The notes below the pieces were generated by a model. The model saw nothing but the letters and a program-made list of their open reading frames with translations. It ran no database searches and was not told where the DNA came from. A stretch of DNA of 64,000 nt. It comes from Bryobacterales bacterium KBS 96. Lineage in GTDB: Bacteria; Acidobacteriota; Terriglobia; Bryobacterales; Bryobacteraceae. The stretch lies in contig KB906767.1 of NCBI GenBank assembly GCA_000381625.1, forward strand, positions 4,579,357 through 4,643,356. The letters are read 5' to 3'. Shown one piece after another: positions 1-64,000 of this stretch. Both the position numbers and the translations under genes were made by a program. The first letter of the stretch is position 1. Each line of letters begins with the position of its first letter.

Positions 1-48
1 TGCTGCCGTTGCCCCAAGAGCAAATACGAAGAATTTTCTCCGATTCAT
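1..48 (-). CDS. N-terminus of exported protein (cut by window edge)
   Basis: Only the first 16 codons are inside the window. Reading leftward from an ATG at 48, the protein begins MNRRKFFVFALGATAA, a basic N-terminus with a twin arginine followed by a hydrophobic stretch, as in a Sec or Tat leader. An AGGTGA-like ribosome binding site lies just upstream. The mature protein lies outside the window, so no function can be given. Confidence 0.5.
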   Translation of the reverse strand, partial: MNRRKFFVFALGATAA

Positions 49-114
49 ATATGTTCACCTGCAAAGAAGGACGTAACCGTCCTTAGTCGCTGTTTCAAAG
101 TTAAAGAAATTTAA

Positions 115-142
115 AAGCGCACGGCCGCGCCGGAAGGCGCTT
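115..142 (-). terminator. candidate purF terminator
   Basis: On the minus strand, just past the purF stop, AAGCGC pairs with GCGCTT, with an inner CGGC/GCCG pairing. The stem is followed by TTAAATTT. This fits a weak intrinsic terminator of the purQLF operon. A second small hairpin (AAGGACG/CGTCCTT, 67-84) lies further downstream. Confidence 0.4.
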
Positions 143-150
143 ACCCGGAG

Positions 151-1569
151 TTAGCACTTCGAGTAAGCAAGATCTTCAATTTGAACGAGAGGCGTGGGAT
201 ACTGTCCCGTGTAGCAGGCATAGCAGAAGCGCTGATTTTTGTCGTCCACCGCTTTGTGCAGCGATTCCAGCGACAAATATCCCAACGAATCCGCTTCCAC
301 ATACTGCCGGATGCCTTCAACCGAGTGCCGCGCCGCTATCAGTTCGTTTTGCGAAGGCGTATCCACGCCGTAATAGCACGGTGAAATAGTCGGCGGGCAC
401 GAAATGCGCAGATGTACTTCCCGCGCGCCCGCCTGCCGTACCATGCGGACGATTTTACGGCTGGTGGTGCCGCGCACAAGGGAATCATCCACAAGGATTA
501 CGCGCTTGCCTTCGAGAAGATGCCGCACGGGATTCAGCTTCAGCTTGACTCCGAAATCGCGAATCGCCTGCGACGGCTCGATGAAGGTGCGACCCACATA
601 GTGATTGCGAATCAGTGCCTGCTGATAGGGAATATTTGATTCGGCGGCATATCCGATGGCCGCCGATACTCCCGAATCCGGCACCGGGACAACCACGTCG
701 GCTTCCACCGGATACTCGCGAGCGAGCAGGCGTCCCATCATTTCCCGCGATTGAGCAACCGAGCGCCCAAAGACAAGCGAGTCGGGGCGCGAGAAATAGA
801 CATGTTCAAAGACGCATTGCGCCGGAGCTTTGGCGGGCGTGTAGCGTTCGCGCGTTACGCCTTCCGGGCCGACAATCACCATCTCGCCCGGAGCAACCTC
901 GCCAATATAGGCGGCGCTGATCAGATCGAATGCGCAGGTTTCCGAAGCGAAGACATAGCTCGTGCGGCCGTCGCTCAATTCAAGCTGGCCCATTGCAAGC
1001 GGCCGGAAACCGTGCGGATCGCGAGCGACGATGATGCGATCTTCCGCAATAAACACCAGTGAAAAGGCGCCCTCAAGCTGCAGCAATGCATCGCGCAATG
1101 CCGCCGACAGCGTCCGTTCACGGGAGCGAGCCACCAGGTGCAATACGACCTCGGTGTCGCTGGTTGCCTGAAAAATGGAGCCTTCGCGCTCAAGCTCGCT
1201 CCTCAGCTCCGCCGCGTTAGTGATGTTGCCGTTGTGAGCGACTGCGATCTGCCCTTTGTTGCACGCGACCGAGAGTGGCTGGGCGTTCAAAATAACCGTG
1301 TCGCCCGTTGTTGAGTAGCGGGTATGGCCGATCGCCAGTTCGCCCGGCAGTTGGTTCAGGGCATCCGGAGTGAAGATGTCGGCGACGTGCCCCATCTTCC
1401 GGATACAGTGGATCTTCCGGCCGTCGCTGGACGCAATTCCTGCGCTTTCTTGACCGCGGTGCTGCAGCGCATATAGCCCTAAGTACGCGAGATTGGCTGC
1501 CTCGGGGTGGCCATAGATGGCGAATACCCCGCACTCCTCATGAAGTTTGTCGAAGGTCAGATCAGGCAT
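151..1569 (-). CDS. purF: amidophosphoribosyltransferase
   Basis: Catalyses the first committed step of purine synthesis: PRPP plus glutamine gives phosphoribosylamine. The 472 residues match the family. The N-terminal glutaminase domain starts EECGVFAIYG, so Cys13 should become the N-terminal nucleophile after removal of a short propeptide. The PRPP-binding motif VILVDDSLVRGTTS lies near residue 360. C-terminal cysteines in FCYACYTG resemble the Fe-S ligands of the Bacillus-type enzyme. It is the last gene of purQ-purL-purF; its ATG overlaps the purL stop by one base (TAATG), which suggests translational coupling. Confidence 0.97.
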   Translation of the reverse strand: MPDLTFDKLHEECGVFAIYGHPEAANLAYLGLYALQHRGQESAGIASSDGRKIHCIRKMGHVADIFTPDALNQLPGELAIGHTRYSTTGDTVILNAQPLSVACNKGQIAVAHNGNITNAAELRSELEREGSIFQATSDTEVVLHLVARSRERTLSAALRDALLQLEGAFSLVFIAEDRIIVARDPHGFRPLAMGQLELSDGRTSYVFASETCAFDLISAAYIGEVAPGEMVIVGPEGVTRERYTPAKAPAQCVFEHVYFSRPDSLVFGRSVAQSREMMGRLLAREYPVEADVVVPVPDSGVSAAIGYAAESNIPYQQALIRNHYVGRTFIEPSQAIRDFGVKLKLNPVRHLLEGKRVILVDDSLVRGTTSRKIVRMVRQAGAREVHLRISCPPTISPCYYGVDTPSQNELIAARHSVEGIRQYVEADSLGYLSLESLHKAVDDKNQRFCYACYTGQYPTPLVQIEDLAYSKC

Positions 1570-3812
1570 TATTCCACCGAAACGGGGGTGTGGTGAGGGC
1601 TGTGGAGGAGGTGTTCAAGTGAATTTTCCCAGACATCCTTCAACTCCTGGACGGCACAGTCCAGCAATGTTTCAGTCTGGTTGCTTACGGCCATTCTTGA
1701 CTTGAGTGTAGCGCCAATACGGATCGCTTCGACGGAATTCTTCCGGGCGGCCTCAAATACCGCCTCCGGATTCCCGGTCGAGACGATCACCCGCGAAGGC
1801 CCTTCATGAAACAGAAGAAACTCCTTACTTAACGCCGAGTTCATCCGCGCCTCAACGCCAATTTCATCCCTCCCGAAACAGCATTCGGCCAGCGCAACTG
1901 CTAGTCCGCCTTCGCCAACGTCGTGAGCCGATTCGACTGCGCGCGCCCGAACCAATTCGCGAATTGTCGTCTGGACGCGTTTTTCATAGTTCATGTCGAG
2001 TTTCGGAGGCGTTCCCCAGACACAGCCCGCAATTACGTTTGCGTATTGAGAAGAGCCGAATTGCTCCGTGTCGGACGCACCGTAGCCGCCTAGCAGGATT
2101 ACATCGCGGCCGTCGTTCTTAAATTCAATCCCGATAGGCTCCGCCGTCGGCATTGTGCCGACAATTCCGACTACAGGTGTTGGATGAATGGGAACGCCGA
2201 GAGTTTCATTGTAGAGACTGACATTGCCGCCCGTGATGGGAGTCTCAAAAAACCGGCATGCATCCGCCATTCCCTCTATCGATTCAACGAGTTGCGCCAT
2301 GATCTCGGGGCGCTCCGGGTTGCCGAAATTCAGGTTATTCGTGGCGGCGACCGGGTCCGCGCCCACCACCGAAAGATTGCGGCAGCATTCCGCGACAATG
2401 AGCTTTGTTCCCTCGCGAGGATCGAGCGCGCAATATCGTCCGTTTCCGTCAAGGGCCATCGCGACGGAGGTGGGAGTGCCCTTAATTCGGATCACTGCCG
2501 CTTCCGCCCCGGGCCCAGCCACGGTATTGGTCCGCACCTGGTGGTCGTACTGCTCCCAAATCCAGCGTTTACTGCATAAATCGCCCGACGCCAGAAGACG
2601 CTTCAGATCGGCCAACAAATCGCCGCTGTGAACGTCAGGCCCGTGCAGAGGCGCTGTCCGCAGCGGCTTAGTGTACGGGCGATTGTACACGGGCGCTTCA
2701 TCGGCGAGAGCGCGATTCGAAATCTCGGCGACAACTTTGCCGCGATCTTTCACGCGGAGCATGCCGTCGTCTTTTACTTCGCCGATAGCGACCGCATCCA
2801 AACCCCATTTGCCGAACACGCGGAGCACTTCGTCCTCGCGGCCGCGCTCGGCAACCAGCAGCATGCGTTCCTGGGATTCCGAGAGCATGATCTCGTAGGG
2901 TGTCATGCCGGTCTCGCGCTGTGGAACGAACTGCATGTCGATCTCGACGCCCGTGCCCGCGCGGCTGCCCATCTCACAAGAGGAACTTGTGAGACCAGCG
3001 GCGCCCATGTCCTGAATGCCGACAATCGCCCCCGTCTTCATCGCTTCCAGGCAGGCCTCCAGCAGCAGTTTTTCCATGAAAGGATCGCCGACCTGTACGT
3101 TTGGACGTTTCTGCTTGGAAGCTTCGGTGAACTCAGCCGACGCCATGGATGCGCCATGAATGCCATCGCGTCCGGTTTTCGCCCCAACGTAGATCACCGG
3201 GTTGCCGACACCGGTCGCCTTGCCATAGAAGATTTCGTCGTGTCGGAACACTCCGAGCGCAAAGACATTTACGAGCGGATTGCCGTCATAGCTCTCGTCG
3301 AAGACGCACTCACCGCCGACCGTCGGGACGCCGAAGCAGTTTCCGTAATGTGCAATCCCGGAAACCACGCCATCCACAATACGCCGGTTTCGGTCGCCGG
3401 TACGCGGATCGTCGAGACGTCCGAACCGGAGCGCGTCCATTACGGCAATGGGTCGCGCGCCCATCGTGAAGATATCCCTCAGAATGCCGCCTACGCCGGT
3501 GGCCGCGCCTTGAAACGGCTCGATGAAGCTCGGATGGTTGTGAGATTCGATTTTGAAGGCGATTGCGACACCGTCGCCGATATCGATAATACCCGCGTTT
3601 TCGCCCGGCCCTTGCAGGACGCGCTTGCTCTGTGTGGGAAGTTTCTTGAGATGAATGCGTGAGCTTTTGTACGAGCAGTGCTCGCTCCACATCACGCTGA
3701 AAATGCCGAGTTCGGTAAATGTGGGTTCGCGGCCCAGCAATCTCAGGATTTTGTCGTATTCCGACTGAGTAAGCTGATGGGCTGCGATCACATCCGGTGT
3801 GATCGTGCTCAT
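1569..3812 (-). CDS. purL: phosphoribosylformylglycinamidine synthase subunit PurL
   Basis: ATP-dependent synthase subunit that converts FGAR to FGAM. The 747 residues match the small PurL type, which works as a complex with PurQ (glutaminase) and PurS, rather than the fused enzyme of about 1,300 residues. Supporting motifs are [10 protein letters not shown] near residue 45, ESHNHPS near residue 90, and GGNVSLYNE in the second half. The start overlaps the purQ stop as ATGA. No purS-like ORF lies next to the operon, so PurS must be encoded elsewhere. Confidence 0.97.
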
Positions 3813-4507
3813 ATCTTCGAAGCAGGCGAGTGGGAAGCGGCATGTCCGGCATATGCCCCGGCGAGTGAACTCAGGATCACCAGACCGTCCGTGCCGCCCA
3901 TCAGAGGATCGGCCGCGCGCTCCGGGTGAGGCATCATTCCCAATACGTTTCGGCCTTCGTTCAGAATGCCAGCGATGTCCCGCATAGACCCGTTCCGGTT
4001 ATCCAGGTAGCGCAACGCGACTCGGTCCTCGCGCTCAAGGCGATCCAGAGTCTCTTGGTCCGCTATATAACAGCCTTCGCCATGGGCGATCGGGAGCTGC
4101 AGGATTTGCCCGTTTTCGGCCTGATGAGTGAAGATAGAATCCGTCGTTTCCACTCGAACGGGACCAGTCCGGCAGATAAACTTCAGCCCTGCATTGCGAA
4201 CCAGGGCTCCCGGCAGAAGGCCGGCTTCCACTAGCACCTGAAAACCGTTACAAACACCCAGGACAGGACCACCGCCGGCGACGAATTTCTTGATAGCGCT
4301 CATGACAGGCGAAAATTTAGCGATAGCGCCACATCGAAGATAGTCACCATATGAGAAACCGCCTGGCAGAATGACGGCGTCTACGTCGCCGAGGGAAGGG
4401 GAATCGTGCCAAATGAATTCAGCTTGTTGCTGTAAGTTCTGGCTGACGGCGTACCACGCATCGTGATCGCAGTTACTGCCGGGGAACACTACGACACCGA
4501 ATTTCAT
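3809..4507 (-). CDS. purQ: phosphoribosylformylglycinamidine synthase subunit PurQ
   Basis: Glutaminase subunit that supplies ammonia to PurL. The class I amidotransferase fold shows GVCNGFQ with the nucleophilic Cys and a C-terminal MPHPERA with the catalytic His. The open frame extends upstream to 4612, but that extension is low-complexity and overlaps the neighbouring small gene. The family start [14 protein letters not shown] at 4507 gives 232 residues, the usual length. It is the first gene of the pur operon and overlaps purL by ATGA. Confidence 0.95.
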
Positions 4508-4538
4508 GAGGGGAAACCCAAGTGTAACAGGACCGCAA

Positions 4539-4775
4539 TTAACTGGCAGCGGCGGCGGGCGCGGCCTTTTTCCGGCTTGCCCGGCGTTTTTCGGCGGGAG
4601 GCTGCCGGTCACTCTTTTTTAACGACGGCAAAACGATTGAGGTGACGAATTTCTTCTCGCCATGTTCATCGAATTTGATTACGATGTAATCGTCATTACA
4701 TGAGAGCACCGAGCCCAACCCAAACTTTACGTGTTCCACTTGGGCGCCTTGGGCGAATGGTGGTTTGCTAGCCAT
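4539..4775 (-). CDS. small Tudor-like protein resembling a PcrA/UvrD C-terminal domain
   Basis: A 78-residue protein. The pattern [16 protein letters not shown], then [13 protein letters not shown], resembles the small SH3/Tudor-like domain at the C-terminus of UvrD/PcrA helicases, which contacts RNA polymerase. The last 25 residues are Lys/Arg/Ala-rich and probably disordered, possibly nucleic-acid binding. It lies 31 bases upstream of purQ on the same strand and may be co-transcribed. The domain likeness is read by eye; any function is inference. Confidence 0.7.
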
Positions 4776-4949
4776 GGCGAACTCCTCTTAGATCATTGTA
4801 ACAGTTTGACTTAGCCTCTGTCGAGCAAGCCTGAAGCCAGTTTGCTGCACACCAGTAAGCCCAATTCGCGCCGGTGGTTAGCGATGGAATGCCCTTCTGG
4901 CAGGGGATGTAACGCCTCGGGGATGAATCCCTCATAATAGGGGAAGGTA

Positions 4950-5426
4950 ATGGAAGATATCAAAAAGAAGCTGCAAGAAGAGATTGCAGCACTCGAGCAC
5001 GAGTTGCGCTCCGAGCTGCCCAAAGAGATCCTCCGGGCCCGTGCGCTGGGCGATCTCAGTGAGAATGCCGAGTACCATGCGGCCAAAGAGCGCCAGCGCT
5101 TTGTCGATGCCCGGCTGGGCCAATTAACGGCGCGCCTGCGCGAGTTCGCGATGGTCGATATGACCAAGATCCCCCGCGACCGCGTCGGCTTGGGCTCACG
5201 GGTCATCGTCCTGGATGTCGACAAGGACGAAGAGATCGCGTACAATCTCGTTACCAGCGAGGAAGCGGATGCACCGGCGGGCAAGATTTCAACCAGCTCC
5301 CCCATTGGCCGCGGCCTGCTCGGCAAACAGGTGGGTGACACCGTGCGTATTCAAATTCCGGGCGGCACGCGTGAAATGGAAATCGTCCGGTTGACGACAA
5401 TCCACGACTTGGCGGCATCTTCTTAG
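4950..5426 (+). CDS. greA: transcription elongation factor GreA
   Basis: GreA binds the RNA polymerase secondary channel and stimulates transcript cleavage in backtracked complexes. It has 158 residues: an N-terminal coiled coil carrying the acidic tip (GDLSENAEYHAAKERQ near residues 34-50) and a C-terminal FKBP-like domain ending with ISTSSPIGRGLLGKQVGD. A GGGGAAGG ribosome binding site precedes the ATG. Nine bases separate it from the downstream phosphatidyltransferase, so the two are probably co-transcribed. Confidence 0.95.
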   Translation: MEDIKKKLQEEIAALEHELRSELPKEILRARALGDLSENAEYHAAKERQRFVDARLGQLTARLREFAMVDMTKIPRDRVGLGSRVIVLDVDKDEEIAYNLVTSEEADAPAGKISTSSPIGRGLLGKQVGDTVRIQIPGGTREMEIVRLTTIHDLAASS

Positions 5427-5435
5427 GATGGAATT

Positions 5436-6098
5436 ATGACTTACACGCGCGCGATCGGTATCGGCTCAGGCAAGATCGTTAGGCTGATTGTCCGCGCGCT
5501 TGCCCTCTCGCGAATCAACCCGAATGTTTTGACGTTTCTAGGTCTTGTGGTGAACATCGTGGCGGCATGGATGCTCGCCATCGGACGGTTCCGGACAGCG
5601 GCCGTGGTTATTATCTTCGCGGGCCTGTTCGACATGGTTGACGGCCGCGTGGCTCGCGAGACAAATCAAGTGACGCGCTTCGGAGGATTCTTCGATTCCG
5701 TTCTGGACCGCTATTCCGATCTCGCGCTGCTGATGGGGTTGCTCGTCTACTACGGAACCATCAATCGCCCACTTTATGTGGTTCTGACCGCAATTGTCAT
5801 GGCCGCTTCCGTCATGATCAGCTACACGCGCACGCGCGCCGAGCACATAGTTCCCACATGCAAAGTGGGCTTTCTCGAACGGCCCGAGCGGATTGTGCTG
5901 TTGATTATCGGAGCGCTGTTCGACCGGATGGCTCCAGTCCTCTGGGTGATAGCGGTGCTCGGCACCATCACGGTCATTCATCGCATGGTTTTCACGTGGC
6001 AGGAAACCAGGCGCCTCGAAGATGCACAGCTTCGCAGCGAACCTGCTGCCGGCGCCGCCGAATCGAAGCCGCTTAGCGCCCGCGTCACCCGGGCCTGA
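5436..6098 (+). CDS. CDP-alcohol phosphatidyltransferase family protein
   Basis: Integral membrane enzyme that transfers a phosphatidyl group from CDP-diacylglycerol to an alcohol. The 220 residues contain the complete family signature D-x2-DG-x2-AR-x8-G-x3-D-x3-D, beginning DMVDGRVARE near residue 67, and several hydrophobic helices. The alcohol acceptor (glycerol phosphate, inositol or inositol phosphate) cannot be decided from the sequence. It follows greA by nine bases. Confidence 0.9.
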   Translation: MTYTRAIGIGSGKIVRLIVRALALSRINPNVLTFLGLVVNIVAAWMLAIGRFRTAAVVIIFAGLFDMVDGRVARETNQVTRFGGFFDSVLDRYSDLALLMGLLVYYGTINRPLYVVLTAIVMAASVMISYTRTRAEHIVPTCKVGFLERPERIVLLIIGALFDRMAPVLWVIAVLGTITVIHRMVFTWQETRRLEDAQLRSEPAAGAAESKPLSARVTRA

Positions 6099-6109
6099 AT
6101 GAAGGCCCG
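6090..6109. terminator. hairpin between convergent genes
   Basis: CGGGCCT pairs with AGGCCCG around a six-base loop that contains the stop codon of the phosphatidyltransferase. It lies between that gene and the convergent acpS. No T-run follows on either strand, so termination is uncertain. Confidence 0.35.
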
Positions 6110-6152
6110 CTAGTCAGAGGCGAGGCGTGCGTCGTGCGGCTTGGGAGCACCC

Positions 6153-6536
6153 CTACCTTCCGTCTTCCAGAACAACGGTAGCCAGCGCCATACCGGCAGT
6201 ATGCGTCATTGAAAGCGAAATTCTCTGCACGCCCATCTGCCGTGCGAATTCACTGGCCGTGCCCGACAGCCGTAGCACTGGTTTGCCACCGACTTCGTTA
6301 ACAACTTCAAAATCCTTCCACGTGACGCCGTGGCGCCATCCGGAGCCGATCGCCTTCATGCCGGCTTCTTTTGCCGCAAACCGTGCCGCAAGCCTCTCGG
6401 CATAGTTCCTCTTCGGCATGGAGTAACTGCGCTCGGTTGCAGTGTAGACACGCGTCAGGAAGCGCTCGCCGTAACGGTCCACGCTTCGCTGGATGCGATC
6501 TACTTCCGCGAGGTCGATGCCCATCCCCAGAATCAC
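6153..6536 (-). CDS. acpS: holo-[acyl-carrier-protein] synthase
   Basis: Transfers 4'-phosphopantetheine from CoA to acyl carrier protein. The N-terminus GMGIDLAEVDRI and the FAAKEAGMKAIGSGW motif (Mg/CoA site) are diagnostic. A GTG at 6536 (VILGMGIDL) preceded by AAAGGAGG gives 127 residues, the usual family length; the ATG at 6524 is the alternative. The frame stays open to 6704 but that extension is not family-like and lies in repeat sequence. Confidence 0.93.
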   Translation of the reverse strand: MILGMGIDLAEVDRIQRSVDRYGERFLTRVYTATERSYSMPKRNYAERLAARFAAKEAGMKAIGSGWRHGVTWKDFEVVNEVGGKPVLRLSGTASEFARQMGVQRISLSMTHTAGMALATVVLEDGR

Positions 6537-6609
6537 AAGGCCTCCTTTTACTGTGCTCCGTTCCGCTAAAGACAGCCGCTCATGGAAGAGGTCCGCTCTC
6601 TTAGATCGC

Positions 6610-6700
6610 GGTTCGGTGCAGGCAAGGGCGCCTGGATTCATTTGGGTGGACCGCAGACCCTGTGGGCACTCCCTTATGATCACGGCGCGGCATGCTCGCC
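6610..6700. repeat. copy 1 of dispersed repeat family B
   Basis: Sequence between acpS and the 92-residue gene that shares the 16-base word GGTTCGGTGCAGGCAA with position 62629. About ten bases later both continue with an alignable stretch (TTCAT ... GGaCCGCAG ... GGGcACTCC). Two more diverged copies lie at 62.6-62.9 kb. No gene is recognised here. Confidence 0.55.
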
Positions 6701-6739
6701 ACACCGGGAAAGATTTCAGGTGCTGCCGGCGGGCGATTC

Positions 6740-7018
6740 CTATTTACTCTGAGTTTTGCGGTATGCGGCCCAGCGCTTCTTCTGGGCAGCGGCGATGCGT
6801 TTCCGGGCCTCATCACTCAGACTCCTGCGACGACGCGTTCCGGCCTGCGCGGGCTCGGTGGTTCCTTGAGATCCTCCTTTGGGCGGTCGGCCAACACGCC
6901 GTCCCAACATGGACCGTACTTGAGCAATCTGGTCGTCAAGTTTTTGCCGCTGTAGTTCCAGGCCGTGTAGAGCAGCCTCGAGGATCTCGCGGTTCGCTGC
7001 GGGTGTATTCTTTGCCAT
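6740..7018 (-). CDS. small basic protein with AT-hook-like GRPPK motif
   Basis: A 92-residue protein of no assigned function. Residues 1-40 look like a coiled-coil helix (AALHGLELQRQKLDDQIAQV). This is followed by GRRVGRPPKGG, similar to an AT-hook minor-groove binder, and a C-terminal basic helix with SLSDEARKRIAAAQKKRWAA. This layout (oligomerisation helix, flexible linker, AT-hook) recalls small nucleoid proteins, but the role is inference. It lies alone upstream of acpS on the same strand, separated by about 200 bases of repeat. Confidence 0.6.
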   Translation of the reverse strand: MAKNTPAANREILEAALHGLELQRQKLDDQIAQVRSMLGRRVGRPPKGGSQGTTEPAQAGTRRRRSLSDEARKRIAAAQKKRWAAYRKTQSK

Positions 7019-7054
7019 ATTCTTTATCTTTTATATCTTTATTCTCAGTTTATT

Positions 7055-7528
7055 TCAATTTTTTGCGGCAAACGCGTCCTTGAAAGTAGACTCGCTGTCG
7101 CACAGTAGAGTTACGGGACCATCGTTCAGTAACTCAACCTGCATATGAGCCTGAAACTTACCTGTCTGGACAGGAAGAGCGCCATCCCGGCAGTAACGGG
7201 CAAATAATTCGTACAGTTCCTCGGCTCGTTGGGGATCGGCCGCCTCGGAAAACGATGGCCGGTTCCCTTTCCGCGCTTCACCGTATAAAGTGAATTGCGA
7301 AACAACCAAGATACTACCACCTGCGTCTTTTACATTCAGATTCATCCTGCCTCTATCGTCGCTGAAAATCCGAAGTTGAAGAACTTTTCGCGCCAGCCAT
7401 TCCGCATCCCGGTTGGTATCGTGCCGGTGTATGCCAAGAAACACCAGCAATCCGGCGTCGATGTTAGCAATAATCTCGTCATTCACTCTGACGCCTGCCC
7501 GCAATACTCGTTGCAGAAGGGCACGCAT
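7055..7528 (-). CDS. dtd: D-aminoacyl-tRNA deacylase
   Basis: Removes D-amino acids mischarged on tRNA. The two active-site motifs are present: SQFTLYGEARKGNRPSF near residue 80 and the Gly-cisPro loop NDGPVT near the C-terminus. The frame is open to 7594, but the family start MRALLQRV at 7528 gives 157 residues, close to the usual length of about 150, and removes an overlap. It begins four bases after the stop of the upstream glycosyltransferase gene and is probably translated from the same message. Confidence 0.94.
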   Translation of the reverse strand: MRALLQRVLRAGVRVNDEIIANIDAGLLVFLGIHRHDTNRDAEWLARKVLQLRIFSDDRGRMNLNVKDAGGSILVVSQFTLYGEARKGNRPSFSEAADPQRAEELYELFARYCRDGALPVQTGKFQAHMQVELLNDGPVTLLCDSESTFKDAFAAKN

Positions 7529-7532
7529 GGCG

Positions 7533-8717
7533 TCAATTCCGTCCGGCCCCGGCGGAGTGCGCGAGGGTTGCGCCGCTCTCGCGATCCGCTTCACCCGCTC
7601 GAAAGAACGAACTGTAGATATCCTGCATAACCTGGGCGGAAGCCGGGAGCGAAAACCTGTTATTCATTAACTGAACCGCATTCCTGCCAAGTTCGGCCCG
7701 TAATCCCTTATTCTCCACAAGCCGCTTCAACTTCACTGCTAAGTCTTCCACGTCTCCTGAATCGAATAGCAATCCAGTTCTCCCGGAAGTTATCAATTCC
7801 GAACTACCACCGGCATTCGACGCGATCACGGCGCAGCCACAGCCCATTGCCTCCATCAGTGAGTTAGACAATGCCTCCGAAATGGAGGGCAGCACAAAAA
7901 CATCCATCATACGCAGCCAGCTCGAGACATCCGGCTCCGCCGCCTGGAACGTACACCGGTCGCTAATGCCCAACTCACGCGCGAGGCTCTGCAAATTTAC
8001 AGACTCCGGCCCACTGCCCACAAGTATTAGACGCGCGTTTGGGGTTTCCGGCGTCAAACGCGCAAACGCACGTAGCAATAGTCCCAAGTTTTTTTCCGGG
8101 CGCAGTAACGAGACGCTGCCAATTGTGACGGCGCCACAGCCGGCTTGGCCCGGAAGAATAGCGGCGCTAGGCGGCGAGAAACGCGATACGTCAAGGCCGT
8201 TGTAGCAGAGATATACCTTTTCCGAGGGAATTCCCTCATCGCTGGTTACGTGGCGTCGTATATATTCGCAATTCACGACGATGCCGTTTACAATCCGGTC
8301 GGTTATCCGAACCACCTGCAAATAGCCTCTGGGAATCAACGCGCGGTGGCCACGTTGACTCGACAGGACGACCGGAGCCCCAACTGAACGCGCGACCGGC
8401 ACGCCAAAACAAGTGAGCGGGTAGTCGAAAGTATGTACGATATGAATTTTATGCTGGCGGATGTATTTTCGGAGGACCCATGCCTTTCGCAACGCTCTCG
8501 GCGTCAAAAAGGAATGGATCCCCAGGCAGAGGCAGGCGACTCCCGCATCCCGTAACTCAGCGGAGCGGAATCCTTCGCGGAAAAACGCGACGTGAGGCTC
8601 AAAGCTATGCCGGTCTAAAGCCTTGGCTAACTCGGCTAACTGCCGCTCCGTCCCGCCTGGCCCCATTTCCCGGGCCATCAACAGCACGCGTATGGGCCTA
8701 GGAATCGAGGGGTCCAA
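7533..8717 (-). CDS. glycosyltransferase family 4 protein
   Basis: A retaining GT-B glycosyltransferase of 394 residues. The N-terminal domain has the glycine-rich loop MGPGGTERQLAELA. The C-terminal domain has the nucleotide-sugar signature with LRPEKNLGLLLRAF near residue 210 and the E-x7-E motif in SEALSNSLMEAMGCG near residue 290. Donor and acceptor cannot be told. The start overlaps the upstream GT2 gene by 20 bases, so the two probably act in one surface-polysaccharide or glycolipid pathway. Confidence 0.9.
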   Translation of the reverse strand: MDPSIPRPIRVLLMAREMGPGGTERQLAELAKALDRHSFEPHVAFFREGFRSAELRDAGVACLCLGIHSFLTPRALRKAWVLRKYIRQHKIHIVHTFDYPLTCFGVPVARSVGAPVVLSSQRGHRALIPRGYLQVVRITDRIVNGIVVNCEYIRRHVTSDEGIPSEKVYLCYNGLDVSRFSPPSAAILPGQAGCGAVTIGSVSLLRPEKNLGLLLRAFARLTPETPNARLILVGSGPESVNLQSLARELGISDRCTFQAAEPDVSSWLRMMDVFVLPSISEALSNSLMEAMGCGCAVIASNAGGSSELITSGRTGLLFDSGDVEDLAVKLKRLVENKGLRAELGRNAVQLMNNRFSLPASAQVMQDIYSSFFRAGEADRESGATLAHSAGAGRN

Positions 8718-9828
8718 TATCGGTCACTTTCCACAGAGTACGGGCCGGCACAAATAAAACCTGGAGTCCCCGCACAGTGGCCGCCATCAGCATCACAAAT
8801 GTGTGGCTTGGCGACGAGATTCGCTTCAAAAGGATATGTTGTGGAACCTTGGAATCGAGCGCCGCCAGAAGATAGAAAGAGATCTGCAGGCAAACCAGAA
8901 TCGTGCTCCACGGACCCGGAAACAGGAAACTGGCCGCCAGCATCATGGTCAGCAGCCAAGGCAATAGCAAGCGCCCGAACTTGTAAGAAAGAAAGTGCCA
9001 CAAAAGGCGATTACGGCGGGTGAGCAACACCGGTAGCCGCAGCATGATCTGGTAGTTACCGCCGAGTGTCCGAACTTTGCGCCCAAACTCGCGCGCGGAG
9101 GTCATCGGGTACTCGGTGGCTCGCGCCGCGGGCTCGACAATCAGCCGGTATCCCCGCAGGAAGGCCGTCATCGGAAGATATACGTCGTCGAGCAGTATGT
9201 CTTCCGGCAGCGGCACAAACAGGCTGCGTCGAATCGCATAAAACGGCCCAGTCGCGCCAAACATCGAATCGATCTCGCTTAGTTTCTCGCGAATCCAGCT
9301 CTCGTATCTCCAATAGAGCCGGATATCGGCCTCGTCCCGAGAGGTTCCTTCCCGAACCACCAACACTCCACTAACGACGCCTACTTCCGAATCCTCGAAG
9401 CAAGCCGCCATCGTCCGAAGACTCTCTGGCTGAAGCTGCTGCCGGATATCGGTCATCAGCAGAATTTGACCTGACGCGCGCGCAACTCCGGTGTTCAAGG
9501 CCGTCGGTTTGCCAGAGTGCGGTATCGAGATCAAATGGAGAGACTCGTTTTGAAATCGCCGAACCAGTGCTTCGGTGTCATCCGTGCAGCCATCGGCCAC
9601 GACGATTACCTCGAGGCGTCCAAGAGGATAATCCAGCGCAAACACGGACTCCAGCTTTTCCTCGACAAATCGACCGCCGTTATGAACGGGGATGATGACC
9701 GAGACGATGGGGAGTTTCGATCCCTTCTTTACCGGCCGGCGACGACGACGCGCCAGAAAGCCTAACGCAACGGGATATCCTGCGAGAACGTAAAGGATGC
9801 ACCCTGCGCACACCAGAAAGAGCAGCAT
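8698..9828 (-). CDS. membrane-bound glycosyltransferase family 2 protein
   Basis: A 376-residue processive-type GT-A enzyme. An N-terminal membrane helix is followed by the GT2 domain (VSVIIPVHNGG near residue 45; VVADGCTDDTEALV near residue 80; LLDDVYLP near residue 210) and C-terminal membrane helices. The classical DxD is replaced by a TDIRQ segment, as in some family members. It is the first gene of a GT2-GT4-dtd operon. An inverted repeat GTTCAC/GTGAAC (9836-9856) lies eight bases upstream of the start and might be an operator. Confidence 0.88.
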   Translation of the reverse strand: MLLFLVCAGCILYVLAGYPVALGFLARRRRRPVKKGSKLPIVSVIIPVHNGGRFVEEKLESVFALDYPLGRLEVIVVADGCTDDTEALVRRFQNESLHLISIPHSGKPTALNTGVARASGQILLMTDIRQQLQPESLRTMAACFEDSEVGVVSGVLVVREGTSRDEADIRLYWRYESWIREKLSEIDSMFGATGPFYAIRRSLFVPLPEDILLDDVYLPMTAFLRGYRLIVEPAARATEYPMTSAREFGRKVRTLGGNYQIMLRLPVLLTRRNRLLWHFLSYKFGRLLLPWLLTMMLAASFLFPGPWSTILVCLQISFYLLAALDSKVPQHILLKRISSPSHTFVMLMAATVRGLQVLFVPARTLWKVTDIGPLDS

Positions 9829-9927
9829 TCCGAGCGTTCACAATCATATCGTGAACACAGGGGCATGGTACAGGACTACTAGAACTAATTTATTGTTAGC
9901 TGGAAAACTTTCCGTGAAGGTTAGAGC

Positions 9928-11256
9928 TTAAGCAATGCCGAGCTTCCGCTGCATCTGCTCCAGCGACACTCCCTTTGTTTCCGGATAGAGGAAGAGTACG
10001 ACGAAGAACTGCAGCACCATCATGAACGAGAAGAAGACAAACGGCGCTCCCCCTGATGACGCAGCCATCAAGGGGAAAATACCGGAGATTAAGGCGTTCA
10101 TGAACCAATGCGCGAAAGTGCCGAGGCTCTGTCCCTTTGCTCGGACCCGGTTCGGAAATACTTCACTGATAAAAACCCAAATCACGGCGCCTTGAGAGAA
10201 AGCGAAGAAGGCAATGTACCCGATCAGCAGCCAAACCAGAAGATTATCGTGCGTATTGGTGAGGAAGATACCGGCAACGCCCGCCATACACGCCGCGGTT
10301 CCGACGGAGCCGATCAACAGCAGCTTTTTTCGTCCCACGCGATCGATGATGGACATTGCAATGACCGTGGCGATCAGGTTAGTGGCGCCGATCGCCACGG
10401 ATTGCAAGTCGCCCGACATCTTGCTAAACCCCGCCTTCGCGAAAATGTCATTCAGGTAGTAGAGAATTACGTTAATTCCCGACAACTGGTTGAACATCGC
10501 GATGGATACGGCAAGAAAGATCGGTAACCGGTACTTGCGCGTGAATAGCGGCTCGCTTCCGCGGCCGTGTTCGGCATCGATCGATTGGACGATATCCTGC
10601 AGTTCCGTTTCAAAGTCTTTTTCACCACTCAGCTTCAAAACGTCTCGCGCTTCATCGACGCGGCGTTTTTTAACCAGCCACCGCGGGCTGCGCGGGATGC
10701 CAAACAGCATCGCTAAAAAGAAAGCGGCCGGAATACCCGAGACGCCCAGTTCCCAGCGCCACTCCGCCAGCCCGAACTGCATTTGCCCGATGACGAAATT
10801 CGAGAAGTAAGCGAGCAATATTCCGAACACAATGTTGAATTGGAAGAAGCCCACCAGGCGGCCGCGCCACTTTGCGGGAGCGATTTCGGCAATATACATG
10901 GGCCCGAGCACCGATGAGCCGCCAATCCCCAGTCCGCCGATGAAGCGGAAGGCCACGAGCGCATCCCAGTTCCAGGCGAAGGCGCATCCGAGAGCCGACA
11001 CCAGGTACAGCACCGCCATAATGCGCAGGCTGTCGCGGCGTCCGTAGCGATCTCCCGGCAGGCCCGCGAGCATTGCGCCGATGATAGTGCCGTAAAGCGC
11101 GCTGGCTACGGTAAATCCGAGCAGGCCGGGAGTCAAATGAAACGCCTGCGTCAGGTCGTGCGTGGTCCCCGCAATGACCGCCGTGTCGAAGCCAAACAGC
11201 AATCCTCCGAGGGCAGCAACTATGGTGCTCTTGACCAGATAGCCGTTCAGTTCCAT
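9928..11256 (-). CDS. MFS sugar porter
   Basis: A 442-residue major facilitator transporter of the sugar porter family, expected to have 12 membrane helices. Diagnostic motifs are GGLLFGFDTAVIAG in helix 1, DRYGRR in loop 2-3, PRSPRWL before the central loop, NQLSGINVILYY in helix 7, and the C-terminal PETKGVSLEQM. The substrate is probably a hexose or pentose taken up by proton symport (family knowledge). It stands alone between the glycosyltransferase operon and an SDR gene. Confidence 0.93.
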   Translation of the reverse strand: MELNGYLVKSTIVAALGGLLFGFDTAVIAGTTHDLTQAFHLTPGLLGFTVASALYGTIIGAMLAGLPGDRYGRRDSLRIMAVLYLVSALGCAFAWNWDALVAFRFIGGLGIGGSSVLGPMYIAEIAPAKWRGRLVGFFQFNIVFGILLAYFSNFVIGQMQFGLAEWRWELGVSGIPAAFFLAMLFGIPRSPRWLVKKRRVDEARDVLKLSGEKDFETELQDIVQSIDAEHGRGSEPLFTRKYRLPIFLAVSIAMFNQLSGINVILYYLNDIFAKAGFSKMSGDLQSVAIGATNLIATVIAMSIIDRVGRKKLLLIGSVGTAACMAGVAGIFLTNTHDNLLVWLLIGYIAFFAFSQGAVIWVFISEVFPNRVRAKGQSLGTFAHWFMNALISGIFPLMAASSGGAPFVFFSFMMVLQFFVVLFLYPETKGVSLEQMQRKLGIA

Positions 11257-11336
11257 GAGATCTCCCGAACCAGGGTGTTACGCCGGATGGCGCGCAAGGT
11301 TTCGACTGTAGCACAGTTGATAAACATACCCGCCGC

Positions 11337-12161
11337 TCAAACTCCGTAATGACCTCTCATTACTTTCTCAACCAGAGAATACGGAGCAATCCGCTTCAGC
11401 AAGACCGCCGCGCGCTGCGAAGCTGGCCCGACCGTGTAGCGAAACCGCGGGTTCGCGGTAGTCACGATCTTGTAAACCAACCGGGCGACCCGTTCCGGCC
11501 CGGGATTCGATTGCTCATCGGCGGCCATGCGCGCGACCGCGCGGTGAAATCGATCGCGATAGGGCGAATTGCCGGACGATTCGTCCGTCGGACGCCGGTT
11601 TTCAGTGAACGACGTTTTGTGGTCGCCGGGCTCAACGATGACAACTCGAATTCCGAAATCCTTCACTTCCATCCGCAGAGACTCACTCAATCCCTCCAGC
11701 GCGAATTTTGAGGCGCTATATAGGCCCTGGTAAGGTATGGCGATCAAGCCGCCGATGGATCCGATATTGACGATGTAGCCCGACCCGCGCTCGCGCATCG
11801 CCGGAAGCACCGCCCGGCAGATACGCAGCACGCCGAAAAAGTTCACTTCGAGCTGCGTCCGGGCCTCCTCGATGGATGTCTCCTCAATAGCTCCGGCGAT
11901 ACCGATTCCGGCGCTATTCACCACAATGTCAATTCGCCCTTCGCGTTGGAGAAGGAAGCCGACCGCCTGCTTTACCGAGACATCGCGGGTGATGTCCATC
12001 GAAAGATGAATGACGCCGTTATCCCCGGCATTGCTCGCGCCGGCGGCACGACGGGAAACTCCATAAACGCGATGTCCACGTTGCGACAAGAAACGCGCGC
12101 AGGTTTCGCCGATGCCGGACGACGCCCCGGTCACCAGAACCACTCGCTGATCGGCCATCAT
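11337..12161 (-). CDS. SDR family oxidoreductase
   Basis: A classical short-chain dehydrogenase/reductase of 274 residues. It has the NAD(P)-binding VTGASSGIGETCA at the N-terminus, NSAGIG near residue 87, and the catalytic YSASK near residue 150. The ATG at 12161 is preferred because GGAG lies about seven bases upstream; a GTG at 12173 also exists. The substrate is unknown. It is divergent from comEC across about 135 bases. Confidence 0.9.
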   Translation of the reverse strand: MMADQRVVLVTGASSGIGETCARFLSQRGHRVYGVSRRAAGASNAGDNGVIHLSMDITRDVSVKQAVGFLLQREGRIDIVVNSAGIGIAGAIEETSIEEARTQLEVNFFGVLRICRAVLPAMRERGSGYIVNIGSIGGLIAIPYQGLYSASKFALEGLSESLRMEVKDFGIRVVIVEPGDHKTSFTENRRPTDESSGNSPYRDRFHRAVARMAADEQSNPGPERVARLVYKIVTTANPRFRYTVGPASQRAAVLLKRIAPYSLVEKVMRGHYGV

Positions 12162-12298
12162 GATCTGCTCCACGGTAACATCGCCCGCAGAGGAAGCCGT
12201 TCAGCGCTAAAAATTGTCAATCGGAGGACACCACCTAACGTCCACGGTAGGACTGCCAACCACCTGGAGAATCGGGAGGATGTAAACCCACTAATCTG

Positions 12299-14809
12299 TT
12301 GGTGCAACGTGAACCGCTGCTGCTCCCGGTCCTGGCGCTTTCGGCGGGAATTCTTGCCGGACATTTCAACTATTTCACGGCCCGTGAGCTGATTTGGCCG
12401 CTGACGGCGGCCCTTCTGCTGATCGTCGTCTGCCTTGCCTGGCGAAGCGCCGGGCGCTTACGGCTAGCCTGCGTGCTGCTGGCGATTGCAATGGCGGGCA
12501 TTGCCACTCAGGTTGCTCACCGGCAGCAAACGCTGCCAAAGCTGAATGTCTCCGATGGCGAAACGGTTCTTTTGGATGGCTGCGTTGTCGATCCGCCGGT
12601 GTTCTCGCCGGACAAAGCGCAATTCACTCTTCAACTTGCTCCAGGAGCGGAGGCGCGCGTTTCCGTGCTGCTCAAAGGCGATGGGGCGCTCCCGATCGAT
12701 TACGGGCAACGCATCGAAGCGGTGGCCAAGATACGCAGTCCCCACAATTTCCAGAACCCTGGCGAATTCGACTATGCCGCTTGGCTGGCGAACCAGCATA
12801 TCTATTGGACCGCTTCGGTCCATGCTCCGCAGGACATTCACGTCCAGCCGGGCCGTTGTGGTCATCGTGCTCTAGCGTGGCTGTTTTCCGCGCGCACCTG
12901 GGCGCTGAACAGGTTGGATGGGCTGTACCCAGGAGACCACGAAACGGGACTGCTCTTGAAGGCGATATTGCTGGGCCAGACTGTGGGCGTCGAGCGCCGG
13001 TGGACGAGCGATTTCCGGCTCACCGGCACCTATCACGCGCTGGTTATCTCCGGCCAGCACGTATCGGTGCTGGCGATCACTTTACTGTTTTTACTCCGGC
13101 TCCTGAACTTCGGCCGCATTCCTTCTCTCGCGGTAGCGGCAGGCGCAAGCTGGCTTTACGCATTCGTTTCCGGATGCAGTGCGCCGGTGGTTCGCGCGGC
13201 GGGAGGCTTCACGCTGTTTCTGATCGCCAGCTATTTGTTCCGCCGGCTCCGCATCATCAACACGCTTGCGGTGGTTGCTTTCGCCTATCTCGTCTTCGAT
13301 CCAAAGCAACTGTTCGATGCGAGCTTTCAACTGTCGTTCCTCTCCGCGGCAGCGCTGGCTGCGTTTGCAATACCGCTGATGGAGCGATGGACGGAGCCGC
13401 TGCGCATGGCCGCATCCTCGCCCGACCGGATGCAAGCCGATATGCGGCAGGACGCTCGCATCGCGACGTGGCGCGTCGAATTGCGGCTGCTTGCCGAAAC
13501 ACTACGGCTTTGGACGCGGCTGCCGAACAAGGCCTCGCTTGTGATTGTAGGCGGCGCCGCGCGAGTATTGGTTTTTGTCGCCGAAGCGATGATTGTCTCG
13601 GCCTGCATTCAGTTTGGTCTCGCGCTGCCGATGGCAAGTTATTTTCACCGGGTCTCGTTTACTGGGCTCGCCGCCAATGTGATCGTTGTGCCGCTGCTTT
13701 CGGTGGTCGTGCCGGTCGGGTTTGCCGCCATTTTCACGGGCTGGCAGTGGCTTGGCGCCATCGCGGCTTTCTGCCTGCACGCCGCCGAGTCGGTTGCGGC
13801 ATGGCACGTGAAGTTCGAACCCGGATGGCGCATCGCCGCTCTGCCGGTTTGGGTCGGCCTCGCGTTCACGGCGTCTCTAGTCTTGCTCGCGCTCTCGTTA
13901 CGGCGAAAGAACCGGCTCACGCCTCTGGTTGCGGTCCTGAGCATTGGATTATTCGGGATCATGTACTGGCAGCCGTGGAGGCCGGATCTCGTGCCTGGAT
14001 GGCTCGAGATCTCCGCCATTGATGTGAGCCAGGGCGACAGTCTGTTTGTTGCATTTCCAAACGGGCAAACCATGCTGATCGATGGCGGCGGATTTCCCGG
14101 TATGAGCCGTATGACGCGCAAGCCCAATCTGGATATCGGCGAGGATGTGGTCTCGCCATATCTGTGGTCCAGGAAGATTCGCAGGCTGGATTACGCGGTG
14201 CTGACGCACGGGCACTCCGATCATATGGCGGGAATGGGGGCTGTGCTAGACAACTTCCGGCCCCGCGTATTGTGGATCGGCGTGGAGCCGGAGACTCCCG
14301 CATGGCGAGCGCTTCGCGAGAAAGCGCTGCGCGATGGCGTTCGGATTCAGGTGCTGGGAAGCACAACGCCGCCATTTCAGATTGGCCGCGCAACGGTGAC
14401 GGTGCTGGCGCCCCTACCGGACTACCAGCCCGGCGATATTGCCGCGAATGACGACTCGCTGGTGCTCCAAATTGCTTTGGGCCGGCGCAGCGTTTTGCTG
14501 ACAGGCGACGCGGAAAAGCCGATTGAGCGAGAACTGCTCTCCGCAAGAAAATTGCAACCGGTCACGCTATTGAAAGCCGGCCACCACGGAAGCCGGACAT
14601 CAAGTTCCGAAGCCTTCATCGAGGCGGTACGCCCGGAATTCACGATGATTTCAGACGGGTATCTGAACCAGTTTCATCATCCGCACCCGGAGGTGCTGAA
14701 GCGTTTCGCCGAACATCACACGATGGTGCTGCGCACCGATCGCGAGGGGCTGCTGACGTTCCGGACAGACGGCGAGCGAGTAGAAGTGGCGGCGGAAAAG
14801 TGGGAATAG
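12299..14809 (+). CDS. comEC: competence protein ComEC/Rec2, DNA uptake channel
   Basis: Inner-membrane channel that takes single-stranded DNA into the cell during natural transformation. The 836 residues follow the full family layout: an N-terminal soluble domain after two helices, a polytopic competence domain (about residues 210-500), and a C-terminal metallo-beta-lactamase domain. That last domain has SQGDSLFVAFPNGQTMLIDG, the metal-binding VLTHGHSDHMAG, LLTGDAE and KAGHHGSRTS. The start is weak: TTG at 12299 or GTG at 12302, with GGGAGG about 20 bases upstream. No other competence gene is adjacent. Confidence 0.94.
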   Translation: MVQREPLLLPVLALSAGILAGHFNYFTARELIWPLTAALLLIVVCLAWRSAGRLRLACVLLAIAMAGIATQVAHRQQTLPKLNVSDGETVLLDGCVVDPPVFSPDKAQFTLQLAPGAEARVSVLLKGDGALPIDYGQRIEAVAKIRSPHNFQNPGEFDYAAWLANQHIYWTASVHAPQDIHVQPGRCGHRALAWLFSARTWALNRLDGLYPGDHETGLLLKAILLGQTVGVERRWTSDFRLTGTYHALVISGQHVSVLAITLLFLLRLLNFGRIPSLAVAAGASWLYAFVSGCSAPVVRAAGGFTLFLIASYLFRRLRIINTLAVVAFAYLVFDPKQLFDASFQLSFLSAAALAAFAIPLMERWTEPLRMAASSPDRMQADMRQDARIATWRVELRLLAETLRLWTRLPNKASLVIVGGAARVLVFVAEAMIVSACIQFGLALPMASYFHRVSFTGLAANVIVVPLLSVVVPVGFAAIFTGWQWLGAIAAFCLHAAESVAAWHVKFEPGWRIAALPVWVGLAFTASLVLLALSLRRKNRLTPLVAVLSIGLFGIMYWQPWRPDLVPGWLEISAIDVSQGDSLFVAFPNGQTMLIDGGGFPGMSRMTRKPNLDIGEDVVSPYLWSRKIRRLDYAVLTHGHSDHMAGMGAVLDNFRPRVLWIGVEPETPAWRALREKALRDGVRIQVLGSTTPPFQIGRATVTVLAPLPDYQPGDIAANDDSLVLQIALGRRSVLLTGDAEKPIERELLSARKLQPVTLLKAGHHGSRTSSSEAFIEAVRPEFTMISDGYLNQFHHPHPEVLKRFAEHHTMVLRTDREGLLTFRTDGERVEVAAEKWE

Positions 14810-14831
14810 ACCATAGACCGGGCATCCCCGT

Positions 14832-14862
14832 CCCCTACCCGATTTGTAGTTCTGCGTAGGGG
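14832..14862. terminator. hairpin between comEC and nuoD
   Basis: CCCCTAC pairs with GTAGGGG in the 78-base gap between the convergent comEC and nuoD genes. Reading the minus strand, the word GTAGGGGACGG followed by ATG is also found at 47913, so this may be a repeat-derived hairpin rather than a dedicated terminator. Confidence 0.35.
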
Positions 14863-14887
14863 CGCGGATGTGCGATTATTCATCCGC

Positions 14888-16015
14888 TTACCGGTCCACT
14901 TCTCCCAGCACGATATCGATGGTTCCAATGATCGCCACCACATCGGCCAACAGCGCGCCCTTAGCCATCTTCTCCAGCGCCTGCAAATTCAGAAATGAGG
15001 GAGGCCGAACACGCACTCGGTACGGTTGCGTCGTGCCATCGCTCACGATGAAATAGCCGAGTTCGCCTTTTGGCGCCTCAATCGAAACATAAACCTCGCC
15101 GGTTGCCGGTTTCAGCACTTTCGGCACTTTCGCGAGAATGGGCCCCGTGGGAAGGCGATCCACTGCCTGCTGGACGATCCGCACGGATTGGCGCATTTCT
15201 TCCATGCGGACGACGTAACGGTCGAAGCTATCTCCGCTCTCGCGTGTCGGGATTTCGAAATCGTACTGCTCATATCCGGAGTAAGGCTGCGCTTTGCGGA
15301 GATCCCACTTGACGCCGGAGGCTCGCAAGAGAGGACCCGTCACGCTGTAACGTTTGCAATCTTCAGCCGTTAGGACTCCGATGCCGCGCAAGCGATCGAC
15401 CCAGATACGGTTTTTGGTCAGCAGTTCGTCGTATTCATCGAACTTCGGTTTGATGTACTCGCAAAATGCTCTGACCTGTTCCTCGAAACCATCGTAAAGC
15501 TCGTATTGCAGGCCGCCAATGCGGAACGCATGCGTTGTCAGCCGGGCGCCGCAGTAGTTTTCAAAAATTTTGAGGATTTCCTCGCGCTCGCGAAACGTGT
15601 AGAACAGCGGCGTGATGGCGCCAATGTCGAGCGCGTGCGTGCCGAGCCACAAAAGGTGGCTCGCGATGCGGTTCAACTCCGTGAGGATCACGCGCGCTGT
15701 TTGCGCTCGGGGCGGGGCCGTCGCGCCGATCAGTGTTTCGACGGCCAGGCAGAACCCAAGCCCGTTCGACACGGCCGCCACGTAGTCCATCCTGTCCACG
15801 TACGGCACAAACATCGTGTATGTACGATTCTCGGCGATCTTTTCGACTCCGCGGTGGAGATAGCCGATGACGCATTCGACATCCCGGACGCGTTCGCCAT
15901 CCAGTTTCAGAACCAGGCGCAGCACGCCATGAGTGGAAGGGTGCTGCGGTCCCATGTTGAGGACCAGTTCGGAACTCTCGAGATAATCGCCCTCGGTGGG
16001 AATCGTGTCGTTCAT
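14888..16015 (-). CDS. nuoD: NADH-quinone oxidoreductase subunit D
   Basis: The 49-kDa-type subunit of respiratory complex I, forming part of the quinone-binding site with NuoB and NuoC. Family motifs are [15 protein letters not shown] near residue 20, GYLHRGVEK near residue 55, and the C-terminal [12 protein letters not shown]. The start at 16015 ([10 protein letters not shown], 375 residues) is chosen because it overlaps the nuoC stop as ATGA; the frame opens to 16051. No other nuo gene is nearby. Confidence 0.95.
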
Positions 16016-16563
16016 TGCCCGCTCTCGATGCCGAGATTGCTCTGCACCCACTCGTTATCCATCCCGATGATGGAGGCATCCTTTCGAAGCGGGAACCCGC
16101 GCCATTCGTCGGGCATCAGGATGCGCTTCAGATTCGGGTGGCCGGTAAACGTCACGCCAAACATGTCGTAAACTTCGCGCTCCAGCCAGTTGGCTCCTTC
16201 AAAAATGGAAGTAATCGAAGGCACAGGTTCATTCTCACCGGCGCGTGTCTTGATGCGAATCCGCTCGTTCCGGGTGAAGCTGTAGAGAATGTAGATGAGT
16301 TCGAAGCGCGCCGGGTCCTTCGGGCGGTCGACTGCCGTAAGGTCGGTCAAAAAATCGAACTGCTCTTCGTCGCGCAGGAAGCGGACGATGCCGGCGATGA
16401 TTCCCGCGGGCGCGGTGACGAAGTTTTGGCCTAGATACGTCTGGTAACTAAGCCCGTGTCCGGAAAATGTTTGCTCCAGACGTTCCGGCAGCGCTCCCTC
16501 CCACAGAGTGGACTGCATGGGAGCAGCCCCGACTGGCGGACGAGGTGGATGGGTGTCCGGCAT
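16012..16563 (-). CDS. nuoC: NADH-quinone oxidoreductase subunit C
   Basis: The 30-kDa-type subunit of the complex I peripheral arm. The signature [20 protein letters not shown] lies near residue 125 of 183, followed by [17 protein letters not shown]. The first 20 residues are Pro-rich and extra. GAGG stands just upstream of the ATG. It is coupled to nuoD through ATGA. It lies 61 bases downstream of infB on the same strand, behind a strong hairpin. Confidence 0.95.
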
Positions 16564-16572
16564 AAACCTCGA

Positions 16573-16599
16573 AAGCCGGCCGAAAGGTCCGGCCGGCTT
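16573..16599 (-). terminator. hairpin between infB and nuoC
   Basis: AAGCCGGCCG pairs perfectly with CGGCCGGCTT (10 bp, 7-base loop) in the gap after the infB stop. The minus-strand tail TCGAGGTTT is only weakly T-rich. It may terminate or attenuate the rimP-nusA-infB message before nuoC. Confidence 0.55.
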
Positions 16600-16624
16600 G
16601 GATTTTGAAAATGGCGCCGTCGCG

Positions 16625-19600
16625 CTAGGCCGACAGCGTCGGAGCCATGCGCTCCATCATAAACGCCTCAATGATGTCCCCCACCTGAACACCGTTGTAG
16701 TTCACGATGGAGATACCACACTCCAGCCCGGCTTTCACCTCGCTGGCGTCGTTCTTGAAACGTTTGAGCGCCTCGATTTTGCCCCGGTGAACCACGTCGC
16801 CACCGCGAAGCACGCGCACTTCGCTGTTTGCCCGGATGGCCCCGTCGGTTACGAAGCACCCCGCGACAACGCCGATCTTGGAGATCCTGAATGTCTCGCG
16901 AATCTCGGCATGGCCCTGAATGACTTCCCGGAAGACCGGCTCAAGCATGCCGGTCATCGCCAGTCTCACCTCGTCGATGAGCTCATAAATGATGCTGTGC
17001 TGGCGGATATCGACTTTCTGCTGCTCGGCAACGGACTGCGCGCTCCGTTCGGGTTTGACGTTAAAGCCGATGATGACGGCTTGCGATGCCGAAGCGAGCA
17101 GAACATCGTCTTCGGTGATCGCCCCCACGCCCGCGCGCAGAACACGGACGCGAATCTTATCGGTAGATAGCTGCTGCAGCGTGTCGGTGAGCACTTCGGC
17201 CGTTCCGCCAACGTCAGCCTTCACGATAAGGTTGAGATCCTTTAGATCGCCTTCCTTGAACTGTTTCGCCAAGGAATCGAGAGTCGCCACGCGGGCGCCT
17301 TTGGCCATGGCGACCTCACGCGCTTTGGATTCGCGATACGTAACGATCTGTTTCGCTTTGGCCGTATCGGTCACGACCTGCAGCGTGTCGCCGACTTCCG
17401 GCAGATCGTCAAAGCCGATCACCTCCACCGGCATCGATGGTTCGGCGTCCTTGGCTGCATTTCCACGATCGTCGAACATCGCGCGGACCTTACTGAAATT
17501 GGATCCGCAGATAAAGAAATCTCCGGCGCGCAACGTGCCGTTGCGAACCAGAACGGTAGCAACCGGCCCGCGACCTTTATCGAGCTTGGCTTCGAGAACC
17601 GTAGCAAGCGCGGGCCGGCCAGGGTTCGCCTTCAAATCCTGTAGATCGGCGACCAGAAGGATCATCTCAAGCAAAAGATCCAGGTTCTGCTTGGCTTTGG
17701 CCGAGACGGGCACCATGACGGTGTCGCCGCCCCAGTCTTCCGCCAGCAGTCCGCGATCGGAAAGCTGCTGCTTGATGCGGTCCGGCTGAGCGCCGGGCTT
17801 GTCGATCTTGTTGATGGCAACCAGCATGGGCACACCGGCCGCTTTTGCGTGGTCGATCGCTTCGAGCGTTTGAGGCATCACGCCATCGTCGGCCGCCACG
17901 ACCAGCACTACGATATCGGTTACCTTTGCGCCGCGGGCGCGCATGCGCGTAAACGCCTGGTGGCCCGGAGTATCGATGAAAACGATCTTCCGGCCGTTCT
18001 TCTCGACGTGATAAGCGCCGATATGTTGCGTGATGCCGCCGGCCTCGCGGTCGGCGACGCGCGTTTCGCGAATGGCGTCGAGCAGCGACGTTTTGCCGTG
18101 ATCGACGTGCCCCATGACGGTCACAATCGGCGCACGCCTCACAAGGTCGTGCTCTTCTTCGGCGAGTTCGATATCTTGCGTCGACTCTTCTTCGAAGGAA
18201 ATCTTGTTGGTGGAAGCTCCGAACTCACGCGAGATCTCCTCGGCGAGTTTCACATCCAGCGTCTGATTGATGGTCGCGAAAATCTTACGTTCGACCAGTT
18301 TCTTGATAACCAGATTCGCCTTAACCCCGAGCTTTTCGGAGAGTTCCTTGACGGTAATGCCTTCCGCGACCGTGATTTCACGATCAATCGGCGGCGGCGG
18401 CGTTATCTGAGAGCGTTTGGGCGCGCGTTGGCGAAGTATCCCCTCTTCACGATCCTCGGGCCTCGGACGCGGGCGTCCGCCCGGCTTGCCCTGATGGCGG
18501 CGCTGATCGGTTGGCGGCGGGGTCGCCGATTCCGGCCGCAACGGGGTCGTCGGATGCATCGGCCGCTGGCCGGGCCGCCGTGGTCCGAAGGGTTGCGACG
18601 GCAGGCCTGGGCCGCCTCGAAGTTGCGGTTGGCCGGGACGCATCGGAGCGCGGAAAATTGGTTGACCTGGCGTCGGAGCGCCTGGCCTGGGCGCGGTCGG
18701 ACGAGGGGCGCCGGGCATGGGGCTACGGGGTTGCTGTTGTTGCAGGCGCGCGAGTACGTCCGCTCGGGGAGGCACAACCGGGCGTGCTGCGGGCTGGCCA
18801 ACGAGCCGTGTGCTCGGCGGGCGCGGCGCAATCGGAGCGCCGGGAATCAGATTGGGCCGGGACGGACCCGGCGGTCTCGGCACCGGAGCACCTGGAACGG
18901 CCGGAGCCGAAGGCGCACCTGGAAGGACTACATGTGTTGGAGGAGTCTGCTGGCTGCCGGCCCCGGTGGATTTCGCCTGTACCGGCGGATGCGCGGGACT
19001 TGCCGGTTGAGCGGGACCGACCGGCTGAGTCGGGCGCGGCGGCCGCGCAGGCGTACCCAGCGCCGGCCGAGGTAGATCGGGCGGCAGCGGCTGCCGCGGA
19101 CCCGTGGGCGGCAAACCGGAGCGCATCGGTGGCGCGATCGGACGCGCGGGCACCGCAATCGAGCGGTTCACCGGCCCCGGTTGCGAAGACCCACTGGCAA
19201 GCGGAGGATGTATAGCGCCACCACTCCCCTGGACGGGGGGCCGCAAAGGCTGAAATGGACGTGGTCTCTCCGGTTCCGGAGCGGCTGCTTCCGGCGCTTG
19301 GGGCGGCCCGGGGACACGCTCTTGCTCTTGTGGAGGATGCTCCCGAACCGGGGGCTTTACCGCCGGTTGGATGGGGGCCGGTCTGGCCGCGGGGGCCGGA
19401 GTTGCCGCACGCGCCGGCTCTTCTTCTTCCGCCGGCGGCTCCGCCACGGCAACCGAGGTTTCCGTCATCTTTTCCTTGGACCGGGCAGTTTCCGTTTCAG
19501 CACCGGCATACTTCTCCGCATCGTGGCCGCCGTTTCGGCCCACAACTTCTCCAACGAGCCGATGCCGCACTTCAAGGGCGACATCCTCGTCGATCGAGCT

Positions 19601-19708
19601 GGAATGCGTCTTCTTCTCGTTTACTCCAAATTCCGGGAGTAGGTCGAGGATGACGCCGGGTTTTACTTCAAGTTCCCGGGCCAGCTCGTTTATCCGAATT
19701 TTCTTCAT
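16625..19708 (-). CDS. infB: translation initiation factor IF-2
   Basis: GTPase that brings initiator tRNA to the ribosome. The 1,027 residues comprise: an N-terminal IF2N domain ([16 protein letters not shown]); a very long Pro/Ala/Gly/Arg-rich linker (about residues 95-420); a second IF2N-like domain ([15 protein letters not shown]); the G domain with [17 protein letters not shown] and NKID; then the beta-barrel and C-terminal tRNA-binding domains. The low-complexity linker explains the many spurious open frames on the other strand. It is the third gene of rimP-nusA-infB. Confidence 0.97.
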
Positions 19709-19756
19709 AGAGGAGACTGCAGTTAACTCCTTACACTACGGCACTTTGTAGGCTGG

Positions 19757-21295
19757 CTACTCGGCGCTCTTCATGGTAGCAGATTCATGCTTTTCAGCAG
19801 TTTCGACGGGTTCCGGCTGGTTGTCGAAGATGGATGGCGCCGCTGACAGGCCTTCCACTTGTCCAAGATCCAAAATTTCCGTACCGTCAGATTCATTCAC
19901 GGCCGCGGCTTCATGTCGGGCCAAATCCTGTTCCAATACTCCCGTGGCGACTTCTTCAGACCCCGGTTCCCCCGCATCTTCGTTCGCCGCTTCAGTTATC
20001 GGGCTTACGCTCGGGGCTGGCTCCCCTTCCTCTTCATATTGTCCGTAAAAAGACACGACAGCGGTTTGAATTTGGCTGACAGTCTCTTCATCGATGTCGG
20101 GAATTGCCTCTAGTTCTTCCGGAGTCATGGATCCGAGTTTTTCGACCGTTCCAATATCGGCGCCAACCAGTTTCTCTACAATTGCTTCTTCCAGGCCATG
20201 CTCAATGAGCACCGACACAGGCGCGCCGGAAATGACCAAGTCCGCCATCTGTATCTGCACTTCGCGCCGTTTTTCTTCTTCGCTCTTGATATCGATTTTC
20301 CAACCGATCAACTTTGCCGCCAGCCGCACATTCTGGCCGCGCTTACCGATCGCCAGGGATAATTGCAGGTCGTCAACCACTACCTCCATGTGCTTTTCGG
20401 TGGGGTTGACAATGGTGACTCGGGAAATCTTGGCGGGGCTCAATGCCTTGGTCGCGTATAGCACCGGATCGTCCGAATATTCGATAATATCGATCTTTTC
20501 GCCGCGCAATTCACGAATAATCGATTGAACGCGCATGCCCTTCATGCCGACGCACGCGCCGACGCTGTCGACATCGCGGTCGCGGCTCGATACGGCGATT
20601 TTGGTGCGCTCACCTGCCTCGCGGGCGCACGCTTTGATGGTCACGGTGCCATCGTAAATCTCCGGCACTTCCTGCTCAAACAGGCGCATCACCAACTCGG
20701 GCGCGGCTCGCGAAACCACAACTCCCGCGTTTTTGCCGCCCCGCTCAACACCCTTGATTACGCAGCGAATACGGTCGCCGATGCTGTAATTTTCCACGCG
20801 CGACTGTTCTTTTTTGGGCAGACGGGCTTCGGTTTTGCCCATATCGACGATGTAATCCACGCCTTCGGAACGCTTCATCACGCAATTCACCAACTCGCCC
20901 GAACGCCCCTGGTACTCCGAGAACACGTTATCGCGCTCGGCCTCGCGCACTTTTTGCATGATGACCTGCTTGGCGGTTTGCGCGGCAATGCGGCCAAGGT
21001 CGATGGTCGGCTTCAGTTCACGAATTTCGGAGCCCAACTCCGCTTCCGGGTTCAGCTTTTTTGCGGCCGAAAGTGTCATCTCCCGATTAGGATCTTCAAC
21101 AACTTCAACTACTCGCTTGACTGAGGAAAGAACAATGTTTCCGCTCTCTTCTTCGAGATCAACCACCAGATCCTGATTGCGGTATTGCTTGCGGGCAGCC
21201 GCAAGCATCGCGTCCTTAAGCGCGTCCAATACGATCTGCGAATCTATGCCCTTTTCTTTGCTCAATATCTCGATGGACTGATATATCGAAGCCAC
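19757..21295 (-). CDS. nusA: transcription termination/antitermination factor NusA
   Basis: Binds RNA polymerase and modulates pausing, termination and antitermination. The 512 residues run: N-terminal polymerase-binding domain, S1 domain (near residue 135), and two KH domains (VGACVGMKGMRVQSII and LAIGKRGQNVRLA). After these comes a helix-hairpin-helix-like segment (GADIGTVEKLGSMTPEELEA) and an acidic tail. The acidic tail may play the autoinhibitory role known in the Escherichia coli protein. It is the second gene of the operon, between rimP and infB. Confidence 0.96.
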   Translation of the reverse strand: MASIYQSIEILSKEKGIDSQIVLDALKDAMLAAARKQYRNQDLVVDLEEESGNIVLSSVKRVVEVVEDPNREMTLSAAKKLNPEAELGSEIRELKPTIDLGRIAAQTAKQVIMQKVREAERDNVFSEYQGRSGELVNCVMKRSEGVDYIVDMGKTEARLPKKEQSRVENYSIGDRIRCVIKGVERGGKNAGVVVSRAAPELVMRLFEQEVPEIYDGTVTIKACAREAGERTKIAVSSRDRDVDSVGACVGMKGMRVQSIIRELRGEKIDIIEYSDDPVLYATKALSPAKISRVTIVNPTEKHMEVVVDDLQLSLAIGKRGQNVRLAAKLIGWKIDIKSEEEKRREVQIQMADLVISGAPVSVLIEHGLEEAIVEKLVGADIGTVEKLGSMTPEELEAIPDIDEETVSQIQTAVVSFYGQYEEEGEPAPSVSPITEAANEDAGEPGSEEVATGVLEQDLARHEAAAVNESDGTEILDLGQVEGLSAAPSIFDNQPEPVETAEKHESATMKSAE

Positions 21296-21338
21296 TGTAA
21301 ACCTCTTTCGAGTTGCTTGTAAAAAAATTGAAGGGATC

Positions 21339-21821
21339 CTACGATCGCCACTCGAACTTCAGATTCGCTTTTCGAATCTGGTCGAGAGGGATCAGCGACC
21401 GGCTTCCGGGTTCGATTTCAAGCTCCAGAGCGTCCCCGGAAAACCCGGTAAGCTTACCTTCCAAACGCTGCTTACCGGCAAGCGGTTCATGAAAGAGCAA
21501 TTTTACTTTCTGGCCAACCGCCCGTTCAAAGTCGCGAGGCTTTGTCAGATTTCGCTCGATGCCCGGGGAACTGACTTCCAATGTATAGCTGTCTCCCGGC
21601 AGCGCGTCCGTTTCGTCCAGTAGCGCCCCGAGCCGGGCCGATATCAGCTCACAGTCGCCATGCGTCACACCGCCCGGCTTATCGATGTAAACTCTTAATA
21701 GCCGGGCACTTCCGCCGCCGCGCAGTTGGATTTCGACAATCTCAACCCCAGTCCCTTCGGCGGCTTGCTCGCCGAGGACCGTGATATTTGCCAAAAGCCT
21801 GTCTTTCTCTAACGCCGGCAT
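21339..21821 (-). CDS. rimP: ribosome maturation factor RimP
   Basis: Needed for 30S subunit assembly. The 160 residues contain the family signature LRVYIDKPGGVTHGDCELIS near residue 42 and the conserved YTLEVSSPGIERNL near residue 80, followed by the SH3-like C-terminal domain. It is the first gene of rimP-nusA-infB. The ribosome binding site is poor, and an intrinsic-terminator-like hairpin stands only about 25 bases upstream of the ATG, which suggests regulation by attenuation. Confidence 0.95.
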   Translation of the reverse strand: MPALEKDRLLANITVLGEQAAEGTGVEIVEIQLRGGGSARLLRVYIDKPGGVTHGDCELISARLGALLDETDALPGDSYTLEVSSPGIERNLTKPRDFERAVGQKVKLLFHEPLAGKQRLEGKLTGFSGDALELEIEPGSRSLIPLDQIRKANLKFEWRS

Positions 21822-21846
21822 AACTCTGGACTAAGCGAAATAAAAA

Positions 21847-21864
21847 AGTGGGCTTTCGCCCACT
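21847..21864 (-). terminator. terminator hairpin in rimP leader (attenuator candidate)
   Basis: On the minus strand AGTGGGC, a GAAA tetraloop, GCCCACT and then TTTTTTATTT form a textbook intrinsic terminator. No minus-strand gene ends immediately upstream, since uspA is on the other strand. It is therefore most likely a conditional terminator for rimP-nusA-infB, similar in position to the rimP-leader elements described in other bacteria. Confidence 0.75.
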
Positions 21865-21965
21865 CTTCGGTAGCGCCTCGTCTTCCTCTCTTATTACATC
21901 ACAAGGGCGACCACTTAGCCAGCTAGAACTAATGCCGTGGGGCACAGGGTCCCGGCTGGCTGGTT
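21865..21965 (-). promoter_or_regulatory. structured leader upstream of rimP
   Basis: Between the terminator hairpin and the uspA start the sequence can form a 7-bp stem (21917-21923 with 21955-21961) enclosing a smaller TGCC/GGCA hairpin (21933-21944). If transcribed on the minus strand this would be the upstream part of the rimP leader RNA. Neither promoter nor conservation can be shown from one sequence. Confidence 0.35.
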
Positions 21966-22015
21966 CTGAGATGATGTGAGCACGACATTCTCTACCCGCA
22001 CACAGGAGTATCCGA

Positions 22016-22864
22016 GTGGTTGAACGCAAACACATTCTCTTCCCGGTCGATTTTTCTGCGCGCTGCCGGGCGACGACGCCATTTGTCATTGAGATGGCGC
22101 GGCAGCTTTCCGCTCGCGTTACCGTATTTCACGTGTTCATGCCGCCCACCCTCGTCTACCCGGTCGATATGCCCTGGGTGGCGGGTGAGGCCGACATAGA
22201 AGCCCAGCGCGAGCTTGCGGATAAGTCGGTGAGGCAGTTTGTCGCCGAACAGTTCGAACCCGTCGCTCCCGAGATAACCACCCGAACGGCATTCGAACTG
22301 GGCGACCCGGCAACCACCATCGTGGAATTTGCGGAAAAAACGCAGGTGGATCTGATTATGCTGCCGACGCAGGGGCATGGGCGATTCCGCTCGTTGCTGT
22401 TGGGCTCCGTGACTTCGAAGGTGTTACACGACGCGCGCTGCCCGGTCTGGACAAGCGCGCATATCCAGGACCCGCTTTCCGCGGCTGCGGCGCAGGTGCG
22501 CAGCATTCTCTGCGCGCTCGACGTGAACCGGGAGAGTCTAAACGTTCTGGCGTATGCCGTGAACCTCAGCCGGACGCTTGCCGCGGAGATTCACATTGTC
22601 CATGCGGTCGCCGCCGGCGATTCACCGGAGCGCATAGCGGCGGCTTCAGCTGAGTTGTCGAGGTTGCAGGAAAAAGCGGGAACCGCCATTGAAATCGGCA
22701 TCCAAGCCGGCCAGCCTCATGAGGTAATTCGCGAAGCGGCTGGAAGGTTGAAGGCCGATCTTGTAGTCATAGGCCGTGGCGCAATCCTGTCGCCGTTGGG
22801 CCGCCTCCGAACGAATGTACACGGCATTGTGCGGAGTTCGCCATGTCCCGTGATCAGCGTGTAG
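22016..22864 (+). CDS. universal stress protein, tandem UspA domains
   Basis: A 282-residue protein of two UspA-type nucleotide-binding domains. Domain 1 starts HILFPVDFS and carries the ATP-loop pattern GHGRFRSLLLGSVTSKVL near residue 120. Domain 2 (about residues 160-282) is more divergent, with VVIGRGAILSPLGRLRTNVH. The first domain has a G-x2-G-x9-G-S type ATP loop and probably binds ATP. The GTG start at 22016 is supported by AGGAG seven bases upstream. It stands alone, divergent from rimP. Confidence 0.88.
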   Translation: MVERKHILFPVDFSARCRATTPFVIEMARQLSARVTVFHVFMPPTLVYPVDMPWVAGEADIEAQRELADKSVRQFVAEQFEPVAPEITTRTAFELGDPATTIVEFAEKTQVDLIMLPTQGHGRFRSLLLGSVTSKVLHDARCPVWTSAHIQDPLSAAAAQVRSILCALDVNRESLNVLAYAVNLSRTLAAEIHIVHAVAAGDSPERIAAASAELSRLQEKAGTAIEIGIQAGQPHEVIREAAGRLKADLVVIGRGAILSPLGRLRTNVHGIVRSSPCPVISV

Positions 22865-22883
22865 CCAAGTAGTCGATTTGCTT

Positions 22884-22907
22884 GGGGCGCGCGCTTTAGC
22901 GTGCCCC
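22884..22907. terminator. hairpin between convergent uspA and lepA
   Basis: A 9-bp stem (22884-22892 with 22899-22907, one G-U pair) around a six-base loop between two convergent stop codons. It is nearly palindromic and could serve both strands, but has no T-run. Confidence 0.4.
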
Positions 22908-22986
22908 CGTGGTCTTCAGCCCACAGTCTGACGCGGGCAGTGAACTGTCCGCCGGCACGATGAATCGCTCCACAGCCCAGATCCCG

Positions 22987-24795
<1,809 letters not shown>

Positions 24796-24880
24796 GCGGT
24801 AAACTGGGGAGTAATTCAAATTATCCCACAGCATCCGCTCGTGATTACTTTGGCAACGAATTGAACCGCGAGCCGATCCC

Positions 24881-25348
24881 ATGCCTCTAAAAACAATTCA
24901 AGCGACACTAGACGCCTCCGGACTGCGTATCGGCATTGTCGTGAGCCGCTTCAACGAGTTCATTACAGAGCAGCTTGCAAAAGGCGCCGTGCAAACGTTG
25001 AAAGAGAGAGGCTGCGAAGAAATAACCGTCGTGAAAGTGCCGGGAGCCTGGGAACTAGCGATCGCCGCGCAAAGTTTAGCAGGAAAATGCGATGCGATTG
25101 TGGCGCTGGGCGCCGTTGTGCGCGGCGACACGCCGCACTTCGAGTACGTTGCCGGCAGCGCTGCCAAAGGACTGAACCGCGTCAGTCTTACCCATGACAT
25201 TCCCATTGCGTTCGGCGTGCTGACCACCGACAATCTGCAGCAGGCGATGGACCGGGCGGGGGGCGTGAGCGGCAATAAGGGTAGCGAGGCCGCCGACGCT
25301 GCGATCGAAATGGCGAACCTGGTGCGGCAGTTGAGGAACGGCGAATAG
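24881..25348 (+). CDS. ribH: 6,7-dimethyl-8-ribityllumazine synthase
   Basis: Penultimate step of riboflavin synthesis. The 155 residues contain the three family blocks: RFNEF near residue 24, [11 protein letters not shown] near residue 56, and [20 protein letters not shown] near residue 77, which includes the catalytic His. [10 protein letters not shown] follows. It is two bases upstream of nusB, the common ribH-nusB pairing. No other rib gene is in the window. Confidence 0.96.
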
Positions 25349-25350
25349 TT

Positions 25351-25779
25351 ATGGCCGCCCGGCACCGTTCCCGTAAGCGAGCGCTCCAGGTCCTGTTTCA
25401 ATGGGACATTCGGGGTGAATCAATCGAACGCGCGATCGAAAACTACTACGACACGCTTTATTCGGAGGAGCAGGAGACTCAGCCCAAGCCGGATCGCTTC
25501 ATGGAGGAGCTCGCCCGCGGAACCGCGGAGAAATCGGCGGAAATTGACCGGCAAATCGAAGCGAAAGCGGCGAACTGGCGGTTGGAGCGAATGGCCGTCG
25601 TGGACCGCAACATCCTGCGCCTGGCGATTTACGAATTGGGCCGCAGTGAAGTGCCGCCACCGGTCGTGATCGATGAAGCTTTGGAGCTGGCCCGACAGTT
25701 CTCGAACGATGAGTCGCTGTCGTTTATTAACGGCGTACTCGACGCCGTGTACAAACAAACCCAAGCGGCGGGTGAGTAG
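25351..25779 (+). CDS. nusB: transcription antitermination factor NusB
   Basis: Partner of NusE (S10) in rRNA antitermination. The 142 residues begin with the RNA-binding RHRSRKRALQVLFQWD and end with the family motif SLSFINGVLDAVYK. It is translationally close to ribH (two-base gap). The next gene is convergent and ends three bases after the nusB stop, so there is no room for a separate terminator. Confidence 0.95.
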   Translation: MAARHRSRKRALQVLFQWDIRGESIERAIENYYDTLYSEEQETQPKPDRFMEELARGTAEKSAEIDRQIEAKAANWRLERMAVVDRNILRLAIYELGRSEVPPPVVIDEALELARQFSNDESLSFINGVLDAVYKQTQAAGE

Positions 25780-25782
25780 CCA

Positions 25783-27603
25783 TTACACAACTTTTTTCGG
25801 CTTGTCCCACTTCTCGGCCTTAATCACGCCGTGCCCTTCCTTGACGGTCACGAGCTGATTGGCTTTCACGTTAGGGATCTTCTCAATAGCGCCGTTTGTC
25901 CAACGAATCTCCAGGTCGGCGGACAGGTATTTCCCTAAACCGAAATGGATGCGCCGGTCGTTCACCGAATAGAAGCTCGATTGCGCCGTCACCGGCTGAA
26001 TTTGCGCTTTGCCGCCGTAACGCGCCGTGATGCTGGAGCCAATCGCGCTCCGGTTCGACTTCGTTCCCACCAGCAGCACTTTTAGCCAGTTCCGGTCGCC
26101 CTTCACGTCATTCCGCAACAGCGACGGCGGCTCGTTCATGTTGATGATGACCATATCGACATCGCCGTCATTGTCGAAATCGCCGAAGGCGCAGCCTCTG
26201 CTGCAATGCGGAGTCGAGACGCCTGGTCCGGCCTCTTCAATCAGCTCCTCGAATTTGCCGTTCCCCAGATTCCGGAACACCAGTCGCGGCGACTCCAGTG
26301 GATACTGCGGCAGTTTCGCCGCGACTTCCGGGTACACCGAGCCGGTCACAACGAAAATGTCGGGCCAGCCGTCGTTATCCAGATCCACAATGCCAGTGCC
26401 CCAACTGATGTAGCGCGTCTCCACGCCGAATCCGCTGCGCAAGGTCACATCCGAGAAATTGCCGGAGCCGTCGTCGTGATACAAACCGTCCGTGTCATCC
26501 GAAAAGTGCGTTTTGAATAGGTCGATTTTGCCGTCCAGGTCGTAATCGCCGATACCGATGCCCATGCCGGCCTGCTCCATTCCGTCTTCGCTCAAGGCGA
26601 CGCCGCGCTCCAGGCCCTCTTCCTTAAACGTGCCGTTTCCTTTGTTGATATAGAGCAGGCTGGGAGTCGAATCGCATGCCACGTAAAGATCGGTCAGCCC
26701 GTCGCCGTCGATATCGGCGGCCACAGCCGTCATGGCGTAACTGCCCATGGTTTTCCAAACCCCGGAGCCTTCGCTGACGTCCTTGAACGTGCCGTCCCCG
26801 TTGTTGTGATAGAGATAATTCTTCGCCGGCGGCAAGCCGCGCGGCCCGCAGTTCACCGGAATGCCTTTCCAGTTGCAATTCGCGTTCTCGCCCGGCTTGG
26901 GAATTGTTTTCAGATCGAGCGTCAGGTAATTGCCGACGAACAGGTCGAGGTGGCCGTCCCGATCGTAGTCGACAAACGTGCAGCCGGAACCCCACAGCGT
27001 CTGTTTCTGCAGCAGGCCGGCATCGGCCGTTACGTCCGTGAACGTGCCGTTGCCGTTATTCCGGTAGAGGACATTCTGGCCGTAGTACGTGATGAACAGG
27101 TCGTCGAAATCGTCGTTGTTGTAATCGCCCACTGTCACGGCGCTTGCCCACCCGGTGTGGACCAGGCCAGCCTTTTCGGTCACGTCTGCAAACGTGCCGT
27201 CGCGGTTGTTCTTATAGAGCCGGTTGGTCGCTCCCGGAGGCGCGCCTTCCATGCGCGTTCCACAGAGGACCAGAATGTCGAGCCAGCCATCGTTATCGTA
27301 ATCGAGGAACGCGACGCCGCAGCCCACGGTCTCGATGATGTAATTCTTTTTCGTGAGGCCGCCGTAGACGGTTGGCGCCGTAAGACCCGCCTGGGCCGCG
27401 ATATCCGTGAAATGCGCGAGAAACGGAATTCCAGACGGTTTGCCGCGCGGCGTCGGTTTAACCCCGCGTGTCGAGACGCCCTGCCCGCGGGCGAGCGTCG
27501 AGGCCGCCGCCAGGGCCAGAATCTCGCGCCGGCTCAGCCGCCGTGTGGCTTGGGGCCACCAGGATAAATCCTTTATTCCTGGAAATTTCTCGTTCAAATT
27601 CAC
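25783..27603 (-). CDS. exported CRTAC1-family FG-GAP/ASPIC-UnbV protein
   Basis: A 606-residue probable Tat substrate: the leader has RRLSRREILALAAAS. The mature part is a string of FG-GAP/VCBS repeats, each with a calcium-loop-like D-x-D-x-D-G pattern (DYDNDGWLDI, DYNNDDFDDL, DYDRDGHLDLF, DIDGDGLTDLY, DYDLDGKIDLF), forming a beta-propeller. The C-terminal ASPIC/UnbV domain carries GTKSNRSAIGS and NDRRIHFGLG. Function of the family is unclear. A paralogue lies divergently next to it. Confidence 0.88.
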   Translation of the reverse strand: MNLNEKFPGIKDLSWWPQATRRLSRREILALAAASTLARGQGVSTRGVKPTPRGKPSGIPFLAHFTDIAAQAGLTAPTVYGGLTKKNYIIETVGCGVAFLDYDNDGWLDILVLCGTRMEGAPPGATNRLYKNNRDGTFADVTEKAGLVHTGWASAVTVGDYNNDDFDDLFITYYGQNVLYRNNGNGTFTDVTADAGLLQKQTLWGSGCTFVDYDRDGHLDLFVGNYLTLDLKTIPKPGENANCNWKGIPVNCGPRGLPPAKNYLYHNNGDGTFKDVSEGSGVWKTMGSYAMTAVAADIDGDGLTDLYVACDSTPSLLYINKGNGTFKEEGLERGVALSEDGMEQAGMGIGIGDYDLDGKIDLFKTHFSDDTDGLYHDDGSGNFSDVTLRSGFGVETRYISWGTGIVDLDNDGWPDIFVVTGSVYPEVAAKLPQYPLESPRLVFRNLGNGKFEELIEEAGPGVSTPHCSRGCAFGDFDNDGDVDMVIINMNEPPSLLRNDVKGDRNWLKVLLVGTKSNRSAIGSSITARYGGKAQIQPVTAQSSFYSVNDRRIHFGLGKYLSADLEIRWTNGAIEKIPNVKANQLVTVKEGHGVIKAEKWDKPKKVV

Positions 27604-27718
27604 TGCTCCTCGCGCGCGGGATCTTGCAATCAGCCTATCCTAACAACGCCGCCGTCAGTCGCTATTGTGTAACTTACCAGTGAGCGTGCGAGATAAATAG
27701 CTATGAAAGTCTGGAAAC

Positions 27719-27797
27719 GGAGCCGCCGCACGTCAGTGCCTAGGTTATTCGGTTGTTCGGCAACCCGCTTGCTAACGCAAGGCGGCTCCGTGTCAAG
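27719..27797. repeat. REP-like palindromic element, family A copy 1
   Basis: A nested inverted repeat: GGAGCCGCC (27719) pairs with GGCGGCTCC (27781), with an inner GCAC-GTCA-GTGC hairpin and a CGCTTGCTAACGCAAG-type hairpin. Related copies lie at 37628-37695 and 62731-62800. It overlaps the nominal N-terminus of the downstream CRTAC1 frame, which favours a later start for that gene. Confidence 0.65.
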
Positions 27798-29496
27798 GCT
27801 TTTCGTCTTCCGTAAATTGGCCTCATTCACGTTGCTGGCGTTGGGCTTGGCCGCCGCGCTCTGGGCGCTGGGCGCCGTGCCTTCCGCTGCGCCGCCGCTA
27901 CCTATGTTTGCCGACGTAACCGCGAAATCGCAGATCGGCTTCGTCAATCGAGCGAGCCACACGTCGCGCAAGTACCTGCCGGAGAGCATGGGCGGCGGCG
28001 TAGCCGTGTTCGACTACAACAACGACGGCCTCCTCGATATTTATCTGGTGAACGGCGCGGCGCTTACCGATCCCATGAAGCCGGTGCAAACTCCCGACAA
28101 GCACGATCCGCGCTACTGGAACCGGCTGTATCGAAATAACGGCGACGGCACATTCACGGACGTGACCGAGGCGGCGGGCGTTCAGGGCACGCAATACGGC
28201 ATGGGCGTGGCCGTTGCCGATTACGACAACGACGGATGGGAAGATCTCTTCGTCACCGGACTTGGCCACAACACGCTCTATCACAATAATGGCGACGGCA
28301 CGTTCACGGACGTGACGCAGCAGGCGGGTGTCGAAGGAAGCGGCTGGTCCGCCGGCGCCGCATTTATCGATTACGATCGCGATGGGCTGCTGGATCTGGT
28401 GGTCTCGCGTTATCTCACCTGGAGCTTCTCGAAAGATGTTTGGTGCGGGGAGCACAAGCCCGGCTATCGCGCTTATTGTTCTCCCGATCTCTTCGAGCCG
28501 ATTTCGAACGTGCTCTATCACAACGACGGGCACGGCAAGTTTCACGACGTTTCGCGCGAGGCGGGTTTTGCCTCGGCGGCGGGCAAAGGCCTGGGCATTG
28601 CGATCAACGACTATGACGGCGACGGCTGGCCCGACATGTTCATCGCTAACGATTCTGTCGCCGAGCAACTCTTTCATAACAAGCGCAACGGAACGTTCGA
28701 AGAAGTAGCGCTTTCGGCGGGCGTCGCGTATGACGAAGACGGCCATACGTTCGCGGGCATGGGCGTCGATTTCGACGATTACGACAACGACGGTTGGCCC
28801 GACATTTTCGTGAATGCGCTGGCGAATCAACGGTACGCTTTGTTCCACAACGTGAAGGGCAGTTTCGAGTACGTGACGAACCGGACGGGCTTGGGAGCCG
28901 CATCCCTTCTGCATTCCGGCTGGGGCGCGAAGTTCTTCGATTACGACAACGACGGCTGGAAGGATTTGTTCGTGGGGCAGGGCCACGTGATGGACAACAT
29001 CCAGCTCACGCAACCGAATCTCCGTTATCTGGAGCCGCCGTTATTGCTTCGCAACGTGAACGGCAAATTCTCGAACGTATCGGCGAGAAGCGGCGCGCCG
29101 TTTCAGCAGCCCCGGACATCACGCGGCGTGGCCTTCGGCGATTTGGATAACGATGGATTCATCGACATCGTCATGAACTGCAATGACGAACCCGCCGTCA
29201 TTCTGCGCAACCAGGGCGGTAACGGAAGCCACTGGCTGACCGTGAACACGGTAGGAACGAAAAGCAACCGCGACGGCATCGGCGCCCGCATCAAGCTGAC
29301 GCTGCCGGACGGAACCGCGCAATACGGCTTCGTCTCCACCGCTTCGAGCTATCTTTCGGCGAGCGACAAGCGCGTGCACTTCGGGTTGGGAGCGCAGAAG
29401 GCCGCGGCGACGCTCGAAATCACGTGGCCGAGCGGGAAAACGCAGCGGCTGGACAATGTGAAGGCGGATCAGGTTGTTAGGGTGACGGAGCCGTGA
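27790..29496 (+). CDS. exported CRTAC1-family FG-GAP/ASPIC-UnbV protein
   Basis: Paralogue of the divergent neighbour. It has a hydrophobic signal segment (LASFTLLALGLAAALWALG), at least six FG-GAP/VCBS repeats with calcium-loop patterns (DYNNDGLLDIY, DYDNDGWEDLF, DYDRDGLLDLV, DYDGDGWPDMF), and the ASPIC/UnbV domain (GTKSNRDGIGAR, SDKRVHFGLG). The GTG at 27790 (568 residues) is preferred, because the longer frame from ATG 27703 reads through a palindromic repeat and lacks a ribosome binding site. Probably located outside the cytoplasm; role unknown. Confidence 0.86.
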   Translation: MSRLFVFRKLASFTLLALGLAAALWALGAVPSAAPPLPMFADVTAKSQIGFVNRASHTSRKYLPESMGGGVAVFDYNNDGLLDIYLVNGAALTDPMKPVQTPDKHDPRYWNRLYRNNGDGTFTDVTEAAGVQGTQYGMGVAVADYDNDGWEDLFVTGLGHNTLYHNNGDGTFTDVTQQAGVEGSGWSAGAAFIDYDRDGLLDLVVSRYLTWSFSKDVWCGEHKPGYRAYCSPDLFEPISNVLYHNDGHGKFHDVSREAGFASAAGKGLGIAINDYDGDGWPDMFIANDSVAEQLFHNKRNGTFEEVALSAGVAYDEDGHTFAGMGVDFDDYDNDGWPDIFVNALANQRYALFHNVKGSFEYVTNRTGLGAASLLHSGWGAKFFDYDNDGWKDLFVGQGHVMDNIQLTQPNLRYLEPPLLLRNVNGKFSNVSARSGAPFQQPRTSRGVAFGDLDNDGFIDIVMNCNDEPAVILRNQGGNGSHWLTVNTVGTKSNRDGIGARIKLTLPDGTAQYGFVSTASSYLSASDKRVHFGLGAQKAAATLEITWPSGKTQRLDNVKADQVVRVTEP

Positions 29497-30068
29497 GGGC
29501 CGCGGAGCACATTTACGAATACCCGTACACGCCCAGTGAATGCCCTGTTTCGCAAAAGATACATTTAGGGGCGATTGCCGATGTGGGACGATCGTTGTCT
29601 ATGCCGGAAAACGGCGAGACTCTATTTCAATTCGTGTTCCGTCAGGCCGACTTGATAAAGGCGCGAGAGGTAGAGCAACGCGCGTATTTCGGAGATGGGC
29701 CCACATCCGAACAATTAGACGCTCTTGTTGAAGCGCTCCAGCCAATTAGCGAAGCTGCCACAGCACCAGTCTCTGTGCTTCTTGCCGCTTTTCGTACTAC
29801 TGTGGCTACGGAGATGACTTGGCTCTTTCCTGAACGAGACCCCCTTGGGGAGCCAATGACGGCAGCTTTGCGAAAGGTGCAAACCTTCACCGGCACCGCA
29901 CTCGAAACCGCCATGCCCGAAATGAAGCCAGACCTTGAGAAGTACGTCGATCTTTCGATTGTCGAGAACGCAGCGCGGCGACATCAGGCCCTATACGGTA
30001 ATAAAATTATCTGGCGTCTTGTCGTTGCCCGTGTTCTTCACCGGGTTGGCAGCTTCTTGGGCGGATGA
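29493..30068 (+). CDS. hypothetical protein of low-GC cassette, gene 1
   Basis: A 191-residue protein with no recognised family. It is mostly helical by appearance, with acidic and hydrophobic stretches and a basic C-terminus (IIWRLVVARVLHRVGSFLGG). The GTG at 29493 overlaps the CRTAC1 stop as GTGA, but a later start (ATG 29601, MPENGETLFQF) is possible. Its base composition is visibly more AT-rich than its neighbours. It overlaps gene 2 by ATGA, so the two form a coupled pair. This looks like acquired DNA; the function is unknown. Confidence 0.6.
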   Translation: MRAAEHIYEYPYTPSECPVSQKIHLGAIADVGRSLSMPENGETLFQFVFRQADLIKAREVEQRAYFGDGPTSEQLDALVEALQPISEAATAPVSVLLAAFRTTVATEMTWLFPERDPLGEPMTAALRKVQTFTGTALETAMPEMKPDLEKYVDLSIVENAARRHQALYGNKIIWRLVVARVLHRVGSFLGG

Positions 30069-30451
30069 GTTTCGTAACAGTAATGCCAAGAACCAAATTT
30101 GAGACCACATTTCGCCAGTTTGTAGAAAACGTTGGCGGTGAGATTGTGCCGGAAGAAGCGGGGCGCAGCGCCGATTATTTTTTTCGTCGACACAATGTTG
30201 TTGCAGAGTTGAAATGCCTAGTCGTTGATCAAACGGCCGACACATTTAACAAATTGTACAAGCTTACTGCAAAGCGCCAAGTTGATACTAATTCACTGTT
30301 GATGCCGCTCGATGAAAGCTTTTTGAAAGAATGTCAGCAAGTTTTGCTTACGCCTATTGAAAACATCATCCGCGATGCTAACCAGCAAATCCGCGCCACA
30401 AAAAAAACGGCTAGCCATTCCTTCGGCACATGGCGTGGTTCTCATTTTTAA
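30065..30451 (+). CDS. hypothetical protein of low-GC cassette, gene 2, N-terminal part
   Basis: A 128-residue frame that appears to be the front of a longer protein. SADYFFRRHNVVAELKCL contains a D...E-x-K arrangement as in PD-(D/E)xK nuclease folds; this is suggestive only. At an A8 tract (30400-30407) the sensible protein shifts to the +1 frame, while this frame runs on only 15 more codons. Removing one A would join the two parts into about 237 residues. It could be a pseudogene, a sequencing error or a slippage site. Confidence 0.55.
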   Translation: MSFVTVMPRTKFETTFRQFVENVGGEIVPEEAGRSADYFFRRHNVVAELKCLVVDQTADTFNKLYKLTAKRQVDTNSLLMPLDESFLKECQQVLLTPIENIIRDANQQIRATKKTASHSFGTWRGSHF

Positions 30452-30776
30452 TGAGGGTAACCCACTTCATGCCGCAGGCCCCCAACATTACGCAAGGCTT
30501 GCAGGCGAAGTAATTCAGAAACCAAAATCTGGCGGCCGCCGATTTCCAAACATTCAAGGTATGGTTTATTTTTCGTTCGGAACCGTCGAAACATTCGACG
30601 ACCAAACTCAGCAACGCATGCCGTTTTGGCTTCCCGCTCAAGTAAGAGGTGACAGCGTTGAAGAGGTAAAGCGATTTCAGGATGACCTAAAACTAGGTTG
30701 GTATCAGCACATCGAACATATGATTGGCGCTCCTGTTATAAGCCACCATCGAGAAACAGGATGGCCGGACGTTTAG
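30357..30776 (+). CDS. hypothetical protein of low-GC cassette, gene 2, C-terminal part
   Basis: Continuation of gene 2 in the +1 frame. From the A8 tract it reads KKRLAIPSAHGVVLIFNEGN, then a beta-rich segment with GMVYFSFGTVETF and a C-terminal helix region ending GAPVISHHRETGWPDV. The first 16 codons overlap the upstream frame and are probably not used as a start. There is no independent ribosome binding site, so it is best read as the second half of the same broken gene. Confidence 0.5.
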   Translation: MKTSSAMLTSKSAPQKKRLAIPSAHGVVLIFNEGNPLHAAGPQHYARLAGEVIQKPKSGGRRFPNIQGMVYFSFGTVETFDDQTQQRMPFWLPAQVRGDSVEEVKRFQDDLKLGWYQHIEHMIGAPVISHHRETGWPDV

Positions 30777-31300
30777 AGATTGTTTCACAAAGCGTAAGTT
30801 TTGCAACATCGACGGAAGTCCTAAAATCAAAGATTCCAGCATTGCAAAAGTGGCAGCAATAGAGCAATTCAGCGACGAAGCACTCATTTCACCTGTTCTC
30901 CTGCCACCAAACTCGAACAATCAACCGAAGCCATCTGGCAAGAGCCGGACAGGCAACTCGGGGACGGAGCACTCAATTCACCCATTCTCTTGGGCGCCAA
31001 CCCCGAACAATCGACCAAAGCCGTCGCTGCATGAGCCGGACAGAATTGGAACGTTGCTCCTTCCTCAATCTAACCGACGGACCCAAATTTGGCCATATAA
31101 TGTAATTCGCCTCAACTCACGAGACGAATGGCTTTAGGAGCCGGTCGTGCGATTTCGCGCAGATTCAGCCCGTTCGATATACGAATGCCAAACCGTTGCG
31201 GCCGGTGGGCGCACTCATAGCATCGGCGACACCTCGGACGCACTACGGACTTTATTACCACTGCAATTCAAATGATTGAACGAGCGAGAGGAGAACCCCG
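30777..31300. other. gene-poor AT-richer stretch with tandem repeat
   Basis: Some 520 bases without a convincing gene. A 95-codon frame at 30850-31137 exists but has no ribosome binding site, and its Pro/Asn-rich translation comes largely from the tandem repeat. GAGAGGAGAA at 31287-31296 is the ribosome binding site of the next gene. Confidence 0.5.
30874..31051. repeat. 89-bp imperfect tandem repeat, two copies
   Basis: Unit 1 (30874-30962) and unit 2 (30963-31051) share GACG(a/g)AGCACTCA, then TCGAACAATC/CCGAACAATC, then GAGCCGGACAG at the same spacing. Divergence between copies is moderate, suggesting an old duplication. Confidence 0.65.
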
Positions 31301-31939
31301 ATGAACCCAATCGAAGTAATTTCCTTATTCCCAAACCCCAATACACCAGATCTTGGGTGCTTTGTAAGAAGAAAACACGGATTCGAAACGGACCCCGACG
31401 TGGACTTTGAAAACGTCCATGTGGATTTCAATCCGTCGATTGACTTCAGTCCGCAGTACCATCAGGCGTATTTCCGGGTTAGTTGCGGCCAGGCGGCGTT
31501 CTTCCAGAGATGCCTGGTTTACATGACGACTGACGCAAGCATCCCGCCTCCCATTCTGGAAAATTTCCCGCCCAATTTCGTTTTGGGAGGAGACTATACG
31601 CCTCATCCTTCCGACTGGAGCCGTTTCCCCACTCAATCCGGTCAACGGCTTTACTGGTTTTTCGGGCAGCACCGCGACCCGGCAACCACCGTGTGGCAGC
31701 CGGATGCGCTCGTCGGCCATAGCTATGACATCTACGAAAACGGCACCCTAAGCACCGTTCAGTATGACGACACCGGAGGCGACCGCGATTTCAATGACCT
31801 GGTTCTGGAAGTTGCAATCGTCGGAAGAAGTTCCTGGGTAAATTTGCCGAATGCTCCAGCGCAGGCCGCCGTCAACAGGAAAATTGAAGAAAAAGGCATA
31901 CCCAGGTTGCGGTCGCTTCTGAACAAACGCGGCAAATGA
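31301..31939 (+). CDS. DUF4114-like protein
   Basis: A 212-residue protein. Near residue 155 the pattern DDTGGDRDFNDLVLEVAI matches the calcium-site-like motif of DUF4114 domains (GGD-x-D-[FY]-ND-[LV]), usually found in large secreted or surface proteins. The preceding part is rich in aromatic residues and Pro. No signal peptide is seen. GAGAGGAG lies five bases upstream of the ATG. It is convergent with the DNase II-like gene; any functional link to it is speculation. Confidence 0.72.
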   Translation: MNPIEVISLFPNPNTPDLGCFVRRKHGFETDPDVDFENVHVDFNPSIDFSPQYHQAYFRVSCGQAAFFQRCLVYMTTDASIPPPILENFPPNFVLGGDYTPHPSDWSRFPTQSGQRLYWFFGQHRDPATTVWQPDALVGHSYDIYENGTLSTVQYDDTGGDRDFNDLVLEVAIVGRSSWVNLPNAPAQAAVNRKIEEKGIPRLRSLLNKRGK

Positions 31940-31966
31940 AAGTGGTTTCTAGCCAACAACCGATTC

Positions 31967-32542
31967 CTACGGCGCCGGGGCCGAGTCGCCTTTAAGCAAG
32001 CCCCGGACGCTGTCAAATAGCGGCACATTATCGATGACATAAAACAATCCGCCGCGCCCATTCTGGCTTGAGTCGCAACTTGGTCCGGAGAGCGATCCTT
32101 GCTGGTTCATGTCGCCGAAAATGGCGTACGTGTGCGTCCCGGTCGAGACGCCCACTTTGGCGTGATTGCCGTTGGCCTCCGGGATTCCTTCGAGGCCAAT
32201 CGCGTTTCCCGCCCATGCACCGGAGGTCGCAATCTCCACGGCGCCGGGTGTCCCGAGCGAACTGTCCCAGCATCCGATTCTTGTATTCGCGGTTGTGGTG
32301 GGAATTTCGGGTCTCGAATACCACGTGGCAACGCGCAATGGCTCGCCGCCCAACAATGCCGAAACCATCTGCCACGGCGGAACATTCAAACCGGAGGGCT
32401 TTGAAATCAGGGTTACGCCGCTCGAGAGCTTCGTCACCGTCGCGACTTTACTCGCTGAAACGCTTCCAAGTCCTTTGACCTGCGCCTGAATCTCCGCCGG
32501 CCCGCCATTGCGGACGATTTGCGCGCTCGTTGGTTTGGTCAC
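31967..32542 (-). CDS. DNase II-like nuclease, C-terminal half (frameshifted)
   Basis: A 191-residue frame starting with GTG at 32542, overlapping the stop of the N-terminal half (GTGA). It carries the second H-x-K site of the DNase II family, NGNHAKVGV, followed by FGDMNQQGSLSG, which parallels the animal enzyme region HSKWCV...CVGDMNRNQG. Reading upstream in this frame gives ALGNASVVTKPTS instead of ALGMPAS-stop. One missing G in the GGG at 32555-32557 (minus-strand sense) would therefore rejoin both halves. It is unlikely to be functional alone unless the halves associate. Confidence 0.72.
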   Translation of the reverse strand: MTKPTSAQIVRNGGPAEIQAQVKGLGSVSASKVATVTKLSSGVTLISKPSGLNVPPWQMVSALLGGEPLRVATWYSRPEIPTTTANTRIGCWDSSLGTPGAVEIATSGAWAGNAIGLEGIPEANGNHAKVGVSTGTHTYAIFGDMNQQGSLSGPSCDSSQNGRGGLFYVIDNVPLFDSVRGLLKGDSAPAP

Positions 32543-33183
32543 GACGCTGGCATTCCCAGCGCCTTCAGCACAGCCACGACATCGTCCTTGGTCAGCTTCA
32601 ATGCGAAGAAATGCTGGCTGACCAGAACGTCGTTATCTTTCACGCACCCCAGCGTATTGCCGTCCGTTTTGCGAGGCTTTTTCGAGCTACCGGAAGCGGG
32701 CCACGACGGCGTCGATACCTGCAGCACGAATCCCTCGCCATCTTTATCCCAGGCAAGCATGCCTTTCGAATGCCCGGCCGGCGCCGACTTACTGGCAATA
32801 GGATCGCCGAAGAATTGATCGTTCCAGATCACATAAAAAAGCTTGTGTTTGTAAACCTGATTGAACGTGGCGCCCAGGGGATCGGCGGTCGTATCCCCAA
32901 GACAGCCGCCGCCCTGTTGCAGCGCGCCGTCCTCGCTGCTCGCGAAAACGAATTGCTGGCCGAAGTGGTTATACTGTTGCACCGTGCCGCCGAACAGGCA
33001 CGCGCGTTGCGCGGCGCCTCCACAGCCGGGAAAGGACTGGGAATTGAATTTAAAGACAAACCACCAATCGACCGTGTGACCATTCGCGAGTAGCGGCGAC
33101 GGCGCGCTGGCGGCGCCGGCCAGCGTAACCGTAAGAAGAATTCCTATAACGAGGCGGCAACTGCGATGCACTGGTCGTGGCAA
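32539..33183 (-). CDS. DNase II-like nuclease, N-terminal half with signal peptide
   Basis: A 214-residue frame. The signal peptide is MPRPVHRSCRLVIGILLTVT followed by an AGAASA cleavage region. The mature start HTVDWWFVFKF resembles the N-terminus of animal DNase II (VDWFVVYK). YVIWNDQFF and GHSKGMLAWDKDGEGFVLQ match the first catalytic H-x-K block (HTKGVLLLDHDGG). The family is a phospholipase-D-like, metal-independent acid endonuclease needing two H-x-K sites; the second is in the next frame. Probably a secreted or periplasmic nuclease before the frameshift. It is divergent from the flavoprotein gene. Confidence 0.78.
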   Translation of the reverse strand: MPRPVHRSCRLVIGILLTVTLAGAASAPSPLLANGHTVDWWFVFKFNSQSFPGCGGAAQRACLFGGTVQQYNHFGQQFVFASSEDGALQQGGGCLGDTTADPLGATFNQVYKHKLFYVIWNDQFFGDPIASKSAPAGHSKGMLAWDKDGEGFVLQVSTPSWPASGSSKKPRKTDGNTLGCVKDNDVLVSQHFFALKLTKDDVVAVLKALGMPAS

Positions 33184-33290
33184 GTTCGCATTCTACTAAC
33201 AAACGACGGAAGAGTAGCGGGTAACAGCTCCAAGCTTCATACACACACGCCGATACGCTGGCCCCAAGTGAGATACAGTAGTTACCCATT

Positions 33291-34919
33291 ATGGCCATTC
33301 GAGTTGCAGTTCTCGGCGGCGGGGTTGGCGGCTTAAGCGCCGCTCACGAATTGATGGACCGTGGTTTCGCGGTGTCCGTTTACGAGTCGAAGAATCAGTT
33401 CGGCGGAAAGGCGCGGAGCCTGTCGGTCCCGAATACCGGCACGGGAGGCCGCAAAGATTTGCCGGGAGAACATGGGTTCCGCTTCTTCCCGGCCTTCTAC
33501 CGCCACCTGCCCGACACCATGATGCGCATTCCGTTTGGCGAAAATTCCAGCGTCTTCAATAATCTCGTTCACGCCACGCGCATTCATGTCGCACGCGCCG
33601 GCATGCCTCCTCTTATCCTGGATGCGCGGATTCCGCAGAATATCGAGGACTGGAGCTTGGCGTTCATGGACGTGTTTAGCGGCATTGGAGTTCCCAAGGA
33701 CGAAGTCCTGTTCTTTATCGACCGGCTTTTCACGCTGCTCACGAGCTGTCCCGAAAGGCGAATCGCCGAGTACGAGCTGATTCCGTGGTGGACATTCATC
33801 GATGCCGTCAACCACTCCTCCGCCTACCAGACACTGCTTGGGAAAGGGCTGACCCGATCTCTCGTCGCCGTTCGCGCCCAGGAGGGAAGCACTCGCACAG
33901 TCGGGTATACCTTGCTGCAGTTGCTGTTCGGACTGCTGACGTCCGGAGGATTCGATCGGCTCCTGAATGGACCGACGAGCGATGTATGGATCACGCCGTG
34001 GATTGCTTATCTGAAGCAGCATGGCGTCGACTTGCAGGCCGGAACTACCGTGAGGTCGTTCAACGCGTCCGGCGGCCGGATTACGTCCGTCACCGCCGAG
34101 GCGAACGGGGAGGCGCGCGAGATTACGGCCGACTACTACATTTCCGCCTTGCCCGTCGAGATCATGACCCCGCTTGTGGACGACTCGCTGAAAGCGCAAG
34201 CTCCTTCGCTGGCTCATCTTGCCAAACTGCGCACAGCGTGGATGAACGGCATTCAGTTCTATCTCGCGCAGGACGTCCCTCTGGAGTTCGGACATACGCT
34301 CTACGCCGATTCTCCCTGGGCGCTTACGTCGATTTCACAGCGCCAGTTTTGGGGAGAGAACGCGTTGGCCGGATTCGGCGATGGACAAACCGGCGGCATC
34401 CTCTCGGCCGATATTTCCGATTGGGAAACGGCGGGCGTTGTGTATGGCAAGACGGCAGCGCAATGCTCGGCCGGCGAAATTGAGAATGAAGTTTGGCAAC
34501 AGATCAAGCTTCACGTGAATGTTGCGGGCGCCGAAATTATTCGCGACGACAATCTGATGAGCTGGTTCCTGGACCCCGATGTCCAATTCCCAAATCCGAC
34601 AGCCGTGACGAACCTGGAGCCGCTGATGATCAACACGTCGGGATCGTTACAATTTCGCCCGGATGCCTCCACGGAAATTTCAAATTTGTTTCTCGCTTCC
34701 GATTACGTGAAGACCTTCACGGATGTCGCTTGCATGGAAGCGGCGAATGAAGCTGCCCGCCGGGCGGTGAATGCGCTTCTCGATCGCGCCGGGTCCACTG
34801 CTCCGCGCAGCTCAATCTGGCCCCTCAAGGAGCCGGATTTTTTCGCTCCGCTGATCGAATACGATCGTGTGCGTTTCCGCCTTGGCCTTCCTAATGCGGG
34901 AGGTGTGCTCGCGCATTAG
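33291..34919 (+). CDS. FAD-dependent oxidoreductase, phytoene desaturase-like
   Basis: A 542-residue flavoprotein of the amine oxidase / phytoene desaturase superfamily. The dinucleotide fold is at the N-terminus (VAVLGGGVGGLSAAHELMDRG) with the following FGGKARS, and the C-terminal FAD-contact region has NLFLASDYVKTFTDVACMEA. GEHGFRFFPAFYRHLPDTM near residue 63 is typical of the carotenoid/hydroxysqualene branch. No phytoene or squalene synthase gene is nearby, so the substrate is undetermined. Confidence 0.85.
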   Translation: MAIRVAVLGGGVGGLSAAHELMDRGFAVSVYESKNQFGGKARSLSVPNTGTGGRKDLPGEHGFRFFPAFYRHLPDTMMRIPFGENSSVFNNLVHATRIHVARAGMPPLILDARIPQNIEDWSLAFMDVFSGIGVPKDEVLFFIDRLFTLLTSCPERRIAEYELIPWWTFIDAVNHSSAYQTLLGKGLTRSLVAVRAQEGSTRTVGYTLLQLLFGLLTSGGFDRLLNGPTSDVWITPWIAYLKQHGVDLQAGTTVRSFNASGGRITSVTAEANGEAREITADYYISALPVEIMTPLVDDSLKAQAPSLAHLAKLRTAWMNGIQFYLAQDVPLEFGHTLYADSPWALTSISQRQFWGENALAGFGDGQTGGILSADISDWETAGVVYGKTAAQCSAGEIENEVWQQIKLHVNVAGAEIIRDDNLMSWFLDPDVQFPNPTAVTNLEPLMINTSGSLQFRPDASTEISNLFLASDYVKTFTDVACMEAANEAARRAVNALLDRAGSTAPRSSIWPLKEPDFFAPLIEYDRVRFRLGLPNAGGVLAH

Positions 34920-34983
34920 CGCTTTTGTGCTTCTGACCCTGGAGTAACTAGAGACTGGCATGATTGCGGGTCATGCAGCCGCT

Positions 34984-36858
34984 TTACTCCGCCGACATCG
35001 GACTCTTCGAAGCGGTCCAGCCAAGGGTCTCACCCCGGTTCTGCTCCTTCAGCCACGCGAGCAGCGGCCGGAAGTATTCGATCATCGCCGAGGCGTCGAT
35101 CTTGCTTTCGCCGGTCATCACCTTCAGCGCTTCGGGCCACGGCTTCGATTGGCCCAACGCCAGCATGGCATGCAGCCGGTCACCCGCTGCTTTCGACCCG
35201 TAAACCGAGCAGCGATTCAGCGGACCGCTATACCCGGCGGCCTGGCACATGGCCCGATAGAACTGAAATTGATAGATACGTGCCAGGAAATAGCGCACAT
35301 ACGGCGTGTTCGACGGGATGTGATACTTCGCGCCCGGATCGAAATCGGCCTCGCTGCGGTTTACGGGCGGAGACACGCCCTGATATTGCTCGCGAAGCGC
35401 CCACCATGCCTTGTTGTAATCCGCCGGTTTCACTTTTCCCGAGAAGACCTCCCAGCGCCATTTATCGATCATTAGCCCAAATGGCAGGAACGCGATCTTG
35501 TCGAGAGCGGTGCGCAGCAGCAAGGGAATATCGGCCGAGGGCGGCGGCACAGTTTGAATCAAGCCGATCTTCTTCAAATACTCAGGGGTGATCGAGAGGG
35601 CGATGGCATCGCCGATCGCCTCGTGAAAGCCGTCGTTCGCGCTGTTGCGGAACAGGAACGGCTGATTGCGATAAGCCAGATCGTAATAGAGGTGCCCCAG
35701 TTCGTGGTGGACGGTCGTGAAATCGTCGGACGTTTCATGGATGCACAACTTGAGGCGCACGTCCTGGTCGCTGTCGATATCCCATGCGCTGGCATGGCAA
35801 ACAACGTCGCGGTCGGCGGGTTTCGTCAGCATCGATCGCTCCCAAAATGTAGCCGGCAGCGGTTGGTAGCCGAGCGATTCAAAAAAGCTTTCGCCGTACT
35901 GAACCACGCGCTTTGCGTCCGCATGCCTGTCGTGGAGAATCTGGCCGACGTCGTAAGTCGGAGGCGCCGAGGCCGGCGCGACGATATCGTAGATATTGCC
36001 CCACTCTTGCGCCCACATATTCCCCAGCAGATCGGCAGGAATCATTCCATCCTTGCGGTCCGCAACGGCGCCATACTTCTGAATGAGGCGCTTCCTTACG
36101 TAGGCATGCAGCTCTTTATAGAGCGGCGCAACCTCCGTCCAGATCCGCTCGATTTCGGCGGAAAACTGTTGGGGCGGCATATCGTAATTGGAGCGCCAGA
36201 GGGCGCCGGTATCCGCAAATCCGAGTTCACGGGCGCCCTGGTTTGAGAGATCGACAAATTGCGCGTACCGGTCCCTCATGGGCGCACCCACCTTGTGCCA
36301 TCCGATCCACAAACCCTTCAGTTCCTTCGGATCACGGCTCTTGGCCATGCGCACATCGATTTCGTCGATGCCGATGCACTTGGCCTGGTTTGGCGCGCTG
36401 GCGTCGCTGCCGGCGCAATATTTTCCCTTACCGTAGCTGCCGTCAAGCGATGCCGCGAGTTGCGTCAGTTTCTCTCGAAGCTTCGGATCGCTCGGAGCGG
36501 GCATCGTGAGGCTCAACTTCAAAAGCTTGAATTTGCGGCGGAGTTCCGGCGGAAGCTGCACACCATCGAATCGCTTCGCTTCTTCCACCAGCTTCGTAGT
36601 TTGTGCAATCAGGCGCTCGCCCTCTTTGGCGGAGAGCAGTTCGGTATCGCCGGTGATGTAGGTTTCCTGCACCCAGCCCGCGCGCGCCGCAATCGTGTTC
36701 AGATCCAGCAGCTCGGCTTCTGCCTTGTTCATGAATGCCTGGGCATCGGCGGCAGTTGGAGCAGCGGCTGTCACCGACGTAGGCGCGAACAAACACGTTA
36801 TCGCTACAAGGCCGGGCAGGAGCAACGAAGTGTGTTTCACAGCGGAAGTGTAGCGCAT
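34984..36858 (-). CDS. M2 family metallopeptidase (angiotensin-converting-enzyme type)
   Basis: A 624-residue zinc dipeptidyl carboxypeptidase. The N-terminal signal peptide (LLLPGLVAITCLFAP then TSVTAAAP) points to the periplasm. The active site is HHELGHLYYDLAYRNQPFLF with the HExxH zinc motif, followed by the third zinc ligand in GFHEAIGDAIALS, both as in peptidyl-dipeptidase A. The length matches a single ACE catalytic domain. It presumably degrades peptides taken up as nutrients. It is convergent with the flavoprotein gene. Confidence 0.94.
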   Translation of the reverse strand: MRYTSAVKHTSLLLPGLVAITCLFAPTSVTAAAPTAADAQAFMNKAEAELLDLNTIAARAGWVQETYITGDTELLSAKEGERLIAQTTKLVEEAKRFDGVQLPPELRRKFKLLKLSLTMPAPSDPKLREKLTQLAASLDGSYGKGKYCAGSDASAPNQAKCIGIDEIDVRMAKSRDPKELKGLWIGWHKVGAPMRDRYAQFVDLSNQGARELGFADTGALWRSNYDMPPQQFSAEIERIWTEVAPLYKELHAYVRKRLIQKYGAVADRKDGMIPADLLGNMWAQEWGNIYDIVAPASAPPTYDVGQILHDRHADAKRVVQYGESFFESLGYQPLPATFWERSMLTKPADRDVVCHASAWDIDSDQDVRLKLCIHETSDDFTTVHHELGHLYYDLAYRNQPFLFRNSANDGFHEAIGDAIALSITPEYLKKIGLIQTVPPPSADIPLLLRTALDKIAFLPFGLMIDKWRWEVFSGKVKPADYNKAWWALREQYQGVSPPVNRSEADFDPGAKYHIPSNTPYVRYFLARIYQFQFYRAMCQAAGYSGPLNRCSVYGSKAAGDRLHAMLALGQSKPWPEALKVMTGESKIDASAMIEYFRPLLAWLKEQNRGETLGWTASKSPMSAE

Positions 36859-36884
36859 CCGGACGGCGGAATCGGCGGAATGCT

Positions 36885-37265
36885 CTACAGCCTCTGGGTT
36901 CCGTCAACCTTGGCTAGACCGCGGTCGAACGTGCCCAGCGGAAGACGTCCGGCTTTTCGGGCAAGTTGCAGCATCAGGCAATCTGAAAAACCGAGCGCCG
37001 GCCTTGAGCGGAAGAGCTCGAGCGCTGCCGCGACAACTTCGGGGTCCTGTAATGTCAGATCTCTATGATTGAGCAGCATGTCGATAGCCGTAGCGAGGTC
37101 GGCAGCGCTTCGTTCGTACACCGTTGCCAAAACCCACATTGCCTCGGCTAATGCTAAAATCGACACCCATGCTCCCTTTTCGATGAAAGCGTCGGCGGAG
37201 GCAGCTTGGCGGGGATCGTCTCGAGTAATCAGGCGAACCAGAACGTTGGTATCAATGGCGCGCAT
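36885..37265 (-). CDS. VapC-type PIN-domain toxin
   Basis: A predicted ribonuclease toxin of 126 residues. The PIN acidic residues are visible: AIDTNVLVRL at the start, a central Glu in ALAEAMWVLA, and SDCLMLQLA plus GTFDRGLAK near the end. The start is ATG 37265 or GTG 37274; both overlap the antitoxin gene, as is usual for co-translated toxin-antitoxin pairs. Expression is probably autoregulated through the upstream palindrome. Confidence 0.9.
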   Translation of the reverse strand: MRAIDTNVLVRLITRDDPRQAASADAFIEKGAWVSILALAEAMWVLATVYERSAADLATAIDMLLNHRDLTLQDPEVVAAALELFRSRPALGFSDCLMLQLARKAGRLPLGTFDRGLAKVDGTQRL

Positions 37266-37515
37266 ACCGCTCACGAACTCGTCGCCGGATTCCCTCTTTC
37301 ATATCGTTGAGTGTTCGAGACTTTGGCGCCTGCCGCGGGAACAGCGCCCGGTGGATATCCTCCGACGAAAATCTTCCCGATCGCCGCACAATCACCTTAT
37401 CGCCCTCTTCCTCCCACTCCAGAATCGAACCCGGACCAACACCCAACTTTCGCCGAACCTCGACGGGAACTGAAATCTGCCCTTGCGATGTGACTTTCGA
37501 GCGCGACAGTGCCAT
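37252..37515 (-). CDS. AbrB/MazE-family antitoxin
   Basis: An 87-residue antitoxin. The N-terminal swapped-hairpin DNA-binding domain reads SKVTSQGQISVPVEVRRKLG, then PGSILEWEEEGDKVIVRR. The C-terminal tail (residues 50-87) is basic and should wrap and neutralise the PIN toxin. The start at 37515 is the family start; the open frame reaches 37608. The palindrome ATTACC-AC-GGTAAT sits ten bases upstream, as expected for autorepression. Confidence 0.9.
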   Translation of the reverse strand: MALSRSKVTSQGQISVPVEVRRKLGVGPGSILEWEEEGDKVIVRRSGRFSSEDIHRALFPRQAPKSRTLNDMKEGIRRRVRERYARH

Positions 37516-37524
37516 CGCTTTTAC

Positions 37525-37538
37525 ATTACCACGGTAAT
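37525..37538. promoter_or_regulatory. perfect palindrome, probable VapB operator
   Basis: ATTACC-AC-GGTAAT, a perfect 6+2+6 inverted repeat immediately upstream of the antitoxin start. AbrB/MazE-type antitoxins bind such palindromes over their own promoter. The assignment is by position and symmetry only. Confidence 0.6.
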
Positions 37539-37627
37539 GGGAGGCCTCGTCATTAACGTCTATGCTACTTGCTTCCCAGATGCTGCCTCGTTGACGTGGC
37601 GGCCCCATGCCGAGGAAAATGCCGAAT

Positions 37628-37695
37628 CGGACGGCCGCACGTTAGTGCGTAGGTTGTGTGGTTGCGCGAACCCGCTTGCTCACGTAAGCCGGCTC
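37628..37695. repeat. REP-like palindromic element, family A copy 2
   Basis: Shares with copy 1 the series GGCCGCACGTTAGTGCGTAGGTT, here written only as its hairpin core GCACGTTAGTGC, and then AACCCGCTTGCTCACGTAAGCCGGCTC. It lies upstream of vapB and overlaps the last codons and stop of the downstream dehydrogenase gene. Confidence 0.6.
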
Positions 37696-38744
37696 AGCAC
37701 GCCGTCTGTGACTTCGCCTGTCTTGCTCGTGCCCCCGAGATCGGGTGTACGCAGTTTGCCCGCGGCTAGCACGGAGACGACCGCGGCATTGACGGCCTCC
37801 GCCGCTTCCGGCATGCCTAAATGCTCCAACATCATGGCAACGCTGAAGATGGCCGCCAGCGGATTCGCCATGCTCTTACCGGCGATATCGGGCGCCGAGC
37901 CATGCACAGGCTCGAACATCGATGGAAACCGGCGCCTGGGGTCGATATTGGCGCTGGGCGCAAGCCCCATGCTGCCGACGAGGATCGCCGAGATATCGCT
38001 CAGGATGTCGCCGAAGAGATTTGAGGCGACCACCACATCGAAGCTCTCGGGCCGGCGAATGAAATTCATCGCCGCGGCATCCACCAGCAGCGATTCGGTT
38101 TCGATATCCGGATATTCGGCCGCGACCGCCGCAAACGTGCGATCCCATAGCACCATGCCATAGCCCTGCGCGTTCGATTTCGTTACGGACGTGACGCGCT
38201 TCTTCTTGTTGCGCTTACGCGCGAGTTCGAAAGCGTAGCGGACAACCCGCTCGGTTCCACGTCGTGTAAACACCGATGTCTGAATCGCTACTTCGTCGGG
38301 CTGTTCGTGATAGACGAAGCCGCCCACCTGTGAATATTCGCCTTCGGTATTCTCGCGGACTACCGCCATATCGATGTGCTCGCCGCGCCGCAATGCCAGG
38401 GGCGATTGCACGCCACGGTACAACACCGCCGGCCGCACGTTCACGAATTGATCGAAGCCCCGGCGAATCGGCAGCAGCAGCCCATTCAGCGTGACGTGAT
38501 CCGGAATGCGGGGATGCCCGATGGCGCCAAGCAGAATCGCATCGACCGCACGCAACTGGTCGAGAAAATCCGAAGGGCACATCCGGCCATGGCGGAAATA
38601 GTAGTCGGCCCCCCAATCGAAATCCTGAAATTGAAAGGTAGCCCCGAACTTCTTTTCGATGGCGTCTAGTATCCGTTTCGCTTCCGGTATCACTTCCTGG
38701 CCGATGCCATCTCCGGCAATCGTCGCAATTTTAAACGTGGGCAT
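37680..38744 (-). CDS. tartrate dehydrogenase / isopropylmalate dehydrogenase-type beta-decarboxylating enzyme
   Basis: A 354-residue NAD-dependent beta-decarboxylating hydroxyacid dehydrogenase. General family motifs are IAGDGIGQEV at the N-terminus, AVVRENTEGEYS near residue 130, NLFGDILSD near residue 220 and EPVHGSAPDIAG near residue 275. The segment DWGADYYFRHGRMCPSDFLD and the run IPDHVTLNGLLLPIRRGFDQ resemble tartrate/D-malate dehydrogenases more than LeuB. No leucine genes are adjacent. The last residues (DGVLSRLT) are encoded by repeat family A sequence, so the C-terminus may have been remodelled. Confidence 0.85.
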   Translation of the reverse strand: MPTFKIATIAGDGIGQEVIPEAKRILDAIEKKFGATFQFQDFDWGADYYFRHGRMCPSDFLDQLRAVDAILLGAIGHPRIPDHVTLNGLLLPIRRGFDQFVNVRPAVLYRGVQSPLALRRGEHIDMAVVRENTEGEYSQVGGFVYHEQPDEVAIQTSVFTRRGTERVVRYAFELARKRNKKKRVTSVTKSNAQGYGMVLWDRTFAAVAAEYPDIETESLLVDAAAMNFIRRPESFDVVVASNLFGDILSDISAILVGSMGLAPSANIDPRRRFPSMFEPVHGSAPDIAGKSMANPLAAIFSVAMMLEHLGMPEAAEAVNAAVVSVLAAGKLRTPDLGGTSKTGEVTDGVLSRLT

Positions 38745-38779
38745 GGAATCCTCAAGTTATCAGGACGAAATGAGAGAAT

Positions 38780-39832
38780 TCACTTCGAAGTGACGTCGGG
38801 CGGAGGGGGAAGATTGCGATTCTTCATCCACTGGATGCCGATGTTCTGGTTCGTTTTGTTGTGCGGAATCTGGTCGAGATCGGGCATGAAGATTTGCAGG
38901 CCGGCCTGAGGCGTCATGCGTGTGTAACCGTTCACAAGCTGGTCCTGATAATGCGCCAGATCGAGATCGAACCAGGCGTCGTTCGAGAGATCGATCATGA
39001 TCAGATCCACCGGATGCATCGTTAGTCGTCCGAAATCGATTGTGCCGTCGCGCAGCCTCAGAAAATTGCGCCATTGCTCAACACGCGTTACCTCATCCTT
39101 GGCGTTTCCATAGACTTCTTCCAGATCGGGGTTGACGACGCGCACGCGAGTCAACTGCCCGCGCATGTGCGGCGGCGGCAGAAGTTTCTGCGTATCGAAA
39201 AAGATATCGTTACCCTTTACCTGAACGCCGGGCATATTCTGAGGGCGGAACAGATCCGATACATCGATATGTAAGCCGCCCAGCACAGCCTTGAGCGGAA
39301 CCTTCAGAACATTCAGCTTTATAACGTGTAGCTGAATGCGGTTATCCGGGACGGCGGCGATGACGCCGGTCATTTCAACCGGCAGGGGCACGATTTTATG
39401 CAGAGTTCCGCTCAACTTAATCTGATCTCCATCGCCCGAAAGTTTGATATCCGTCAGCGGCGATTTCACAAGGCCCGCATTGAGGAAGTTGCCGATATCG
39501 CCCATGTTGGCGCGGAGCACACCCGCCTGAATATCGAGCACGAATGAATTCGGATCGTCGAAGGAAGGATTCACATCCCGGCGTGTGCGCTCCATCTCTC
39601 CGCGAAGCCAGCGGACGTAAACTCGAAAGTTCGGCCCCTTTCGCAGCAGCAGATTATGCGCATAGATCTTGGTCGGCCCGGCGCCGGAAGATGCGCTCGA
39701 ATTCGCCGCAGGCCGGGAGCCAGCGGCGGAAGCGATGGGCTTGCTCGCGCGCCGTGCCGATTCAAAGCGCCAGATCAGCAAACCTAAGGAAACGGCTATT
39801 ATGCAAATGAAAATAGCAAGGCGAGCTCGCAT
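38780..39832 (-). CDS. membrane-anchored protein of unknown function
   Basis: A 350-residue protein with an N-terminal membrane anchor (LAIFICIIAVSLGLLIW), a low-complexity Ser/Ala linker to about residue 55, and a soluble domain placed outside the cytoplasm. The middle part has alternating beta-strand patterns (IKLSGTLHKIVPLPVEMTGV, then VPDNRIQLHVIKLNVL) that recall lipid-binding beta-rich domains such as those in LmeA/AsmA-like proteins, but I do not recognise the family. It is divergent from the hybrid kinase gene. Confidence 0.7.
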   Translation of the reverse strand: MRARLAIFICIIAVSLGLLIWRFESARRASKPIASAAGSRPAANSSASSGAGPTKIYAHNLLLRKGPNFRVYVRWLRGEMERTRRDVNPSFDDPNSFVLDIQAGVLRANMGDIGNFLNAGLVKSPLTDIKLSGDGDQIKLSGTLHKIVPLPVEMTGVIAAVPDNRIQLHVIKLNVLKVPLKAVLGGLHIDVSDLFRPQNMPGVQVKGNDIFFDTQKLLPPPHMRGQLTRVRVVNPDLEEVYGNAKDEVTRVEQWRNFLRLRDGTIDFGRLTMHPVDLIMIDLSNDAWFDLDLAHYQDQLVNGYTRMTPQAGLQIFMPDLDQIPHNKTNQNIGIQWMKNRNLPPPPDVTSK

Positions 39833-39948
39833 GACAGAACCATGTTAGGGGAATGTGGGAGACCTCAGGTCGTGCTGGCGAGAAAAGATTCGATGCAGCC
39901 TGAGAATTCGCGGAGTATAATCGCACATAAATTCATTAGGGGAAACCT

Positions 39949-39979
39949 GCCCACTTTTCCGGTTTTAGGAGAAGTGGGC
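39949..39979 (+). promoter_or_regulatory. hairpin in hybrid-kinase leader, with TATAAT upstream
   Basis: GCCCACTTTTCC pairs with GGAGAAGTGGGC (12 positions, one G-T pair) around a 7-base loop. A perfect TATAAT at 39916-39921 lies about 30 bases upstream, without a clear -35 box. Both lie inside the longest kinase frame but upstream of the domain-supported start at 40064, so this is probably an untranslated leader. Confidence 0.4.
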
Positions 39980-40063
39980 GCGGCGTATGCGATGAAATGC
40001 CCTGGCGCACGCGACGCCGCGACAGATCCGGCCGGAGTTGTGCCGGTTTGCGCCGAGGACCAT

Positions 40064-42994
40064 ATGACATCTCTAAGGCGATCCGCATCGGAGGAATTCA
40101 ACGTGTTCTGCGCTCCCTTTCCGGAGGATGAAGCGGGCCGACTGGAGGCTGTGCGCCGGTATGGCGTACTCGACACACTTCCCGAACAATCCTTCGACCG
40201 CTTCACGCGCATAGCCGCGAAGCTGTTTGATACGCCTGTCTCTGCTATTTCCCTAATCGATGAGGAGCGGCAATGGTTTAAGAGTTGCATCGGGTTGGAC
40301 AAGCGGGAAACGCCACGGGATATCTCTTTCTGTGCTCATGCGATTTGTGAAGCGTCAGCGCTAATCGTTCCGGATGCGACTCGGGATCCAAGGTTTGCGA
40401 CCAATCCTTTTGTCGTTGGCCCGCCTTATATTCGGTTCTATACTGGCGCCCCGCTCAAGACTCCCGACGGCTTTCAGCTTGGCACGCTTTGCGTTATCGA
40501 CACGATTCCGAGATGCGTTCCCGATCGGGCACGCATCGATTGCCTTGAGGATCTTGCGGCGCAAGTAGTTAAGCAGCTCGAATTATCGCGAACCACTCAA
40601 CAACTAGCCGTTCTTCATGCAAATCTTATCCGCCGCGAACAGGAGCTCGAAGAGCAGCGGCGTCGCTGGGAAGAGAGTGAACAGCGGGCAGCGCTGGCGC
40701 TTCGGGTGGGACAGATGGGCAGTTGGGAATGGGATGCGCAAACGGACCGTGTTGTGCGTTCGCCCGTGCTGGAACGGCTATTCGGCTTTCATCCCGGAGA
40801 ATGGCCGGTATCTTTGCAGGCATGGCAGGAGCGCATTCATCCGGACGACCGGGAGGAAATCGCCGGAAAGCTTACGCGATTCCGGGCCGGTTTAACCGAC
40901 TTCAAAGCGGAATATCGAATCATCTGGCCGGACGGCTCAATCCGATGGATCGCCGACCGTGGCCAAACCGCGCTTGACAGTGATGGCGAGGTCCGAGGCG
41001 CTATTGGTGTATGTTGCGACATTACCGAACAAAAAATCGCCGACGAAAGATTGCGCGCGAGTGAAGAACTATTTCGAGGCCTCAGCGCTGCCAGCCCCGT
41101 GGGCATTTTTCGGGCGGACCTTAACGGGCAGATTGAATACGTAAACCCCCGGGGTGAACAGATTTGGAATATGAACCAGGCGGACATCCTGGGTCTAGGT
41201 TGGACGGCCCGCCTGCATCCCGAAGACCTGGCGCCGCTGCTTTCCGGCTGGACCGATGCAACCCTCGCCGGACGCGAATACGAGCACGATTACCGGCTGG
41301 TTATGCCCGACGGAGCGATTCGCTGGGTCCACGGCCGCGCTGCAGTCCTGCGGGATAGCGCACGCCGCCCCGTTGGAACGGTAGGCACAGTCGAAGATTT
41401 TACGGACCGTAAGCTGGCTGAACAGGAACTGCGCCGGCTTCAAAGTCTGTTGCAACTGGCGATCGACACGATGCCGCAGCGTCTGTTCTGGAAGGACCGG
41501 AACAGCATTTATCTTGGCTGTAATCAGGCGTTCGCGCGGGATGCCGGATGCCTCCGTCCGGAGGACGTCATCGGCAAGGACGACTTCCAAATCGTTCACC
41601 GGGGACGCGCGGAAATATATCGCGCGGACGACCAACTCGTTATGAACAGCGGTATAGGGATAAGTTCCCTTTCGGAAGAGTTGCCGCTTGCAAATGGGAT
41701 CAACGGCTGGGTTCGTACAACCAAGGTCCCGCTGCGGGATGAAGCGGGCTTGATTATAGGAGTTTTGGGAGTTTACGAGGATGTTACCGCCCAGAAGCTG
41801 GCCGAACTCGACCTGCGGAGAACGAAGGACGCCGCGGAAGCGGCCGCGCAGGCGAAGGGCGACTTCCTGGCTAACATGAGCCACGAGATCCGAACACCCT
41901 TAAATGGAGTCCTGGGAATGGTGTCTCTTCTGCTCGATAGTCCACTGAGCGCCGAGCAGCGCAGTTGGGCCGAGACCGCGCAGGCATCGGGAGAAGTGCT
42001 GCTTTCTCTGTTGAATAACGTGCTGGATCTGAGCAAGGCGGAAGCCGGCAAGCTAGTAATGGAACACGTCTCCTTCAATCTGCGGGAGACCATCGCCCAA
42101 TGCCTAGAGCTGTTCGACGTGGAAGCGAAAGGAAAAGGCCTGGCGCTCGAAATGGATTACCCGAAGGGCTTGCCGTCGAATTTCATCGGCGATCCGTCAC
42201 GGGTGAGACAAGTGTTATTGAATTACGTGGCCAACGCCGTCAAGTTCACCGAAACAGGCAGCGTTCGGGTGCAAGCGATGGTTCTCTCCACGACGCCTGG
42301 CGCCATGGAACTCCGACTGGAGGTCGCGGACACCGGCGTCGGGATATCGGAGGAAGCCCAGGCGCGCCTCTTCCAGCGTTTCATTCAAGCGGACGGATCG
42401 ACTACGCGCCGGTTTGGTGGAACAGGGCTGGGTCTCTCCATCGTTAAACGGATGACCGAATTGATGGGTGGTTCCGTCGGGCTCGAAAGTGAGCCGGGCC
42501 GTGGCTCGCGCTTCTGGGTTGACTTGGCGTTCCCGATAGCCGCGCAGAAACCTGCTCTCCCGGTCAGTGACTCGGGAACCGGCATCGTCATGCCGGCAAC
42601 TTCCCGACGCGTTTTGCTGGCGGAAGACAACAAAACCAACCAACTCGTCGCGACGCGGCTGTTGGAAAAATTGGGATATGAAGTCGATCTGGCGCCGGAC
42701 GGGCGGGAAGCGGTTCGATTGTGGCTCGCGGGCGGCCACGATTTGGTGCTCATGGACGGACAGATGCCCGAACTCGACGGGTATGAGGCTACCGCCGAAA
42801 TCCGAAAGCTGGAACGAGAGAAGGGCATGGAACGGACGCCCATTATCGCGTTAACCGCCCACGCGCTGTTCGGCGACCGCGAGCGGTGCCTGGCGGCCGG
42901 CATGGACGATTATCTGAGTAAACCCGTCGGAATAGAAGCGCTGCGCCGCGCTCTGGAATCGTGGCTCCCGCAAGGCTCGAAGTGCGTCGGGTGA
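40064..42994 (+). CDS. hybrid sensor histidine kinase (GAF-PAS-PAS-PAS-HK-REC)
   Basis: A cytosolic multi-sensor kinase with no membrane segment. From the start at 40064 (976 residues): GAF domain (about 30-175), short coiled coil, three PAS domains (about 205-330, 335-455, 455-590), and HisKA with phospho-acceptor His607 in NMSHEIRTP. HATPase_c follows with FGGTGLGLSIVKRM, then a receiver domain with Asp898 in VLMDGQMPELDGYEA and the conserved Lys in LSKPVG. The frame opens at 39842, which would leave only nine bases to the divergent neighbour; MTSLRR at 40064, preceded by GAGGA, fits the family start. No partner regulator is adjacent. Confidence 0.92.
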   Translation: MTSLRRSASEEFNVFCAPFPEDEAGRLEAVRRYGVLDTLPEQSFDRFTRIAAKLFDTPVSAISLIDEERQWFKSCIGLDKRETPRDISFCAHAICEASALIVPDATRDPRFATNPFVVGPPYIRFYTGAPLKTPDGFQLGTLCVIDTIPRCVPDRARIDCLEDLAAQVVKQLELSRTTQQLAVLHANLIRREQELEEQRRRWEESEQRAALALRVGQMGSWEWDAQTDRVVRSPVLERLFGFHPGEWPVSLQAWQERIHPDDREEIAGKLTRFRAGLTDFKAEYRIIWPDGSIRWIADRGQTALDSDGEVRGAIGVCCDITEQKIADERLRASEELFRGLSAASPVGIFRADLNGQIEYVNPRGEQIWNMNQADILGLGWTARLHPEDLAPLLSGWTDATLAGREYEHDYRLVMPDGAIRWVHGRAAVLRDSARRPVGTVGTVEDFTDRKLAEQELRRLQSLLQLAIDTMPQRLFWKDRNSIYLGCNQAFARDAGCLRPEDVIGKDDFQIVHRGRAEIYRADDQLVMNSGIGISSLSEELPLANGINGWVRTTKVPLRDEAGLIIGVLGVYEDVTAQKLAELDLRRTKDAAEAAAQAKGDFLANMSHEIRTPLNGVLGMVSLLLDSPLSAEQRSWAETAQASGEVLLSLLNNVLDLSKAEAGKLVMEHVSFNLRETIAQCLELFDVEAKGKGLALEMDYPKGLPSNFIGDPSRVRQVLLNYVANAVKFTETGSVRVQAMVLSTTPGAMELRLEVADTGVGISEEAQARLFQRFIQADGSTTRRFGGTGLGLSIVKRMTELMGGSVGLESEPGRGSRFWVDLAFPIAAQKPALPVSDSGTGIVMPATSRRVLLAEDNKTNQLVATRLLEKLGYEVDLAPDGREAVRLWLAGGHDLVLMDGQMPELDGYEATAEIRKLEREKGMERTPIIALTAHALFGDRERCLAAGMDDYLSKPVGIEALRRALESWLPQGSKCVG

Positions 42995-43185
42995 GTGCCG
43001 GCAGGCTTCTCTTAACACGGCACAAAGCGGATACCGAAGACCACAAGTGGCTGACGCAGCCCTGACGCGGACCTATTCCGCTTACGCGAGCCAGTTACAC
43101 CGCCTTGGCCTTCGCGGTAGGCCTTTATTGGTTTGGTATCGCGACTCTGGCACGTACTGCAAAACCAGCGATAAACCCGCCTCCC

Positions 43186-43214
43186 TTGACACATGTACGC
43201 CTCTTCGGTGTATC
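43186..43214 (+). promoter_or_regulatory. candidate sigma-70 promoter for MFS gene
   Basis: A perfect TTGACA at 43186-43191, a 17-base spacer and a weak -10 (TGTATC, 43209-43214), about 65 bases upstream of the MFS start. The rest of the 285-base gap after the kinase shows nothing recognisable. Confidence 0.35.
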
Positions 43215-43279
43215 GTTCCATTTACACTGGGGGTTCGCTTCGCTTCCAGACCGGCTCATGAAAACCGGCGAATCTATCT

Positions 43280-45100
43280 ATGTCCACCATCATTCCAGGC
43301 GACGGGTCCACAGCCGCCGTTCGCGACAAACGAATTGCATATAACCGCTTCCTTCTGCTTGTCGCCGGCTTCGGCGGTCTTCTCTACGGAGTGGACGTAG
43401 GCATTATTGGCGGCGCCCTGCCGTATCTCGAAGCCACCTCGGGCCTGAACGCGGGCCAGCTTTCCATCATCGTGGCCGCCGTGCTGCTGGGCAGCGTCAT
43501 TTCGACTCTATTTGCCGGGTTGCTCGCCGATTGGATGGGGCGGAAACCGCTGATGACACTAAGCGGAATCACGTTCGTCATCAGCATCCCGATCATTGCG
43601 CTCGCGCACGGCTATGGGCCGTTGTTTTTCGGGCGTCTGCTCCAAGGCATAAGCGGTGGTCTCATCGGCGTGGTTGTGCCGCTTTATCTGGCTGAGTGCC
43701 TGTCGGCATCGAATCGGGGCAAAGGAACCGGCATTTTTCAATGGCTGCTGACGCTCGGCATTGTTGCGGCGGCTCTGATTGGCATTTATTACAGCTACCG
43801 GGTTGAAGAAGTCATTAAAGTCGCCGATGCCGCTACCGTCTTTGCATTTAAGGATCAGGCCTGGCGCCGCATTTTCTGGGTCTCTCTGCCGCCGGGAGTG
43901 CTGTTTGTGATTGGAACGTTTCTGGTCGCGGAATCCCCGCGCTGGCTGTTCCGTCGCGGCAAAAAGCAAGCCGCTCTAACGGCGTTGCTGCGCTCTCGCA
44001 CGGCGGAGCAGGCAAATGTCGAATTGGCGGAGATGGAAGAAACTGCGATTGCCACAAAGACCAGAACCGTTGCCGGCGCAAAAGTAAAGGACTCGCTCCT
44101 GCGCCGCAAGTACGTGATTCCGTTTGTTCTTGCATGCGTCATTCTTTTCTGCAATACCGCCACGGGAGTCAATTCCATCATCGGCTACAACACGAATATC
44201 CTCTTGCAAAGCGGCCTGTCTGATTTGCAGGCGCACTGGGGATACGTCCTCTTCACGATCGTGAATTTTCTGATGACGATCGGAGGCCTGGTGCTGGTGG
44301 ATCGCAAAGGCCGCAAATTCCTGCTCATCGTGGGGACGGCGGGGGTGATCATTTCCCTGGGCACGGTCGGTTTTCTTTTCCGGCAGAGTGAAAAGCTGAA
44401 CGTGGAGTTCCGGGAAGTTTTTCAATCGATGGTCACCCCCGGCCAGACCCTGGCGCTTCGCTTCGATCCAGCGGAAGCCAGCAAGCTTCTCGCCGAGAAA
44501 AGCGAGGCTGCTTCGGCAATTAGCAGCAGCCGTGCCGCGCTCACGGTTATTTATTCGTACGGCGATTTCACGGCCGCAACCAATGTCGCGCGCTCCGACG
44601 ATCCGGTGGCGCCGCCTATCAACATTACGCGCGAAAGCTGCGTACCTAACAACAAGCTCGAAGCTTTTTTTAAAAACCCTTTCGCCGATGTGAACGCCGC
44701 GCGCACGGCGCCGCTGAAGATTGACAGAGCCCTGATCAGCGCCGTTCCGGCCGCGCACCGCGGATGGCTGGTAGCCATTAGCTTGTACGTATTCATGGCG
44801 TTTTACGCGCTCGGCCCCGGCGTGTGTGTATGGCTCGCGCTCTCGGAGCTGATGCCGACGCGCATCCGCTCAAACGGCATGAGTATCGCTTTAGTCATCA
44901 ATCAGGTGGTATCGACCACGCTGGCCGCGATCTTCCTGCCGGTCGTCAGCAAATACGGGTATTCCACGATGTTCTTTTTGTTCGCGGGCTTCACCGTGAT
45001 CTATTTCATCACCGCGGCATTTTTCCTGCCGGAAACCAAGGGTAAAACCCTCGAAGAGATTGAGGAACACTTCGAAGGCGCCAAAGCAAGACACGCCTAA
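43280..45100 (+). CDS. MFS sugar porter with large extra loop
   Basis: A 606-residue sugar porter, about 150 residues longer than usual. Motifs are FGGLLYGVDVGIIGG (helix 1), DWMGRKPLM (loop 2-3), AESPRWLFRRGKK (before the central loop), NTATGVNSIIGYNTN (helix 7) and PETKGKTLEEIEEHFE (C-terminus). The extra sequence, about residues 365-490, sits between helix 9 (LGTVGFLFRQ) and helix 10 (LVAISLYVFMAFYALG). It is hydrophilic with two cysteines less than usual for a folded exported domain, so its state is unclear. It probably faces the periplasm. The substrate is unknown. Confidence 0.9.
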   Translation: MSTIIPGDGSTAAVRDKRIAYNRFLLLVAGFGGLLYGVDVGIIGGALPYLEATSGLNAGQLSIIVAAVLLGSVISTLFAGLLADWMGRKPLMTLSGITFVISIPIIALAHGYGPLFFGRLLQGISGGLIGVVVPLYLAECLSASNRGKGTGIFQWLLTLGIVAAALIGIYYSYRVEEVIKVADAATVFAFKDQAWRRIFWVSLPPGVLFVIGTFLVAESPRWLFRRGKKQAALTALLRSRTAEQANVELAEMEETAIATKTRTVAGAKVKDSLLRRKYVIPFVLACVILFCNTATGVNSIIGYNTNILLQSGLSDLQAHWGYVLFTIVNFLMTIGGLVLVDRKGRKFLLIVGTAGVIISLGTVGFLFRQSEKLNVEFREVFQSMVTPGQTLALRFDPAEASKLLAEKSEAASAISSSRAALTVIYSYGDFTAATNVARSDDPVAPPINITRESCVPNNKLEAFFKNPFADVNAARTAPLKIDRALISAVPAAHRGWLVAISLYVFMAFYALGPGVCVWLALSELMPTRIRSNGMSIALVINQVVSTTLAAIFLPVVSKYGYSTMFFLFAGFTVIYFITAAFFLPETKGKTLEEIEEHFEGAKARHA

Positions 45101-45192
45101 TTTCGAAAAGCTCGGTGGTATTCGGGAAAATCGATTCGTTGAAAAATCCCCGGTACTTCTGTGGGCAGCGCCTTGGGCTGCGGGTGGCCTCG

Positions 45193-45235
45193 CTGACCTC
45201 GGGTCGCGGGCAAAGATCTCGCGACCCGAGGTCAG
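45193..45235. terminator. 16-bp perfect-stem hairpin between convergent genes
   Basis: CTGACCTCGGGTCGCG (45193-45208) pairs perfectly with 45220-45235 around an 11-base loop. It lies between the convergent MFS and TPR genes and includes the TPR stop codon in its right arm. No T-run follows, so it would be a bidirectional structure rather than a classical terminator. Confidence 0.55.
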
Positions 45236-47793
45236 GGCGCCTTCGGTCCCGCCTTGGCTCGAATGCCCTCCAAAATCTGCAGGGCGCGCAAAATATCGGG
45301 ATCGTTCGGCAGCGCCTTCAAAGCAACGCGCAGTTCTTTTTCTCCATCGCCGTAGTTCCCGGCCTGGCATTCCGTCAATCCAAGATTCTTGTGGAGAACC
45401 GGACTCGAATCGCAACTCCCGCAGACCTGAATTGCCTCCCGAAACTGCGCGATCGCTTGCTTCCAGTTTCCAGACTTTGCAGCGGCCAGACCAAAGTTGC
45501 TGAGAGTGCGGGCGCGTTCGGTCGTGCCGTTCTGCTGTTGCAGCGCCTGAAAACGCGCTTCATACCGCTTCGACTCTTCGGGACGATCTTTCCTCAATGC
45601 GCGAAACAGGCTATAGAGGGCCTGCGAGTGGTTGGGATCGACTTCAATCGCCTGTTTCCACGCCGCAAGGGCCTCATCGGTTTTGCCTAAACCTTGCAGC
45701 GATTGGCCCAGAAGATAGTACGCATCGGCATTCCGGGGGTCTAAGGCAACGCTCCTTTGGAGAGCGGCCACTGCCTGATCGTAATGTCGTAATTCCCGCT
45801 GCGACAAGCCCAGCCGGAAGAACGCGTCGGGAGATGTGCCGGGAGCCAGGCGGCAGGCGGCCTCCAGTTCGGGAACCGCTTCGGCATAGCGATGAAGGTC
45901 GGCCAGCAGTCGGCCCTTATTGTAATGAGCGGCGGCGGAATCCGGAGCCAGTTCGACCGCCTTCGAGAACTCAACCAGCGCCGCTTCTTTCTGGTTCTGG
46001 TCCGCAATGGCAATGCCCAGATTCAGGTGCGCTTCCGGCGACTTCGGATCGAGTTTCACCACCTTCCGGAAGGTTTCCACCGCTGCCGCTTCTTTCAAAC
46101 GGCCTTGCACCATTCCGAGAGCCGTCAGAGCCTTCTCATTCGTGGGCTCGGCGGACAGCGCAGTCTCAAGATCTTTCCGCGCCTCCTGCAGATCGCCGCG
46201 CCCCGCCAGAATTAAGGCAAGATTGACTCGCGCCTGCGTATATCCTGTGCTATTCTCCAGAGCTTCGCGAAAGAGTTTTTCAGAGCGAGACGAATCGCCC
46301 ATTTGGCCGTAGAGTACGCCGAGATTGTTCTGGCATTCGGCACATTGGGGATTACTCGCGAGCGCCGTTTTGAACTGAGCCTCCGCATCCTGGGCGCGCC
46401 CGGCCGCGAGATAGGAGAGGCCGAGTTGATTGCGCGCTTGGGAGAATGACGGATCGAGAGCGACCGACTTTTCAAGCGAGGCGATGACGCCGGCCCGATC
46501 GCCAAGCTTTGCCTGCGCCAGCGCCATATTGTAATAGGTCTTTGCATTGTTGGGATCGAGCTTCAAGGCATCGCGGTAACCCTGAATTGCCGACTGCGGA
46601 TCACCCTCCTGCAATGCCTGGTTGGCGCGATTAGCCGTGGTTCCGGCGATATCCTCTTGCCGCTGTTGCGTCTTCCGCTCCTTGAATTTGGCAAGCTCTT
46701 GTTGGGCCTGACGGTCCTGGTTCAACCGGCGTAATACGTTCGCGAGTTGAAAGAGAACTTCCTCGGAATCTGGCCGTAGCCGGCGCGCTTCCTCCAAATG
46801 CTGTTTCGCCTCCGGGAATTTTCCGAGCCGCATCAGAACGAAGCCGTAGTTATATTCCGATTCGTAATGATGCGGATTTTCCTGGACCGCTAACGCCAAG
46901 TCCTCGGCGGCCTTGGCGTAGTTCGCCATGCCGCGATAGACCAAGCCGCGCAGATAATGAGCTTCGCCATTCTTGGGCTCGCGCCGCAGCACTTCGTTGA
47001 GAGGCGGCAAGGCTTCCTCCTGGCGATCGAGCCCGATCAAAACCTTGCTCAACGAGAGCCGGGCGATATCGTTCGAAGGCTCTAATTTCAGCGCCTCTTG
47101 AAAGTGTGGAACCGCCTGGCCATACTGCTTTTCCCGTCCGTAGAGAGTCGCCAGATTGAACTGCGCCAGCGTCGATTTCGGATGCTCCGAGACGGTGCGG
47201 CCAAGCAACTGAATTGCCTCGCTCCCGTTTCCGTTGTTGTACAGCGCTTCCGCGAGCGCCACTTGATGCCCGATATCCTGAGGTTCGAGAGCGACCGCTT
47301 CCCGCAAGTAAACAATCCCGGCGGTGTAGCGCTTCTCGGCAGCCAGAACTTCTCCTAAATGGTGCAGCGTTTCGGCTGATTTGCCGTTGAGCTTCAGCGA
47401 TTCCCGGAACTCCGATTCCGCGCCTTGCAGATTATTAAGGCTCTGAAGAACTCCGCCAAGCGCCCGATGCGCATCAGCCGAACCGGGGTCCTGTTTCACA
47501 AGCGTTTGCAACTCCTGTGATGCACGCTGCAACTGGCCGGTTTGCGCAAGCACGAGCCCCAGATTGTATCGCGCGCTCCGGGAACTGGGATTGGCCTTAA
47601 GAGCCGCTTCAAATGAGGAAATGGCGCAAGCTGTGTTCCGGTGAGCGCCGAACCATGCCCCTAACGCGTTGTATGCCTCGGCAGGCGCCGGGCCGCTCGT
47701 CCGGTGCTCTAGCTCGGCCGGGCCCACACATGGGTGAAGGGCCTGCGCGGAAAGGCAACATGTGAATGCAAAAAGAAGTGCCGGCGTTCGCAT
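45232..47793 (-). CDS. exported tetratricopeptide-repeat protein
   Basis: An 853-residue protein. The N-terminal leader MRTPALLFAFTCCLSAQA suggests export, possibly as a lipoprotein given the Cys pair. The rest is about 20 consecutive TPR units with typical spacing (for example NAKTYYNMALAQAKLGDRAG, then LDPSFSQARNQLGLSYLAAG). TPR arrays act as protein-binding scaffolds; no partner domain is present. It lies downstream of an Oar-like receptor on the same strand, separated by two hairpins. Confidence 0.9.
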   Translation of the reverse strand: MRTPALLFAFTCCLSAQALHPCVGPAELEHRTSGPAPAEAYNALGAWFGAHRNTACAISSFEAALKANPSSRSARYNLGLVLAQTGQLQRASQELQTLVKQDPGSADAHRALGGVLQSLNNLQGAESEFRESLKLNGKSAETLHHLGEVLAAEKRYTAGIVYLREAVALEPQDIGHQVALAEALYNNGNGSEAIQLLGRTVSEHPKSTLAQFNLATLYGREKQYGQAVPHFQEALKLEPSNDIARLSLSKVLIGLDRQEEALPPLNEVLRREPKNGEAHYLRGLVYRGMANYAKAAEDLALAVQENPHHYESEYNYGFVLMRLGKFPEAKQHLEEARRLRPDSEEVLFQLANVLRRLNQDRQAQQELAKFKERKTQQRQEDIAGTTANRANQALQEGDPQSAIQGYRDALKLDPNNAKTYYNMALAQAKLGDRAGVIASLEKSVALDPSFSQARNQLGLSYLAAGRAQDAEAQFKTALASNPQCAECQNNLGVLYGQMGDSSRSEKLFREALENSTGYTQARVNLALILAGRGDLQEARKDLETALSAEPTNEKALTALGMVQGRLKEAAAVETFRKVVKLDPKSPEAHLNLGIAIADQNQKEAALVEFSKAVELAPDSAAAHYNKGRLLADLHRYAEAVPELEAACRLAPGTSPDAFFRLGLSQRELRHYDQAVAALQRSVALDPRNADAYYLLGQSLQGLGKTDEALAAWKQAIEVDPNHSQALYSLFRALRKDRPEESKRYEARFQALQQQNGTTERARTLSNFGLAAAKSGNWKQAIAQFREAIQVCGSCDSSPVLHKNLGLTECQAGNYGDGEKELRVALKALPNDPDILRALQILEGIRAKAGPKAP

Positions 47794-47870
47794 GTATTAG
47801 TTCAGGATAATGCGAGCGGCCCGAGACGGCGCTAGGCCAAAGAGCACGGCCCACAAAATGAACGCGAAAC

Positions 47871-47890
47871 GGGCGAGGAACGCCTCGCCC
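47871..47890. terminator. hairpin downstream of Oar-like receptor (second)
   Basis: GGGCGAGG-AACG-CCTCGCCC, a perfect 8-bp stem with a 4-base loop, in the 175-base gap between the Oar-like receptor and the TPR gene. Confidence 0.45.
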
Positions 47891-47916
47891 TAAACCAGAT
47901 TGCGAATTTTGTGTAG

Positions 47917-47938
47917 GGGACGGTCATGTTCCCGTCCC
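47917..47938. terminator. hairpin downstream of Oar-like receptor (first)
   Basis: GGGACGG pairs with CCGTCCC around an 8-base loop, 31 bases past the receptor stop. The word GTAGGGGACGG preceding the loop recurs in the comEC-nuoD gap, so this may belong to a small repeat family. Confidence 0.45.
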
Positions 47939-47968
47939 GAGTGTGGTTCTGGTTCTTCCGCCTTCCGC

Positions 47969-50900
47969 TCAGAAGACAATCTTCAATCCAAACTGAAGCG
48001 TCCTTTCCGAGTTCGCCGTGCTGGTTACATGACCGAAGGTATCGCTATTACTCAGGTTACTTTCCGGTGTGCCGAGGATGGCCGTGTTCGGCAAATTAAA
48101 CGATTCCGCCCGGAACTCAACGCTCCTTGACTCGAGGAATGGAAACTGCCGGAAAACCGAGGCATCGATATTCCACACGGGAGCGGAACGCAGTCGGTAA
48201 CGGCCTAGATTGCCAAATGTGTACACTGCGGGAGCCGCAAACGCGGCGGTGTTAAACCACTCATCGGCAGTCGGGTTTGACAGATTGGGATCTCCAACGA
48301 GATTCGCCCGCAAATAGCCGGTGTTGCCGGTGTTGGCGCTGTCTCCGTCGACGGTGATGTTATACGGCAAACCGGAGCGGACAGAGGTGATCGTATTCGC
48401 TTGCCAGCCGCCAATGACGTAATCCAGGAACCGGTTCCCGGTCGAGAACGATTTGCCTTTGCCAAACGGCAATTCGTACAAGATGTTTACGCTCAGCGTA
48501 TGAGTGAGATCGTAGCCCGACACGCTCCGATCGTTGTTGTAGTTGTAAGGATCCTGAACCGACTGGCCTTCAACACCGTACCAGCCGGACGATCCGATGT
48601 CGATCGCCTTGGAATACGTATACGACACCTGGTAGGCCAAGCCACTTGAGAAGCGCTTATCGAACATAAATTGAAGCGCGTTGTAGTTGCCGCGGCCGAT
48701 GCTGCGGTCGTAATAGGTCGGGTGGATATAAGGGTAAGGGGCGCGGGCTTGCGGGTCACCTGGGCCGGGCGTGAGCGCCACGTTATAGTACCCTCCGACG
48801 TCAAGTCGGCGGCTGCCGGAACCTACGTAGTCTAACGAAACCGTTGTCGCGTTATTCAACTGCTTAGCGATGCCGAAATTCCATTGCATCGAATACGGAT
48901 TTTTATTGTAGGGATCGTAAAACCACTGCACCTGCTGGAAAGGAGTAGGCGCGGGAAAAAGCCCTGCTCCGGTCGCGAACGGATCCTGCCCGGTGACGGT
49001 GGGGGTTGGCTGGCCCACAACTGGTACGTTCAAATTGTTGGCGAGCTGCTGGCCCACATCGGGCCACGAGCCTTCATAGTTCTGCGATGTTTGCGTAACA
49101 GCAGCCCAATTGTCATAGAAGATTCCGAACCCGGCCCGGATGGCGGTCGTATCCGTGAGGCGATACGCCAACCCCACGCGCGGCCCCCAGTTGTTGGTGG
49201 TGTCGTGATAGATCTTGCCGTTGTCGGAAACCACCACGTGCTCGGGAAGCGTGCCGTCGCCGGGAATGCAAGGCGCAAAGCCTCTTTCACTGCACGGCGG
49301 GGGCACCTTCTGGACGATATAGGTTCCGTTGTTGAAGTTGATGGAGCCAGTCTCGATACCGCCGTTCTGGCCGACCGTGCTTTCCTTGCCGTAGGGCGGA
49401 ATGAACGTGCGGTCATAACGGAGGCCCAGGTTCACAGTCAATTTCGGCGTCGCCTTCCAGGAATCCTCAAAGTAAAATCCCATCACGCCGCCCCAGCGGG
49501 TCGTTTCGTGGACATTACGGCGGCCCGCGTTATCAGGCACGTTCAATAGGAAAGAGGCCATTGCGTTGCCAGGGAATGCGTCCGGGTGCGACGGATCCGA
49601 CGTTTGCTGGAAAGCATAACCGGTGTTGGCATTGTTGTACAACGACTCGAACGTGCTGCTGTTGAGTTCTCCGCCAAAACGCAACGTGTGATTCCCGACG
49701 ATTTTTGAAACGTTCGCCTTCCACTGGTGGACATTGGTTTCATTCGGATTCAGCGATTTTTGGGTGCCTGGAATGCCGGCGTAACCAGAAATGCCAATTC
49801 CCGGTAGCACCGTATTACCACCGATAAATCCACCGGCGAAGCTATTGGAAAATCCTAAGCTGCTAATCGTGTCCGGCGACAAGTTGTTATAGACCTGGCT
49901 GCTGTTCGTTTCCTGATGCGACCGGCCATACTGGGCCTGCAGCACCAGACTCGGGCTAAACGTGTGAACCCAGCTCGCGCCGTAATTTTGACCGGGATTA
50001 TCGGTTATGCTGGTCGCGATCCCCGGCAGGCCACCCGATCCGGACGTGTCGTAGTAGATGGCGCTATAACGGAACCAGAAGAAGTCTTTCGTGCCTAATG
50101 TTTGATCGATTTTGGCCGTAAATTCATTCTGGTGTTGAACGAACGGAGTGTTGTCTTCCGCGTTGTTGTTTGAAACACCCGTGTTGAAAATCGGCGGCCG
50201 GATCTGCTTATAAAAGTTCACCAAGCGCGGGTCGATCAGGTTCGCTGGAATCTGGTTATTGGCGAATGGAGTACGGGTAAAGCTACCTGGATTTGCCGGG
50301 TCCGCCACCGTCGAAAACGGGTTGAACGCTTGAGCTTGGCCGGCTAAATTCCCGGCAAGCTCGGCATCGGTCGGTACATGCAGGAACGAGTTAGCCGCTT
50401 TGGAATATTGAAATCCTTCGTAAGCGCCGAAAAAGAAGGTCTTATTCCGGCCGTCATAGAGCTTTGGAATCATCACCGGTCCGCCGGCGGAGACGCCAAA
50501 CTGATTCTGCCGGAACACCGTCGCAGTCGGCTGGAAGGTGTTGCGCGCATTGAACGCATCGTTGCGCAGAAATTCCCATACCGAGCCGTGCAACTGGTTC
50601 GTGCCGGATTTGGTCGCCACATTGATAATGCCGCCTAGCACGCCTCCGAACTCGGCCTGATCGTTGTGAGAGTTCACCTTAAATTCCGCGATCGAATCGA
50701 TGATCGGAGGAACGGCGTATGTGCTCGAGAAGGCCCCCTGATTATTCAATCCATCCGTCATAAAGAAGTTGCTGCGATTCGTCTGCCCGTTAATCGCCGG
50801 AAAAACGAACTCCGTGCCGGAGGCCACGTTGCCGAATCCGCCGGAATTTTGCGAGACGCTCACCGGCGCGACTCCGGGCGTAAGCGAGAGCAACTGGGTG

Positions 50901-51373
50901 AAATTGCGCCCATTGAGAGGGAGATCGACGACCTGTTTGGATGAGACGACGGCGCCTAGTTCGGCTGTCGCAGCCTGCACCAGTTCTCCCGAAGCCTCCA
51001 CGGTCAACGTTTGCTGGATGGAGCCGACCTGTAACGTGATGTCGAGAGTAGCGGTTTGGTTGACAGCCAGGGTGAACTGCGGAATGGTTGTCGTTTGAAA
51101 GCCCTGCCCGGTCGCCTCCAATGAATACGGTCCAGGCGTGATGCTTAGAAATACATAGTTGCCGGCGCTATTCGATTGCGTGACGTGTTCAACCGTGGTG
51201 CCGGTGTTGCGAAGCGTGAGCTTTACTCCGGGAACGACGCTGCCGCTCGAATCGCGAACAATGCCCGTAACGGAGGCGGATGAAAGCTGTGCGTAGGTGG
51301 GCACGGCACAACATCCGAAAACGATCGCGGCAAGAATAAGGACGAGACTACGAGAAGATGCACTTCGAGACAT
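47969..51373 (-). CDS. Oar-like TonB-dependent receptor with carboxypeptidase regulatory-like domain
   Basis: A 1,134-residue outer-membrane protein. Signal peptide (LVLILAAIVFGCCAVPTYAQ); then a carboxypeptidase-regulatory-like beta-sandwich (SVTGIVRDSSGSVVPGVKLT, about residues 33-115); a plug domain (VVDLPLNGRNFTQLLSLTPG near residue 150); and a long beta-barrel ending in an aromatic residue (LQFGLKIVF), as needed for outer-membrane assembly. AGGAG lies eight bases before the ATG. Such receptors import large polymers or glycans; the ligand is unknown. Confidence 0.93.
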   Translation of the reverse strand: MSRSASSRSLVLILAAIVFGCCAVPTYAQLSSASVTGIVRDSSGSVVPGVKLTLRNTGTTVEHVTQSNSAGNYVFLSITPGPYSLEATGQGFQTTTIPQFTLAVNQTATLDITLQVGSIQQTLTVEASGELVQAATAELGAVVSSKQVVDLPLNGRNFTQLLSLTPGVAPVSVSQNSGGFGNVASGTEFVFPAINGQTNRSNFFMTDGLNNQGAFSSTYAVPPIIDSIAEFKVNSHNDQAEFGGVLGGIINVATKSGTNQLHGSVWEFLRNDAFNARNTFQPTATVFRQNQFGVSAGGPVMIPKLYDGRNKTFFFGAYEGFQYSKAANSFLHVPTDAELAGNLAGQAQAFNPFSTVADPANPGSFTRTPFANNQIPANLIDPRLVNFYKQIRPPIFNTGVSNNNAEDNTPFVQHQNEFTAKIDQTLGTKDFFWFRYSAIYYDTSGSGGLPGIATSITDNPGQNYGASWVHTFSPSLVLQAQYGRSHQETNSSQVYNNLSPDTISSLGFSNSFAGGFIGGNTVLPGIGISGYAGIPGTQKSLNPNETNVHQWKANVSKIVGNHTLRFGGELNSSTFESLYNNANTGYAFQQTSDPSHPDAFPGNAMASFLLNVPDNAGRRNVHETTRWGGVMGFYFEDSWKATPKLTVNLGLRYDRTFIPPYGKESTVGQNGGIETGSINFNNGTYIVQKVPPPCSERGFAPCIPGDGTLPEHVVVSDNGKIYHDTTNNWGPRVGLAYRLTDTTAIRAGFGIFYDNWAAVTQTSQNYEGSWPDVGQQLANNLNVPVVGQPTPTVTGQDPFATGAGLFPAPTPFQQVQWFYDPYNKNPYSMQWNFGIAKQLNNATTVSLDYVGSGSRRLDVGGYYNVALTPGPGDPQARAPYPYIHPTYYDRSIGRGNYNALQFMFDKRFSSGLAYQVSYTYSKAIDIGSSGWYGVEGQSVQDPYNYNNDRSVSGYDLTHTLSVNILYELPFGKGKSFSTGNRFLDYVIGGWQANTITSVRSGLPYNITVDGDSANTGNTGYLRANLVGDPNLSNPTADEWFNTAAFAAPAVYTFGNLGRYRLRSAPVWNIDASVFRQFPFLESRSVEFRAESFNLPNTAILGTPESNLSNSDTFGHVTSTANSERTLQFGLKIVF

Positions 51374-51485
51374 CTTTTATACTCCTGAGGGACGGTTACT
51401 TTAGCGATTAACAAACTAACCGAATTGCAGTAGGTATATCATAGATTTTCGCATTTGCGCAAGCGTTTTCTAGTGTATTTGAGTT

Positions 51486-51579
51486 AACGGTAACGAACTG
51501 CGGCGTGCCGAGGGGTTCAAGGGTTCGGCGCCTGACATAGCAAGATGAGATTTTGCTCGCCGAAGCGGGCGTTACCGTT
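51486..51579. promoter_or_regulatory. 10-bp inverted repeat flanking an intergenic segment
   Basis: AACGGTAACG at 51486-51495 and its exact reverse complement CGTTACCGTT at 51570-51579 face each other across about 75 bases in the gap between the receptor and the PIG-L gene. Could be paired operator half-sites for a regulator or the ends of a small element; neither can be shown. Confidence 0.3.
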
Positions 51580-51603
51580 TAGGACATAATGTTGACTTAG
51601 ACA

Positions 51604-52536
51604 ATGCAGCGGCGGGGATTCATCGAAACGGCAATTGCGGCAGCTTTGGCCACCGACTCACGCGCTCAGAGCGTCATCGGCGCTGAACCGCAGGTGGCGA
51701 TTGAACGTTCCAATAGCGGGTCGCCGCATCGCGGCAAAGTTCTGGCTCTCATCACGCCTCACCTCGATGACGGGCCAATTTTCGCGGGCGGGACTCTCGC
51801 GAAACTCCTGAGCGAAGGCTATACCGGATTTTTCATTCGTACGAGCAACGATGAAAAGGACTCCTACCGGTTAACGCTCGGAGAGACAGTGCTCGCGAAT
51901 CAGCGCGATACCGCGGCCTTTGTTAAGACCGCTGGGATGAAAAAATGGTTCGACCTCAGTTACCGGAATCATCGAATGGACAACGTCTCCCGGACGGACC
52001 TTCGAGGCCGCCTCATATTTCTATTTCGGCTGCTGAAAGTCGATACTGTGATGAGCTACGACCCATGGGGGCACTACGAGGAAAACCCGGACCACTATGT
52101 GACGGCGCAGGCCGTAGAGGCGGCCTGCTGGATGTCCGGCGGCAATCTCGATCTTCCGGAGCACTTCGAAGCTGGATTGAAACCGCACTCAGTCTCCGAG
52201 AAGTACTATTTCGCGAGAGGTCCGCAACTGGTGAACAGAGTTGTCGACATCGGCCCTGTTCTTCCGCAAAAGGTTGCGCTGATTCGCTCCTGCCGGACGA
52301 TGATTACTCACATGGTGAAGGATGTAAACGACACGCTTGCCGAACGAAAGCTACGCCTGCCCGCCTTCACCGGAAACGAGGAAACAGCGGCGGAGGAGTT
52401 CATCAAAGCTGCATTCGTAGCGCGGGATCACAAGACCGGCGGTAAATACGGGCTCGACTATGCGGAGGAATTTCACTACATCGGACCCGACCAATCGCTC
52501 GACGACTATATTTCCCATAATGCGGTCAAGCTATAG
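51604..52536 (+). CDS. PIG-L family deacetylase with RR leader
   Basis: A 310-residue LmbE/PIG-L type zinc de-N-acetylase, usually acting on N-acetylglucosamine-containing substrates. The metal-binding motif reads TPHLDDGPIFAGGTL (canonical A/P-HPDD-E/A), keeping His and both Asp. The second motif is NPDHYVTAQAV, keeping the Asp-His pair. The N-terminus MQRRGFIETAIAAALA resembles a twin-arginine leader, so the enzyme may act in the periplasm. It lies between two Oar-like receptors, which suggests work on an imported amino-sugar compound (inference). Confidence 0.85.
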   Translation: MQRRGFIETAIAAALATDSRAQSVIGAEPQVAIERSNSGSPHRGKVLALITPHLDDGPIFAGGTLAKLLSEGYTGFFIRTSNDEKDSYRLTLGETVLANQRDTAAFVKTAGMKKWFDLSYRNHRMDNVSRTDLRGRLIFLFRLLKVDTVMSYDPWGHYEENPDHYVTAQAVEAACWMSGGNLDLPEHFEAGLKPHSVSEKYYFARGPQLVNRVVDIGPVLPQKVALIRSCRTMITHMVKDVNDTLAERKLRLPAFTGNEETAAEEFIKAAFVARDHKTGGKYGLDYAEEFHYIGPDQSLDDYISHNAVKL

Positions 52537-52563
52537 GCGCCCGTAAACGCCGGCAGCAGCCGA

Positions 52564-55500
52564 TCAAAAAATGTACTTCAGCGCGAGTTGCATCTCGCGA
52601 TTATCCAGCTTCGTGCTGGTCACCTGGCCGAATGCCGTGTCTCCCAAATTGGCGTCCGGGTTCGAGTACTGCGGCGTGTTGAACGCATTGAAAGCCTCGG
52701 CCCGGAATTCAAGCGAGTGATTCTCGTTGTACGGCATATGGAACTGTTTCATCAGCGTCAGATCGAAGGCGTGCGTTCCGGGCCCTACCAGAGGATTTCG
52801 CGGCGAGTTTCCGTACATCAACACGCTGGGGGTGAACGCGCCAGTATTGAACCAGTTTGCCGGCCCCTGGTTATGAACCGATAATTGCTGGCCGGGCACG
52901 AGGTTCGGACGCTCCCAAATGCCATCGTTGTTTTGGCTGTCGAAGCTCTCCAGAATGTCGAACGGGTTACCGCTCGCCAGCGTGACGATGCCTTCAAACG
53001 ACCAGCCTTTGGCAATTGCGCCCGGCGCGCCTGTCCAATTCCTGGCAAATGGTATCTGCCAAACATAGCCGATTACGAGATTGTGACGTTGATCGTAAAC
53101 GCCGCTGGCGCGCTCGGCCGCGAGATTCCGAGGATTCTGGCAGCCGCATCCGCCGCTATTAGTCGTCTCCATCGCATTATCGATTTCGTGAGACCATGTG
53201 TAGGCTGCGGAAAAACTCAATCCCTTCGTGAGCCGTCTCTCGAAATGCACTTGCAACGAGTTGTAGCTGATATTGGCGCCGTAGTATTCCAGGCGGATGC
53301 GCGCGAACGTGGGATATAGGCGCCGCGCCTGAATATCTCCGGGACCGGGATCGGGCTGGTTCCAGTTCTGAAAGCTGGTGTCCGAGTGTGTGGCCTTGTT
53401 GCCCACGTATCCGACATCGAGAACGTTCGCGCCGAACTGTTTCGAGACCATCAGGTTCCAATTCTGTACGTAAGTGTCGGGATGGTTGCGATCGGCCGGA
53501 ACGGTGACGGCGTTGAAGAATGGATTCGCGGGATAGAGCGCGGCAGGCACCGGGTTCTGTATCGTCGCAATCGGATTCAGGGCCGGGTTCGTGATTGTTA
53601 AACTGCCGGCGGTCGGAGGATTCAGTTGCAGGATGTTGATGTTGTCAAACTGCCCGCCGAAATAGAAGATGCCGTATCCGCCGCGTACTACCCAACTCGG
53701 TAGGGGATTGTAGGCGAATCCGAATCGCGGGCTGATGTCTTTATTCGATATATTCCAGAGATTGTGCAGCACCTGCCCCGGAGGTGGAACGAATAGCGGC
53801 GGATTAGTGCTGAAATCGAGAGTGCGCGTGACACCGTTCTCGTCGACTGGAATGCCAAACCGGTCCCAGCGCGCGCCGATGTTCAGCGTCAGCTTGGGCG
53901 TGACTTTCCAATCGTCCTGGAGGTACAAAGCCGTTCTCCACTGGCGGGCCTTTGTGATCGGTACGCCTTCGGGCGTGAGCGTGGTTCGTGGATAGCCCAG
54001 CATAAACGCTGCGGCGGGGTCTCCCGAAATATCACCCGTAAAACTCATGCTTCCAAAAGGCCAATTATTCGTGGTGGCGTTGTCGTACAGTTTGCGGACA
54101 TCAACCCCGAGTTTCAGCGTATGTTTTCCTTTGACCAAGGTGAGGTTGTCGACAATCTGATAAGTCTGGCTGTTATCCAGATTCGAAGCCGCCAGATCGC
54201 TGCCCATGCCAAGGTAGCCGGCGATATCGATGATCGGAAAGCCTTCTTCATCCGATCGTAAGGGCCTGCCGTTTGGACCGCCGACATTCAGCCCATTGAT
54301 GCCAAGCGACTGAATGGTGAAGCCGGTGTTTGTCAACGTGCTCAACTGCGCCACATTTTCCCGATCGAACCCGGCGCGGAATTCGTTCAGCAAGGTTGGC
54401 GCGAACGTATGAACCCACTGCGCGGAGAGATTATCGATCGGGTACGTTCCCGTGAACGTGAAGTTTGGATTTAAATCGGTTTCCGGAAAGTTCCGGAACG
54501 CCTTGATGTAATGAACGAAAAGCTGATCGCGCTCGCTGAAATAGTGATCGATGCGCGCAATGCCCTGGTTCACCGTCAGATTGCCCAGCGACGATCCGGC
54601 ATAATTCACGTTTCCCGAAATGTTGGGCAGCGGCATGTATTTGTTAATGAGGTTCGAAGAAACGGGATTCAGGAACGCGGCCGGGATCTTGTTGCCCGCA
54701 AACGGAACGCCGGTAGTCGGATCGGTAATGGGAGTCGATGAGCCCGAGAAGTCGCCGATTCTTTGCTGCGGCGTGAGGACGACTGCAGTCCCCGGCGTCT
54801 GCTGTATCGACCGAAGCCCTTCGTAACTCAAAAAGAAGAACGTTTTGTCGTGAATGATGGGACCGCCGAACGTGGCGCCGAACTGGTTCTGCTTCAGGAT
54901 ATTTTGCGGCAGCGGCGAAGGGAGGAAATAGTCCCGGGCATCCATTGCAGAATTCCTCAGAAACTCAAACACATCACCGTGGAAGCGATTTGTGCCGGAT
55001 TTGATTTGTATGTTGACGTTGGTCCCCGCGTTACCGCCATATTGCGCCGAGTAGTTGCCCGTCTGAACACTGAACTCTTGAATGGCGTCGATCGAGGGAT
55101 ACAGGTTTACGTAGTTGTGGCGATTATTCACCATCGTGATTCCATCCACGTTGACCTGGCCCCAGATCAGACGTCCGCCATTTCCGCCGATTTGCGACCC
55201 GTCCGTGCTGGATGAATGCAGATTGGGATTGTATACTTGAACGCCCGGCGTAAGAATCGCCAGATCGTCAAACTTCCTGCCGTTTAGCGGAAGATTTTGG
55301 ATCCGCTCGGGGCCAACCACATTACCTAAACTCGCGTTTTCTGTCTGGAGCAACGGAGGCGCTGCCGTTACGTCTACTGTCTGCTGCACTCCGCCGACCG
55401 TAAGGGCGAAATCAATCTTCGCCTGCTGTCCCAATTGGATGGTCACAGCGCTACGCCGCACCGCGTTGAAACCGGTAGCTTTTATCTCGACGGCGTACTC

Positions 55501-55764
55501 TCCCGGCAGCAAATAGCGAAACTCATACGTGCCGTCCGCTCCGGTTCTCGCCGTTCGCGAGAGCCCTTTCGCAGCCTGCGTCAAGGTGACAGTACCGCCG
55601 GTAATCACCGCCCCAGCGGAATCAGTGACCGTTCCTAAGATAGCCGTATCGACGGTTTGAGCGACGGTGGATCTTTCCAGAGCTATCAAAGCTGTTAGAA
55701 GCAATACGCTTTTAAGAGCGTCTGAAAGCGCTCGAAAGAAAGGGAACCACCGATTGTATGACAT
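52564..55764 (-). CDS. Oar-like TonB-dependent receptor with carboxypeptidase regulatory-like domain
   Basis: A 1,066-residue paralogue of the receptor at 48-51 kb. Signal peptide (LKSVLLLTALIALERSTVAQ), carboxypeptidase-regulatory-like domain (ILGTVTDSAGAVITGGTVTL), plug (RIQNLPLNGRKFDDLAILTPG, here near residue 155), and a beta-barrel ending QLALKYIF. The start at 55764 (MSYNRW) is preferred over 55797 because GGGAGGG stands just upstream. Location: outer membrane; ligand unknown. It is convergent with the PIG-L gene and downstream of the SelA-like gene on the same strand. Confidence 0.93.
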   Translation of the reverse strand: MSYNRWFPFFRALSDALKSVLLLTALIALERSTVAQTVDTAILGTVTDSAGAVITGGTVTLTQAAKGLSRTARTGADGTYEFRYLLPGEYAVEIKATGFNAVRRSAVTIQLGQQAKIDFALTVGGVQQTVDVTAAPPLLQTENASLGNVVGPERIQNLPLNGRKFDDLAILTPGVQVYNPNLHSSSTDGSQIGGNGGRLIWGQVNVDGITMVNNRHNYVNLYPSIDAIQEFSVQTGNYSAQYGGNAGTNVNIQIKSGTNRFHGDVFEFLRNSAMDARDYFLPSPLPQNILKQNQFGATFGGPIIHDKTFFFLSYEGLRSIQQTPGTAVVLTPQQRIGDFSGSSTPITDPTTGVPFAGNKIPAAFLNPVSSNLINKYMPLPNISGNVNYAGSSLGNLTVNQGIARIDHYFSERDQLFVHYIKAFRNFPETDLNPNFTFTGTYPIDNLSAQWVHTFAPTLLNEFRAGFDRENVAQLSTLTNTGFTIQSLGINGLNVGGPNGRPLRSDEEGFPIIDIAGYLGMGSDLAASNLDNSQTYQIVDNLTLVKGKHTLKLGVDVRKLYDNATTNNWPFGSMSFTGDISGDPAAAFMLGYPRTTLTPEGVPITKARQWRTALYLQDDWKVTPKLTLNIGARWDRFGIPVDENGVTRTLDFSTNPPLFVPPPGQVLHNLWNISNKDISPRFGFAYNPLPSWVVRGGYGIFYFGGQFDNINILQLNPPTAGSLTITNPALNPIATIQNPVPAALYPANPFFNAVTVPADRNHPDTYVQNWNLMVSKQFGANVLDVGYVGNKATHSDTSFQNWNQPDPGPGDIQARRLYPTFARIRLEYYGANISYNSLQVHFERRLTKGLSFSAAYTWSHEIDNAMETTNSGGCGCQNPRNLAAERASGVYDQRHNLVIGYVWQIPFARNWTGAPGAIAKGWSFEGIVTLASGNPFDILESFDSQNNDGIWERPNLVPGQQLSVHNQGPANWFNTGAFTPSVLMYGNSPRNPLVGPGTHAFDLTLMKQFHMPYNENHSLEFRAEAFNAFNTPQYSNPDANLGDTAFGQVTSTKLDNREMQLALKYIF

Positions 55765-55854
55765 GCAATCCCTCCCAGTGCGAAGGAAGCTTATCACAAA
55801 TCTGTGAAATTTTAAGTCTCTAATATAACGCCAGCGCGCAATGGACGGCCAGTC

Positions 55855-57525
55855 TCAGGCTCGGCCGGGCCCGCCGAAATTGCTCTTGTGCCGGGTCGCT
55901 GTCCATTTGGCCCCCCGGTACTCGCTCATGTCCAGGTCTCCGCCCATTCCTTCGGGCGTTACGGTTCCGGAGAACGTATAGTTCAACACCGCCCCGTGCT
56001 GCTCACCGATGCTGCTGGTCATTTTTATATGGTTGCCGTGCAGCGAGCCCAGGAGATCCCGCGCCAGATAATCGCCCTGGTGCGTGCCGGTGATATCGGA
56101 ACCGTTCTGCTGCAAGTAGAGGTTGTGCGTCGAGCGGCCCGCGGCAAATTCAATCTGCACATCCCAGGCCCCGCTGACATCGGAGGAAGGCGGCGCGGTA
56201 TCCTCCGCGAGTTTCGTTCCGGCGGCTTTCGAGAGGATGGTTCGCAGCCGTTCCGCGACAATTTTGTCGTCGCCGGGGCACATCATGTAAGCCGTGATCG
56301 AGACGCCCGATTCATGGTCGGGCGACGGATGACCGAATCGCCCCCCGCCTCTGCCGGAGAGAGCGATGCGAGGCTCGGTGGTGAACAGCGTATGTTCGAC
56401 ATCGGCGCCGGTGATCCCGACGCGGTCCGTATCCCAACGAATCTGCAGAACCGGACTGTGATTCGATAGCTCCTTCGTCTCCCGAATCGAAGTCGTCACT
56501 CCTTGCACCGATCCGGTTTCTTTCGCGATGTGATTCATCCAGGACATCCAGGTGTTCCATTCAGCTTGATGATCCCGCTTAGTCCACGCTTCGACCGCGG
56601 CGAGCATGCCCATAGCTTCTTCCTTTCCGACTTTCATGGCGCGGCCATATCCATGATGAGGAGCGCTGTGAACCCAGGCGGCCTTCACCAGATCCTTGCG
56701 GCCGAGAATCAGTCCCGCGCACTGCGGGCCGCGAATGCACTTACCGCCGCTGTAGCCCACTAGCGTCGCGCCGCGCTGTAAATGCACGTTCGGAATTGTC
56801 AGCATTTCCGCCGCTGCGTCCACCAGCACCGGAATGTTGCGTTCGCGGGCGGCCGGGTAGATCATGTCGTAGGTCAGCGGCCCCGTTTCGGCATGCGGGC
56901 CGGCCAGCACATAAATCATTCCGACGCGCGGCCCTAGGGCGGCCTTAAATTCCTGCTCGTTTCCCACTTCGACGATCCGCACGCCGATAGACCGGATGGC
57001 TGCATCGTACTCGTTGCGTGAGTGCTTCGGGATGACGACTTCGTCCTTGGCAAAGCCAGCGAGATTCGGAATTCTTGTGTGCAGATCCGGATTGCCACCC
57101 GCAATGCAGGCCGCGGTTGAGTGTGCAAGTCCGGCGGCGCACCCGGACGAGATCATTCCCCATTCGGCTCCCGTGATCTCCGCCAGACGCTGCCCCACGC
57201 CGTCGGCCAGTTCATCGAGCTGCACGTAATGTTGGGCGGCGGCGTGCTGCGCGTGCGTGACTTCCGGCAGTTCCAGTGAACCGCCAATGATCGTGTAAGT
57301 GCCGCGGCAGTTGATTACCGGATGAACACCGATGGATTCGTAGATATTCGCCGCCGTCGCGGAAGTGACGGCGACGCCCTTCGCGGCTGCAGGGCTGGAA
57401 ACAGCGGCCGTACTGGCGGCTTCGAGCCCAGGAGCCAACCCGAGCAGGGCGCTACCGCGCAGCAAATCCCGGCGACTCACGCGATTGAGGTATTGGCCTA
57501 ATGAGCTAACGAAAGTATCCTGCAT
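55855..57525 (-). CDS. exported SelA-like PLP-dependent enzyme with C-terminal beta domain
   Basis: A fold-type I PLP protein related to SelA / D-glucosaminate-6-phosphate ammonia-lyase. The N-terminus has a twin-arginine leader (RVSRRDLLRGSALLGLAPG). The catalytic core (about residues 70-450) begins IGVHPVINCRGTYTIIGGS, has VLVDAAAEM before the cofactor site, and the Schiff-base Lys in YSGGKCIRGPQCAG. A C-terminal extension of about 100 residues (WDVQIEFAAGRSTHNLYLQQ, then SGTVTPEGMGGDLDMSEYRG) looks like a lipocalin-like beta-barrel seen as add-on in acidobacterial exported enzymes. The start is 57525, 57534 or 57555. An exported PLP enzyme is unusual. Confidence 0.85.
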   Translation of the reverse strand: MQDTFVSSLGQYLNRVSRRDLLRGSALLGLAPGLEAASTAAVSSPAAAKGVAVTSATAANIYESIGVHPVINCRGTYTIIGGSLELPEVTHAQHAAAQHYVQLDELADGVGQRLAEITGAEWGMISSGCAAGLAHSTAACIAGGNPDLHTRIPNLAGFAKDEVVIPKHSRNEYDAAIRSIGVRIVEVGNEQEFKAALGPRVGMIYVLAGPHAETGPLTYDMIYPAARERNIPVLVDAAAEMLTIPNVHLQRGATLVGYSGGKCIRGPQCAGLILGRKDLVKAAWVHSAPHHGYGRAMKVGKEEAMGMLAAVEAWTKRDHQAEWNTWMSWMNHIAKETGSVQGVTTSIRETKELSNHSPVLQIRWDTDRVGITGADVEHTLFTTEPRIALSGRGGGRFGHPSPDHESGVSITAYMMCPGDDKIVAERLRTILSKAAGTKLAEDTAPPSSDVSGAWDVQIEFAAGRSTHNLYLQQNGSDITGTHQGDYLARDLLGSLHGNHIKMTSSIGEQHGAVLNYTFSGTVTPEGMGGDLDMSEYRGAKWTATRHKSNFGGPGRA

Positions 57526-57600
57526 GCTTCCAATCATCTCGCATTGGAAGGGCAAGAGAAATGGGGTGCGGGAGGCTCACGAGCACACCGGCTGAATTGA

Positions 57601-58095
57601 CTATTCGACGAGTCTAGCGAGATTATCCAGGGATGATCTACAGCCTAACTCATTATCTTCGGGCCGAATGCCTGGTGGTAGATTCTCGCATAGCAGCGTT
57701 ACGAGAGTGCCCTTTCCGGCGTCGGTAAGGCTTGTGGTCATCGTCATCGCGCCGTCGAATCTTGCGTCATTCGATTCGAACTCAATGAGTTCAATAATCT
57801 TCTCGTATGGGATCAGCTCGATGAATTTGCCTTGAAATGTGTCCGTGTATTCGGAAGTCTTCCCACCTGGAGAATTCTTTGGATCGGTGTAAACAAGCGA
57901 CATTCGGTACGCTCCACCTTCGCGCGCATCGAATGCATGCACGTAAGCCTCCATGTTTTTTGGCGCTCGCCATAAGGCCAGAACATTAGGGTTGAGAAAC
58001 GCTTCGTATATGACACTGCGGGGCGCCTGAATGATCCTTGATACTTTCGTGCTAGCCCGCACCGCAGTTGGCTCCAAGTCCATTGTGAATGGCAT
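57601..58095 (-). CDS. SRPBCC (AHSA1-like) domain protein
   Basis: A 164-residue protein of the START/SRPBCC superfamily, AHSA1 branch: VSRIIQAPRSVIYEAFLNPN at the N-terminus, LALWRAPKNM, then GGAYRMSLVY and the long C-terminal helix ending SSLDNLARLVE. These form a helix-grip ligand-binding cavity. In other genomes such genes often sit with small ArsR regulators, but none is here. The ligand is unknown. Confidence 0.88.
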   Translation of the reverse strand: MPFTMDLEPTAVRASTKVSRIIQAPRSVIYEAFLNPNVLALWRAPKNMEAYVHAFDAREGGAYRMSLVYTDPKNSPGGKTSEYTDTFQGKFIELIPYEKIIELIEFESNDARFDGAMTMTTSLTDAGKGTLVTLLCENLPPGIRPEDNELGCRSSLDNLARLVE

Positions 58096-58253
58096 AATAG
58101 GCGCAGCGCAATATACTCTTTAATACAACGACTAATGCGTCGGTGACAGAAAGAGGGAGTTCCGCTCACATAGGCGTAGAAGACGGATAATGACTGGCAA
58201 GTCGCCTCCATCCGTTAAGCCCCATGCGCCCCCCGAGGTCGCCGCGACGAATT

Positions 58254-59270
58254 CTACTTCTCGCTCGGGCTATCGTCGGCCTTAAGATCGCCAAGCGCAT
58301 ACTGAATCCCCGCCAGCATGTGCGCCACAAACGGCCGCGAATAATAGACCTTCTCATCGTGGCCGTGCGCTTCATAAAATACGCGGCCATTGCCGACTCG
58401 CTGTATGTAACTCAATGCGTAGTCGCCATCGGTGCGTCGCGTCGCGGCCGGTTCCTTGGCCTTATCTTCCGCGCTCATTTTCTTGTAGTTGATGCTGGTC
58501 AACACGTGAACACGCTTACGGCTGAACGAGTTTTGCGCGAAGGTGTACGTCTCGTCTACAATTTCGTAGCCACCAGCCGGGAACATGGAAGTTAGCGGGC
58601 TGTTGGGATCGTCAATTTTGACGGGAATCAGAGTCGGGTAGGACCAGTGAAATTTGAAAAAGCCGCCGATCATTTCGTTGAATTCAGGCCAAGTGCCAGT
58701 CGGCGCAGTTGGCTCGGCGCCGGGTGAAGCCGGGCGCGGACTCGTGTGGTACGAATCGGTTGCGGCGTGAATACCGGCTAGACCCTTTCCACCCTTGACA
58801 AAATCGAGAAGCGCCTGCCTGCGCGCCTGGGTTGCCGCTTTATCGTTGGGATCATCCAGAAACTGGCCTGTGGTGCTGTCCAGAAAGATCGCGTCATATT
58901 GCTTGAGATTTTCAGCGGTGATCGCGGCGGGGTCGTAAGTGATGGTTGTCATCCACGCGCCTGTCTTGTCTCCCAGATACTCAACCATCTTCGCCGCCAA
59001 CGGGATAGACGTATGCACCCAGCCATTTGCCCTGCACAATACGAGTACATGACGAAGACTTTGGGGCGCCGCCAGCGGCTTATCCGGCAGTGCAGCCATC
59101 ATCGCCGAGATATCAGACGGGCTAGCAAACTGCTTTTGCGGACAGCCGCGACTGAATCCTCCGCTAAATCCTTCCGCCGGACAAGGCTTTCCCGGTTGCG
59201 TCTGCTGCGCGGACAGAAGGCCGCACAACAGCATGAGAGCACTCCATGCGGCAATGCTGAATTTCTTCAT
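58254..59270 (-). CDS. exported ThuA-domain protein
   Basis: A 338-residue protein with a signal peptide (FSIAAWSALMLLCGLLSAQQ) and a ThuA / glutamine-amidotransferase-like domain: RHVLVLCRANGWVHTSIPLA near residue 75, YDAIFLDSTTG near residue 123, and GGKGLAGIHAATDSYH near residue 160. The end has GNGRVFYEAHGHDEKVYYS. Members are linked to sugar utilisation (trehalose in rhizobia), but the reaction is not settled. Its place among exported sugar-type enzymes fits that picture. Confidence 0.88.
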   Translation of the reverse strand: MKKFSIAAWSALMLLCGLLSAQQTQPGKPCPAEGFSGGFSRGCPQKQFASPSDISAMMAALPDKPLAAPQSLRHVLVLCRANGWVHTSIPLAAKMVEYLGDKTGAWMTTITYDPAAITAENLKQYDAIFLDSTTGQFLDDPNDKAATQARRQALLDFVKGGKGLAGIHAATDSYHTSPRPASPGAEPTAPTGTWPEFNEMIGGFFKFHWSYPTLIPVKIDDPNSPLTSMFPAGGYEIVDETYTFAQNSFSRKRVHVLTSINYKKMSAEDKAKEPAATRRTDGDYALSYIQRVGNGRVFYEAHGHDEKVYYSRPFVAHMLAGIQYALGDLKADDSPSEK

Positions 59271-59403
59271 GATGATGGTAGGAACTCCGTTTCTAAAAGA
59301 CTGTCTCGAATTCTAGTGCCAAGTGCAAGTGTAGGCCATCGAACGGCAATGTGGCGCAGGTGATGGGCGATCGCGTTACTGAAGCATTCACCTGGCTGAG
59401 CCT

Positions 59404-59784
59404 TTAGACCAAGTACCCGGATACCGTCAAGAACAGCGTGCCGGTATTGCCGGAACCTGCGCCGCTGACGGTGAGAACGGTGTCCGTATCCGCGTACAAC
59501 CGTACTGCTTGCATGCCAACGTAAAAATCGAAGCCAGTCCCGGCATCGGTATATGCATACGTTAGCGGCACGAACAGCGTGACATTATTGCCGCCGCTTG
59601 TGTAAGTCACGAATGCCTCGAGTTTGCTCCCTGAAGGTGATACATCGAGCTGAACGCTCAATGTTTCGACGACCAAGCGCCGTCCGGCCGGCACCGCGAC
59701 TTGAGGAGATCCAGTTTGGCCGAAGGGACTGCCTGGCAGGCCCGGTATGGTCGTGACCGCATTGACGACATTGACCTTCGTCAT
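59404..59784 (-). CDS. hypothetical beta-rich protein
   Basis: A 126-residue protein with no recognised family. The sequence is rich in Val, Thr, Gly and Ser with alternating strand patterns (RRLVVETLSVQLDVSPSG, then AFVTYTSGGNNVTLFVPL) and no signal peptide or membrane helix. It could be a small jelly-roll-like domain. It stands alone between the ThuA and amidohydrolase genes. Confidence 0.6.
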   Translation of the reverse strand: MTKVNVVNAVTTIPGLPGSPFGQTGSPQVAVPAGRRLVVETLSVQLDVSPSGSKLEAFVTYTSGGNNVTLFVPLTYAYTDAGTGFDFYVGMQAVRLYADTDTVLTVSGAGSGNTGTLFLTVSGYLV

Positions 59785-60087
59785 AACTGCTCCTAAGCCG
59801 ATATTAGGGAGGGAGGTAGGTAGAGCTTATCACACGTACAGAACGGCGGCGGGACCTCAAATATGCGGATTAGGAATAATAAGTAACTCTCGTTTCAAAG
59901 AACAGTGCGCTATAGCGGGCGCGGCCGGACCACCACGATCATCGATGCCAAAAGTGGTGAACGATCCCAACCGGGCGGAGCCCCCGGTTGGGGAGCTGGG
60001 TGGGATAGTGGTTCTGCGGGTCCAAATCCGGAACGCAGGTATTTGAAAAAATCCAACTGTCGAAAAACGATCAGTTTGAGAAACCGA
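59785..60087. other. intergenic region with strong hairpin
   Basis: Some 300 bases upstream of the amidohydrolase start. The longer open frame through it (from 59905) is not family-like. It contains CCCAACCGGG (59966-59975) pairing perfectly with CCCGGTTGGG (59983-59992), a 10-bp stem with 7-base loop and no T-run. No promoter stands out. Confidence 0.45.
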
Positions 60088-61017
60088 ATGCAACGAAGAA
60101 CATTTTTGAAAACATCAGCCGCTGTTCTATCCGTTCGGAACGTCTTTGCGCAGTCAGCGCCGGATTGGGGCGGTCCGGTCTTAGACACGCATCTGCACCT
60201 TCGAACGGACCCCGACGCTTGTTTCACACACACGCGAGGCTGCGGTGTGACAAACGCCGTTCTTCTCACTCGGGCAACAGATGAAGACAAGGCAAAGCAG
60301 GAGATGGCGAAACGGCCAGGAGTATTTGTGCGCTCCGTTGCCACCGATCCGGCTCAAGCTGGCGCCGACGAAGTAATACGGAAGGCCGTTCACGAAGGGG
60401 CCGTCAGCGTTGGTGAATTAAAATATCACCTTGCGCTCGATTCGCCGGAAATGCGCCGCATCTATGACATCTGCGCGGAGATGCGCGTTCCCGTCATGAT
60501 GCACATCCAAAGCTTTCCGCATTTCCGCGGCGAACTCCCGTACAACACTGGATACCCGCAGTTCGATAAGGTGCTCCGGGCATATCCGAGGACGAATTTC
60601 ATCGGGCACGCTGATCTGTTCTGGGCTCATATCAGCGCTGACGTACCCACGGACCGCGGCTATCCGTCTGGGGCTATAAAGCCGGGTGGACTAACGGACC
60701 GATTTCTTTCGGACTACCCGAATCTGTATGCCGACATGTCTGCCAACTCCGGGAACAATGCCCTTTCGCGCGACAAAGACTTCTCTCGCGAGTTCATCGT
60801 GCGCCATCGCACAAAATTGATCTTCGGAAGTGATTGCAGTTGCACCGACGGGAAAGGAGGGGGCATTTCACAGGGCCGAAATCCGGAGGCCAGCAGGCTG
60901 GCCGGGCAGTGCGTGGCTCGCGCGACGCTCGGATTGCTCAAGGAAATCACCTCGCCGGAGATCTTCCGTCAGATTACATGGAGCAACGGACAACGAATGT
61001 TCAAGGTAAACGCGTAA
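60088..61017 (+). CDS. amidohydrolase-family protein with RR leader
   Basis: A 309-residue TIM-barrel metal hydrolase of the amidohydrolase-2 type. The leader MQRRTFLKTSAAVLS has a twin arginine. Metal ligands are visible as HLHL in VLDTHLHLRTDP, MMHIQSFPH, FIGHADLFW and the late Asp in IFGSDCSC. The start at 60088 is chosen because the leader begins there; the frame opens at 59905 through hairpin sequence. Likely substrates in this family are lactones or decarboxylated acids. It is convergent with the enolase-superfamily gene. Confidence 0.87.
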   Translation: MQRRTFLKTSAAVLSVRNVFAQSAPDWGGPVLDTHLHLRTDPDACFTHTRGCGVTNAVLLTRATDEDKAKQEMAKRPGVFVRSVATDPAQAGADEVIRKAVHEGAVSVGELKYHLALDSPEMRRIYDICAEMRVPVMMHIQSFPHFRGELPYNTGYPQFDKVLRAYPRTNFIGHADLFWAHISADVPTDRGYPSGAIKPGGLTDRFLSDYPNLYADMSANSGNNALSRDKDFSREFIVRHRTKLIFGSDCSCTDGKGGGISQGRNPEASRLAGQCVARATLGLLKEITSPEIFRQITWSNGQRMFKVNA

Positions 61018-61085
61018 TTTCTCCGAACCAAGCCGCTCCACGTTTAACGCGGCCTGACACGATCCACCGCAACGGGCGTTTCCGC

Positions 61086-62378
61086 TCAATCGAAGAACTG
61101 GCGATCCTCTTCCGCGAGGCGCCGTTTAGCAGCGGCCACCTTGAAGGTCACGCCAAGACCAGGGCTGTCCCAGACGTCGATGAACCCTTTTTTGACGATC
61201 GGATTTGGCAGGCCTTCGACAATGTCGTACCACCACTCGGGCTGGCCGAATGGGTACTCGAAGGCTATGTAGTTTTGGGGTAGCGCGGCGGCCATCTGCA
61301 CGTGGGCGGCGAGGCCGATCAGGCCGTCGAAGATGCCGTGCGGGGCGACTAAGATGCCGTGAATGTCAGCGTATTCGGCGATCCATTTGAGTTCGGCAAT
61401 GCCTCCAACGTCTTCCGGGTCGGGGCCGACTACGTCTACTGCCTGCTTCTCGATCAGATCCTTGAAATTCTGTCGCAGATAGATCTGTTCTCCGGTGTGG
61501 ATTGGGACTGACGTCGCTTGTTTGAGGTCCCGGAAGAGTTCCGCGTTCGGGTAGGGAGTGTAATCGCCCGTGAGGATGTCTTCGATCCAGGTGATGCGCA
61601 TCGGCTCGCATGCTCGAGCGAATGTGACCGCGTCTTTCATCATCCAACCAGGGCCGCAGTCAAGCGCGAGGCCGATCTCGTCGCCCAGCACCTTCTTCAT
61701 CGCTTCGACGCAGGAGATCACGTAATTTAGGCCGCGTTCAGTCATGAGCCCGCGGTTCGGGTGCGGCGCTCCTTTGCGCGGCTCGTCGTACCACATATCG
61801 GGGATGGCGCCCATCATTGCGGGGTTGTGGAAGCCCACGGCCATCTTGATGAGCGTGAAGCCTTCCTTGGCTTCCTTCATCTTCTGCACGTTCTCGGCGT
61901 AGTCCCGCGGCGTTTGCCCTGTCATCGGTGGCCGAAAGCCGCCGTTGTAGATACGGACGCGGTCGCGGATCTTACCGCCCAGCAACTTGTAGACGGGCAC
62001 TCCGGCGACCCGGCCTGCGATGTCCCAGAGAGCGATCTCAATCGCACTTACTGCCGAGCCCCACGGCTTGAAGGCGCCAAGACGGCGGATCTTCAGCATG
62101 ACTCTTTCGACGTCGGTTGGATCTTCGCCCAGAAGATAATCCTTGTAGAAGAGGACCATCGGCTTGAGATACGCTTTTGCCGACTCGGCCTGACCGTAGC
62201 CGGAGACGCCCTGATCGGTGACGATTCGTACGACAGGGTTGCGGCCAATGACGGCGCATCGCAGATCGGTGATTTTAATTTTTGGTTGTCCGGCACGTCT
62301 TTCCTGAGCGGCGAGCGACGCCGCTGCTGCCGCAGCCGATAGCGATCCTAGAAAACCTCTGCGTGTCCACGTAGTCAT
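61086..62378 (-). CDS. mandelate racemase/muconate lactonizing enzyme family protein with RR leader
   Basis: A 430-residue member of the enolase superfamily. The leader TRRGFLGSLSAAAAAASLA is a twin-arginine signal. The barrel carries the expected Mg ligands: Asp in LALDCGPGW, Glu in WIEDILTGD and Glu in HTGEQIYLR. A possible base occurs in LIKMAVG, and the acid/base His in LVAPHGIFDG. This arrangement fits acid-sugar dehydratases (for example galactonate type), but the substrate is not determinable. Most family members are cytoplasmic, so export is notable. Confidence 0.88.
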   Translation of the reverse strand: MTTWTRRGFLGSLSAAAAAASLAAQERRAGQPKIKITDLRCAVIGRNPVVRIVTDQGVSGYGQAESAKAYLKPMVLFYKDYLLGEDPTDVERVMLKIRRLGAFKPWGSAVSAIEIALWDIAGRVAGVPVYKLLGGKIRDRVRIYNGGFRPPMTGQTPRDYAENVQKMKEAKEGFTLIKMAVGFHNPAMMGAIPDMWYDEPRKGAPHPNRGLMTERGLNYVISCVEAMKKVLGDEIGLALDCGPGWMMKDAVTFARACEPMRITWIEDILTGDYTPYPNAELFRDLKQATSVPIHTGEQIYLRQNFKDLIEKQAVDVVGPDPEDVGGIAELKWIAEYADIHGILVAPHGIFDGLIGLAAHVQMAAALPQNYIAFEYPFGQPEWWYDIVEGLPNPIVKKGFIDVWDSPGLGVTFKVAAAKRRLAEEDRQFFD

Positions 62379-62424
62379 AAGTTCTTTAATAGCGAACTCA
62401 TTCTATACCGCGCAGCGGGACAGT

Positions 62425-62642
62425 ATCTGCCTTGCTACAGATTTCTTCATCGAGGTTTCTCGAGGACGAGATTCGTCAATCGTATCCAGATGGATGGAGT
62501 CGACATCCGACGCTCTGATCTTGTTCTCGCCGGTCTCCGTGGCCGAACTCTGGGCGGGAGCCCGTCCAGCCGAATATGAAATTCTCGAAGCGTTGTTTGA
62601 CGCTCTGGTTTGCGTGCCGGCCGACACTGGTTCGGTGCAGGC
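62425..62642 (+). pseudogene. VapC-type PIN-domain toxin remnant
   Basis: An open frame reads LATDFFIEVSRGRDSSIVS, then ALILFSPVSVAELWAGARPA, EYEILEALFDALVCVPADTG and stops resembling a toxin at the start of repeat family B. This is the N-terminal half of a PIN domain. The first acidic residue of the DT-[DS] active-site motif is Ala, and the C-terminal catalytic residues are missing. No start codon with ribosome binding site and no antitoxin gene is present, so it is a dead fragment. Confidence 0.65.
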
Positions 62643-62705
62643 AACCGCACGTCTTCATCCGATTCCGCGGCCCGCAGGACCATGGGTACTCCTTGACGGT
62701 CGCGG
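62629..62705. repeat. copy 2 of dispersed repeat family B
   Basis: Begins with GGTTCGGTGCAGGCAA, the same 16 bases as at 6610, then TTCATCCGATTCCGCGG and CCGCAGGACCATGGGTACTCC. It interrupts the PIN-toxin remnant. Confidence 0.6.
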
Positions 62706-62730
62706 TGGGCGTTACACCGCTTCCGAAAAA

Positions 62731-62800
62731 CCCACTTGCTGACGCAAGCGGCTCCGAGTCGAGGTTACCCGGAAACAGAGCCGCCGCCCGTGAGTGCGCG
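62731..62800. repeat. REP-like palindromic element, family A, rearranged copy 3
   Basis: The right half of family A (CTTGCTGACGCAAGCGGCTC) is followed by a left half (AGAGCCGCCGCCCGTGAGTG). The order is inverted relative to copies 1 and 2, as if two units stood in tandem and are seen across their junction. Confidence 0.55.
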
Positions 62801-62813
62801 GGGCGAAAGGTCC

Positions 62814-62890
62814 TTCATGCGATTCTGCGGGCCACAGGAGCATGGGGATTCTCTTCGCGCCCAAGGCGTTCATGCGTGCTTTCCGCAAAA
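62814..62890. repeat. copy 3 of dispersed repeat family B
   Basis: TTCATGCGATTCTGCGGGCC followed by CACAGGAGCATGGGGATTCTC, closely matching copy 2 exactly 160 bases downstream of it. Confidence 0.6.
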
Positions 62891-63017
62891 GGCAGGCAGT
62901 GGCGCCCTATTCTCCGCCAATCTCAGCTTTCCAGTTAATCTAGCCGGCCTTGCTCTGTCGCCCTTGCATCCGCTGCCAAACCGGCGTATGCTGTTGTCAG
63001 TTACTGATAGGAGCCGC

Positions 63018-63347
63018 TTGAGTAAACCAACGGACCTCGTACAGGGCACGCTCGACCTGCTCATCCTGAAAACCATTGCGCTGGAGCCGATGCACGGCTG
63101 GGCGATTGCCCAGCGCATCCGGCAGATGTCCGGAGACGTTCTCCAGGTGGGTCAGGGCGCGCTCTACCCGTCTCTTCATAAACTCGAACAGAACGGCTGG
63201 ATCAGCTCCGAGTGGGCCATCAGCGAAAATAACCGCCGGGCCAAATACTACACGCTGACGAAAGCCGGACGCAAAGCTCTTGCCCACGAGGCCGCGCAAT
63301 GGGAGAGGCTCTCCGCGGCGATCTCACTCGTCGTGCGGACCGTGTGA
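63018..63347 (+). CDS. PadR-family transcriptional regulator
   Basis: A 109-residue winged-helix repressor. KPTDLVQGTLDLLILKTIAL and PMHGWAIAQRIRQMSGDVLQ, followed by VGQGALYPSLHKLEQNGWIS and YYTLTKAGRKAL, are typical of PadR proteins coupled to MacB-type permeases. The TTG at 63018 is preferred since TAGGAG stands four bases upstream and the protein then begins at the family position; ATG 62988 is the alternative. Its stop overlaps a GTG that could start the permease. It probably controls the permease gene. Confidence 0.9.
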   Translation: MSKPTDLVQGTLDLLILKTIALEPMHGWAIAQRIRQMSGDVLQVGQGALYPSLHKLEQNGWISSEWAISENNRRAKYYTLTKAGRKALAHEAAQWERLSAAISLVVRTV

Positions 63348-63361
63348 TCGAGAACAAAGCC

Positions 63362-64000
63362 ATGCGTTGGATCAGCATGTTTCGCCTCAGGCTTCGGTCC
63401 CTGCTCTCTCGCCGGAAGGTGGAGCAGGAACTCGACGAAGAACTGCGCTATCACCTGGAACGGCAAATCAACGAGAACTCCGCTACAGGCATGACTCCCG
63501 AGAATGCGCGCTACGCCGCGCTCCAATCCATCAAAGATATCGAACAAAGGAAAGAGGAGTGCCGCGAGATGCGTGGGGTACAGGTTGTAGAAACTCTGTT
63601 TCACGATGTCCGCTACGGAGCGCGAACTCTGCGCAAGTCTCCCGGTTTCACGTTCATCGCTCTCTTCACGCTGGCGCTGGGAATTGGCGCAACCACGGCA
63701 ATATTCTCCGTCGTTTACGGCGTCTTGCTTCGGCCGCTGCCGTACAAAGATCCTTCACGCTTGATGGTGCTCCATGAGACGACGCCCAAGGTAGGCACGG
63801 TCAGCGTTTCTTATCCCAATTTTCTGGACTGGCGCGCAGACAACCGCGCGTTCTCGGAAATGGCGGCGGTGTGCGCAGTCGATTTCAGCCTCTCCGGTAT
63901 CGCTCAACCGGAAAACATCAGCGGCCAAGCCGTTTCGCCGAATTTCCTTTCGATGTTGGGTGTGCATCCGCTTCTGGGCCGCGATTTCGATTCAGCCGAG
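63362..64000 (+). CDS. MacB-like ABC transporter permease (acidobacterial orphan permease type), partial
   Basis: The first 213 residues of a permease that runs off the window. Residues 1-80 form the N-terminal helical domain typical of this group (EQELDEELRYHLERQINEN). Next comes LFHDVRYGARTLRKSPGFTF and the first membrane helix (TLALGIGATTAIFSVVYGVL LRPLPY in two parts), then the start of the MacB periplasmic core domain (VSYPNFLDWRADNRAFSEM). ATG 63362 or GTG 63344. No ATPase gene is visible, as usual for these orphan permeases. It follows padR directly. Confidence 0.9.
   Translation, partial: MRWISMFRLRLRSLLSRRKVEQELDEELRYHLERQINENSATGMTPENARYAALQSIKDIEQRKEECREMRGVQVVETLFHDVRYGARTLRKSPGFTFIALFTLALGIGATTAIFSVVYGVLLRPLPYKDPSRLMVLHETTPKVGTVSVSYPNFLDWRADNRAFSEMAAVCAVDFSLSGIAQPENISGQAVSPNFLSMLGVHPLLGRDFDSAE

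Follow-up and report, generated by a model that had tools for sequence, protein, structure and literature searches.

A SelA/DgaE-like PLP enzyme with a twin-arginine leader and an avidin-like barrel, and a possible periplasmic β-elimination route with RidA in Acidobacteriota

We analysed a stretch of 64,000 nucleotides from Bryobacterales bacterium KBS 96, hereafter the window. On its minus strand, an open reading frame runs from an ATG at 57525 to a stop codon at 55855, coinciding exactly with the interval 55855..57525. It encodes a SelA/DgaE-like PLP enzyme of 556 amino acids, with a leader containing an arginine pair (RR), a PLP core and a C-terminal barrel. The earlier note, which gave no strand, had claimed the RR leader, a core with a GGK cofactor lysine and an extra C-terminal β-rich domain: all three are present in this frame.

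A TonB-dependent Oar-like receptor (52564..55797, minus; PF25183, 1e-232) lies 57 nt downstream of the enzyme gene, and the same order recurs in locus L006. Upstream, at 75 nt, is an AHSA1 (SRPBCC-type) protein (57601..58095, minus; PF08327, 1e-16), followed by a ThuA-like protein with a signal-like N-terminus (58254..59270, minus; PF06283, 3e-34). On the plus strand, a protein of the PIG-L deacetylase family (51604..52536; PF02585, 2e-12) has RR close to its N-terminus, and relatives of it lie near homologues of the enzyme in L053 and L087. Further off, an enolase-superfamily protein (61086..62378, minus; MR_MLE_C, 6e-44) has an RR leader that passes the TIGR01409 Tat domain model, with 18.0 bits against a cut-off of 16.7. 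Together with an RR-led amidohydrolase at 59905-61017, it belongs to enzyme types that are usually cytoplasmic and here look exported. Rid, EF_0837-like amidohydrolase and aldolase genes are absent next to the window gene and present elsewhere in its genome.

The N-terminal leader covers about residues 1-45 (57391..57525, minus). The pair, R18 and R19 (57474..57469), stands in the motif VSRRDLLRG (SRRDLLRG) of a leader segment at about residues 16-34; both arginines are invariant in a 15-row alignment (A1, 15/15). Translation could also begin in frame at a TTG at 57555 or at another ATG four codons before the chosen one; the pair is kept with every start. Removal of duplicates and of frames open at a locus end reduced 229 homologous reading frames to 145. 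An RR followed by any residue and a hydrophobic one occurs within 65 amino acids before the core in all 145, compared with 78 of 958 control windows of 65 amino acids inside the same enzymes. A second control, taken 65-130 amino acids upstream, gave the pattern in 7 of 17 cases; this small sample can be reached by long leaders and was set aside. A stricter pattern with two hydrophobic-type residues fits 136 of the 145 homologues, 126 of which reach a hydropathy of at least 1.0 over 12 residues behind the pair, and an AxA motif follows the RR pattern by 12-45 residues in 128 of 145. The earlier note had named a start codon after the pair in orthologues as evidence against export. This is not borne out: RR precedes the core in every one of the 145 frames, and in the window gene the only possible starts between the two are TTG codons 21 and 30.

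Comparison with the 91%-identical orthologue in L006 shows 14 synonymous and 4 non-synonymous differences in codons 1-41, with both arginine codons unchanged; the linker codons 42-60 differ at 7 synonymous and 8 non-synonymous sites. From the drift in codons 1-41, the leader looks translated. Its hydrophobic stretch is short, and the Pfam model TAT_signal (PF10518) gives the window protein 15.2 bits, under the cut-off of 22.7; at E<=1 it is matched by just 3 of 15 aligned members. The window genome encodes TatC (PF00902, 2e-60). Altogether, Tat export of the window enzyme is likely, and from its sequence features we infer an exported location.

The fold-type I PLP core occupies about residues 58-440 (56206..57354, minus). 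In the predicted structure of the whole protein the mean pLDDT is 78, falling below 50 in the leader. VIA-align superposes the core on Cap15 (8t7j) with Z 36.8 at 2.7 Å over 351 residues and on DGL (7lc0) with Z 35.7 at 2.8 Å over 356 residues and 30% identity, a near tie; SelA and threonine aldolases follow at Z ~24, compared with ~36. By sequence, the nearest solved proteins are the same two, DGL at 2e-35 and Cap15 at 3e-27. The lysine K262 of the SGGK motif (codon 56740..56742, minus) corresponds in the alignment to the PLP lysine of DGL, which is residue 213 by the chain index of 7lc0 and numbered 217 in PMC9529869, and is a lysine in 145 of 145 distinct homologues.

The label SelA-like, used by the earlier note, holds as a loose name: Pfam SelA (PF03841) is passed narrowly, with 24.2 bits against 22.8, and among solved structures DGL and Cap15 are nearest. 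As a function, L-seryl-tRNA(Sec) selenium transferase is rejected, TIGR00474 giving 26.5 bits against a cut-off of 267.9. The DgaE models of NCBIfam match at 2e-49 (TIGR01437) and 5e-48, both under cut-off (TIGR01437 at 168.3 against 385.3 bits, NF047797 at 163.8 against 600). A plain DgaE identity is rejected on these scores and on a missing histidine. At the column of DGL His163 the homologues have a gap, none of the 145 carrying His there, and HH is found in no loop of this gappy part of the alignment. Some His is present in 20 of the 145 loops; in the window protein, whose sequence here is AGPHAETG, the His is displaced by one column. The family thus apparently does without the DGL proton donor. 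Of the phosphate-site residues, Arg301 of DGL faces V359 of the window protein, with Arg at that column in 25 of 145 homologues, and positions 332 and 346 fall outside the alignment.

The C-terminal domain, about residues 452-545 (55891..56172, minus), was modelled alone, fold prediction being among the checks that had been proposed for it. It forms eight β-strands (DSSP of the model) arranged as an avidin-like barrel (pLDDT 85). In fold it resembles designed barrels, with Z up to 14.0, the QHNDH domain of 1jju (Z 13.5, 2.6 Å, 105 aligned) and many avidins (Z ~12-12.8). With avidin, streptavidin and QHNDH the likeness is one of fold only, as the sequence search of the domain against the PDB returned 0 matches. 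Foldseek found none in the PDB at E<=0.001, the best being 0.002; in a viral structure library, two entries match at E<=0.001, both uncharacterized phage proteins. Pfam has no family for the window domain, and one weak match (Caf1, E 0.089) appears in 1 of 11 domains; assignment to a known Pfam family is rejected. We take the barrel to be a module for binding or docking.

Elsewhere in its own genome the domain matches weakly at two sites. One, at E 0.003, closes a 369-aa protein whose N-terminus looks signal-like (profile E 1.4e-5); the other, at E 0.07, is a partial match (E 2e-5). The domain also occurs alone: of five short stand-alone barrel frames, those in L145, L146, L149 and L150 have a Sec-like leader by eye, the exception being L148, which has none. 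These four look like small secreted proteins made of the avidin-like barrel alone. Elsewhere too, then, the barrel would be mostly an extracytoplasmic module.

These leaders also bear on whether the RR pair of the enzyme might be non-functional or partly used, leaving the enzyme in the cytoplasm. The short hydrophobic stretch, the sub-threshold TAT_signal score and its match in 3 of 15 members would suit such a location. We consider it very improbable, given the RR pattern in 145 of 145 homologues from two phyla, the synonymous drift in the leader, the mostly Sec-led stand-alone barrels and the neighbour genes that have leaders of their own.

The 145 distinct homologues come from several acidobacterial families and from one Bacteroidota record, Parapedobacter lycopersici, which has three copies (L013). 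Within the family of the window genome, 94 of 150 genomes match at E<=1e-80, and in a draw from the phylum 28 of 297 match at E<=1e-40, the own genome being included in both. The window genome holds four further homologues of 35-41% identity, each with RR and without the barrel. On a FastTree phylogeny of 124 homologues with DGL and Cap15, in which 98 rows bear the barrel, its presence changes once. Three genomes of genus g82 (G161, G162 and G163) contain 11, 9 and 12 barrel-domain matches. Most lie in frames about as long as a SelA-like enzyme, which makes this a large expansion of paralogues.

Gene context, of which the earlier note made no use, is the most informative about the chemistry. 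The loci of at least 5.5 kb, drawn for the most part from top-scoring matches and not at random, numbered 109 after four duplicates were dropped; with L120 and L121 left out 107 were examined, of which 104 hold a homologue. A Rid-family gene (RidA: enamine/imine deaminase) lies within 400 nt of the homologue in 22 of these 104 loci, nine of which (L181-L189) represent one family, f4; anywhere in the locus, the count is 31. Among 126 distinct homologues, 31 have a Rid gene as immediate neighbour and 95 do not, and 19 adjoin an EF_0837-like amidohydrolase (similar to that of L118 at E<=1e-20). The frequency of Rid falls with gene distance, positions 1 to 6 giving 23/226, 5/202, 0/188, 3/165, 0/129 and 2/83. 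Rid adjacency needs 14 changes on the tree, so it has been gained or lost repeatedly.

The Rid family is known as cytoplasmic or organellar, and signal-like leaders on its members are unexpected. Among 24 adjacent Rid genes (23 distinct) we find 20 RR leaders and 3 Sec-like ones; in the last gene (L190, 488 aa), which counts as unclear, a simple rule detects no leader. The PF01042 cut-off is passed by each of nine linked or nearby Rid genes tested (L118, L181, L013, L048, L053, L084, L214, L186 and L220), as do all six of the 24 adjacent genes that were run against Pfam (L053, L084, L181, the second copy of L186, L214 and L220). The RidA-motif arginine, which we take to be catalytic, is present in 32 of the 34 aligned pieces; the remaining two are partial alignments. 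TIGR00004, the NCBIfam model for detoxifying Rid proteins (cut-off 106.25), is passed by the triple Rid of L118 with 214.8 and missed by four of the single type: L181 (64.8), L186 (37.9), L082 (63.7) and L098 (49.4). The amidohydrolases tested against the EF_0837 model TIGR03583 score ~202-207, under its cut-off of 432. On substrates of EF_0837-type proteins, the literature search yielded a single paper, which concerns dihydroorotase.

The composition of the clusters varies. In f4, a short SelA-like gene, a Rid gene and a barrel-bearing SelA-like gene follow each other in 8 of the 9 loci L181-L189, L189 having no short one. A TonB receptor nearby, an amidohydrolase and an ORF of ~260 amino acids usually complete these loci; this ORF was scanned in L181 only and is RraA-like there (PF03737, 2e-35). 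L186 has the order MFS-Rid-SelA-amidohydrolase, and L013 a row of SelA-like, amidohydrolase, Rid and RraA-like genes. In L048, which holds a relative of the window gene at 79-81%, an RR-led Rid gene and an RraA-like gene lie ~4-5 kb away. Proteins of the RraA-like aldolase family with signal-like N-termini occur near SelA-like genes at L181:6656-7438, L057:8937-9806, L013:6039-6968 and L048:2582-3316.

Barrel-bearing and non-barrel enzymes are often direct neighbours or separated by a Rid gene (L007, L008, L048, L181-L188). One could suppose from this arrangement, and from the 9-12 barrel-domain matches per g82 genome, that the window copy, as a barrel-bearing paralogue, serves in regulation or binding and leaves catalysis to the operon paralogues. 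We hold this to be quite unlikely: all 145 homologues retain the PLP lysine, and barrel-bearing copies adjoin Rid genes in L082, L098 and L220 with no short partner in sight.

In the window genome itself, the fullest cluster is an operon of contig C1 at ~216-229 kb (L118:2050-15156). In order of transcription, it encodes a TonB receptor, an enolase-superfamily protein, an IolE-like TIM barrel, a SelA-like enzyme, an Amidohydro_2 protein, a PRK09237/EF_0837-like amidohydrolase, a second Amidohydro_2 protein, a triple Rid with a Sec-like leader, an HpaI/GarL-like aldolase and a galactonate-type MFS carrier. Like the triple Rid, the amidohydrolases of this operon are taken to be exported. The EF_0837-like amidohydrolase passes NF006689 with 421.6 bits (cut-off 371) and remains under the cut-off of TIGR03583. 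The enolase-superfamily protein passes the model for o-succinylbenzoate synthase, 276.3 over 200.65, a group that presumably also includes N-acylamino-acid racemases. The genome has nine Rid genes (11 domain matches), five of them with leaders by eye (L108, L109, L110, L113 and L114).

These neighbours help to weigh what the enzyme might do. An exported racemase or epimerase, a threonine-aldolase-like lyase or a transaminase, with D-amino acids or amino acids of the cell wall as substrates, would agree with the match of the core to threonine aldolases, with the diverse functions of the family and with the enolase-superfamily genes near homologues in L118, L207 and L209. Such activities seem unlikely to us. 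DGL and Cap15 stand well above the other folds (Z 36 against 24), and the Rid linkage would find no explanation in a racemase or aldolase, as neither releases an enamine.

Cap15 is an O2-dependent monooxygenase-decarboxylase of capuramycin biosynthesis (PMC7497351). Since it is as close to the window core as DGL in fold but catalyses an O2-dependent decarboxylation, the reaction is not readable from the fold. The enzyme might accordingly be an exported O2-dependent oxidative one, like Cap15 or PvdN, performing a decarboxylating oxygenation of an amino acid while RidA clears imine by-products; the Tat-exported PvdN is indeed described as of this reaction type in PMC7497351. The linked amidohydrolases and deacetylase, the HpaI- or RraA-type aldolases and the sugar-acid carrier suit a 2-oxo acid better than a carboxamide, however, and the sequence E-values favour DGL, so that we rate this oxidation as rather improbable.

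DGL β-eliminates the 3-OH of a D-amino sugar acid, with His163 as its proton donor; the mutant H163A stays active and is proposed to release the enamine (PMC9529869). A transient absorbance near 293 nm is reported for this mutant. The PLP core, its lysine and its fold are shared with the window protein, and the 2-oxo-3-deoxy acid aldolase that acts downstream of DGL (PMC9529869) is of the same general type as the one in L118. DGL differs in acting inside the cell on a phosphorylated substrate, in the absence of leader and barrel from its chain, and in having His162/His163 and phosphate-binding arginines. A second parallel is the Ong pathway of Pseudoalteromonas for N-acetylglucosaminate, composed of the deacetylase OngB, the PLP deaminase OngC and the RidA protein OngD and placed in the cytoplasm (PMC9537276). 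It has in common with the clusters described here a de-N-acetylase, a PLP deaminase giving a 2-oxo-3-deoxy acid, a RidA and outer-membrane transport, whereas OngB and OngC are predicted to be cytoplasmic and OngC, of fold-type III, is unrelated to SelA/DgaE (PMC9537276). OngD is listed there as needed, its own role in the pathway not being established (PMC9537276). Taken with the apparent absence of His163 and the frequent Rid linkage, the enamine release of DGL H163A and the Ong parallel suggest a periplasmic route of β-elimination and RidA.

We therefore favour, with somewhat better than even confidence, a window enzyme that is a Tat-exported, β-eliminating PLP ammonia-lyase of the DgaE/SelA-like superfamily, working in the periplasm within an extracytoplasmic pathway that includes a co-exported RidA. 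The sequence itself shows the leader, the core with its lysine, the barrel and the gene linkage; we infer the export, the substrate, the reaction, the order of steps and the sharing of the pathway between the window copy and its relatives. The enzyme would fold and load PLP in the cytoplasm, cross the inner membrane by Tat and work in the periplasm. The TonB receptor would take up an N-acylated D-amino acid or amino-sugar acid, from which exported amidohydrolases would strip the acyl group or whose lactone they would open. Elimination of the 3-OH by the SelA-like enzyme would then release an enamine/imine, hydrolysed by the co-exported RidA to a 2-oxo acid and ammonia. The sugar-acid MFS carrier would import the 2-oxo acid, which an aldolase of the cytoplasm would split; in some clusters an exported RraA-like protein would do so. 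RidA may matter here, as PLP that is damaged or lost in the periplasm is not easily replaced.

More tentatively, and with less than even confidence, we extend this to a common scheme of Acidobacteriota and at least one Bacteroidota. De-N-acylation, PLP β-elimination, enamine hydrolysis and, in some clusters, an RraA-like retro-aldol cleavage would all occur outside the inner membrane, RidA being co-exported as an enamine-damaged PLP enzyme could not be reloaded there. With the reactions placed outside, only nitrogen-free acids would need import.

Profile libraries place the family only loosely near DgaE and SelA; the proposed lyase, if true, would supply its function. It would also point to a route in a major soil phylum that releases nitrogen outside the inner membrane. 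To our knowledge, work on reactive-enamine chemistry and RidA has concerned the cytoplasm or organelles. Should an exported PLP lyase of wide distribution indeed travel with its own exported RidA, it would offer a natural test of why RidA exists, namely of its rationale as a protection of PLP enzymes where the cofactor is irreplaceable. A literature search whose coverage leaves out most subscription journals brought up neither an exported SelA/DgaE-like enzyme nor an exported RidA, and the words 'periplasm' and 'signal peptide' are absent from the main text of the Rid survey PMC4433059.

The Tat export of a cofactor-loaded PLP enzyme, as put forward in the earlier note, is already known in itself, from PvdN and PtaA, which we take to lie outside the SelA/DgaE family. 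For the window enzyme the idea stands as likely, on the RR pattern of all 145 homologues, TatC, the mostly Sec-led stand-alone barrels and the signal-led Rid neighbours. PvdN and PtaA are enzymes of pseudomonads that pass through Tat folded with their cofactor (PMC6206403). They differ in serving pyoverdine tailoring, and the sections of PMC6206403 that bear on them mention neither Rid nor amidohydrolase partners.

Cytochrome c, SMP30, CBM9-like and DUF362 genes are found near some homologues. In the own genome, at L106:3102-9186, genes for a quinoprotein, a cytochrome c and an SMP30 lactonase-like protein lie between two SelA-like genes. A PQQ dehydrogenase beside homologues could be taken as a sign of glucosamine oxidation, an idea weakened by the scores of the L106 copy, which leave its activity uncertain: 538.6 with the 'acido-empty-quinoprotein' model (cut-off 650) and 484.8 with that of PQQ alcohol dehydrogenase (cut-off 480.05).
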